Below, in pieces: positions 1-43,580 of a stretch of DNA of 43,580 nucleotides. The notes beneath the pieces were generated by a model. The model did not search any database. It had not been told where the DNA came from and was given only the letters and a program-made list of their open reading frames with translations. The stretch covers positions 1 to 43,580 of the forward strand of contig MESD01000060.1 of assembly GCA_001770815.1 (NCBI GenBank), written 5' to 3'. Made by a program: the position numbers and the translations under genes. Source of the stretch: Burkholderiales bacterium RIFCSPHIGHO2_12_FULL_69_20. GTDB taxonomy: Bacteria > Pseudomonadota > Gammaproteobacteria > Burkholderiales > Burkholderiaceae_C. The first letter of the stretch is position 1. Every line of letters begins with the position of its first letter.

Positions 1-261
1 AAGGACTACTACGCGGTGCTGCCGATCGCCGTGCGCGTGACCGGCCGCTTCCACGACATCGGCGCCTTCACCGCCGACGTGGCCAACCTGTCACGCATCG
101 TCACGCTGCACAACCTGGCCATCACCCCGGCCAAGGATGCCGCCGGCACGCTGACGATGGACGCCGTGGCGCGCACCTACCGCTACCTCGACGGCGCCGA
201 GCTGGCCGAGGTGCGCAAGGCGCGCGAGGCCGAGGCCAAGAACAAGGCGCCGCGCAAATGA
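1..261 (+). CDS. pilO: Type IV pilus inner-membrane alignment protein PilO, C-terminal fragment
   Basis: The left edge cuts this gene; about 86 C-terminal codons remain, read in frame from base 1. The remnant (YYAVLPIAVRVTGRFHDIG, then a phase rich in hydrophobic strands and a charged lysine-rich tail) matches the C-terminal ferredoxin-like domain of PilO, which forms the periplasmic PilN-PilO-PilP alignment complex linking the inner-membrane motor to the PilQ secretin. The identification is supported by pilP and pilQ directly downstream in the usual pilMNOPQ order. The stop codon (259-261) overlaps an ATG at 258 and is followed at once by a palindromic repeat. Confidence 0.85.
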   Translation, partial: KDYYAVLPIAVRVTGRFHDIGAFTADVANLSRIVTLHNLAITPAKDAAGTLTMDAVARTYRYLDGAELAEVRKAREAEAKNKAPRK

Positions 262-268
262 GATCCAT

Positions 269-339
269 CCCCCCCCGTAGCGCCTACGGCGCCTCCCCCC
301 CAGGGGGGCAGCCGCTGGCAGACCGGCCAAGCCGGATCC
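269..339 (+). repeat. REP-like palindromic repeat, copy 1 (directly after pilO stop)
   Basis: A run of eight C is followed by a small hairpin (GCGCC TAC GGCGC at 280-292), then a C-run facing a G-run (CCCCCCC A GGGGGG), then CCGG-containing sequence ending near 339. A close relative lies on the minus strand at 24081-24151, with the same order of elements and about the same length. Both copies begin within a few bases of a stop codon (pilO here, zwf there). This placement suits a REP-type intergenic palindrome that may act in mRNA processing, 3'-end protection or attenuation. It lies inside an operon, so it is unlikely to be a full terminator. Confidence 0.75.
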
Positions 340-350
340 GCGGCGGCCGC

Positions 351-899
351 TTGACGCGCCATGGCGCCATCGCGCTGCTGCTGGCGCTGGGCGGTGCCCT
401 GCTGGTCGGCTGCGACGGCGACACCCAGGAGTTGCAGGACTGGATGGACCAGCAACGCCGCGAGGTGCGGCCCAGCGTGCAGCCGTTGGCCGCACCCAAG
501 AAGTTCGAGGCCACGCCCTACGCCAACGCGCAGCAGGTCGATCCGTTCAGCACGCAAAAGCTGACCGTGGCGCTCAAGCAGGAGGCGCGGCAGCCCAACT
601 CGCTGCTGGCCGCCGAGATGAACCGCCGCAAAGAGCCGTTGGAGGCCTACCCGCTGGACGCCATGTCGATGGTGGGCAGTGTCAGCAAGGCCGGTCGGCC
701 GTTTGCCCTGCTGCGTGTGGACAACCTGCTCTACCAGGTGAAGGCCGGCGATTACGTGGGCCAGAACTACGGCCGTGTGCTGCGCATCACCGAGACCGAG
801 GTGGCGCTGCGCGAGATCGTGCAGGACGCTGCCGGTGAATGGACCGAGCGCAACGCCACGCTGCAGTTGCAGGAGCGTGGGCAGGAGAAGGCGCGATGA
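351..899 (+). CDS. pilP: Type IV pilus assembly lipoprotein PilP
   Basis: PilP is an inner-membrane-anchored periplasmic lipoprotein that joins PilN-PilO to the N-terminal domains of the PilQ secretin. The open frame runs from an ATG at 258, but its first 31 codons are made of a palindromic repeat, so I prefer the TTG at 351. That start gives a short basic segment (MTRHG), a hydrophobic core and a lipobox ending LLVGC around residue 21. The mature part carries an extended low-structure linker and then the beta-sandwich segment VDNLLYQVKAGDYVGQNYG. About 182 residues is normal for PilP. The stop overlaps the pilQ start (ATGA at 896), implying translational coupling. The exact start is uncertain because no strong ribosome-binding site precedes 351. 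Confidence 0.85.
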   Translation: MTRHGAIALLLALGGALLVGCDGDTQELQDWMDQQRREVRPSVQPLAAPKKFEATPYANAQQVDPFSTQKLTVALKQEARQPNSLLAAEMNRRKEPLEAYPLDAMSMVGSVSKAGRPFALLRVDNLLYQVKAGDYVGQNYGRVLRITETEVALREIVQDAAGEWTERNATLQLQERGQEKAR

Positions 900-3142
900 A
901 CCCAATGCGGAACGATCTGCAGGAGAAGACCACCATGCCCCAGTGGCGCACCCGGCTTGCCGCCTTCCTGCTGGCATGCGCCGCGCCGATGGTCGCGCTG
1001 GCGCAATCGGCGGCAGGCAATGCCATCCAGGCCATCACCAGCACCCAGCAGGCCGGTGCGGAAGTGGTGCGCATCGAAATGAGCGAGCCGCTGGCCGCGG
1101 TGCCCAACGGCTTTGCGGTGCAGACCCCGCCGCGCGTGGCGCTCGACCTGCCCGCGGTGGGCAACGCCATCGGCAAGTCGGTGGTCGACATCAACCAGGG
1201 CAACCTGCGCAGCGTGGCCATCGCCCAGACCGGCGAGCGCACGCGCCTGGTGCTCAACCTGCGCCAGGCCGCCAGCTACCGCGCCGAGTTGCAAGGCAAG
1301 GTGCTGGTGGTGGTGCTCGAGAACAGCGCCGCCCCGGCGGTGGCTGCCAGCACCGGTGACGCGACGCACTTTGCCTCGCCGCAGAACCGCGAACAGCTGC
1401 CGCTGCGCGACATCGATTTCCGCCGCGGCACCGATGGCTCGGGCCGTGTGATCGTCTCGCTGGCCAGCACGCAGGTGGGTGTGGACATCCGCCAGCAGGG
1501 TCAGAGCCTGGTGGTCGAGTTCCTGCGCTCCAGCCTGCCCGAGACCCTGCGCCGGCGCCTGGACGTGGCCGACTTCGGCACGCCGGTGCAGAGCATCGCC
1601 ACCTTCCAGAGCGGCGAGCGGGTGCGCATGGTGGTCGAGCCGCGTGGCAACTGGGAGCACAGCGCCTACCAGACCGACAACCAGTTCGTGCTGGAAGTGC
1701 GGCCGTTGAAGGTCGACCCGAACAAGCTGACCCAGGGCCCGGGTTTTGCCGGCGAGAAGCTGAGCCTGAACTTCCAGAACATCGAGGTGCGTGCGCTGCT
1801 GCAGGTGATCGCCGACTTCACCAACTTCAACGTGGTGACCAGCGACACCGTGACCGGCAACGTCACCCTGCGGCTGAAAGACGTGCCCTGGGACCAGGCG
1901 CTCGACATCATCATGCAGAGCAAGGGTCTGGGCGTGCGCAAGAGCGGCAACGTGCTGTGGATCGCGCCCAAGGACGAACTGGCCGCCAAGGAGCAGGTTG
2001 ATCTGGAGGCCAAGAAGAAGATCGCCGAGCTCGAGCCCACGCGCACCCAGAGCTTCCAGCTCAATTACACCAAGGCCGAGGAGGTGGCCAAGGGCCTCAC
2101 CGGGCAAAGCGGCGGTGGCAGCGGCGGTGGCGGCGGTGGCGCGGCGGGGGGTGCCGGCGGCGGTGGTGGCGGTGCGGCGCAGGCCCAGCGCATCCTGTCG
2201 CCGCGTGGCAGCGTGATCTTCGAGACCCGCACCAACCAGCTCTTCGTCACCGACATCCCGAGCAAGCTCGAAGAGGTGCAGGTGCTGATCGGCAAGATCG
2301 ACATCCCGGTGCGCCAGGTGCTGATCGAGGCGCGCATCGTCGAGGCCGATGACAAGTTCGGCCGCACGCTGGGCGTCAAGCTGGGCACCACCGACCTGCG
2401 CGGCCTGCAGGGCGGCATCCCGGGCTACAAGATCGGCGGCGGCAACTACGTCACCATCGGTGGCAACTACTCGAACGTTGGTGTGCAGACGCTGCAGACG
2501 CCGGTCACCGGCACCAGCTATCTGCCGGACTCGCAGTTCGTCAGCCTGCCGGGCAACACCATCAACTCGGTGTTCGGTGGCCAGACCCTGCCCAGCTTCG
2601 CGCTGTCGCTGTTCAGTCCGGCGGCCAACCGCTTTCTGAACCTGGAGCTGTCGGCGCTGGAGGCCGACGGCAAGGGCAAGATCATCAGCAGCCCGCGCGT
2701 GATCACCGCCGACCAGAACGAGGCCATCATCGAGCAGGGCACCGAGCTGCCCTACCAGGTGGCCACCAGCAGCGGCGCCACGTCGATCCAGTTCCGCAAG
2801 GCCAACCTGAAGCTGCAGGTCAAGCCGCAGATCACGCCCGAGGGCAGCGTGATCATGACGCTGGACATCAACAAGGACAGCGTCGGCCAGGCCACCACGC
2901 AGGGCTTTGCCATCGACACCAAGCACGTCAAGACCGAGGTGCTGGTGGAGAACGGCGGCACCGTGGTGATCGGCGGCATCTTCACCCAGAACGATTCGAC
3001 CGACATCAACAAGGTGCCGCTGCTGGGCGACGTGCCTTATGTCGGCGCGCTGTTCCGCAACACCACCAAGGTGTCCACCAAGACCGAACTGCTGATCTTC
3101 ATCACGCCCAAGATCGTGACCGAGCGCGCCGCGGCGCGCTGA
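896..3142 (+). CDS. pilQ: Type IV pilus secretin PilQ
   Basis: PilQ forms the outer-membrane channel through which the pilus is extruded. The 748-residue product begins at an ATG overlapping pilP; an in-frame ATG at 935 (MPQWRTRLAAFLLACAAPM) would place the signal peptide exactly at the N-terminus and is a good alternative. Order: signal peptide ending near ALAQS, two AMIN domains (cell-wall binding, roughly residues 40-280), a secretin/TonB short N-terminal domain (LSLNFQNIEVRALLQVIADF), an NolW-type N1 domain and the C-terminal secretin barrel (VPLLGDVPYVGALFRN). Between the N0 and N1 regions there is an extreme glycine-rich stretch at about residues 405-432 (bases 2108-2190). The shikimate genes that usually follow pilQ are displaced by a large Ig-repeat gene. 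Confidence 0.95.
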   Translation: MNPMRNDLQEKTTMPQWRTRLAAFLLACAAPMVALAQSAAGNAIQAITSTQQAGAEVVRIEMSEPLAAVPNGFAVQTPPRVALDLPAVGNAIGKSVVDINQGNLRSVAIAQTGERTRLVLNLRQAASYRAELQGKVLVVVLENSAAPAVAASTGDATHFASPQNREQLPLRDIDFRRGTDGSGRVIVSLASTQVGVDIRQQGQSLVVEFLRSSLPETLRRRLDVADFGTPVQSIATFQSGERVRMVVEPRGNWEHSAYQTDNQFVLEVRPLKVDPNKLTQGPGFAGEKLSLNFQNIEVRALLQVIADFTNFNVVTSDTVTGNVTLRLKDVPWDQALDIIMQSKGLGVRKSGNVLWIAPKDELAAKEQVDLEAKKKIAELEPTRTQSFQLNYTKAEEVAKGLTGQSGGGSGGGGGGAAGGAGGGGGGAAQAQRILSPRGSVIFETRTNQLFVTDIPSKLEEVQVLIGKIDIPVRQVLIEARIVEADDKFGRTLGVKLGTTDLRGLQGGIPGYKIGGGNYVTIGGNYSNVGVQTLQTPVTGTSYLPDSQFVSLPGNTINSVFGGQTLPSFALSLFSPAANRFLNLELSALEADGKGKIISSPRVITADQNEAIIEQGTELPYQVATSSGATSIQFRKANLKLQVKPQITPEGSVIMTLDINKDSVGQATTQGFAIDTKHVKTEVLVENGGTVVIGGIFTQNDSTDINKVPLLGDVPYVGALFRNTTKVSTKTELLIFITPKIVTERAAAR

Positions 3143-3190
3143 CAGCGACGGCGTGCCGAACAGCACCATGCCCGATGGGGAGTTTTTGAA

Positions 3191-6100
3191 ATGAGTTTCG
3201 TGAAGATCAGGTCTTGGGTGGCCGGCCTTTTGGTGCTGGCGCTGGTGGGATGCGGCGGTGGTGGCAGCGGCGATGCGGGAACACCGCTCCTCTCGGACGG
3301 CGGTACTTCCGGCGGGGGGACTGGCACCGCCTCGCCAACAGTCACTGTGGCGCTTTCGTCGCCAACTATCACGCCAGCCAACGCTGCCGTTGTGACGGTC
3401 ACGGTGCGGGACGCCAAGGGTGCGCCGATTGCTGGTCGTGTGGTTGATCTGTCGATGGATCGAGGTGGTTTGGCAAAGCTTAGTGTTGCGTCAGCGGCCA
3501 CGGATTCCAGTGGCGTTGCAACTGCTGCGCTATATGCGTTGACCAGTGGCGCTTCCGGTGCGGACGATATTGTGGCGACAGTAAACCTCGACCCAACAAC
3601 TATTACCGGGCGTGCGGCTTTCACAGTTGCCGGGAACGCGCCGGTGATCAGCATGAGTGCGACGTCAACAACCTTGAGCGCGGCCGCGGGACCAGTAACC
3701 ATTCGAGCCGAAATTCGTGATGCAGCCGGCAACTCGGTCGCAAATACGCCGGTGTCGTTTACCACTTCGTCCGGTAGGGTCACGTTGGGGGCCCCGTCGG
3801 CGCTTACCAACAGCGTTGGGATAGCCTCGGTCTTGGCATCTCCGACTACTGCGGGGCAAGCATCGGCTGAAACCATTCTGGCGTCCGCTACGGTTAGTGG
3901 ACAAGCATTGCAGAGCGTACTGCCAGTTCAGGTTGTGGCGGACACACCATCGCTGTCGATACTGGCCAGCGTTTCGACCGTGTCGGCAGCAAGCCCGGCA
4001 ACTCTCACGATATCGGTAAAGAACGCGTCGAATCAACCTGTATCCGCTGGGACGATAGTAAGCTTGAAGTCGACGTTCGGATTGTCGTCGTTCGATGCCG
4101 CAACTGTCGCGACCAACGCGTCGGGCATCGCTCAGGTCCGCGTCTCTCCACTAACTGCTTCGAGCAATGGTGCGGATCAGATCGTGGCCTCCGCGACGGT
4201 TGGCGGCGTGGCCATTAGCGCACCTGTAGTTCTGAATGTGGCAGCCTCGGCTGGCGGTGCCTCCACGCTGACTGTGGCCTTGTCGTCTTCTACCATTACG
4301 AGCACAACGGCGGCAGTCGTCACCGTCAATCTGCGTGACGCTCAAGGCAATCCACTGTCGGGCAAAGTCGTTGACCTAAAAACCGGCCGAGGCGGCTTGG
4401 CAGCTCTGAGTAGGATTTCGCTAGCAACCGATGCCGATGGATCTGCATCTGCGATTTTGAGCAAGGTTGGTGGTGGTGCGTTTGGCGCGGATGAATTGAT
4501 CGCGACCGCTGTGCTCGATGGCGTCACCTTCCAATCAACGGCCGCTTTCACCGTTAACGGAAGCGTTCCCACGATACAATTGGCACTCTCGCCGGCCAGC
4601 AATATCTTGCAGGTATCTGCAGGCAAGAGCACGCTCACTGCGACCGTATTGGGGTTGACTGGACAACCTGTATCAGGTGTGCCTGTTCGGTTCACTGCGC
4701 TTTCTGATTTGGTGACGCTGGATGCCCGTTCAGTCGTAACTGACGCCAACGGGCAGGCCACGACCAAGGTTCTTCCGACTGATGCCTCGTTGAATTCTGC
4801 GGAAACACTGACAGCAAGTGTCACCGTTGCCGGGCTGGCTGCAGAGAGTTCGTTGCCGGTTCAACTGGTCGGCGATCAACCGTCCATCGTCATAACACCG
4901 AGCAATTCCAACGTCAGCGCTGGTCAGCCGTCCACGATCCGAGTCCGAGTACTGGACACCCACGGGACGGAGGTGTCTGGTGCTGTTGTGACGGTTGCGG
5001 GAACCTATGGCCTGGTCAGTTTCAACCAGACTACATCCGCCACCAACAATACGGGCACTGCCGAAGTCGTCGCATCGCCGAAAAGCACTTCCAGCAATGG
5101 GGCCGAGGTGGTGGTGGCTCGCGTTACGGTGGGCGGCGTAACTGTTTCAGATTCAGTGGTGTTGAGGGTGTCCTCTGCGGCCAGTTCTACACCACCCGAT
5201 TTGCAGACCGCTTTGTCGTCGACGTCGATCAGTTCGGCATCGCCCGCTACTGTCACTGCCACCTTGCGAGATGGGGCTGGGGCTCCCGTAGCCGGACAGG
5301 TGGTTACCTTTTCTGTCGTTCGTCAATTGGCAAAGACCAATATCGCCACCGCTCTCACAAATAGCGATGGCAGGGCGGTCGTGGTTTTGTCGCCTGTCAG
5401 TTCTACGGTGGCAGGAGCCGATGAGGTGACGGCTACCACCGATTACGCAGGCGTGAAACTGCAAAGTACGTCGGGCTTCCAGATTCAGGCAACAAACGTT
5501 TCGCTAACCAATTTCACATCCGCTGTGGCTCGACTGGGCCCATATGCTCAAACCACGCTCACCTTGACTCTGGCCGGTGCCAGCGTCGGGTCTCCGGTAA
5601 ACGTCAGTGTGACTTCGGCGTGCGTCAGCCTCGGCAAGGCAACCCTGTCTCCGGCCAGTTTCTCCGCAACAACTCCGACTGTAACTCTGCAGTACAAAGA
5701 TGTTGGCTGCGGGGCACTTCAATCGGCCGACAAGTTGCAGGCAGCTATCGTCGGTGCGTCTGGTGCAGTGGCTCTTGATTTGCCGATTGATGCGCCAAGC
5801 GCTACAAGTCTGGCGTTTGTTTCGGCCTCGCCAGAAGTCATCTATATCCGGGGTTCTGGATTTACTGAGAGTTCGACACTTACGTTTGAGGTGCGCGATG
5901 CCGCTGGCAATATCCTGCCAAATCGTCAGGTGTTGCTCAAACTACTGACCGAGAGCGGAGGTGTTACGCTGCAAGGTGGTGTGCGTCCTGCACTAGGCCA
6001 GCCCTTCGAGATCACACAGCAGTCGGATGCGGCAGGTAGGGTGACTGTGCTGGTCATTGCGGGCACCCAGCCTACCCCCATACGAGTAGCGGCCTCGTTG

Positions 6101-7231
6101 GTCGGTGCACCGAATATTGCGACTGTTTCCAGCAATCTGAGTGTTGGCGTCGGTTTGCCTTCTCAGTTGAACTTCTCGATGTCGCAACAAGCCTTGAATA
6201 TTGAAGGCTTGAACATTGACGGAACGGTAAATACCTACACAATTATTGCTGCTGACCGCAGTGGCAATCCAGTTCCAGAGGGGACATCCATTAACTTCGT
6301 GACCGAAGGCGGTCAGGTCGAGGCGATTCGACGCACAGCAATGGTCAATGGTATTGCTCGGACAACTGCGCAGTTTGTTTCGGCTAGTCCTCGGCCTGAA
6401 GATGGTCGCGTTACCGTAACGGCCTATGCTCTGGGCGAGGAGTCTTTCATTGACCAGAATGGAAACAATGTCTACGACATAGGCGAGCCGTTCCAAGACC
6501 TTGGTAATGTTCACAAGGATCGGAATTACGACGGTCAATACTTGGCGTCGGTTGATGAATTTGTGCCGACTGATATCGACAATAAGCTTGCATGTCGAGC
6601 GCCTAGCGCATCAGGCACTGGATCGACCATCGATACCAATGCGTTGCTGGCGCTGAACCCATCGATCCCATCAATGGCTGGCGGTACTTGCGACAACGTG
6701 TGGAGTGGCGCTGGAAAGGTATATGTTCGCCGAGCTGTTCCGACCGTGCTCTCAACGTCTGCCGCGCGAATGCTGTGGGCAGATACTTCGATATTGCCTT
6801 CGACGTGCTCGAAGATCAGGCTGCAAACAGGTACGTCGCCCACCGCAACAGCGCTGTTCGTGCCGGTGGCACAAAACGGCGTTGTACAGATGGGCGGGTC
6901 TGGCACTCTGAGTTTCTTGGTCGCGGACTCGAATGGCTACGATCCAGCCAGTCCATTTGCAGCAGGGGGTGCGGTTGGACGATTCAATCCGGTGGCCGCG
7001 GGGTCTGTAGTGACAGCGGTTACGCCGACCGTTGGATTGAGCGTCTCCGTAGTTGGAGGCGGTACCGTCCCAAGTACGTCAGAAGCATCTATAGCGACAA
7101 TTGCAGTTGGTTTTGATACGACAAACCGAGGGGTTGTGTCTTTGACGGTGCGCTCACCTAGCGGGGTGGCGACATCGTTCGCGCTGAACGTGTCCAATGA
7201 TCCCCGGCCTGTGCCAGCCTGCGTGCCTTGA
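3191..7231 (+). CDS. Large Ig-like (Big_1/invasin-type) repeat lipoprotein, putative adhesin
   Basis: A 1346-residue exported protein of unknown function. It starts at ATG 3191 after a GGGGAG ribosome-binding site and has a signal peptide with lipobox LALVGC (Cys21), then a Gly/Ser/Thr linker. From about residue 50 to 770 there are seven Ig-like modules of roughly 100 residues, recognised by motifs such as VTVRDAKGAPIAG, a GV/GxA turn (TDSSGVATA) and SGADDIVATV. They form a three-domain super-repeat (period 309-311 residues). Further C-terminal Ig-like domains follow, then an Asp/Asn-rich segment (DQNGNNVYDIGEPF, DRNYDGQY; about residues 1085-1120) resembling calcium-binding loops. GC content and codon choice are clearly unlike both neighbours, which suggests acquisition or diversifying selection. 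Its position between pilQ and aroK suggests, without proof, a surface role linked to pili or adhesion. Confidence 0.8.
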   Translation: MSFVKIRSWVAGLLVLALVGCGGGGSGDAGTPLLSDGGTSGGGTGTASPTVTVALSSPTITPANAAVVTVTVRDAKGAPIAGRVVDLSMDRGGLAKLSVASAATDSSGVATAALYALTSGASGADDIVATVNLDPTTITGRAAFTVAGNAPVISMSATSTTLSAAAGPVTIRAEIRDAAGNSVANTPVSFTTSSGRVTLGAPSALTNSVGIASVLASPTTAGQASAETILASATVSGQALQSVLPVQVVADTPSLSILASVSTVSAASPATLTISVKNASNQPVSAGTIVSLKSTFGLSSFDAATVATNASGIAQVRVSPLTASSNGADQIVASATVGGVAISAPVVLNVAASAGGASTLTVALSSSTITSTTAAVVTVNLRDAQGNPLSGKVVDLKTGRGGLAALSRISLATDADGSASAILSKVGGGAFGADELIATAVLDGVTFQSTAAFTVNGSVPTIQLALSPASNILQVSAGKSTLTATVLGLTGQPVSGVPVRFTALSDLVTLDARSVVTDANGQATTKVLPTDASLNSAETLTASVTVAGLAAESSLPVQLVGDQPSIVITPSNSNVSAGQPSTIRVRVLDTHGTEVSGAVVTVAGTYGLVSFNQTTSATNNTGTAEVVASPKSTSSNGAEVVVARVTVGGVTVSDSVVLRVSSAASSTPPDLQTALSSTSISSASPATVTATLRDGAGAPVAGQVVTFSVVRQLAKTNIATALTNSDGRAVVVLSPVSSTVAGADEVTATTDYAGVKLQSTSGFQIQATNVSLTNFTSAVARLGPYAQTTLTLTLAGASVGSPVNVSVTSACVSLGKATLSPASFSATTPTVTLQYKDVGCGALQSADKLQAAIVGASGAVALDLPIDAPSATSLAFVSASPEVIYIRGSGFTESSTLTFEVRDAAGNILPNRQVLLKLLTESGGVTLQGGVRPALGQPFEITQQSDAAGRVTVLVIAGTQPTPIRVAASLVGAPNIATVSSNLSVGVGLPSQLNFSMSQQALNIEGLNIDGTVNTYTIIAADRSGNPVPEGTSINFVTEGGQVEAIRRTAMVNGIARTTAQFVSASPRPEDGRVTVTAYALGEESFIDQNGNNVYDIGEPFQDLGNVHKDRNYDGQYLASVDEFVPTDIDNKLACRAPSASGTGSTIDTNALLALNPSIPSMAGGTCDNVWSGAGKVYVRRAVPTVLSTSAARMLWADTSILPSTCSKIRLQTGTSPTATALFVPVAQNGVVQMGGSGTLSFLVADSNGYDPASPFAAGGAVGRFNPVAAGSVVTAVTPTVGLSVSVVGGGTVPSTSEASIATIAVGFDTTNRGVVSLTVRSPSGVATSFALNVSNDPRPVPACVP

Positions 7232-7238
7232 GTCGGGA

Positions 7239-7817
7239 TTGAGTTCTTTCCCGCTGGCCCTGGTCGGCATGCCCGGCAGTGGCAAGTCCACCGTCGGCCG
7301 GCACCTGGCCCGCGCGCTGGGCTGGCGCTTCGTCGACAGCGACCATGAGATCGAGCACGCCATCGGCGGCTCGGTCCGGGTGTATTTCGAGCAGCATGGC
7401 GAGGCTGCTTTCCGCGATCTGGAGCAGGACACCCTCGCGGCGCTGTGCCAGCAGCACGGCATCGTTCTGGCCACCGGGGGCGGCGCGGTGCTGCGCGAGG
7501 CCAACCGCGTGGCACTGAAGGCCCATTGCCAGGTGGTCTATCTGCGCTCCACGCCCGAAGAACTGTTTCGCCGTCTGCGCCACGACACCCAGCGCCCGCT
7601 GCTGCAGGTGAAAGACCCGCTGCGCCGGCTGCGAGAGCTGTACCGCGAGCGTGATCCGCTCTACCGCGAGACCGCCAACTTCATCATCGAAACCGGCCGG
7701 CCTTCGGTGCCCACGCTGGTCAACATGGTGCTGATGCAGCTGGAGCTGGCTGGGCTGGTCGATCCGATGCAGGTGCCGGCCACGGTGGGACGGGTGCTGC
7801 CGCCGGTGTCTGGCTAG
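7239..7817 (+). CDS. aroK: Shikimate kinase
   Basis: Phosphorylates shikimate to shikimate 3-phosphate in the chorismate pathway. Visible motifs: P-loop GMPGSGKST, the shikimate-binding DxD (FVDSDHEIE), the GGGAV substrate loop, and the lid arginine region (RPLLQVKDPLRRL). Roughly 192 residues, slightly longer than the usual 170-180 because of a C-terminal extension. Start choice: TTG at 7239 puts the P-loop close to the N-terminus as in the family; the longer alternative ATG at 7197 lies inside the 3' end of the Ig-repeat gene. In related bacteria aroK is usually followed directly by aroB; here about 1.6 kb with two toxin-antitoxin modules lies between them. Confidence 0.92.
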   Translation: MSSFPLALVGMPGSGKSTVGRHLARALGWRFVDSDHEIEHAIGGSVRVYFEQHGEAAFRDLEQDTLAALCQQHGIVLATGGGAVLREANRVALKAHCQVVYLRSTPEELFRRLRHDTQRPLLQVKDPLRRLRELYRERDPLYRETANFIIETGRPSVPTLVNMVLMQLELAGLVDPMQVPATVGRVLPPVSG

Positions 7818-7893
7818 TCGACGTTCGGCGTTGCTGAGCAGAGTCGCGTCGAAGTAAGATGCGTGATGTTTGATGCTCACGCGGGTGATGGCG

Positions 7894-8121
7894 ATGCGAA
7901 CGACTTTGGCGCTGGATGACGATGTGCTGGCTGCGGCCAGAAGCCTGGCCGCGCGGCAGCACAAGAGCGTGGGTGAAGTGATTTCTGCGCTGGCCCGCCA
8001 ATCGTTGCGGCGCGAGGCGCCCATTTCCGCGACGCGAAATGGTGTGCCCTTGTTGCAGGTGGGTGCGGGCGCCAAGCCGGTGACGCTCGAGCTGGTGAAT
8101 CAATTGCGCGACGAGTCGTGA
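7894..8121 (+). CDS. vapB: VapB-type ribbon-helix-helix antitoxin
   Basis: A 75-residue protein starting MRTTLALDDDVLAAARSLA, the typical strand-helix-helix of VapB/CopG-like antitoxins that bind their own promoter and neutralise a PIN toxin with the C-terminal tail. Alternative in-frame starts exist at 7888 (ATG) and 7870 (TTG); the chosen start begins exactly at the RHH strand. The stop overlaps the toxin start (GTGA at 8118), so translation is coupled. Lies 76 bases after aroK and looks inserted into the aroK-aroB interval. Confidence 0.82.
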   Translation: MRTTLALDDDVLAAARSLAARQHKSVGEVISALARQSLRREAPISATRNGVPLLQVGAGAKPVTLELVNQLRDES

Positions 8122-8549
8122 CCACGTACCTGCTGGACGTCAATGTGCTGATCGCACTGGTCGACCCGGTCCATGTGCAACACGATGCGGCCCATGCCTG
8201 GTTCGGCGAGGTGGGCCACTTGGCTTGGTCGACTTGCCCCACGACCGAGAACGGGCTGCTGCGCATCGTCGGCAATCCCCGTTACCCCAATTCCCCAGGC
8301 TCGCCCGCAGCCGTTGCCCCCTTGTTGGTGGCATTGCGTCAGCTTCCTGGCCACAGTTTCTGGCCGGATGATCTCAGCCTGCTCGACGGCGAGAGGCTCG
8401 ACGCGAACCGACTGCTGAGCCACGGCCAGGTGACCGACAGTTATCTGCTGGCGCTGGCCTGCGCACATGGTGGTCGGCTGGCCAGCTTCGACCGCCGGCT
8501 GGTCGTCGATGCAGTGGCGGGTGGCCGCCAGGGGCTTCTCCGTCTTTGA
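8118..8549 (+). CDS. vapC: VapC-type PIN-domain toxin (ribonuclease)
   Basis: A 143-residue PIN-domain protein with GTG start overlapping the vapB stop. The four acidic positions of the metal site are visible: Asp in YLLDVNVLIAL (residue 6), Glu in TTENGLLR, Asp in VTDSYLLALA and Asp in SFDRRL. PIN toxins of this type cleave tRNA or rRNA when not bound by the antitoxin. All catalytic residues are present, so the toxin is probably functional. RNA target cannot be told from sequence. Confidence 0.87.
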   Translation: MTTYLLDVNVLIALVDPVHVQHDAAHAWFGEVGHLAWSTCPTTENGLLRIVGNPRYPNSPGSPAAVAPLLVALRQLPGHSFWPDDLSLLDGERLDANRLLSHGQVTDSYLLALACAHGGRLASFDRRLVVDAVAGGRQGLLRL

Positions 8550-8599
8550 GCGATTCATGACGGCCGCCGTGCTTGCACTCCGCAGCGGGCGGACAGACC

Positions 8600-8629
8600 C
8601 GATGCCGAGGCCTTGTTGTTTCGGCATTG
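8600..8629 (+). terminator. Hairpin downstream of vapC, possible weak terminator
   Basis: ATGCCGA (8602-8608) pairs with TCGGCAT (8621-8627), extended by a C-G and a G-U pair, with a 12-base T-rich loop. Only a short T/G stretch follows, so intrinsic termination would be weak. It separates the two toxin-antitoxin modules. Confidence 0.35.
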
Positions 8630-8649
8630 TTGATTCGTGGCCCATGGGC

Positions 8650-8655
8650 TACACT
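8650..8655 (+). promoter_or_regulatory. Possible -10 box giving a near-leaderless higB-like mRNA
   Basis: TACACT lies five bases before the ATG at 8661. A -35 candidate TTGTTG sits 17 bases upstream but matches only its first three positions. If used, transcription would begin at or next to the start codon, so the toxin would be made from a leaderless message; no ribosome-binding site is visible before the ATG, which agrees. Confidence 0.35.
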
Positions 8656-8660
8656 TTTGC

Positions 8661-8954
8661 ATGCGTGTCGAGAAGACCGACGAGTACCGCAACTGGATCG
8701 ACAGCCTGAAAGATCTGACCGGCCGAGCGCGCGTGCTCATGCGCGTGGACCGCCTGATTCACGGCAATCCCGGGGTCTACCGCCATCTCACGGAAGGCGT
8801 CTCCGAGTTGAAGGTCGACGTCGGTCCGGGATACAGGGTCTACTTTTCGTGGCGCGGAGACAGGCTGCTCCTGCTCTTGGCGGGCGGCGACAAGGGCACA
8901 CAGGCCAAGGACATCGCCAAGGCACTGGCGCTCAATAGGAACTTGAAGGAGTGA
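8661..8954 (+). CDS. RelE/ParE-superfamily toxin (addiction module killer protein, HigB-like)
   Basis: A 97-residue protein starting MRVEKTDEYRNWIDSL. The segments GNPGVYRHLTEGVSELKVD, GPGYRVYFSWRGD and LLLAGGDKGTQAKDI match the compact RelE-fold family usually annotated as addiction-module killer protein (COG3657-like), an mRNA interferase superfamily. Toxin precedes antitoxin, as in HigBA-type loci. I chose ATG 8661 because upstream codons to 8637 carry no family similarity. Confidence 0.85.
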   Translation: MRVEKTDEYRNWIDSLKDLTGRARVLMRVDRLIHGNPGVYRHLTEGVSELKVDVGPGYRVYFSWRGDRLLLLLAGGDKGTQAKDIAKALALNRNLKE

Positions 8955-8959
8955 AGGTG

Positions 8960-9292
8960 ATGGCCAAAGTCATTGCAGCCCCAAAGCCCGCCAGGGTAAA
9001 GACGACGCCCTACGACCTGGCAGAACATCTTCGAACGCCCGAGGAGATGGCGGCCTATCTCGATGCCTGGCTCATGGAGGCGCCTGATGACGCGGTGGGA
9101 ATCGCACGCGCGCTGGGTGACATCGCTCGCGCCAAAGGCATGACACAAGTGGCCAGAGACGCCGGCCTGAGCCGTGAGAGCCTCTATCGCGCACTCAGCG
9201 CGGAGGGGAATCCCAGTTTTGCGACCATACTGAAAGTTGCAAAGGCGCTGGGCCTGAAGCTACACGCACAAGCTGTGCCGAGCAGCACCTGA
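8960..9292 (+). CDS. HigA-like antitoxin (addiction module antidote protein)
   Basis: A 110-residue protein with the N-terminal signature TTPYDLAEHLRTPEEMAAYL and a C-terminal XRE/Cro helix-turn-helix (MTQVARDAGLSRESLYRAL, then NPSFATILKVAKALGLKL). This is the usual partner of the COG3657-like toxin, binding both toxin and operator DNA. Start at ATG 8960 is supported by GAAGGAG at 8945-8951 with an 8-base spacer; a GTG at 8951 would be too close to that site. The gene ends 128 bases before aroB. Confidence 0.87.
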   Translation: MAKVIAAPKPARVKTTPYDLAEHLRTPEEMAAYLDAWLMEAPDDAVGIARALGDIARAKGMTQVARDAGLSRESLYRALSAEGNPSFATILKVAKALGLKLHAQAVPSST

Positions 9293-9406
9293 GTATTCAC
9301 CCGAGCGGATCCCTCGGCGCTTGCCGATGATCGGCCCTCCATGTGACCTCGAGACCGGCTTTGTCCGCCATCGTTGGCGATCATGTCGTCGATCAGGACG
9401 CGCGCA

Positions 9407-9412
9407 TACACT
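9407..9412 (+). promoter_or_regulatory. Possible -10 box close to the aroB start
   Basis: TACACT lies eight bases before the aroB ATG at 9421, the same hexamer and nearly the same distance as at the toxin gene 750 bases upstream. It would give aroB its own, almost leaderless promoter, making it independent of read-through from aroK across the toxin-antitoxin modules. No clear -35 is seen. Confidence 0.3.
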
Positions 9413-9420
9413 GCCGCCCC

Positions 9421-10542
9421 ATGACCGCCGCCGCGCCTTCCATTTCCACCACCCACGTCCCCATCGCCCTTGGCGAGCGCAGCTACCACATCCACATCGG
9501 CTGCGGCCTGCTGGGTGATGCCAAGTCCTGGGCCGGGTTGCCGGCGTCGGCCGATGCGCTGATCGTCACGAACACCACGGTGGCGCCGCTGTACGCCGAG
9601 CGTCTGGCCGCGCAGTTGGCCACGCGCCACCGCCGCGTGCTGCAGATCGCGTTGCCCGATGGCGAGCAATACAAGACCGCGGCCACGCTGGAGCTGATCT
9701 ATCACCAGCTGCTGGGCGCGGGCTGCGACCGCAAGACGGTGCTGTATGCGCTGGGCGGCGGCGTGGTGGGCGACATGGCGGGTTTTGCCGCGGCCTGCTA
9801 CATGCGCGGCGTGCCCTTCGTGCAGGTGCCCACCACGCTGCTGGCGCAGGTGGATTCATCGGTGGGCGGCAAGACCGCGATCAATCACCCGCTGGGCAAG
9901 AACATGATCGGCGCCTTCTACCAGCCGGCGCGGGTGATCTGCGATCTGGACGTGCTGGACACCCTGCCGGCGCGCGAACTGTCGGCCGGGCTGGCCGAGG
10001 TGATCAAGTACGGGCCGATAGCCGATGTCCAGTTTCTCGACTGGATCGAGTTGAACCTCGATGCGCTGATGTCGCGCGACAAGGCGGCGCTGGCGCATGC
10101 GGTGCGCCGCTCGTGCGAGATCAAGGCGCATGTCGTGGGCCAGGACGAGCGCGAAGGCGGCCTGCGCGCAATCCTCAACTTCGGCCACACCTTCGGCCAT
10201 GCCATCGAGACCGGCCTGGGCTACGGCGCCTGGCTGCACGGCGAGGCGGTGGGTTGCGGCATGGTGCTGGCGGCCGAGCTGTCGGCGCGGCTGGGGCTGG
10301 TGGAGGCAGCGCTGGTGCCGCGTCTGAAGAAGCTGTGCCAGCGCGCCGGCCTGCCGGTGCAGGCGCCGCCACTGTCGGTGCTGCCGCTGGCGCGCTGGAT
10401 GGACCTGATGCGCGTCGACAAGAAGGCCGAGGGCGGCGAGATCCGCTTCGTCGTGATCGACGGCCTGGGCCGCGCGGCGGTGCGGCCGGCGCCCGATGCG
10501 CTGGTCGGCGAGGTGATCGCGGCACATGCCGCGGCCGCCTGA
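9421..10542 (+). CDS. aroB: 3-dehydroquinate synthase
   Basis: Converts DAHP to 3-dehydroquinate, the second step of the shikimate pathway, with NAD and a divalent metal. The 373-residue product shows the NAD-binding glycine motif [15 protein letters not shown], the hallmark [18 protein letters not shown], and metal ligands in [13 protein letters not shown] and [11 protein letters not shown]. Length and motif order are normal for AroB. Start ATG 9421 gives the usual short N-terminal extension; the frame is open to 9343 but nothing upstream resembles AroB. Confidence 0.96.
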
Positions 10543-10552
10543 TTCGGCAGGC

Positions 10553-11779
10553 ATGGCCTTGGCTGCTGCTTCGGCCGCCGCGCCGGCGCCTTACGCCAGC
10601 GACCCCGCCGCCAGCCGCGGCCGCCACTACCCCGAGCCGCCGGTGCGGTTGCGCGACGCCTTCCAGCGTGACCGCGACCGCATCGTGCACAGCACCGCCT
10701 TTCGGCGGCTGGTCTACAAGACGCAGGTCTTCATCAACCACGAGGGCGACCTGTTCCGCACCCGGCTCACCCACTCGCTGGAGGTGGCCCAGCTGGGCCG
10801 GTCTATCGCCCGCGGCCTGGGGCTGAACGAAGACCTGGTCGAGGCCATCGCGCTGGCGCACGACCTGGGCCACACGCCCTTCGGCCATGCCGGGCAGGAT
10901 GCGCTGCACGACTGCATGAAGGGCCATGGCGGCTTCGAGCACAACCTGCAAAGCCTGCGCGTGGTCGATCAGTTGGAGATCCGCTACCCGGCCTTCGACG
11001 GGCTGAACCTGAGCTTCGAAACGCGCGAGGGCATCCTCAAGCACTGCAGCCGCCGCGACGCATTGGCGCTCGATGCGCTGCAGCCGGGCGGCGTGGCACG
11101 GCGTTTTCTCGACGGCAGCCAGCCCAGCCTGGAGGCGCAACTGACCAACCTGGCCGACCAGATCGCGTACAACGCGCACGACATCGACGACGGTGTGCGC
11201 TCGGGGTTGATCACCTTCGACCAGCTGGACGATCTGGCGCTGGTGCGACGCTACCGCGACGAGGCGCTGGCGCAGCACCCGGCGCTGGCGGGCATGCCCG
11301 GGCGCCGGCTGCTGTTCGACACCATCCGCCGCATGCTGTCGGCACAGGTGCACGACGTGATCGACGCCACCGCCGCCGCGCTGGCCGATGCGGCGCCGGC
11401 CAGCGCCGATGCGGCGCGGCGCATGCCGCGGCTGCTGCGGCATTCCGAGGCGATGTTTGCCGACATCACCGCACTCAAGCGCTTGCTGTTTGCCGCGCTG
11501 TACCGCCACCGCCAAGTGATGCGCACCACCGACGTGGCCCGCACGGTGGTGCGCGAGCTGTTCGCCGCCTATGTGCATGCACCCGGCGAGATGCCCGACG
11601 ACTATGCCGCCCAGCCCGACCGCCACCGCGCCGTGGCCGATTACGTGGCCGGCATGACCGACCGTTTCGCCGCGCGCGAGCACCGACGCCTGACCGGGCG
11701 TGATGCCTTCGGCGCGCTGGAGGGGCTGCCACTGGGCATCGCGCCCGGCGGTCCGGGCCTCGGCGTGCCGGCGGCCTGA
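10553..11779 (+). CDS. dgt: dGTP triphosphohydrolase-like HD-domain protein
   Basis: Hydrolyses dNTPs (classically dGTP) to the deoxynucleoside and triphosphate. HD-superfamily metal ligands are visible: RTRLTHSLEVAQL, then ALAHDLGHTPFGHAG, and later NAHDIDDG. The C-terminal antiviral-type region (about residues 310-400) is present. About 408 residues, fitting the shorter Dgt-like subgroup of betaproteobacteria. Start is either ATG 10553 or the overlapping ATG 10526; both leave the first conserved block (RDAFQRDRDRIVHSTAFRR) intact. Dgt directly after aroB is a common arrangement in Burkholderiales. Confidence 0.9.
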   Translation: MALAAASAAAPAPYASDPAASRGRHYPEPPVRLRDAFQRDRDRIVHSTAFRRLVYKTQVFINHEGDLFRTRLTHSLEVAQLGRSIARGLGLNEDLVEAIALAHDLGHTPFGHAGQDALHDCMKGHGGFEHNLQSLRVVDQLEIRYPAFDGLNLSFETREGILKHCSRRDALALDALQPGGVARRFLDGSQPSLEAQLTNLADQIAYNAHDIDDGVRSGLITFDQLDDLALVRRYRDEALAQHPALAGMPGRRLLFDTIRRMLSAQVHDVIDATAAALADAAPASADAARRMPRLLRHSEAMFADITALKRLLFAALYRHRQVMRTTDVARTVVRELFAAYVHAPGEMPDDYAAQPDRHRAVADYVAGMTDRFAAREHRRLTGRDAFGALEGLPLGIAPGGPGLGVPAA

Positions 11780-11784
11780 TCGGC

Positions 11785-12477
11785 ATGGCCCGGCTGCCCC
11801 GCCTGGCCGTGGCCGGCGCCGCCCATCTGGTGGCGCTGGTCGGCCACAGCGCGCAGCCGGTGTTCGTCGACGACGAGGACCGGCAGCAGTTTCTGGCCGC
11901 GCTGCGTGAATCGGCGCTGCAGCACCAGGTGGCCGTGCATGCCTACGTGCTGCTGGCCGACCATGTGCATCTGCTGCTGACGCCGGCCAGCGCCAACGCG
12001 CTGGGGGCGCTGATGCAGGGCCTGGGCCGGCGCTACGGTGCGGCGTTCAACCGGCGCCACGGCCGGCGTGGCACGCTGTGGGCCGGGCGGTTCCGCACCG
12101 CGGTGGTGCAACCGGGTGAGTCGTTGCTGGAGGCGATGTTGTTCATCGACCTGCATGCGGTGCGCGGCGGTGGGGTGGTGTCGGCGGCCGACCATGCCTG
12201 GTGCAGTGCCGGGCACCACCTGGGCTTGCGCCGCGACCCCTTGCTCACCGAAAGCAGCGCCTGGTGGGCCCTGGGCAACACCCCGTTCGAGCGCGAAGCC
12301 GCCTACCGCCGTCGGCTGGACGAAGGCCTGCCAGCGGCCCGTGTGGCCGCGCTGGCCGAGGCCGGGCGCAAGGGCTGGGCGGTCGGTGATGCGGCGTTTC
12401 TGGCCGGACTGGCGCAGCAGGCGGCCCGGCCGGTGCAGCCGCGGCCACGCGGCCGGCCTCCCAAACCCCGCGCCTGA
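11785..12477 (+). CDS. REP-associated Y1 transposase-like protein with degenerate active site
   Basis: A 230-residue relative of the TnpA_REP/RAYT group (IS200/IS605-type Y1 transposases). The HxH metal motif of the HUH fold is intact (HVHLLLTP, His60 and His62), as are GRRYGAAFNRRHGRRGTLW and the C-terminal tail RGRPPKPR. Two hallmarks have decayed: the N-terminal IQRGNNR-like motif reads VALVGHSAQ, and the tyrosine helix normally written RYIELNPVRAG reads LFIDLHAVRGG, with Phe120 at the nucleophile position. It begins 6 bases after dgt. The reading frame is otherwise clean, so it is either a recently inactivated copy or a domesticated DNA-binding protein. From memory, such genes often sit just upstream of gltB in Burkholderiales. 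Confidence 0.82.
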   Translation: MARLPRLAVAGAAHLVALVGHSAQPVFVDDEDRQQFLAALRESALQHQVAVHAYVLLADHVHLLLTPASANALGALMQGLGRRYGAAFNRRHGRRGTLWAGRFRTAVVQPGESLLEAMLFIDLHAVRGGGVVSAADHAWCSAGHHLGLRRDPLLTESSAWWALGNTPFEREAAYRRRLDEGLPAARVAALAEAGRKGWAVGDAAFLAGLAQQAARPVQPRPRGRPPKPRA

Positions 12478-12563
12478 TCGGGCGGTGCCGGCCGCGACCG
12501 TCGGTTGGCGGCAGGCCACCCGGCGCAAGACTTGCTCGCCGTTCCGGCTGGGTTGCGCGATTG

Positions 12564-12629
12564 GTCTGTCCCCATTTAACAGGCCTGGCCGGCGCGAGTG
12601 CGGATTTAAATAAGTCTGACCCCATTTAA
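12564..12629 (+). repeat. Two direct repeats GTCTG(T/A)CCCCATTTAA, 50 bases apart
   Basis: The 16-base motif occurs at 12564-12579 (GTCTGTCCCCATTTAA) and 12614-12629 (GTCTGACCCCATTTAA), differing at one base, exactly 50 bases apart. From memory, AAATGGGGTCAGAC-like sequences often flank RAYT genes in related bacteria, so these are likely remnants of the element recognised by the upstream transposase family. The second copy lies 6 bases before the gltB -35 candidate, so the element may have reshaped the gltB promoter region. Confidence 0.7.
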
Positions 12630-12635
12630 TTGAAC

Positions 12636-12664
12636 TTGAATCCCTTGCTGCACTGCAGTAAATT
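12636..12664 (+). promoter_or_regulatory. Candidate sigma-70 promoter of gltBD
   Basis: TTGAAT (12636-12641) and TAAATT (12659-12664) are separated by 17 bases; each matches 4 of 6 consensus positions. The predicted transcription start near 12671 leaves a leader of about 25 bases with the ribosome-binding site GAAGGAG at 12682 before the ATG at 12695. Confidence 0.5.
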
Positions 12665-12694
12665 CCCATCCCCCGAAATGCGAAGGAGTGCGCC

Positions 12695-17527
<4,833 letters not shown>

Positions 17528-17559
17528 TCTGACCCCCCCGAACCAACAGGACCAGCATC

Positions 17560-19044
<1,485 letters not shown>

Positions 19045-19066
19045 GCGCAGGCGCCTTGCACGCGGC

Positions 19067-19107
19067 CGGGCCGCCGATGCCGAGCGTCGGCGGCCCGAAT
19101 TGTTTCT
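19067..19107 (+). terminator. Rho-independent terminator of gltBD
   Basis: A perfect 11-base-pair stem, CGGGCCGCCGA (19067-19077) with TCGGCGGCCCG (19087-19097), with a 9-base loop, is followed by AATTGTTT. The T-tract is interrupted but the stem is very stable. It lies 23 bases after the gltD stop. Confidence 0.75.
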
Positions 19108-19255
19108 GGTGCGCCACAAAGGTTTACCGCTCAGCATCGGTGCTATCCCCTAGGGTCAATCGCTGCGTGCGACAATTTCTCGCTGCACATCCTCCGGCCT
19201 GCCGCAGCCGGGTGGGCCCTCCCGGCCCCGCCCGGTTCGTGCGCCCCCCGCCCCC

Positions 19256-20086
19256 TTGAACCCTGAAGCGCTGATCGAGATCGACCACGTCACGTTTGGC
19301 TACGACGAGCGTCGCACCATCCTGAACGACGTGAACCTGCGCTTTGCGCGGGGCAAGGTCACGGCCGTGCTGGGCGGCTCGGGTTGCGGCAAGACCACCT
19401 TGCTGCGGCTGATCGGCGGCGTGCACGGTGTCAACAGCGGCCGCGTGGTGTTCGACGGCGAAGTGATCAACGCCAGCGACCGCGCGCAGCTCTACCGGCT
19501 GCGCCGCCGCCTGGGCATGCTGTTCCAGTTCGGCGCGCTGTTCACCGATCTGTCGGTGTTCGACAACGTGGCCTTTCCGCTGCGCGAGATGACCGACCTG
19601 CCCGAATCGCTGATCCACGACATCGTGCTGATGAAGCTCAATGCGGTCGGCCTGCGCGGCGCGGCGCGGCTGAAGATCAGCGAGGTGTCGGGTGGCATGG
19701 CCCGGCGCATCGCGCTGGCCCGCGCCATCGCCCTCGACCCCGAGCTGATCATGTACGACGAGCCGTTTGCCGGCCTCGACCTGGTCTCGATGGGCGTGGC
19801 CGCCAAGCTGATCCGCACGCTCAACGACGTGACGGGCGCCACCTCGCTGGTGATCAGCCACGACGTGCCGCAGTGCATGGCCATCAGCGACTGGGTGGTG
19901 CTGATGGCCACCGGCGGTCGCGTCGTGGCGCAGGGCACGCCGGCCGAACTGATGGCCAGCACCGAGCCCGAAGTGCGCCAGTTCGTGCGCGGTGAACCCG
20001 ACGGCCCGGTCAAGTTCCACTACCCCGCCCGGCCGATGGCCGAGGACTACGGCCTGCCTGCGGCCGGCGGCGGGGTGGCCCCATGA
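19256..20086 (+). CDS. mlaF: Phospholipid ABC transporter ATP-binding protein MlaF
   Basis: ATPase of the Mla system that moves phospholipids between inner membrane and periplasmic carrier. Walker A GGSGCGKTTLLRLIGG, the Q-loop region, signature VSGGMARRIALARA and Walker B ELIMYDEPFAGLD are present, with the switch histidine in SLVISHD. 276 residues. The start is TTG at 19256, which places the first strand (EIDHVTFGYDE) directly at the N-terminus; no ATG is available upstream in frame. The stop overlaps the mlaE start (ATGA at 20083). Confidence 0.94.
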   Translation: MNPEALIEIDHVTFGYDERRTILNDVNLRFARGKVTAVLGGSGCGKTTLLRLIGGVHGVNSGRVVFDGEVINASDRAQLYRLRRRLGMLFQFGALFTDLSVFDNVAFPLREMTDLPESLIHDIVLMKLNAVGLRGAARLKISEVSGGMARRIALARAIALDPELIMYDEPFAGLDLVSMGVAAKLIRTLNDVTGATSLVISHDVPQCMAISDWVVLMATGGRVVAQGTPAELMASTEPEVRQFVRGEPDGPVKFHYPARPMAEDYGLPAAGGGVAP

Positions 20087-20862
20087 ACGCGTTGGCCGCA
20101 TTGGGCGCACGCGCGCTGCGGGTGCTGCAGGGCTGGGGCCACGGCGCGCTGTTCTTCCTCGACCTGATCCGTGTGCTGCCGCAGGCGCTGCGGCGCTTCG
20201 GGCTGGTGGTGGTGCAGATGCACGCCATCGGCAACCGCTCGCTGCTGATCATCCTGGCCTCGGGGCTGGCGGTGGGCTTCGTGCTGGCGCTGCAGATGTA
20301 CTACGCGCTGGTCACCTACGGCGCGGCCGAGTCGCTGGGCCTGGTGGTCAACCTCACGCTGGTGCGTGAACTGGGGCCGGTGGTCACCGCGCTGCTGTTT
20401 GCCGGGCGTGCCGGCACCTCGCTGACGGCCGAGATCGGGCTGATGAAGGCCGGCGAGCAGCTTGCCGCGATGGAGCTGATGGCCATCGATCCGCGCGCCC
20501 GCGTGCTGGCGCCGCGCTTTCTGGCCGGCGTGCTGGCCATGCCGCTGCTGGCGGCCTTGTTCTCGAGCATCGGCATCCTCGGCGCCTGGCTGGTGGCGGT
20601 GGGGCTGATCGGCATCGACGGCGGCAACTTCTGGTCGATCCAGCAGAACGGCGTGGACGTGTGGCGCGACGTCGGCAACGGCATCGTCAAGAGTGCGGTG
20701 TTCGGCGTGATCTGCACCTTTGTCGCGCTCTACCAGGGTTACGAGACCGAGGCCACGCCCGAGGGTGTGGCCTATGCCACCACCCGCACCGTGGTGATGT
20801 CGTCGCTGGCGGTGCTGGCCATGGACTTCATCCTGACCGCGTTGATGTTCTCGACGCGCTGA
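20083..20862 (+). CDS. mlaE: Phospholipid ABC transporter permease MlaE
   Basis: A 259-residue multi-pass permease. The conserved MlaE core is visible: LVVNLTLVRELGPVVTALL, GRAGTSLTAEIGLMKAGEQ and EQLAAMELMAIDP, followed by further hydrophobic helices. Pairs with MlaF in the inner membrane and docks MlaD. Translationally coupled to mlaF; 22 bases before mlaD. Confidence 0.95.
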   Translation: MNALAALGARALRVLQGWGHGALFFLDLIRVLPQALRRFGLVVVQMHAIGNRSLLIILASGLAVGFVLALQMYYALVTYGAAESLGLVVNLTLVRELGPVVTALLFAGRAGTSLTAEIGLMKAGEQLAAMELMAIDPRARVLAPRFLAGVLAMPLLAALFSSIGILGAWLVAVGLIGIDGGNFWSIQQNGVDVWRDVGNGIVKSAVFGVICTFVALYQGYETEATPEGVAYATTRTVVMSSLAVLAMDFILTALMFSTR

Positions 20863-20884
20863 ACCCAAAGCGGAAAGCCAACAG

Positions 20885-21373
20885 ATGTCCAAACGAAGCA
20901 TTGAAATCCTGGTCGGCCTGTTCGTGCTGCTGGGCCTGGGCGGCGTGCTGTTCCTGGCGCTGAAGGCGGCCAACCTCACCACCATGAGCAACGGCGACAC
21001 CTACCCGCTGACAGCGAACTTCGACAACATCGGCGGGCTGAAGGCCCGTGCGCCGGTGCGATCGGCGGGCGTGGTGGTGGGCCGCATCACCGGCATCAGC
21101 CTCGACCCCAAGACCTTTCAAGGCGTGGTCACGCTGGAGGTGAGCCGCCGCTTCGAGTTTCCCAAGGACAGCTCGGCCAAGATCCTCACCGCCGGCCTGC
21201 TGGGCGACCAGTACATCGGCATCGAGCCCGGCGGCGACATGGCCAACCTGGCCGCCGGCGACACCATCAAGCAGACGCAGTCGGCGGTGGTGCTGGAGAA
21301 CCTGATCGGCCAGTTCCTGTTCAACAAGGCGGCCGAGGCCGGCAGCGGCGATGCCGCCGGGAGCAAGCCGTGA
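20885..21373 (+). CDS. mlaD: MCE-domain protein MlaD
   Basis: Inner-membrane-anchored MCE protein that forms a hexameric lipid channel in the Mla complex. One N-terminal membrane helix (about residues 7-27) is followed by the MCE domain (YPLTANFDNIGGLKARAPV, SAGVVVGRITGI) and a short hydrophobic C-terminal helix (VVLENLIGQFLF). 162 residues, the usual size. Its stop overlaps the mlaA start (GTGA at 21370). Confidence 0.95.
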   Translation: MSKRSIEILVGLFVLLGLGGVLFLALKAANLTTMSNGDTYPLTANFDNIGGLKARAPVRSAGVVVGRITGISLDPKTFQGVVTLEVSRRFEFPKDSSAKILTAGLLGDQYIGIEPGGDMANLAAGDTIKQTQSAVVLENLIGQFLFNKAAEAGSGDAAGSKP

Positions 21374-22152
21374 GCGCCGGGAAAATCAGCGCGCTGCAGG
21401 CCAGCCGGCGCGCGCGCTCGGCCCTGATGGCGCTGCTGGCCCTGCTGGCGCTGGGCCTGTCGGGCTGCGCCAGCATGCCCGAAGGCGCGCTTGCCCGCGG
21501 CGACCCCTGGGAGCGCATGAACCGCCAGGTCTTCTCGTTCAACGAGGCCGTCGACGAAGCGGCGATCAAGCCCGCTGCGCTGGTCTACCAGAGCCTGGTG
21601 CCCGGCGTGGTGCGCACCGGTGTGAGCAACGTGTTCGGCAACGTGGGCGATGCCTGGACCAGTGCCAACCTGCTGCTGCAGGCCAAGCCCAAGCAGTCGC
21701 TGGACATGGGGTTCCGCACGCTGGTCAACAGCGTTCTGGGTCTGGGGGGGCTGTTCGACGTGGCCGATGAGATGGGGATGGAGCGATTCGCCAGCGAGGA
21801 CTTCGGCCAGACGCTGGGCTACTGGGGGCTCAAGAGCGGGCCCTACCTGGTGCTGCCGCTGCTGGGGCCCTCCACGCTGCGCGATACCACCGCGATGCTG
21901 CTGGACGTCCAGGATTCGGGCGCCAGCGTGTTGTGGAAGGAGCCACGCGACCGCAACGGCGCCTCGGTGCTGCAGTTGCTCAACACCCGCGTCAGGCTGC
22001 TCAATGCCGGTCGGGTGCTCGATCAGATCGCGCTCGACAAGTACGTGCTGCTGCGCGATGCCTTCCTGGCGCGGCGCCGAAGCCTGATCTACGACGGCGA
22101 GCCGCCCGACGAAGAGTCGGCCCCGGCACCCTACAAGAGCCGGGGCCGGTGA
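21370..22152 (+). CDS. mlaA: Outer-membrane lipoprotein MlaA (VacJ)
   Basis: Removes phospholipids from the outer leaflet of the outer membrane and passes them to MlaC. GTG start at 21370 overlaps mlaD. A signal peptide with lipobox LGLSGC is followed by the MlaA motif DPWERMNRQVFSFNE and later FGQTLGYWGLKSGPYLVLP and GPSTLRDT. 260 residues. In Enterobacteria mlaA lies elsewhere; inclusion in the mla operon between mlaD and mlaC is the betaproteobacterial arrangement. Confidence 0.94.
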   Translation: MSAGKISALQASRRARSALMALLALLALGLSGCASMPEGALARGDPWERMNRQVFSFNEAVDEAAIKPAALVYQSLVPGVVRTGVSNVFGNVGDAWTSANLLLQAKPKQSLDMGFRTLVNSVLGLGGLFDVADEMGMERFASEDFGQTLGYWGLKSGPYLVLPLLGPSTLRDTTAMLLDVQDSGASVLWKEPRDRNGASVLQLLNTRVRLLNAGRVLDQIALDKYVLLRDAFLARRRSLIYDGEPPDEESAPAPYKSRGR

Positions 22153-22229
22153 ATGGGGCGGACAACGCGCCGATGCCATGGCGCGTTGTATCCCCTGCGA
22201 CGCCGTGTTCCCCACGAAAGGATGATGTG

Positions 22230-22853
22230 ATGCAACGACGTACCTGGATTTCCGCCTTCGGCCTCGGGGCCCTGCTGCTGGCCAGCCCCGTGCTTCGGGC
22301 GCAGGCGATGGCGGCCGATGCCTTCGTGCGGCAGGTGTCAAGCGAGGTGATCGATGCGGTCAAGGCCGACAAGTCGATCCAGTCCGGCGATGTGGCCCGC
22401 ATCCGTCAGTTGGTCGATGCCAAGGTGATGCCGCATGTCAACTTCCAGCGCATGACGGCCAGCTCGGTCGGCCCGCAGTGGCGCAGTGCCACGCCCGACC
22501 AGCAGAAGCGCATGCTGGTCGAGTTCCAGACGCTGATGGTCAACACCTATTCGGGTGCGCTCACGCAGGTCAAGGATCAGGCCGTGGTGGTCAAGCCGAT
22601 GCGCGGCAGCGCCGACCGGGACGAGCTGGTGGTGCGCAGCGAGGTGCGTGGCAGCGGCGATCCGATCCAGCTGGATTACCGGCTCGAGAAGTCCGGCGAC
22701 GGCTGGAAGATCTACGACGTCAATGTCGGTGGTTTCTGGCTGGTGGATGCCTACAAGGGCCAGTTCGCCAAAGACCTGAGCAGCGGCGGCCTCGACGCGC
22801 TGATCACCCGGCTGGCCGACAAGAACAAGTCGCTGGCCTCGGCCAAGAACTGA
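22230..22853 (+). CDS. mlaC: Periplasmic phospholipid-binding protein MlaC
   Basis: Periplasmic shuttle between MlaA and MlaFEDB. I set the start at ATG 22230, preceded by GAAAGGA at 22216-22222; the frame is open further upstream into mlaA but that part is not MlaC. The product (207 residues) has a signal peptide (MQRRTWISAFGLGALLLAS, cleaved near RAQA) and the Tol-Tol-Ttg2 domain, with KVMPHVNFQRMTASSVG, then VQTLMVNTYSGALTQ-like helices and YDVNVGGFWLVDAYK. Fits the family in length and order. Confidence 0.94.
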   Translation: MQRRTWISAFGLGALLLASPVLRAQAMAADAFVRQVSSEVIDAVKADKSIQSGDVARIRQLVDAKVMPHVNFQRMTASSVGPQWRSATPDQQKRMLVEFQTLMVNTYSGALTQVKDQAVVVKPMRGSADRDELVVRSEVRGSGDPIQLDYRLEKSGDGWKIYDVNVGGFWLVDAYKGQFAKDLSSGGLDALITRLADKNKSLASAKN

Positions 22854-22864
22854 AGCCCGGCTCC

Positions 22865-23131
22865 ATGACGGCGATTGCCATGCCCGCGCGGGTGACCATG
22901 TCCGAGGCGCGCGCCACGCTGGCGCAATTGCAGCCGCTGCTGCAGGCGGCTGGCGCCCCCGTGATCGACGCGTCGCCGCTGCATGAGCTCGACAGCGCGG
23001 CCGTGGCCTTGCTGCTGGAATGCCGGCGCCAGGCTGCCGCGCGTGGCCTGCAACTGCAGGTGACCGGCGCCCCGACCAAGCTGAGCCAGCTGGCCACGCT
23101 GTATGGCGTGGCGGATCTGCTGGGCCTTTGA
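22865..23131 (+). CDS. mlaB: STAS-domain protein MlaB
   Basis: An 88-residue STAS domain protein, starting at ATG 22865, which binds MlaF and is needed for transporter activity. The core motif PVIDASPLHELDSAAVALL includes the conserved Asp-Ser of the STAS phospho-acceptor loop. Last gene of the mla operon and convergent with hexR, whose stop is only 15 bases away; a small CCGGC/GCCGG hairpin lies in the gap. Confidence 0.88.
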   Translation: MTAIAMPARVTMSEARATLAQLQPLLQAAGAPVIDASPLHELDSAAVALLLECRRQAAARGLQLQVTGAPTKLSQLATLYGVADLLGL

Positions 23132-23146
23132 CCGGCCGCGCCGGCG

Positions 23147-24013
23147 TCAGCCGGGGGCCATGTAGCGCTTGGCGCGCAGGTTGCGCTTGATCTCCTGCAT
23201 CATCGGCCGCAGCGCTGGCCCCAGGCGCAGGGCCACGCCGGTGGTCAGGATGTCGATGATGGTCAGGTGCAGCAAGCGCGACACCATCGGGCTGTAGCGG
23301 TCGTAATCCTCGGGGTGGTCGGCGGCCAGCACGATCTGGTTGTGGCTCTGCGCCAGTTGCGCCAAGGGTGAGCCACTGGCGGTGATCACGATCACCGTGG
23401 CACCCTTGCGGCGGGCGATGTCGGCCGCGTCGATCAGGTCGCGGCTGCGGCCCGAGTTGCTGATCACCACCGCGCAGTCGCCCGGGCCCAGCATCGTCGC
23501 GCTCATCACCTGCACATGGCCGTCGCTCACCGCGGTGGCATGCACCCCCAGGCGGAAGAACTTGTGCTGCGCGTCCTGCGCCACGATGCCCGAGTTGCCG
23601 ACGCCATAGAACTCGATGCGCTTGCCCGATTGGCCGGCGGCGGTGAGTGCGGCCAGCGCCAGCTCGAACGCATGGCCGGCGGCGTTGTTGCGGTACTTCA
23701 GCATCGCCGCCACGGCGTTGTCGATCACCTTGACGATCAGGTCGCCGGGCTTGTCGTCCTCGTCCACCGACCGGTGCACGAAGGGCACGCCCTCGTTGAC
23801 CGTGCCCGCCAGCTTGCGCTTGAAATCGGCCAGCCCGTCGTAGCCCACGCTGCGGCAGAAGCGCACCACCGTGGGCTTGCTGACATGCGATCGGTCCGCC
23901 AGCTCGCTGACTGGCAGCGTGGCAAAGCTGCGCGGGTCGGCCAGCAGCAGCTTGGCCACCCGTTGTTCGGCCGGTGGCAACGCGGGGATGGAGGCCTTGA
24001 TCCGGTCAAGCAC
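23147..24013 (-). CDS. hexR: RpiR-family transcriptional regulator HexR
   Basis: Regulator of central carbon metabolism; HexR proteins are displaced from DNA by KDPG. The N-terminal RpiR helix-turn-helix is clear (LPPAEQRVAKLLLADP, ELADRSHVSKPTVVRFCRS), followed by a SIS sugar-phosphate domain (RIEFYGVGNSGIVAQD, CAVVISNSGRSRDLIDAA). The frame opens at 24043, but a GTG at 24013 gives the family N-terminus (MLDRIKAS), which I prefer. It lies downstream of zwf on the same strand, 138 bases away, the gap being partly a palindromic repeat. A matching operator-like palindrome lies in the zwf promoter. Confidence 0.88.
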   Translation of the reverse strand: MLDRIKASIPALPPAEQRVAKLLLADPRSFATLPVSELADRSHVSKPTVVRFCRSVGYDGLADFKRKLAGTVNEGVPFVHRSVDEDDKPGDLIVKVIDNAVAAMLKYRNNAAGHAFELALAALTAAGQSGKRIEFYGVGNSGIVAQDAQHKFFRLGVHATAVSDGHVQVMSATMLGPGDCAVVISNSGRSRDLIDAADIARRKGATVIVITASGSPLAQLAQSHNQIVLAADHPEDYDRYSPMVSRLLHLTIIDILTTGVALRLGPALRPMMQEIKRNLRAKRYMAPG

Positions 24014-24080
24014 GGTGGCGCTCCGCCAGAGCAAGCGCCACAACGGCCGCGCCTGTGCAGTGCCGCCAAGCGGACGCCGT

Positions 24081-24151
24081 GGAACCGGCTCTGCCGGGCC
24101 ACTGGCGGCGCCCCCCTGGGGGGGAGGCGCCGAAGGCGCATCGGGGGGGGG
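24081..24151 (-). repeat. REP-like palindromic repeat, copy 2 (directly after zwf stop)
   Basis: On the minus strand: a run of nine C, the hairpin GCGCC TTC GGCGC, then CCCCCCC A GGGGGG and a CCGG-rich tail, matching the copy at 269-339 element by element. It starts immediately after the zwf TGA and separates zwf from hexR. The loop change TAC to TTC leaves the small hairpin intact. Confidence 0.75.
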
Positions 24152-25597
24152 TCATGACTCTTCGTCCCAGGTGCAGCCATCTCGGGCGACCATCGCGCTG
24201 GCTGCCGGCGGGCCCCAGGTGCCGGCGGCATAGGGGCGTGGGCCATTGGCGTCGGCAGCCCAGGCCTGCAGCACGGGTTCGACCCAGCGCCAGGCCTGCT
24301 CTTGTTCGTCGCTGCGCACGAACAGGTTCAGCCGGCCGGCGATGGCGTCCATCAGCAGCCGCTCGTAGGCGCCCACGCGCTGGGTGGCAAAGGCCTTGTC
24401 GAAGTCGAGATCCAGGCTGACCGGGACCAGCATTTCACCCTGAGCACCGCCCTTGGCGGCCAGCAGGTGCAGCTCGAGCCCGTCCTCGGGCTGCAACTTG
24501 ATCACCAGCTTGTTGGCACACGCCGAGCCCGAAAAAATCGGGTGCGGCACCTCGCGGAAATTGACCACGATCTGCGCATGCTGCCCGGCCAGTCGCTTGC
24601 CGGTGCGCAGGTAGAAGGGCACGCCGGCCCAGCGCCAGTTCTGCACCTCGGTGCGCAGCGCGACGAAGGTCTCGCAGTGGCTGCCCGGCGGCACCTTCAC
24701 CTCGTCGAGGTAACCCGCCACCGGCTGCCCGTCCACCGTGCCGGTCTTGTACTGGCCACGCACCACGTCGCGCGCCACGCTCTCGGGCGTGAAGGGCTTC
24801 AGCGAGCGCAGCACCTTGAGCTTCTCGTCGCGGATCGCGTCGGCGTCGTTGGTCGATGGCGGCTCCATCGCGATCATCGTCAGCAACTGCAGCGCATGGT
24901 TCTGGATCATGTCGCGCAGCGCGCCGGTGGTGTTGTAGTAGTCCCCCCGCGTGCCCACGCCCAGGCCCTCGGCCAGCGTGATCTGGATGTTGGCGATGCT
25001 CTCGCGCCGCCACAGCGGCTCGAACAGCGCATTGCCGAAGCGCAGCGCCATCAGGTTCTGCACTGCGGGCTTGCCCAGGTAGTGGTCGATGCGGAAGGCC
25101 TGGGTCTCCGCGAAGGCCGCGCGCACCACGCGGTTGATCTCTTGCGCGCTGGCCAGGTCGTGGCCCAGCGGTTTCTCGAGCACCACGCGCACCCTGGGGC
25201 CGTTCAGCCCGGCGGCGCCGAGTTGCTCACAGATCACCGGAAACAGGTACGGGCTGGTGGCCAGGTACAACACGGTGGTGTCGGCGTTGCGATCGGCTAT
25301 CCACTGCTTCAGGCCGGCGTAGTGCTCGGGCTGGGACAGGTCCATGCGCCGGTAATGCAGCATCTCGGCGAAACGCTTGAACTCATCATCGCTGGGCCGC
25401 TTGGCGGATTCGACCTCGACGAAGCGCTCGCGGATGAAGGCGCGGTATTCGTCATCGCTGCGCTCGTCGCGCGCCACCGCCAGGATGCGCCCGCCCGGCG
25501 GCAGCTTGCCGTGGCGAAAGGCCTGGAACAGGGCCGGCATCAGCTTGCGCCAGGTGAGGTCGCCGGTGCCACCGAAGAAGACGAGGTCGAAGGACAT
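24152..25597 (-). CDS. zwf: Glucose-6-phosphate 1-dehydrogenase
   Basis: Oxidises glucose 6-phosphate to 6-phosphogluconolactone with NADP, feeding the pentose phosphate and Entner-Doudoroff routes. N-terminal dinucleotide motif FGGTGDLTWRKLMPALF and the active-site signature RIDHYLGKPAVQNLMALRF are present, with the C-terminal substrate lysine region intact. 481 residues from ATG 25597; the longer open frame to 25672 would run through the promoter. The variant GGTGDL in place of the common GASGDL is, from memory, usual in this order. Confidence 0.96.
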   Translation of the reverse strand: MSFDLVFFGGTGDLTWRKLMPALFQAFRHGKLPPGGRILAVARDERSDDEYRAFIRERFVEVESAKRPSDDEFKRFAEMLHYRRMDLSQPEHYAGLKQWIADRNADTTVLYLATSPYLFPVICEQLGAAGLNGPRVRVVLEKPLGHDLASAQEINRVVRAAFAETQAFRIDHYLGKPAVQNLMALRFGNALFEPLWRRESIANIQITLAEGLGVGTRGDYYNTTGALRDMIQNHALQLLTMIAMEPPSTNDADAIRDEKLKVLRSLKPFTPESVARDVVRGQYKTGTVDGQPVAGYLDEVKVPPGSHCETFVALRTEVQNWRWAGVPFYLRTGKRLAGQHAQIVVNFREVPHPIFSGSACANKLVIKLQPEDGLELHLLAAKGGAQGEMLVPVSLDLDFDKAFATQRVGAYERLLMDAIAGRLNLFVRSDEQEQAWRWVEPVLQAWAADANGPRPYAAGTWGPPAASAMVARDGCTWDEES

Positions 25598-25618
25598 GGA
25601 GCGTGCTTTGTAGAGAAG

Positions 25619-25641
25619 ATGATGTAACCAAGTTACGTCAT
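25619..25641. promoter_or_regulatory. Near-perfect palindrome, putative HexR operator of zwf
   Basis: ATGATGTAAC, three bases, GTTACGTCAT: the two 10-base arms match at 9 positions. It overlaps the zwf leader just downstream of a -10 candidate and 21 bases before the start codon. The core TGTAAC-N3-GTTAC resembles the TGTART...TACA type described for HexR in gammaproteobacteria, and hexR is the adjacent gene. Assignment to HexR is an inference. Confidence 0.65.
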
Positions 25642-25643
25642 GA

Positions 25644-25672
25644 ATGATGCATGAGTTTCTTGCAAGGGTCAA
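25644..25672 (-). promoter_or_regulatory. Candidate sigma-70 promoter of zwf
   Basis: On the minus strand, TTGACC (25667-25672, 5 of 6 matches) and CATCAT (25644-25649, 4 of 6) are 17 bases apart. Transcription would start inside the palindrome at 25619-25641, so a protein bound there would block initiation. Confidence 0.55.
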
Positions 25673-25708
25673 TCCGCGGGCGGCGCCGACTCACCGCTGG
25701 CGCGGCGT

Positions 25709-26911
25709 TCAGCGCTGAAAGGCGCCGGGCGACCAGTGTTCACGCGGTGCCAGCGGACGGGTGCCGATGGGCAGCGTGAATTCCGCCATCGGCCGCAGGT
25801 CGATGCCGTCGGGCGTGGGCAGGGGCACGGCCTTGCCGCGCAGCCCGCTGCCGGGCGGCAGCGCGTGGTTCAGCTGGTCGGGGTTCAGCAGCTGCGGCTT
25901 GAGGATCGCGACATTGCCGCCTTCTTCTGTCGGCCCGCCCAGCACGCCCAGCGTGAAGAGGCCTGGCCCGACACTCAGGTTGTTGTACAGGTGCGCGACA
26001 GTGCCGGCAGGCAGCCGGTCGCGCCACACCCGCAGGAACCACGCCCCGCGCAGTCGGTCATTGACCAGCGTGTTGTGCACCATGTAGAGCACGCTGTCGG
26101 GCCAGGCCTTGCCCTCGGCGCCGAAGGACACCACGGTCGCATTCTGGGTGTTGGCGCTCTGCGCGATCACGTTGCCGATCACCACGGCCTGGCCGCCGTT
26201 GGGCAGGTCGATCTCGTAGGACGCCTCGCCCTTAGGGCCATCAGCGATCAGGTTGTAGGCGATGCGGCTGACCCGCGCACGCGACTTGATCAGGTTGCCT
26301 GTTCGGCCCTGGTGGAATCGGCTGCCGCTGATCTGCACCTCGGCGATGCGGCCGACGTAGATCAGATGGTCCAGTGAATCGGGGCGATCGGGCGCCTGCG
26401 CGAAGTGGCTGTCTTCGATGCGCAAGCGGGCATCGTCGTAGTTGGCGGTGAGGATGCCGTTCTCGTTGTTGATGAAGTGGCAGTTGCGCACGGTCAGCGT
26501 GCCCTTCTCGAAACGGATGCCCGCGCCGTTGCGATCGGGCACCCGCGCACCGCGAAATTCGAGGTTGTCGATCAGGATGTCGCCGTTGCGCACCACCAGG
26601 ATGGCCTTGCCTTCGGCGGACTTTCCATCGGCCAGCAGCAGCGGCCTTTCACCCACGCCGCGCAGCGTGAGTCGGCGCTGGTTGATCACCGCCACGTCGC
26701 CGGCATAAATGCCGGGCAAGACCTCGATGGTGTCGCCATCGACGGCTTGTCGCAGGGCATCGGCGATCCGTGCGAAGGGCTGGCCGGCGCCCACGCGCAA
26801 GGCCGGGTGGGTCGATGGCGCAGCATCGCCGGCGGCCCAGGCGGGTGCCGTCAACGTGCCGCACAGGCCGGCGCCCAGCAGCCGGCGGCGTGTCATGAAA
26901 GCAGTGGTCAT
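25709..26911 (-). CDS. Tat-exported right-handed beta-helix protein
   Basis: A 400-residue secreted protein of unknown substrate. Start at ATG 26911 gives a twin-arginine signal (MTTAFMTRRRLLGAGLCG, cleaved near AWAA). The body has short repeating strand-turn units typical of pectate-lyase-like parallel beta-helices: DGDTIEVLPGIYAGDV, ILIDNLEFRGARVPDRNG, LTVRNCHFINNENGIL, RIEDSHFAQAP, IYVGRIAEVQISGSRF, AVVIGNVIAQS. The opening ADALRQAVDGDTIEVLPG is common in polysaccharide lyase or CASH-domain proteins. No obvious catalytic triad could be assigned. It stands between zwf and tal, divergent from tal. Confidence 0.75.
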   Translation of the reverse strand: MTTAFMTRRRLLGAGLCGTLTAPAWAAGDAAPSTHPALRVGAGQPFARIADALRQAVDGDTIEVLPGIYAGDVAVINQRRLTLRGVGERPLLLADGKSAEGKAILVVRNGDILIDNLEFRGARVPDRNGAGIRFEKGTLTVRNCHFINNENGILTANYDDARLRIEDSHFAQAPDRPDSLDHLIYVGRIAEVQISGSRFHQGRTGNLIKSRARVSRIAYNLIADGPKGEASYEIDLPNGGQAVVIGNVIAQSANTQNATVVSFGAEGKAWPDSVLYMVHNTLVNDRLRGAWFLRVWRDRLPAGTVAHLYNNLSVGPGLFTLGVLGGPTEEGGNVAILKPQLLNPDQLNHALPPGSGLRGKAVPLPTPDGIDLRPMAEFTLPIGTRPLAPREHWSPGAFQR

Positions 26912-27022
26912 CGCTTGATTCTGGCCGACCGGTGGTGGCCGGCCGGCTGGCGGTAACCACGCCGAAACCCGGTCGCGTGCCAAGCGGTTCTAATTCGGGT
27001 TGTCCCCAGGAGCCCGCCCGCC

Positions 27023-27970
27023 ATGCATCAACTCGACCAACTCAAGCAGTTCACCACCGTGGTGGCCGACACCGGCAACTTCAAGCAACTGGCACAGTTT
27101 GCGCCGCGCGACGCCACCACCAACCCGTCGCTGATCCTCAAGGCGGTGCAGCAGCCCGACTACGCGCCGCTGCTGGCCGACACCGTGGCCGCGCACCGCG
27201 GCGCGCCGCTGGATGCCATCGTCGACCAGGTGCTGGTGCGCTTCGGGCTGGAGATCCTGAAGGTGGTGCCCGGGCGCGTATCGACCGAGGTGGATGCGCG
27301 GCTGAGCTTTGACACCGCCGCCACGCTGGCCCGTGCGCGGCGCTTGATCGCGCTGTACCAGGCCGCAGGCGTGCCGCGCGCGCGGGTGCTGATCAAGATC
27401 GCCGCCACCTGGGAAGGCATCCAGGCCGCCAAGGAACTGGAGACCGAGGGCATCCACTGCAACCTCACGCTGCTGTTCGCCTTTGCCCAGGCGGTGGCCT
27501 GCGGTGATGCCGGCGTGCGGCTGATCAGCCCCTTCGTCGGCCGCATCTACGACTGGCACAAGAAGCAGGCCGGCGCAGCCTGGGACGAAGCCGCCCGTGC
27601 CGGCGCCAACGACCCCGGCGTGCAGTCGGTCGAGCGCATCTACACCCACTACAAGCGCTTCGGCATCACCACCGAGGTGATGGGCGCGAGCTTTCGCAAC
27701 GTCGGCCAGATCGTCGCGCTGGCCGGCTGCGATCTGCTGACCATCAGCCCCGAACTGCTGGCCCAATTGCAGGCCAGCGAGGTGCCGCTGCTGCGCCGGC
27801 TGGATGCCGAGAAGGCCAGACAGGCCGACCTGCCCGAAGTGCACCACGACGAAGCCGGCTTCCGCTTTGCGCTGAACGAGGATGCGATGGCCACCGAGAA
27901 GCTGGCCGAGGGCATCCGCGCCTTCGCCGCCGATTCGGTCAAGCTTGACACGTTGATCAAGGGGTTGTGA
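27023..27970 (+). CDS. tal: Transaldolase
   Basis: Interconverts sedoheptulose 7-phosphate plus glyceraldehyde 3-phosphate with erythrose 4-phosphate plus fructose 6-phosphate. The family start motif [13 protein letters not shown] and the Schiff-base lysine segment [19 protein letters not shown] are intact, as is [15 protein letters not shown] and [11 protein letters not shown]. 315 residues, TalA/TalB size. AGGAG lies about 10 bases before the ATG. pgi follows after one base, so both are made from one message. Confidence 0.96.
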
Positions 27971-27971
27971 G

Positions 27972-29573
27972 ATGGACTTCAAGCGCTGCGACACCACCAT
28001 CGCCTGGGCGGCCCTGCAAGGCCATTACGAAGCCCACGGCCGCGACCTCGATCTGCGCGAGGCCTTCACGCGCGAAACGCAGCGCTTCGAGGCCTTTGCC
28101 GTGCAGGCGCCCGAGGTATTTGCCGACCTGTCGAAGAACCGCTGGGACCTGAAGACGCGCAAGCTGCTGATCGAACTGGCGCGCGAGGTCGATCTGGAAG
28201 CGCGCCGCGACGCGATGTTCGCCGGCGCGCCCATCAACACCACCGAAGGCCGGGCGGTGCTGCACACGGCCTTGCGTGCGCCGCGTGGCGAAGGGCCCTT
28301 CAGCGACGAGGTGCACGGCGTGCTGGACCGGATGCTCGACTTTGCCGAGCAGGTGCGCGATTCCACCGCCAGCGGCATCCACCACGTGGTCAACATCGGC
28401 ATCGGCGGCAGTGACCTGGGCCCGCAGATGGTGGTGCCGGCGCTCGACGCCTACGCCCACCCCGGCATCACGATGCACTTCGTCAGCAACGTCGACGGCC
28501 ACGACATCACGCCGGTGCTGCGCCGGCTGAAGCCACAGAACACGCTGTTCATCATCGCCAGCAAGACCTTCACCACGCAGGAGACCATGGCCAACGCGGC
28601 GGTGGCGCGGCAATGGTTTCTGGACCAAGGTGGCACCGACATCGGCCGGCACTTCGTCGGCGCCACCACCAATCTGGCCGCCGCGGCCGCGTTCGGCATC
28701 CACACCACCTTCGGCTTCTGGGACTGGGTGGGCGGGCGCAATTCGCTGTGGAGCGCGATCGGCCTGCCCATCGCCATCGCCGTGGGCAGTGAGCACTTCC
28801 GTGCATTGCTGGCGGGCGCGCATGCGATGGACCGGCACTTTGCGATGGCGCCGCTGGAAGCCAACCTGCCCGCGTTGCTGGGCTTGCTCGATGTCTGGTA
28901 CCGCAACTTCCACCACTTCACCAGCCGCAGCGTGGCGCCCTACCACCAGGGCCTCAAGCGCCTGCCCGCCTACCTGCAGCAGCTGGAGATGGAGAGCAAC
29001 GGCAAGTGCGTCGATCTCGACGGCCAGCCCTTGCCCTACGGCACCAGCCCGGTGGTGTGGGGCGAGCCCGGCACCAACGGCCAGCATGCCTACTTCCAGA
29101 TGCTGCACCAGGGCACCGACGTGATCCCGGTCGAGTTCATCGCCGTCAAGCATCCCACCCACCCGCATGCCGATCTGCATGCCAAGGCGATGGCCAACTG
29201 CCTGGCGCAGAGCCAGGCGCTGATGCTGGGCAAGAGCACCGAGGCCGCGCTGGGCGAGCGCGCGCCCACCGCGTCGGCCGCGTTGGGCGCACTCACCGTC
29301 GCGCGGCACCGCACCTTCCCGGGCAACCGGCCCAGCACCACGCTGCTGCTCGACCAGCTGACGCCGCGTGCGATGGGAGCGCTCATTGCGCTGTACGAGC
29401 ACCGGGTGTTCACCAGCGGCGCGGTGTGGGGCATCAACAGCTTCGACCAGTGGGGCGTGGAGCTGGGCAAGGCGCTGGCCAGCGACCTGCTGCCGCGGCT
29501 GACCGCGGCCACGGTGGACGGCAGCGGGCTGGATGCGTCCACCGCCGGGCTGCTGGCGCGGCTGAAGGCCTGA
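27972..29573 (+). CDS. pgi: Glucose-6-phosphate isomerase
   Basis: Interconverts glucose 6-phosphate and fructose 6-phosphate. Signatures: NIGIGGSDLGPQMV, FIIASKTFTTQET, the GGRNSLWSAIGLPIA block (usually GGRYS) and the C-terminal GINSFDQWGVELGK with the catalytic lysine region. 533 residues, slightly shorter than the E. coli enzyme. With zwf and tal nearby this completes a sugar-phosphate branch-point cluster. Confidence 0.96.
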   Translation: MDFKRCDTTIAWAALQGHYEAHGRDLDLREAFTRETQRFEAFAVQAPEVFADLSKNRWDLKTRKLLIELAREVDLEARRDAMFAGAPINTTEGRAVLHTALRAPRGEGPFSDEVHGVLDRMLDFAEQVRDSTASGIHHVVNIGIGGSDLGPQMVVPALDAYAHPGITMHFVSNVDGHDITPVLRRLKPQNTLFIIASKTFTTQETMANAAVARQWFLDQGGTDIGRHFVGATTNLAAAAAFGIHTTFGFWDWVGGRNSLWSAIGLPIAIAVGSEHFRALLAGAHAMDRHFAMAPLEANLPALLGLLDVWYRNFHHFTSRSVAPYHQGLKRLPAYLQQLEMESNGKCVDLDGQPLPYGTSPVVWGEPGTNGQHAYFQMLHQGTDVIPVEFIAVKHPTHPHADLHAKAMANCLAQSQALMLGKSTEAALGERAPTASAALGALTVARHRTFPGNRPSTTLLLDQLTPRAMGALIALYEHRVFTSGAVWGINSFDQWGVELGKALASDLLPRLTAATVDGSGLDASTAGLLARLKA

Positions 29574-29701
29574 CGCGACTGGCCTATCCCGTGGAATGAG
29601 CGACATCAGGCAAACCCGCGATCGCGGCTTCGGGCTCGCCGCTGCCAGTTGTTGTTGTGCTTGAAAGCCGGCGTTCGACGGCCTGAGCGATCGCGCCGGC
29701 C

Positions 29702-29814
29702 CGGGCGGGCGTGCTCTGCTCCGTGTCATTCCGGGCCTGCGGCCCTCCCTTCTTTACCTGCGCAGAGCACGCCCGCCCGACCCGACGCTCAGGCACAACC
29801 GTGGCACGCGGGTT
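29702..29814 (+). repeat. Nested palindromic repeat element, copy 1
   Basis: The 398 bases between pgi and the next gene hold this element. An 18-base perfect inverted repeat (29702-29719 with 29762-29779, arm GCAGAGCACGCCCGCCCG) encloses a small hairpin GGGCC TGC GGCCC and the stretch CTTTACCTGC. Outside it a weaker repeat continues (GAAAGCCGGCGTTC near 29664 against GAACGTCGGCTTTC near 29817). Bases 29719-29814 match 36275-36370 at 91 of 96 positions by hand alignment. It lies upstream of the gene starting at 29972. No coding similarity was seen. Confidence 0.8.
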
Positions 29815-29971
29815 GCTGAACGTCGGCTTTCGACCAAGCGTATGGGCGGCAACGAGCCTACGGAAGCTGCCCGGCCAGCCCGGAATGCCGCTTTGCCATC
29901 CGGCGGGGTCACCAAGGTGTCGGCGCGTTCGACCCGAGGCTGGCACGCTTCATGATTCACAGGAGACGCCC

Positions 29972-31543
29972 TTGTCCGACAACATCCCCGCCCTGAACGG
30001 CGCCGAATCGCTGGTCACCACGCTGGCCGCCAGCGGCGTGAACCTGTGTTTTGCCAACCCCGGCACCTCGGAGATGCACTTCGTCGCCGCACTCGACCGC
30101 ATCGACGGCGTGCGCTGCGTGCTGGGCCTGTTCGAGGGCGTGGTCACCGGCGCGGCCGACGCCTACTACCGCATGGCCGGCAGCCCGGCCGCCACGCTGC
30201 TGCACCTGGGCCCGGGCCTGGGCAACGGACTGGCCAACCTGCACAACGCGCGCAAGGCGCACTCGGGCATCGTCAACATCGTCGGCGACCATGCCCACGA
30301 CCATGTGCGCTTCGAGTCGCCGCTCAAGAGCGACGCCGAAGGCATCGCGCGCGCTGTCTCGCACTGGGTGCGCAGCAGCGCCAGTGCGGCCGACGTGGGT
30401 GCCGATGGCGCCGCCGCAGTGCAGGCCACGCGTGATGGTGCGCTGGGCCGCATCGCCACGCTGATCCTGCCCGCCGACACCGCCTGGAGCGCCGGTGGCC
30501 GCGCGGCGATGGCGCGGCCGGTGGCAGCGCCGACCGCCGAACTCGGTGCCGTGCCCGCCGCCGCCCGCGCCTTGAAGCAGCTGGGCCCGCGTGCCGTGCT
30601 GCTGCTGGGGCAGGGCGGCACGCGCAGCGAAGCCGCGCTGCACCTGGCCCATGCCATTGCCGCGCACACCGGCTGCCGGGTGCTGGCCGAGTTCTACAAC
30701 GCCCGGATGCCCGGTGGCCGCGGACGCCCCGCCATCGAGCGCCTGCCCTACATGGTGGATGCCGCGGTGGCCAAGCTGGCTGGGTGCGAAACGCTGGTGC
30801 TGGCCGGCGCGGTCGAGCCGATCGGCTTCTTCGCCTACCCGGGCAAGCCGTCGCAATTGAAGCCCGCAGGCGCGGCGCTGCTGACGCTGGCCGAACCGCA
30901 CCACGACGTGCTGGCGGCGCTGCAGGCGCTGGCCGACGAGCTGGGTGCCAAGCCGGTCGCCATCGCCGCGGCACCGGGCCAGCCCGCGGCCCTGCCCACC
31001 GGCGCGATCACGCCCGAGAGCGCGGCGGCCGTGGTCGCCGCGGTGCTGCCCGAGCAGGCGGTGGTGGTCGACGAGGCGGTCAGCAGCGGCCGCGGCTTCG
31101 GTGTGCCGATGCGCCACGCCGCGCCGCACGACTGGCTGCCGACGATGGGTGGCGCGATCGGTTTCGGCCTGCCCGGTGGCGTGGGCGCGGCGCTGGGCGC
31201 ACCCGGCCGGCCGGTGCTGGTGCTCGAAGGCGACGGCAGCGCGATGTACACCGTGCAGGCGCTTTGGACGATGGCGCGCGAGCGCCTGCCGGTGGTGGTG
31301 CTGATCTTCGCCAACCGCGCCTACCGCATCCTGCAGGGTGAGCTGGCGGGCGTGGGCGCCACCATCAGCGGCGACAAGGCCACGGCGATGCTGTCGCTGG
31401 GCCAGCCGGCGCTGGACTGGGTGGCGCTGGCGCGGGGCCACGGCCTGCCCGGCGTGCGGGTCGACACCAACGAGGCGCTGGCCAAGGCGCTGCGCGACGG
31501 TTTTGCCAGCGGCGGGCCGTGCCTGATCGAGGCGGTGCTGTAG
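29972..31543 (+). CDS. Thiamine-diphosphate-dependent enzyme, acetolactate synthase/benzoylformate decarboxylase superfamily
   Basis: A 523-residue ThDP enzyme of uncertain substrate. TTG start at 29972 follows AGGAG at 29961-29965; the frame is open to 29711 but that part is the palindromic repeat. The N-terminal Pyr domain has the catalytic glutamate (LGLFEGVVTGAADAYYRMAG, Glu55), the middle domain is of the transhydrogenase-like type (RAVLLLGQGGTRSEAALHL), and the C-terminal PP domain holds the Mg-ThDP motif GDGSAMYTVQALW followed about 30 residues on by the Asn of FANRAYRIL. Such stand-alone proteins are often annotated as acetolactate synthase large subunit. No small regulatory subunit gene is adjacent, so a role in branched-chain synthesis is doubtful; a decarboxylase or carboligase on another 2-oxo acid is as likely. 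Confidence 0.8.
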   Translation: MSDNIPALNGAESLVTTLAASGVNLCFANPGTSEMHFVAALDRIDGVRCVLGLFEGVVTGAADAYYRMAGSPAATLLHLGPGLGNGLANLHNARKAHSGIVNIVGDHAHDHVRFESPLKSDAEGIARAVSHWVRSSASAADVGADGAAAVQATRDGALGRIATLILPADTAWSAGGRAAMARPVAAPTAELGAVPAAARALKQLGPRAVLLLGQGGTRSEAALHLAHAIAAHTGCRVLAEFYNARMPGGRGRPAIERLPYMVDAAVAKLAGCETLVLAGAVEPIGFFAYPGKPSQLKPAGAALLTLAEPHHDVLAALQALADELGAKPVAIAAAPGQPAALPTGAITPESAAAVVAAVLPEQAVVVDEAVSSGRGFGVPMRHAAPHDWLPTMGGAIGFGLPGGVGAALGAPGRPVLVLEGDGSAMYTVQALWTMARERLPVVVLIFANRAYRILQGELAGVGATISGDKATAMLSLGQPALDWVALARGHGLPGVRVDTNEALAKALRDGFASGGPCLIEAVL

Positions 31544-31584
31544 TCGGGCGACCCACGGCGGTGCATCGCGCCGCTGCCGGGGTG

Positions 31585-31602
31585 CCGATGCCATGGCATC
31601 GG
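31585..31602. repeat. Perfect 18-base palindrome
   Basis: CCGATGCCATGGCATCGG is its own reverse complement. It lies 41 bases after the stop of the ThDP enzyme gene. No T-tract follows on either side, so it may be a protein-binding site rather than an intrinsic terminator. Confidence 0.5.
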
Positions 31603-31668
31603 GGTTGATCCCAGGCCCGACGTGCCTGTCAGCGGTGGCACGGAACTGGCTTGGTCGGTGACAATAAG

Positions 31669-31684
31669 CTGACCATTTGGTTAG
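31669..31684. promoter_or_regulatory. RutR-type operator upstream of the ABC importer
   Basis: CTGACCATTTGGTTAG matches the RutR consensus TTGACCANNTGGTCAA at all positions except the two ends and one inner base (CTGACCA-TT-TGGTTAG; half-sites agree at 6 of 7 when one is reversed). It lies 32 bases before the first importer gene, whose cluster ends with a RutR-like regulator. Binding is inferred. Confidence 0.65.
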
Positions 31685-31716
31685 GTTCTGGTGCCACCGG
31701 CCTCGCGGCCCCGTCC

Positions 31717-32571
31717 ATGAATGCTCCTGATCGGCGCGCCGCCGCCGCACCCACCACACCCATCGCTGCACCCTCCGCCGCGGCGCCCAGCGCTGTCGAG
31801 GTGCGGGGCGCCAGCGTGATCTATCCGTCTGCCCAGGCCAATGATCAGCCGGTGCATGCGCTGTCGGAGATCGATCTGACCATCGCCGCCGGCGAGTTCG
31901 TCTCGCTGATCGGCCCCTCGGGCTGCGGCAAGACCACGCTGCTGCGCGTGATCGCCGACCTGGAGCCGATCACCTCGGGCCAGGTGCTGGTCAACGGCCT
32001 CACGCCGCACGCTGCGCGGCTGGCGCGGGCTTATGGCTACGTGTTCCAGGCGCCGGCGCTGTTCCCCTGGCGCACGGTGCTGGGCAACGTGATGCTGCCG
32101 CTGCAGATCCAGGGCCGGCCCAAGGCCGAGGCGGAAAGCGTGGCGCGTGAGCACCTGGACCGCGTGGGCCTCACCGGCTTCGAGCGCAAGTACCCCTGGC
32201 AGCTGTCGGGTGGCATGCAGCAGCGGGTGTCGATCGCCCGCGCGCTGGGCTTCGAGCCCAAGATCCTGATGATGGACGAGCCCTTCGGCGCGCTCGACGA
32301 GATCACCCGCGACGGCCTCAACGACCAGCTGCAGCAGCTGTGGCAGCGCGAGCGGCGCACGGTGGTGTTCGTCACCCACTCGATCGCCGAGGCGGTGTAC
32401 CTCAGCACCCGCATCGTGGTGATGAGCCCGCGCCCCGGGCGCATCTTGAAGATCATCCCCTCCACGCTGCCCGATCATCGCCACCTGGGCCTGCGCGACA
32501 CGCCCGAGTTCATGGCGCTGGCGCACGAGGTGCGCGAGGGCCTGGCCGACGGGCATGGCCACCACCACTGA
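31717..32571 (+). CDS. ABC importer ATP-binding protein (nitrate/taurine/pyrimidine-precursor type)
   Basis: ATPase of a SsuB/TauB/ThiZ-like importer. Walker A GPSGCGKTTLLRVIADLEP, Q-loop YVFQAPALFPW, signature LSGGMQQRVSIARAL, Walker B ILMMDEPFGALDE and the H-loop FVTHSIAEAVYL are present. 284 residues from ATG 31717, which begins MNAPDRR; the frame is open to 31651 but that segment includes the operator. The permease start overlaps its end. First gene of a five-gene unit running to 36164. Confidence 0.92.
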   Translation: MNAPDRRAAAAPTTPIAAPSAAAPSAVEVRGASVIYPSAQANDQPVHALSEIDLTIAAGEFVSLIGPSGCGKTTLLRVIADLEPITSGQVLVNGLTPHAARLARAYGYVFQAPALFPWRTVLGNVMLPLQIQGRPKAEAESVAREHLDRVGLTGFERKYPWQLSGGMQQRVSIARALGFEPKILMMDEPFGALDEITRDGLNDQLQQLWQRERRTVVFVTHSIAEAVYLSTRIVVMSPRPGRILKIIPSTLPDHRHLGLRDTPEFMALAHEVREGLADGHGHHH

Positions 32572-33475
32572 AGCGACGGCGATGAAGCCTGGTGTGTTGT
32601 CGTTGACCGACCGCCTGCTGCCGGTGGCCACGGTGCTGGCCTTCGTGCTGGCGCTCTGGTACGGCGGCGCGGTGGGCCTGAACCGCGCCGGTGCCATCGA
32701 GCGAATTTTGCCCAACAGCCACCCCAACGGCGACTGGACCACCGCCGACCTGATCACCACCACGCTGAACATGGAGCGCCCGGTGCTGCCCGCGCCGCAT
32801 CAGGTGGCGGCCGATCTGTACAGCAGCCTGGTCGACTGGCCGCTCGATTCACCGCGCAACCTGCTGTACCACGCGGCCGTTACCGCGCAGTCGACGCTGG
32901 TGGGCTTCGTGCTGGGCACGCTGCTGGGCATAGCGCTGGCGGCGGCCATCGTGCACAGCCGCACGCTCGACCGTGCGCTGCTGCCCTGGATCGTCGCCAG
33001 CCAGACCGTGCCGGTGCTGGCCATCGCGCCCATCGTGCTGGTGATCCTGGGCAGCCTGGGGTTCAGCGGCGTGGCGCCCAAGGCCACCATCGCGATGTAC
33101 CTGTGCTTCTTTCCGGTCACGGTGGCGATGGTGCAGGGCCTGCGCGCGCCGCAGCGCATCGAGACCGAGCTGATGCACACCTACGCCGCCAGCCGGTTGC
33201 AGGCCTTCTGGCTGCTGAGGATGCCCTCGGCGCTGCCCTACCTGTTCCCCAGCCTGCGGGTGGCGATCGCCGCCGGCGTGGTCGGCGCGATGGTGGCCGA
33301 GCTGCCCACCGGCGCGCAGGCCGGGCTGGGCGCCAAGCTGCTCACCGGCAGCTACTACGGCAACACCGTGGGCATCTGGTCGGCGCTGGTGATGTCGGCG
33401 CTGCTGGGGCTGGGCCTGACGATGGCCGTGGCCGGCATCGAGCGGCTGGTGCTGCGGCAGCGGAGGGTGGGATGA
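32555..33475 (+). CDS. ABC importer permease 1
   Basis: A BPD_transp_1-type permease of about 306 residues with a first membrane helix near residues 20-40, a periplasmic segment, then five to six helices. The EAA-type loop reads ELMHTYAASRLQAFWLLRMP, followed by AGVVGAMVAELPTGAQAGLG. Start is ATG 32555 (overlapping the ATPase gene) or ATG 32582; neither has a strong ribosome-binding site. Ends in an ATGA overlap with permease 2. Confidence 0.9.
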   Translation: MATTTEATAMKPGVLSLTDRLLPVATVLAFVLALWYGGAVGLNRAGAIERILPNSHPNGDWTTADLITTTLNMERPVLPAPHQVAADLYSSLVDWPLDSPRNLLYHAAVTAQSTLVGFVLGTLLGIALAAAIVHSRTLDRALLPWIVASQTVPVLAIAPIVLVILGSLGFSGVAPKATIAMYLCFFPVTVAMVQGLRAPQRIETELMHTYAASRLQAFWLLRMPSALPYLFPSLRVAIAAGVVGAMVAELPTGAQAGLGAKLLTGSYYGNTVGIWSALVMSALLGLGLTMAVAGIERLVLRQRRVG

Positions 33476-34437
33476 GCCCGGCGGGTTCCTTCGCCCTGCC
33501 GCGCCGGGTCTTGGGCTGGTGGGTGCTGTCGGTGCTGCTGGCCGCGGCACTGGGGTGGGTGGTGCCGGCCGCCGGCACGGTGGACAGCGCCTCGCCGCTG
33601 CACCTGATCGCCCTGCTGGTGGTGGCGGTGGTCGCCGTGGTCAACGTGCGCCAGGTCGCCGCGCTGGACGGCCACCCGCTGCTGGGCACGCTGGCCGCGG
33701 CGCTGTTCGGCGTGTGGATCGTCTATTTCTGGCAGGTGGGCGTCACGCTGTTCGACGTGCCGCGCGTGCTGCTGCCGTCACCGGCGTGGATCGCGCAGAT
33801 GATGGTCGACCGCTGGGACACGCTGGCCGGCGACTTCGTGCAGACGGTGCTCAAGGCGGTGCTGGTCGGCTGGGCGCTGGGCTCGGGCCTGGGGTTTGCG
33901 GTGGGCGTGGCGATCGACCGCGCGCCCTTCCTGCAGCGCGGCCTGCTGCCGATTGCATCGCTCACCAGCACCGTGCCGCTGGTGGCGGTGGCGCCGATCA
34001 TGGTGATGTGGTTCGGCTTCGAATGGCCCAGCAAGGCCGCGGTGGTGGTGCTGATGACCTTCTTTCCGATGCTGGTGGCCACGCTGGCCGGGCTGCAGGC
34101 GGCGGGCAAGCTCGAGCGTGAGCTGATGCACAGTTATGCCGCCAGCTATACGCGCACGCTGATCGACCTGCGCCTGCCGATGGCCATGCCGTTTCTCTTC
34201 AGCGCGCTGAAGGTCAATGCCACGCTGGCGCTGATCGGCGCGATCGTGGCCGAGTTCTTCGGCTCGCCCACCGTGGGGCTGGGTTTTCGCATCAGCACCG
34301 AGGCGGCGCGCATGAACATGGGCCTGGTGTGGGGCGCCATCGTGGTGGCGGCGGTCACCGGCTCGGTGGCCTATGCGCTGCTGGTACAACTGGAGCGGCG
34401 GGTGGCCTTCTGGCATCCCTCGATCCGGGCCCAGTGA
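33472..34437 (+). CDS. ABC importer permease 2
   Basis: A second BPD_transp_1 permease, 321 residues, with ATG 33472 overlapping the stop of permease 1. Three hydrophobic segments precede the transport domain (LKAVLVGWALGSGLGFAVG, STVPLVAVAPIMVMWFGF). The coupling loop ELMHSYAASYTRTLIDLRLP parallels that of permease 1, so the pair probably forms a heterodimer arising by duplication. Two different permeases in one importer is typical of the riboflavin/hydroxymethylpyrimidine/pyrimidine-type NMT1 systems in this class. Confidence 0.9.
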   Translation: MSPAGSFALPRRVLGWWVLSVLLAAALGWVVPAAGTVDSASPLHLIALLVVAVVAVVNVRQVAALDGHPLLGTLAAALFGVWIVYFWQVGVTLFDVPRVLLPSPAWIAQMMVDRWDTLAGDFVQTVLKAVLVGWALGSGLGFAVGVAIDRAPFLQRGLLPIASLTSTVPLVAVAPIMVMWFGFEWPSKAAVVVLMTFFPMLVATLAGLQAAGKLERELMHSYAASYTRTLIDLRLPMAMPFLFSALKVNATLALIGAIVAEFFGSPTVGLGFRISTEAARMNMGLVWGAIVVAAVTGSVAYALLVQLERRVAFWHPSIRAQ

Positions 34438-34504
34438 CGTTTCAAGCGAGTTCTCCCGCCAGGCCCCGGCCTGGTTCTTCCAAACCAAAGCACAGGAGTG
34501 AGCG

Positions 34505-35518
34505 ATGACGGGTTTCACGATCAAGGGGGCCGTGCTGGCCGCCGTTTTGGCAACCACCGGCCTGGCCGCCACCACTGCCGCACACGCCGCCGACAAGGTG
34601 GTGGTGCAGATGAAGTGGGTGCCGCAGGCCCAGTTCGCCGGCTACTACGTGGCCGCCGCCAAGGGCTACTACAAGGCCGAGGGGCTGGACGTCACCATCA
34701 AGCCGGGCGGCCCGGACGTGTCGCCGGTGCAGGTGCTGGCCGGCAACCAGGCCGACGCCATCGTCAACTGGATGCCCGATGCACTGGCCGCGCGTGAAGC
34801 CGGCGTGCCGCTGGTCAACATCGCTCAGATCTTCGACAAGAGCGGGCTGATGCTCACCTGCAAGAAGGCCAGCGGCGTGGCCACGCCGAAAGACTTCAAG
34901 GGCAAGACCCTGGGCGTCTGGTTCGGTGGCAACGAGTACCCGTTCCTGAACTGGATGGCCAAGCTGGGGCTGAAGCCCGATACCGATGTCAAGGTGCTCA
35001 AGCAGGGCTTCAACGTCGACCCGCTGCTGCAGAACCAGGCCGCCTGCATCAGCACCATGATCTACAACGAGTATTGGCAGGTGGTGGACGCCGGCGTGAA
35101 GGAGAGTGACCTGGTCACCTTCTTCTACGAGAAAGAAGGCGTGGCCTCGCTGGAAGACGGCCTGTACGTGCTGGAAGGCAAATTGAAGGACCCGGCCTTC
35201 GTGGCCCGCATGGGCAAGTTCGTCAAGGCCACGCTCAAGGGCTGGAACGATGCGGTGAAGGACCCCGCCGGCGCCGCCAAGATCGTCGTGGCGGCTGATC
35301 CTTCCGGCAGCGCCACGCTGAAGGTGCAGCAGCGCCAGATGGAGAACGTGGCCAAGCTGATCAGCAACGCCGGCACCGCCAAGATGGGCTACCTCGACCC
35401 GGCCGCCTACGAGCGCACGGTCAAGGTGCTGCTGGCTGGTGGCAGCAGCCCGGTGATCAAGAAAGATCCCGGCAAGGCCGCCTACACCCACGTGGTCTTC
35501 GAAGCCTCCAAGAAGTAA
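34505..35518 (+). CDS. NMT1/THI5-like substrate-binding protein of the ABC importer
   Basis: A 337-residue periplasmic binding protein with a signal peptide cleaved near AHAAD. The mature N-terminus VVVQMKWVPQAQFAGYYVA is the NMT1/THI5 family signature, followed by KGYYKAEGLDVTIKPGG and a DVSPVQVLAGNQADAIVNW segment that lines the pocket in this fold. Good ribosome-binding site (CAGGAG) before ATG 34505. Family members bind hydroxymethylpyrimidine precursors, riboflavin or pyrimidines; the adjacent RutR-like regulator and box favour a pyrimidine-type ligand. Confidence 0.88.
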   Translation: MTGFTIKGAVLAAVLATTGLAATTAAHAADKVVVQMKWVPQAQFAGYYVAAAKGYYKAEGLDVTIKPGGPDVSPVQVLAGNQADAIVNWMPDALAAREAGVPLVNIAQIFDKSGLMLTCKKASGVATPKDFKGKTLGVWFGGNEYPFLNWMAKLGLKPDTDVKVLKQGFNVDPLLQNQAACISTMIYNEYWQVVDAGVKESDLVTFFYEKEGVASLEDGLYVLEGKLKDPAFVARMGKFVKATLKGWNDAVKDPAGAAKIVVAADPSGSATLKVQQRQMENVAKLISNAGTAKMGYLDPAAYERTVKVLLAGGSSPVIKKDPGKAAYTHVVFEASKK

Positions 35519-35528
35519 GCCGCGGGCC

Positions 35529-36164
35529 GTGCGTTCGTCGGAGGACGAAGCCCGCAAGGGCCTGATCCGCCAGGCCAACGAGGCGCGCATCCTGGGCGCG
35601 GGCGAGAAGGTCTTCGCCCGCGCCGGTTTCAACGGCGCCACGATGGCGGCCATCGCCGACGAGGCCGGTCTGCCCAAGGCCAACCTGCACTACTACTTCG
35701 GCAGCAAGCTCGACTTGTACCGCGCGGTGCTGGCGCGCACGCTGCACGACTGGCTGGTGCCGCTGGATGGCCTGCAGCCCGAGGCCGATCCGCGCACCGC
35801 GCTGGAGACCTACATCCGCGCCAAGATGGCGATGAGCGCGCAGCGGCCCGATGCCAGCCGCGTGTTCGCCAACGAGCTGCTGCACGGTGCGGCCGTGGTG
35901 GGCGAGCTGATGCGCGGCGAGTTGCGCGCGATGGTGCGCAAGAAGGCCGCGGTGATCGACGGCTGGATCGCTGCGGGCCGCATGGCACCGGTGGATGCGA
36001 CGCACCTGTTCTTCACGATCTGGGCGGCCACCCAAACCTACGCCGACTTCGACGTGCAGGTGCGCGCGGTGCTGGGCCGTGACACGTTGACGCCGCGTGA
36101 CCATCAGCGCGCCACCGAGCATGTGGTGTCGCTGGTGCTGCGCGGCTGTGGGCTGGGTCGTTGA
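35529..36164 (+). CDS. TetR-family regulator, RutR-like
   Basis: A 211-residue TetR protein with GTG start 8 bases after the binding-protein stop. The N-terminal helix-turn-helix (MAAIADEAGLPKANLHYYF) is followed by a C-terminal domain strongly resembling RutR/YcdC: GSKLDLYRAVLARTLHDWL, ASRVFANELLHGA, VIDGWIAAGRMAPVDATHL and IWAATQTYADFDVQVRAVL. RutR of E. coli binds uracil and thymine and controls pyrimidine use. Orthology versus a related paralogue cannot be settled here, so no symbol is given. Likely represses the importer through the box at 31669-31684. Confidence 0.88.
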   Translation: MRSSEDEARKGLIRQANEARILGAGEKVFARAGFNGATMAAIADEAGLPKANLHYYFGSKLDLYRAVLARTLHDWLVPLDGLQPEADPRTALETYIRAKMAMSAQRPDASRVFANELLHGAAVVGELMRGELRAMVRKKAAVIDGWIAAGRMAPVDATHLFFTIWAATQTYADFDVQVRAVLGRDTLTPRDHQRATEHVVSLVLRGCGLGR

Positions 36165-36274
36165 CGACGGGATGTCGCTTTTCGGCTCGTTGCTGCCTAT
36201 ACCGCCTATACCGTCGGTTTAAGGCCGACGGCCGGCGGTTCGCGCGAGGACGAGGCCGGCGGGTGACTGGCTGA

Positions 36275-36370
36275 CTCCATGTCATTCCGGGCCTCCGGCC
36301 CTCCCTTCTTTACCTGCGCAGAGCACGCCCGCCCGGCCCGACGCTCAGGCACCACCGCGGCACGCGGGTT
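36275..36370 (+). repeat. Nested palindromic repeat element, copy 2 (one arm missing)
   Basis: Matches 29719-29814 at 91 of 96 positions, same orientation. The inner hairpin GGGCC TCC GGCCC and the right arm GCAGAGCACGCCCGCCCG are kept, but the left arm that pairs with it in copy 1 is absent (upstream sequence is unrelated), so this copy looks truncated or recombined. It occupies the first half of the 456-base gap between the RutR-like gene and mfd. Confidence 0.8.
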
Positions 36371-36402
36371 TGACAGCCGCGCCAGCGCGCCAGCGGTGGG
36401 TA

Positions 36403-36507
36403 GCCGAGGGCGTCGGGTGAGCGGATGCCGCAGGTAAAGGGGGAGGCTTCAGCCGCAGGGCTGAAGTCGGAGGACACGGAGGCAGCCGCTCACCCGGCGG
36501 CCTCGGC
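36403..36507 (-). repeat. Nested palindromic repeat element, copy 3 (opposite orientation, different stems)
   Basis: Outer arms 36403-36424 and 36486-36507 pair at 20 of 22 positions. The inner stem is CTTCAGCC (36447-36454) with GGCTGAAG (36459-36466), loop GCAG. Between the stems lie GCAGGTAAAG, GGGAGG, CCGCAGG and GACACGGAG, which are also present, in the same order, on the minus strand of copy 1. The stem sequences themselves differ from copy 1. The remaining bases to mfd (36508-36620) show nothing beyond a small GGTGCG/CGCACC hairpin at 36594-36608. Confidence 0.75.
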
Positions 36508-36620
36508 TTTGCGCCGACCCATGAACGGCAGCGCATCAACCAGCACAAGCGTCAGCAAAGAGCCACTTCAAACCATCGGCCATGTGGGCACTAGGTGCGT
36601 CGCGCACCGCGAAGCCCCAA

Positions 36621-39600
36621 CTATTGGGGCGCAGCAGCCACCGGTGGGCCCAAGGCCCGCAGCACATCGCGCACGTACTGCGCCCGGTCCTTGGGGTCGG
36701 CAAACTCGCGCTCGATGCGCAGCTTGTCGTTGCCGGCGAGCTTGATGTTCTTGTTCTTCTGCACCAGCGCGATGATCTTCATCGCGTCGATCGGCGGGTT
36801 GGGGCGGAAGGTGATGTTCATCAGCCGCGGGTTGGCATCGATCTTGGCCACGCCATAGGGCTTGGCCAGCACCCGCAGGCGGTGCGTGTCGAACAGCGTC
36901 TGGCCCTGGGCGGGCAGCTTGCCGAAACGGTCGGTCACCTCTTCGAGCAGCACGTCCAGCTGCTCGGGCCGCTCGGCGGTGGCCAGGCGCTTGTACAGGC
37001 TCAGGCGCACCGCCACGTCGCCGCAATAGGCGTCGGGCAGCAGCGCCGGGGCGTGCAGGTTGATCTCGGTGGTGGCGCCGAAGATGCCGGTGGGGCTCAG
37101 CAGGTCGGGCTCGTGCCCGCTCTTCAGCGCGCGCACCGCTTCGGCCAGCATGTCGTTGTAGAGCTGGAAGCCCACCTCCATCATGTTGCCGCTCTGGTGC
37201 TCGCCCAGCACCTCGCCGGCGCCGCGGATCTCCAGGTCGTGCATCGCCAGGTAGAAGCCCGAGCCGAGTTCCTCCATGCTCTGGATCGCGTCCAGCCGCT
37301 GCTGCGCCTGCTTGGTCAGCGTCTCGGTGTCGGGCACCAGCAGGTAGGCATAGGCCTGGTGGTGGCTGCGGCCCACGCGCCCGCGCAGCTGGTGCAGCTG
37401 CGCCAGGCCGAACTTGTCGGCGCGGCTCATGACGATGGTGTTGGCGCTGGGCACATCGATGCCGGTCTCGATGATGGTGCTGCACAGCAGCAGGTTGTAG
37501 CGCTGGGCGATGAAATCGCGCATCACCGATTCGAGTTCGCGCTCGGGCATCTGGCCGTGGGCGATGGCGATGCGCGCCTCGGGCAGCAGCTCCACCAGCC
37601 GGTCGCGGCGGGCGTTGATGGTGTCGACCTCGTTGTGCAGGAAGTAGACCTGGCCGCCGCGCTTCAACTCGCGCAGCACCGCCTCGCGGATCACGCTGTT
37701 GCCCTCGCTGCGCACGAAGGTCTTGATCGCCAGCCGGCGCTGCGGCGCGGTGGCGATCACGCTCAGGTCGCGCAACCCTTCCAGCGCCATGCCCAGCGTG
37801 CGCGGGATCGGCGTGGCGGTCAGCGTCAGCACATCCACCTCGGCGCGCATCGCCTTGATCGCCTCCTTGTGGCGCACGCCGAAGCGGTGTTCTTCGTCGA
37901 TCACCAGCAGGCCCAGCCGCTTGTACTTGACGTCGGGGCTCAGCAGCTTGTGCGTGCCGACGACGATGTCGACGGTGCCGGCTTCCAGCCCGTCCAGCGC
38001 GATCTTGATTTCCTTGGACGAGCGGAAGCGCGACATCTCGGCGATGCGCACCGGCCACTTGCCGAAGCGGTCGACCAGGGTCTGGTAATGCTGCTCGGCC
38101 AACAGCGTGGTGGGCGCCAGGATGGCCACCTGCTTGCCGCCGATCACCGCGATGAAGGCCGCCCGCAGCGCCACCTCGGTCTTGCCGAAGCCCACGTCGC
38201 CGCAGACCAGCCGGTCCATCGGCTGCGGGCTGACCATGTCCTGGATCACCGCGTGGATGGCCGCGCGCTGGTCGGGCGTCTCCTCGAAACCGAAGCTCGA
38301 CGCGAAGGCTTCGTAGTCGTGCGCCGAATAGCGGTGGGCGTAACCCTCGCGCGCCGCGCGGCGGGCATACAGGTTCAGCAGCTCGGCGGCGGCGTCGCGC
38401 ACCTGCTCGGCGGCCTTGCGGCGGGCCTTCTCCCACTGGCCCGAGCCCAACCGGTGCAGCGGCGCTTCTTCAGCGCTGACGCCGGTGTAGCGGCTGATCA
38501 GGTGCAGCTGGCTCACCGGCACGTACAGCGTGGCCTTGTCCGCATATTGCAAGTGCAGGAACTCGCTGGGGCCCTCGCCCAGGTCGATGTTGAGCAAGCC
38601 CTGGTAGCGGCCGATGCCGTGGCTGGCATGCACCACCGGGTCGCCGATCTTCAGCTCGGACAGGTCCTTGATCAGCGCATCGACGCTGCTGACCTGTTCC
38701 TGCTTGCGGCGCCGGCGGCCCTGCGGCGAGCTGGCAAACAGCTCGGTCTCGGTGATGAACTGGATCGAGATGGCCTGCGCGGGCTCGTGCCAGTGGAAGC
38801 CCGCGGCCAACGGCGCCGCGGTGATGCAAAACTTCTGATCGCTGGCCTCGAACTCGGCCAGCGTCTTCACGCTGGGGGGCTCGATCTTGTGGTCGCGCAG
38901 CAGCTCGAGCAGGCTCTCGCGCCGGCCGTCGCTCTCGGCGACGATCAGCACCCGGTGCGGCGTGCTGTCCAGGTGTTTGCCCAAGGCCGACAGCGGCTCG
39001 GTGGCGTTGCGGTCGGCCGCCACGTCGGGCAGCGGGCGGGCCCAGTCGACCGGATCATGGCCACGCAGCGCCAGCGTGGCATGGCGGTTGGCGTTGGTGA
39101 AGAATTCTTCGCTGCGCTGAAAGATCTCTTCGGGCGCCAGCACCGTGCGGTCGGGATCGGCGGCGATGAACCGGTGGCGCTCGCGGGTGTCGGTCCAGAA
39201 GTGCTCGAGCGCGGCGTCCACCTCGCCGTGCAGCACCAACTGCGCGGCGTCACCGAGGTAGCTGAAGATCGTGCCCGGCTCGTCGAAGAACAGCGGCAGG
39301 TAGTACTCGATGCCGGCCGTGGCGATGCCCTGCGCGATGTCCTTGTAGATGCGGCTCTTGGTCGGGTCGCCTTCGAGCTTTTCGCGCCAGCGCTGGCGGA
39401 AGGTGGTGCGCGCCGCCTCGTCCATCGGGAACTCGCGGCCTGGCAGCAACCGCACCTCGGGCACCGGGTACAGGCTGCGCTGGCTGTCGGGGTCGAAGGT
39501 GCGGATCGAGTCGACCTCGTTGTCGAACAGGTCGACCCGGTAGGGCACCAGCGAGCCCATCGGAAACAGGTCGATCAGCCCGCCGCGCACGGCATATTCA

Positions 39601-40076
39601 CCCGGCGACACCACCTGGCTGACATGGTTGTAGCCGGCCAGCGTGAGCTGCGACTTCAGTGCCGCTTCGTCGAGCTGGGTCTTCTGCTTGAACTGGAAGG
39701 TGGTGCCGGCCAGGAAGCTGGGCGGCGCCAGCCGCGTCAGCGCGGTGGTGGCCGGCAGCAGCACCACGTCGACATCGCCGGTGTGGATGCGCCACAGCGT
39801 GGCCAACCGCTCGCTGATCAGGTCCTGGTGCGGGCTGAAGCTGTCGTAGGGCAGCGTCTCCCAATCGGGGAACAAGGCCACGCGCAGGCCGGGCGCGAAG
39901 AACGGCAGCTCGTCGGTCAGGCGCTGGGCATCGGCCGGCTCGGCGGTGATGATGGCCAGCAGGCGCTTCTCGGACGCGCGGGCCTGGGCCAGCCGGGCCA
40001 GCAGCAGCGCATCGGCCGAGCCGGTGGGGCGGGGCAGGGTGAAACGCTTTCCAGCGGAGATGACGGGCAGTTGCAT
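36621..40076 (-). CDS. mfd: Transcription-repair coupling factor
   Basis: Removes stalled RNA polymerase from lesions and recruits UvrA. 1151 residues from ATG 40076, normal size. Order: UvrB-like N-terminal domain (GSADALLLARLAQARASEK, LFPDWETLPYDSFSPH), the RNA-polymerase-binding domain (VVHASHGIGRYQGL), the RecG-like motor (DRLVCGDVGFGKTEVALRA, VAILAPTTLLAEQHY, VIDEEHRFGVRHKE, TLTATPIPRTL, STIIETGIDVPSANTI, GRVGRSHHQAYAYLL), and the TRCF C-terminal domain. The frame stays open upstream to 40784, but that stretch is antisense to ispD. It is divergent from ispD. Confidence 0.97.
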   Translation of the reverse strand: MQLPVISAGKRFTLPRPTGSADALLLARLAQARASEKRLLAIITAEPADAQRLTDELPFFAPGLRVALFPDWETLPYDSFSPHQDLISERLATLWRIHTGDVDVVLLPATTALTRLAPPSFLAGTTFQFKQKTQLDEAALKSQLTLAGYNHVSQVVSPGEYAVRGGLIDLFPMGSLVPYRVDLFDNEVDSIRTFDPDSQRSLYPVPEVRLLPGREFPMDEAARTTFRQRWREKLEGDPTKSRIYKDIAQGIATAGIEYYLPLFFDEPGTIFSYLGDAAQLVLHGEVDAALEHFWTDTRERHRFIAADPDRTVLAPEEIFQRSEEFFTNANRHATLALRGHDPVDWARPLPDVAADRNATEPLSALGKHLDSTPHRVLIVAESDGRRESLLELLRDHKIEPPSVKTLAEFEASDQKFCITAAPLAAGFHWHEPAQAISIQFITETELFASSPQGRRRRKQEQVSSVDALIKDLSELKIGDPVVHASHGIGRYQGLLNIDLGEGPSEFLHLQYADKATLYVPVSQLHLISRYTGVSAEEAPLHRLGSGQWEKARRKAAEQVRDAAAELLNLYARRAAREGYAHRYSAHDYEAFASSFGFEETPDQRAAIHAVIQDMVSPQPMDRLVCGDVGFGKTEVALRAAFIAVIGGKQVAILAPTTLLAEQHYQTLVDRFGKWPVRIAEMSRFRSSKEIKIALDGLEAGTVDIVVGTHKLLSPDVKYKRLGLLVIDEEHRFGVRHKEAIKAMRAEVDVLTLTATPIPRTLGMALEGLRDLSVIATAPQRRLAIKTFVRSEGNSVIREAVLRELKRGGQVYFLHNEVDTINARRDRLVELLPEARIAIAHGQMPERELESVMRDFIAQRYNLLLCSTIIETGIDVPSANTIVMSRADKFGLAQLHQLRGRVGRSHHQAYAYLLVPDTETLTKQAQQRLDAIQSMEELGSGFYLAMHDLEIRGAGEVLGEHQSGNMMEVGFQLYNDMLAEAVRALKSGHEPDLLSPTGIFGATTEINLHAPALLPDAYCGDVAVRLSLYKRLATAERPEQLDVLLEEVTDRFGKLPAQGQTLFDTHRLRVLAKPYGVAKIDANPRLMNITFRPNPPIDAMKIIALVQKNKNIKLAGNDKLRIEREFADPKDRAQYVRDVLRALGPPVAAAPQ

Positions 40077-40105
40077 GGCGGCGGATGGGCTCGAGAAAAC
40101 GGCAA

Positions 40106-40135
40106 CACGCCCCGGAGCGGCTGCTCGGGGGCGTG
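40106..40135. other. Hairpin in the mfd/ispD divergent region
   Basis: CACGCCCC (40106-40113) pairs with GGGGCGTG (40128-40135); after one G-G mismatch the stem continues GAGC/GCTC around a GGCT loop. On the minus strand this lies in the mfd leader, 30 bases before the start codon. It could influence mfd expression; no role is shown. Confidence 0.4.
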
Positions 40136-40150
40136 GTGAGGGCTGAATTC

Positions 40151-40156
40151 TAGAAT
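40151..40156 (+). promoter_or_regulatory. Candidate -10 box of ispDF
   Basis: TAGAAT (5 of 6 consensus matches) ends seven bases before the ispD ATG at 40164, so transcription would begin about at the start codon. There is no ribosome-binding site before the ATG, which fits a leaderless mRNA. No good -35 is seen. Confidence 0.45.
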
Positions 40157-40163
40157 CGCCCGC

Positions 40164-40889
40164 ATGAATCCCTTGCCGATCGGGCCAGAACCCCGCTGTT
40201 TTGCCCTCGTGCCCTGCGCTGGCAGCGGCAGCCGCGCCGGCACCGCCGCCCCCAAGCAGTACGAGACCGTGGCCGGCCAGGCCGTGGTCGCGCATACGCT
40301 GGCGGCGCTGGCGCGGGTGCCGCGGCTGGTGGCCACGCTGGTGGTGCTGGCGCCCGACGATGACCAGTTCGAGGCCGCCGTGCCCGGCTTTGCCGGCGAG
40401 CGCGGCTGGGTGGCGCGGGTCGGCGGCGCCAGCCGCGCCGAGACGGTGGCCAACGGCCTGGCCGAGCTGCAGGCCCGTGGCGCGCAACCGCACGACTGGG
40501 TGCTGGTGCACGATGCCGCCCGCGCCTTGATCCGCCCCGAATGGGTCGACCGGTTGATCGACGCCTGCGCCGAAGACGAGGTGGGCGGCCTGCTGGCGTT
40601 GCCGGTGGCCGACACCCTCAAGCAGCAGACGGGCGATCACCGTGTGGCCGCCACCGTGGATCGCCAGGGCAAATGGGCCGCGCAGACGCCGCAGATGTTC
40701 CGCCTGGGCCTGCTGGCCCCGGCGCTGCGCGGCGCCGGTCCGCAGGTGACCGACGAGGCCAGCGCGGTCGAGGCGCTGGGCCACCAGCCGAAGCTGGTGC
40801 GCGGCGAGTTCGAGAACGTCAAGCTCACCTGGCCGGGCGACTTTGCGCTGGCCGAGCGGCTGCTGCAGACCCGAGGAGACCTGGCATGA
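40164..40889 (+). CDS. ispD: 2-C-methyl-D-erythritol 4-phosphate cytidylyltransferase
   Basis: Third step of the MEP isoprenoid pathway, joining MEP and CTP. The nucleotide-binding loop [10 protein letters not shown] with PKQY, the [11 protein letters not shown] metal motif, and the C-terminal [17 protein letters not shown] are visible. 241 residues. Stop overlaps the ispF start (ATGA at 40886), so the two are translationally coupled, as is common. Confidence 0.95.
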
Positions 40890-41374
40890 GCTTGCCGGAC
40901 ATGCGCATCGGCGAAGGCTGGGACGTTCACCAACTCGTCACCGGCCGGCCGCTCATCCTGGGCGGTATCACCATCGCCCACAGCCACGGGCTGCTGGGCC
41001 ATTCGGATGCCGACGCGCTGCTGCATGCGATCACCGATGCGCTGCTGGGCGCGGCCGCGCTGGGCGATATCGGCCGGCACTTCCCCGACACCGATGCCGC
41101 CTTCAAAGGCGCTGATTCAGGCGCGCTGCTGGCCGAGGCCGCGCGCCGTGTGCGCGCCGCCGGCTGGGCCATCGCCAATGTCGATTCGACCATCGTGGCG
41201 CAGGCGCCCAAGTTGTCGCCGCACATCCCGGCGATGGTGGCGCGCATCGCCGGGTTGCTGGGCCTGGACCCCGGGCAGGTCAACGTGAAGGCCAAGACGG
41301 CCGAGAAGCTGGGGCCGGTGGGCGAGGGGCGGGCGATCGAGGCGCGCGCGGTGTGCCTGCTGCTGCGGGCCTGA
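40886..41374 (+). CDS. ispF: 2-C-methyl-D-erythritol 2,4-cyclodiphosphate synthase
   Basis: Cyclises CDP-ME 2-phosphate in the MEP pathway. The zinc ligands are visible in GEGWDVHQL (Asp-x-His) and in [19 protein letters not shown], with [12 protein letters not shown] and the C-terminal [14 protein letters not shown]. 162 residues, trimeric enzyme of normal length. Its stop is 19 bases from the end of the convergent histidine kinase gene. Confidence 0.96.
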
Positions 41375-41393
41375 GCCCGCACACATTGCGGCC

Positions 41394-42770
41394 TCAGTGC
41401 CGCGACGAGGTCGAGCGCGTGGTGTCGACGTTGCGCGCCTGCCGCGCATGCCGCAGCCGCAGGTGCACCACCAGCCCGCCCTCGGGCGCGTTGGCGATCT
41501 CCACCTGGCCCCCCATGCGCTGCATCGCCTTGTCGACGATGGCCAGGCCCAGCCCGGCGCCGGTGGCCGCGGTGCGCGCCGCGTCGCCGCGGAAGAACGG
41601 CGTGGTCAGCTGGCTCAGCTTTTCGGGCGCCACGCCGGGGCCGTGGTCGCGCACGGTGCAGATCACCCAGCCGCCGGTGCGCACGTAGCTGACCGTCACC
41701 ATCGCGATGCCGGTGTCGATGGTGCGGCCGTAGCGGCGCGCGTTTTCGAACAGGTTGGCGAACACCCGGCCCAACTCCACCTCGTCGGCCAGCACCTCCA
41801 GGTCGATCGCCACGCGCGAGGTGATGCGGATCTCGCTGGGGTCGCGGAACGAGGCCGCCTCCTTGTCGATCAGCTTGGACAACAGCACCGGTCGCAGGTG
41901 CGATTCACCCGGGCGGGCGTAGTCCATGAACTTGTCGATGATGGCGTCGAGCTGGTCGATGTCGCTGGCCATGTTGGCCCGCGCCTCTTCATCGATCACG
42001 CTCATCTCGGCTTCCAGCCGCAGCCGGGCCAGCGGGGTGCGCAGGTCGTGGCTGATGCCGGCCAGCATCACCGCGCGGTCTTCTTCCACCTTGGCCAGCT
42101 CGCGTGCCATGCGGTTGAATCCCTTGTTGACCTCGCGGATCTCGCTGGTGATGGTGGTCTCGTCCAGCCGCGATTCGTACTCACCACCGCGGATGCGGCT
42201 GGCCGCGAACGACAGGTCGCGCAACGGCCGGTTGATGTAGCGGGCCAGCAGCACCAGCACCCCCAGCGTGACCAGCGCGGCGCCGCCCAGCCACAGCAGT
42301 TGCTGGTCTTCGGCCAGGCCCGGCGCCGGCGCGGTGGCGGTCTGCAGCCACCAGGCTTCGCGGTCGACCAGGAAGCCCAGCCACAGGCCGGGCATGCCGT
42401 TGACGCTGGTGGCCACCAGCAGCTCGGGCCCGAGCTGGCGCCGCAGGTCGGCGGCCAGCGGGCCCAGCGCATCACCTTGCTGCGGTGAGGTCCAGACGTC
42501 GGTCACCGCGCGCGGCAGCAGCACCAGACCCTCGCGCGCCGACAGCGACTTGATCAGCACCGGGCGGTTGCCGCGGTCGCTCAGGTGCAGGGCTTCGCCG
42601 GTCAGGCGCACCATGCTGGCCAGGTGGCGGGCGTCGTGCCGCTGTTCGGGCAGCGCCTGTTCAACCGCGCGCAGCGTCAGCACCCAGGCCAGCACACCGC
42701 CTGCCAGCAACAGCAGCAGCAAGAAAAACGTGCGCCAGAACAGGCTCAGCGCCACCTTCTTCTGGGTCAA
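41394..42770 (-). CDS. Sensor histidine kinase, EnvZ-like
   Basis: A 458-residue membrane sensor. Two membrane helices (about residues 10-33 and 158-176) flank a periplasmic region of about 120 residues. A HAMP segment (RYINRPLRDLSFAASRI) leads to the DHp domain with phospho-acceptor His241 (GISHDLRTPLARL), then the ATPase domain with N box (FANLFENARRYGR), G1 (DHGPGVAPEKL) and G2 (GAGLGLAIVDKAM). The HDLRTPLARLRLE form is the EnvZ subgroup. Its partner is the OmpR-like gene directly upstream on the same strand, 100 bases away. Confidence 0.9.
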   Translation of the reverse strand: MTQKKVALSLFWRTFFLLLLLLAGGVLAWVLTLRAVEQALPEQRHDARHLASMVRLTGEALHLSDRGNRPVLIKSLSAREGLVLLPRAVTDVWTSPQQGDALGPLAADLRRQLGPELLVATSVNGMPGLWLGFLVDREAWWLQTATAPAPGLAEDQQLLWLGGAALVTLGVLVLLARYINRPLRDLSFAASRIRGGEYESRLDETTITSEIREVNKGFNRMARELAKVEEDRAVMLAGISHDLRTPLARLRLEAEMSVIDEEARANMASDIDQLDAIIDKFMDYARPGESHLRPVLLSKLIDKEAASFRDPSEIRITSRVAIDLEVLADEVELGRVFANLFENARRYGRTIDTGIAMVTVSYVRTGGWVICTVRDHGPGVAPEKLSQLTTPFFRGDAARTAATGAGLGLAIVDKAMQRMGGQVEIANAPEGGLVVHLRLRHARQARNVDTTRSTSSRH

Positions 42771-42870
42771 TGCATCCCCTCGGCCTCTAACCTGATGAGA
42801 TTACACCGCTGGCCGCTGCAAAGCCCGGGTGGGCGACACCCGGCCTGCGGGGGGTCGGGCGCCCAAGCGC

Positions 42871-43580
42871 TCAGCCCGCGCCATCCGGCACGAACACGTA
42901 GCCCACGCCCCACACGGTCTGGATGTAGCGCGGCTGCGCCGCGTCGGGCTCGATCAGCTTGCGCAGGCGCGAGACCTGCACATCCAGGCTGCGGTCGAAG
43001 GGCTCGAAGTCGCGGCCGCGCGCCAGTTGCGCCAGCTTGTCGCGCGACAGCGGCTGGCGCGGATGGCGCACCAGCGCCTTGAGCATCGAGAACTCGCCGG
43101 TGGTCAGCGCGATGGCCTCGCCGTCCTTGGTCAGGCGGCGCAGCGACAGGTCGAACTCGAACGGCCCGAAGTTCACCACCTGCGCCTCCTTGCTGGGCGC
43201 GCCGGGTGCCTCCTGCGTGGGGCGGCGGCGCAGCACGGCATGGATGCGGGCCAGCAGCTCGCGCGGGTTGAAGGGCTTGGGCAGGTAGTCGTCGGCGCCC
43301 ACCTCCAGGCCGACGATGCGGTCGACATCTTCCACCTTGGCGGTGAGCATGATGATCGGCGTGGTGTCGTTGGCCGCGCGCAGACGGCGGCAGATCGACA
43401 GGCCATCCTCGCCCGGCATCATCAGGTCGAGCACGATCAGGTCGATGTTCTCGCGGGTGAGCAGTCGGTTGAGCGACTTGCCGTCCTCGGCCAGCAGGAC
43501 GTCGAAGCCCTCCTGCGTGAGGTAGCGTCGGAGCAGGTCGCGGATGCGGGCATCGTCGTCGACGACGACGATGCGATCCG
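42871..43580 (-). CDS. ompR: OmpR-like response regulator (N-terminus beyond the window)
   Basis: The right edge cuts only the first few codons; about 236 codons are visible. Receiver domain: acidic pocket IVVVDDDARIRDLL, phospho-acceptor Asp in LIVLDLMMPGEDG, Thr/Lys switch residues in IMLTAKVED and DYLPKPFNPREL. DNA-binding winged helix: ALTTGEFSMLKALVRHPRQ, then RDFEPFDRSLDVQVSRLRK and YIQTVWGVGYVFVPDG, the OmpR/PhoB type with the OmpR-like RGRDFEPFDRS segment. Likely phosphorylated by the neighbouring kinase. The target genes cannot be told from this window. Confidence 0.92.
   Translation of the reverse strand, partial: DRIVVVDDDARIRDLLRRYLTQEGFDVLLAEDGKSLNRLLTRENIDLIVLDLMMPGEDGLSICRRLRAANDTTPIIMLTAKVEDVDRIVGLEVGADDYLPKPFNPRELLARIHAVLRRRPTQEAPGAPSKEAQVVNFGPFEFDLSLRRLTKDGEAIALTTGEFSMLKALVRHPRQPLSRDKLAQLARGRDFEPFDRSLDVQVSRLRKLIEPDAAQPRYIQTVWGVGYVFVPDGAG

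Follow-up and report, generated by a model that had tools for sequence, protein, structure and literature searches.

The window (the whole stretch of 43,580 nucleotides that was analysed) holds two elements of the same kind, each with inverted repeats at its ends; they probably belong to a family of non-autonomous mobile palindromes of the Burkholderiales, REPIN-like in their working; we would give this reading a probability of roughly 0.6. Copies of the family display covariation in their stems, strand-specific pairing, a divergent arrangement of paired hairpins, dispersal within genomes and insertion polymorphism. The letters of the stems can change freely as long as pairing is kept, whereas the loop is fixed. 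In the mechanism that we propose, exposure of the DNA as a single strand would let the strand with the loop fold in each hairpin, an enzyme encoded elsewhere would recognise the fixed loop, and the element would then be moved or copied into intergenic spacers. Single hairpins, such as the one described first below, would be remnants.

The two elements of the window

Element A (29632–29858, no strand assigned) is 227 bp long, holds one hairpin and is bounded by the inverted-repeat motifs GGCTCGCCGCTG (29633–29644) and GCAACGAGCC (29849–29858), which are the same as those bounding near-identical copies in genome G008 (see below). Its nested hairpin (hairpin A, 29697–29783, minus strand) scores 74.2 bits with R1, a covariance model built from 43 rows of copies that do not include those of the window, and its outer arms pair at 21 of 22 positions. 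The inverted arms lie at 29693–29719 and 29762–29788, and the core, with internal loop and inner stem, was located by a core pattern match at 29719–29758 (minus strand). Element B-C (36184–36564, no strand assigned) measures 381 bp, comprises a divergent pair of hairpins and is likewise delimited by inverted-repeat motifs, GGCTCGTTGCTG (36184–36195) and GCAAAGAGCC (36555–36564). Hairpin C (36408–36503, plus strand) is nested as well, with an R1 score of 76.5 bits, outer arms that pair at 20 of 22 positions, inverted arms at 36402–36429 and 36481–36508, and a core matched by the pattern at 36433–36481 (plus strand). Between hairpins B and C there is a spacer (36339–36407, no strand assigned) with a partial inverted repeat of its own, seen in the sequence.

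Hairpin B (36253–36338, minus strand) reaches only 39.4 bits and its outer arms pair at only 13 of 22 positions. Its inner arm is of the A type and its outer arm resembles that of an intact hairpin of another genome (L172), and from these mixed arm types and the poor pairing it looks chimeric, joined inside the common core. With up to three mismatches allowed, the core pattern is matched three times in the window versus 0.32 expected, a number reached by 1 of 100 shuffles, and the folding z-scores of the four strands range from −5.9 to −7.7. Synteny breaks at B-C (36157–36634), the preceding stretch and the mfd gene that follows matching separate contigs in G008 and other genomes. Together with the chimeric nature of hairpin B, this raises the possibility that copies recombined and so rearranged the genome at this place.

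A first-pass annotation of this DNA had described two palindromes, both of which are real nested hairpins (A and C) at the positions claimed for them; it had missed hairpin B and the inverted-repeat ends, so that its inventory was incomplete. The interval 29702–36507 that it gave comprises two elements with several genes in between and is no single feature. Its block CCGCAGG consists of inner stem plus loop and differs in other copies, and is therefore no feature of the family.

Architecture and covariation of the family

The family core can be written as GCAGGTAAAGGAGGAG-[inner stem]-CGGGGGACACGGAG, of which hairpins A and C have variants. In our alignment A2 the loop GCAGGTAAAGGAGGAG / CGGGGGACACGGAG is common to 43 hairpins, with inner stems of variable length. 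Hairpins are about 90–105 nt in size, and their conserved unpaired letters are internal, forming a conserved asymmetric internal loop between the outer stem and the short inner stem. Over about 25 bp nearly all positions of the outer stem pair, beyond which pairing drops to background level. Identity between copies is 93% in the core and 45% in the arms. One position of the outer stem (A2 columns 3/103) is unpaired in 11 of the 43 rows and is perhaps a recognised mismatch.

Over 26 pairs of the 43-row alignment, 97.2% of the cells pair, versus 57.4% when shuffled; 25 of these pairs vary on both sides (versus 22.0 in shuffled alignments, of which 5 in 500 get to 25). Covariation scores 0.956, compared with 0.203 in shuffled and at most 0.160 in slid alignments. 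Because an arm filter had been applied to these rows, we repeated the test on copies found by the core pattern alone (distinct sequences with full flanks), where all 43 distinct sequences pair at 20–22 of the 22 outer-arm positions; in the slid control the mean is 8.9 and the maximum 14. The sequences in both tests are related, and their counts do not represent independent events. The proposal that unpaired conserved blocks are accompanied by covarying stems is supported, with very strong covariation over many copies and a core shared beyond chance. Of the findings that the same annotation had named as refuting it (a match in Rfam, a lack of covariation, chance likeness of the shared blocks), none turned up.

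Most units are composites. Among 72 units, 47 are pairs, every one of them divergent with its hairpins 36–135 nt apart, and 25 are single; the input to this count was 119 hairpins in 70 loci, entered by hand, omitting the weakest matches, those truncated at a contig edge and those of G029, and three of the singles (L156, L206, and L310) adjoin a contig end, so that their partner is or may be cut off. Units with one hairpin have about 230 bp and those with two about 310–380 bp. Distant families retain the loop and the divergent pairs, some with an additional middle stem. The copies examined in genome G029 (L255–L274) are single hairpins with another common right tail ending near AATAGC, and many of them also have a further repeated, structured stretch upstream.

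Selection on one strand

Mismatches in the outer stems are very unevenly distributed, with 178 G.T and 5 A.C in 113 hairpins. This sample derives from 178 hairpins, partly chosen by hand, which were reduced to 116 with distinct arms, three with fewer than 15 paired positions being omitted. Since a G.T mismatch on one strand is an A.C mismatch on its complement, the two should be about equally frequent if neither strand were selected, and the excess appears in both orientations (G.T to A.C, 77 to 2 and 101 to 3). Where the neighbouring genes run in the same direction, the ratio is 30 to 1 for hairpins lying along them and 39 to 0 for those lying against them (n = 21 each; gene directions from a crude gene caller, with L158 and L294 set separately). 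The skew is equal along and against the genes, which indicates that selection acts on the strand of each hairpin that bears the loop and that transcription of the host region is no explanation. One defined strand per hairpin is under selection, whatever the direction of the neighbouring genes. We consider this a clear example of strand-specific structural selection on a mobile palindrome that the sequence by itself suffices to reveal and to tell apart from effects of host transcription.

The selected strand could be RNA or single-stranded DNA, both readings being possible. The main rival of the mobile palindrome is accordingly a structured RNA function, in which the hairpins would act as RNA, transcribed outward or within host transcripts, bound by protein or processed, and their spread would be secondary. 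The G.T excess of 178 over 5 is what G.U pairing would leave and would fit RNA no less well than DNA; a survey of REP sequences also reports that GT pairs are frequent, which its authors interpret as pointing to an RNA function (PMC3733652). Copies within the urtD-urtE operon (see below) also speak for it. However, selection through host transcripts is unsupported by the equal skew in hairpins along and against the genes, the divergent pairs would require two outward transcripts from a spacer of 36–135 nt, and Rfam gives no match. On balance we find the RNA reading rather unlikely. The first-pass annotation had offered two options, a structured RNA and a transposable palindrome shaped by structural selection, and covariation, one-strand selection and mobility all support this alternative as it was worded. 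For covariation-based discovery of RNAs these hairpins carry a warning, as strong covariation together with G.U pairs can stem from a mobile element as well as from a regulatory RNA.

Mobility and insertion sites

Several comparisons reveal movement of the element. Two pairs of dispersed copies in genome G008 share 97.9% identity along 340 and 335 bp, the likeness being confined between GGGCTC and GAGCCC. A composite-bearing insert of about 312 bp adjoins a stop codon in G216, at a site that is empty in G293 and G105. A less clean site is that of G400, with about 512 bp including a composite where G190 has about a dozen bases. No direct target repeats were seen at nine elements with both ends visible.

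Another site is found in the urea transporter operon, where 8 of the 26 genomes with a urtE match have hairpins immediately upstream of this gene (L389, L390, L396, L394, L400, L404, L406, and L413), with urtD seen on the opposite flank in six of them. Among the other 18 genomes, six have spacers of 1–22 nt, three overlapping genes and five longer spacers without an R1 match, and four were not parsed. The upstream arms at the urtD-urtE site agree at 19–21 of 22 positions between G013, G202, and G118, from which these copies may be one old insertion. Their being kept across several genera could reflect a local function, and an insertion hot spot is also possible. The near-identical dispersed copies, the empty site and the polymorphic occupancy of urtD-urtE, as compared between genome sequences, point to a mobile element.

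The search for a mobilising enzyme

A REPIN or BIME proper would be moved by a RAYT (REP-associated tyrosine transposase), and the inverted intergenic hairpin doublets do resemble REPINs (PMC3116915). RAYT was the obvious candidate for the mover because the window itself holds a RAYT-like gene (11785–12477, plus strand), situated before gltB and the sole PF01797 match in its genome. Its product is above the cut-off of Pfam Y1_Tnp and scores 57.9 bits with the NCBIfam model of REP-associated transposases, below the cut-off of 80. At what we take to be the position of the motif tyrosine in the aligned PF01797 proteins, phenylalanine is found in all four proteins of the Aquabacterium group (that of the window and those of three related genomes), and the other nine have tyrosine (eight) or cysteine (one). 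Judging from this alignment, the gene in the window is perhaps a domesticated or dead transposase.

Against RAYT as the mover, R1 hairpins were absent from all 30 loci fetched around PF01797 genes (38 genes were found, eight of them without a locus). G008 and G400, with 30 and 11 R1 hairpins, have no PF01797 match in their draft genomes. The four aligned Aquabacterium-group proteins have phenylalanine in place of the motif tyrosine, and there is no GTAG or CGTC tag at the foot of the hairpins. We have therefore rejected RAYT as the mover and regard a RAYT-moved REPIN as quite improbable. Conversely, PF01797 is present and the core pattern absent in G061 and G095.

An end-pattern search in G216, G105, and G293 recognised no autonomous copy or parent insertion sequence, and the matches in G216 with up to two mismatches fall at known composites. 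The lack of a recognised mobilising gene in these three genomes counts against the mobile-palindrome reading, as do the absence of direct target repeats at the nine elements with both ends visible, the single units mentioned above (25 of 72) and the single hairpins among the copies examined in G029. The identity of the mover would tell whether recognition of a folded single strand spreads DNA outside the Y1 enzymes (RAYT/IS200).

Relation to known elements

The first-pass annotation knew of no named family that matches, and we found none either, with 0 Rfam matches at gathering score in the window and in eight loci of distant copies. With permissive settings Rfam returned nothing beyond weak rows at the level of chance (best E 0.06), and a known RNA family was rejected for want of a match. 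Literature searches with the core sequences and related topics, in which coverage of subscription journals was thin, returned no description of the element among their listings; the core sequences led to a single paper, on an unrelated aptamer.

The closest comparison is with REPINs and BIMEs, which (PMC3116915, PMC3733652, and PMC2817692) are also short, non-coding, intergenic inverted doublets, with singles read as remnants and with stems that show compensatory changes and GT pairs. REPs are defined as palindromes of 20–40 bp, one end of which carries an unpaired tag, GTAG or CGTC (PMC3733652), whereas the nested hairpins described here are far larger (about 90–105 nt), conservation lies in an internal loop and not in a GTAG or CGTC foot, and the elements have inverted-repeat ends and no RAYT link that we could find. 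Copy numbers differ too, as REPINs and BIMEs usually exceed 100 copies per genome, compared to 1–32 hairpins in 17 carrier genomes here.

MITEs are non-autonomous elements of a few hundred bp with inverted-repeat ends and dispersed copies. The present elements share with them the size, the non-autonomous dispersed nature and the ends, GGGCTC..GAGCCC in G008 and in window-type copies, but differ in that no target repeats were seen at nine elements, no parent insertion sequence was recognised in G216, G105, and G293, and the structured interior is strand-specific. Integron attC sites are imperfect hairpins with variable stems that work as one folded DNA strand. The likeness would lie in the variable-stem imperfect hairpins and the single folded strand; in the present family, in contrast, it is the internal loop that is conserved, and divergent pairs are scattered singly across the genome.

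A structured Burkholderiales motif, Burkholderiales-1, is listed as an ambiguous RNA without Rfam accession (PMC2864571) and might be the same as the present element, which may therefore not be new. The description that we think somewhat more probable than its opposite is that of a REPIN-like mobile palindrome whose hairpins are nested around a fixed internal loop, which has inverted-repeat ends and for which no RAYT link was found. More tentatively, and as the less likely case, the elements might form a class of bacterial mobile DNA distinct from REPINs. In such a class an enzyme would recognise each of two divergent nested hairpins, in the form of one folded strand, by the fixed asymmetric loop GTAAAGGAGGAG / CGGGGGACAY; this enzyme would act in trans and be other than Y1 (RAYT or IS200), and the stems would be kept by compensatory change through G.T intermediates.

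Distribution

The exact gapped core pattern occurs in 17 of 399 genomes of the family and 13 of 141 genera, and a reversed control pattern in none. With strict filters, R1 finds hairpins in 17 of 399 genomes of the order and 9 of 159 genera, two other families included. In the genome of the window there are 11 matches to the gapped core pattern and 16 to R1. Counts with R1 in 18 genomes, picked as carriers except G293, go from 0 in G293 and 1 in G105 to 32 in G029 (1–32 in the 17 positives). Draft assemblies undercount the copies, given that contigs break inside elements, as seen in contigs that begin or end within them at L001 (G000:C33, start), L006 (G000:C200, end), L155, and L156. A looser scan of genome contigs gave 80 stretches, most of them without pairing arms.

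Copies are mostly intergenic, although 18 of 75 overlap a gene call made with a crude gene caller. That they are ordinary intergenic hairpins or terminators, alike by chance, would fit this location and the 20 of these 75 that lie between convergent genes (31 of 163 for other spacers, by the same crude calls), but is scarcely credible for copies with a 93% identical core, no match to the reversed pattern, insertion polymorphism and positions inside the urtD-urtE operon. Spread by phages or plasmids was among the ideas that we rejected: one stretch with the strict pattern was found in a viral collection, a match in Novosphingobium among the plasmid records is weak, and divergent pairs are present on three large Variovorax replicons in the same records.
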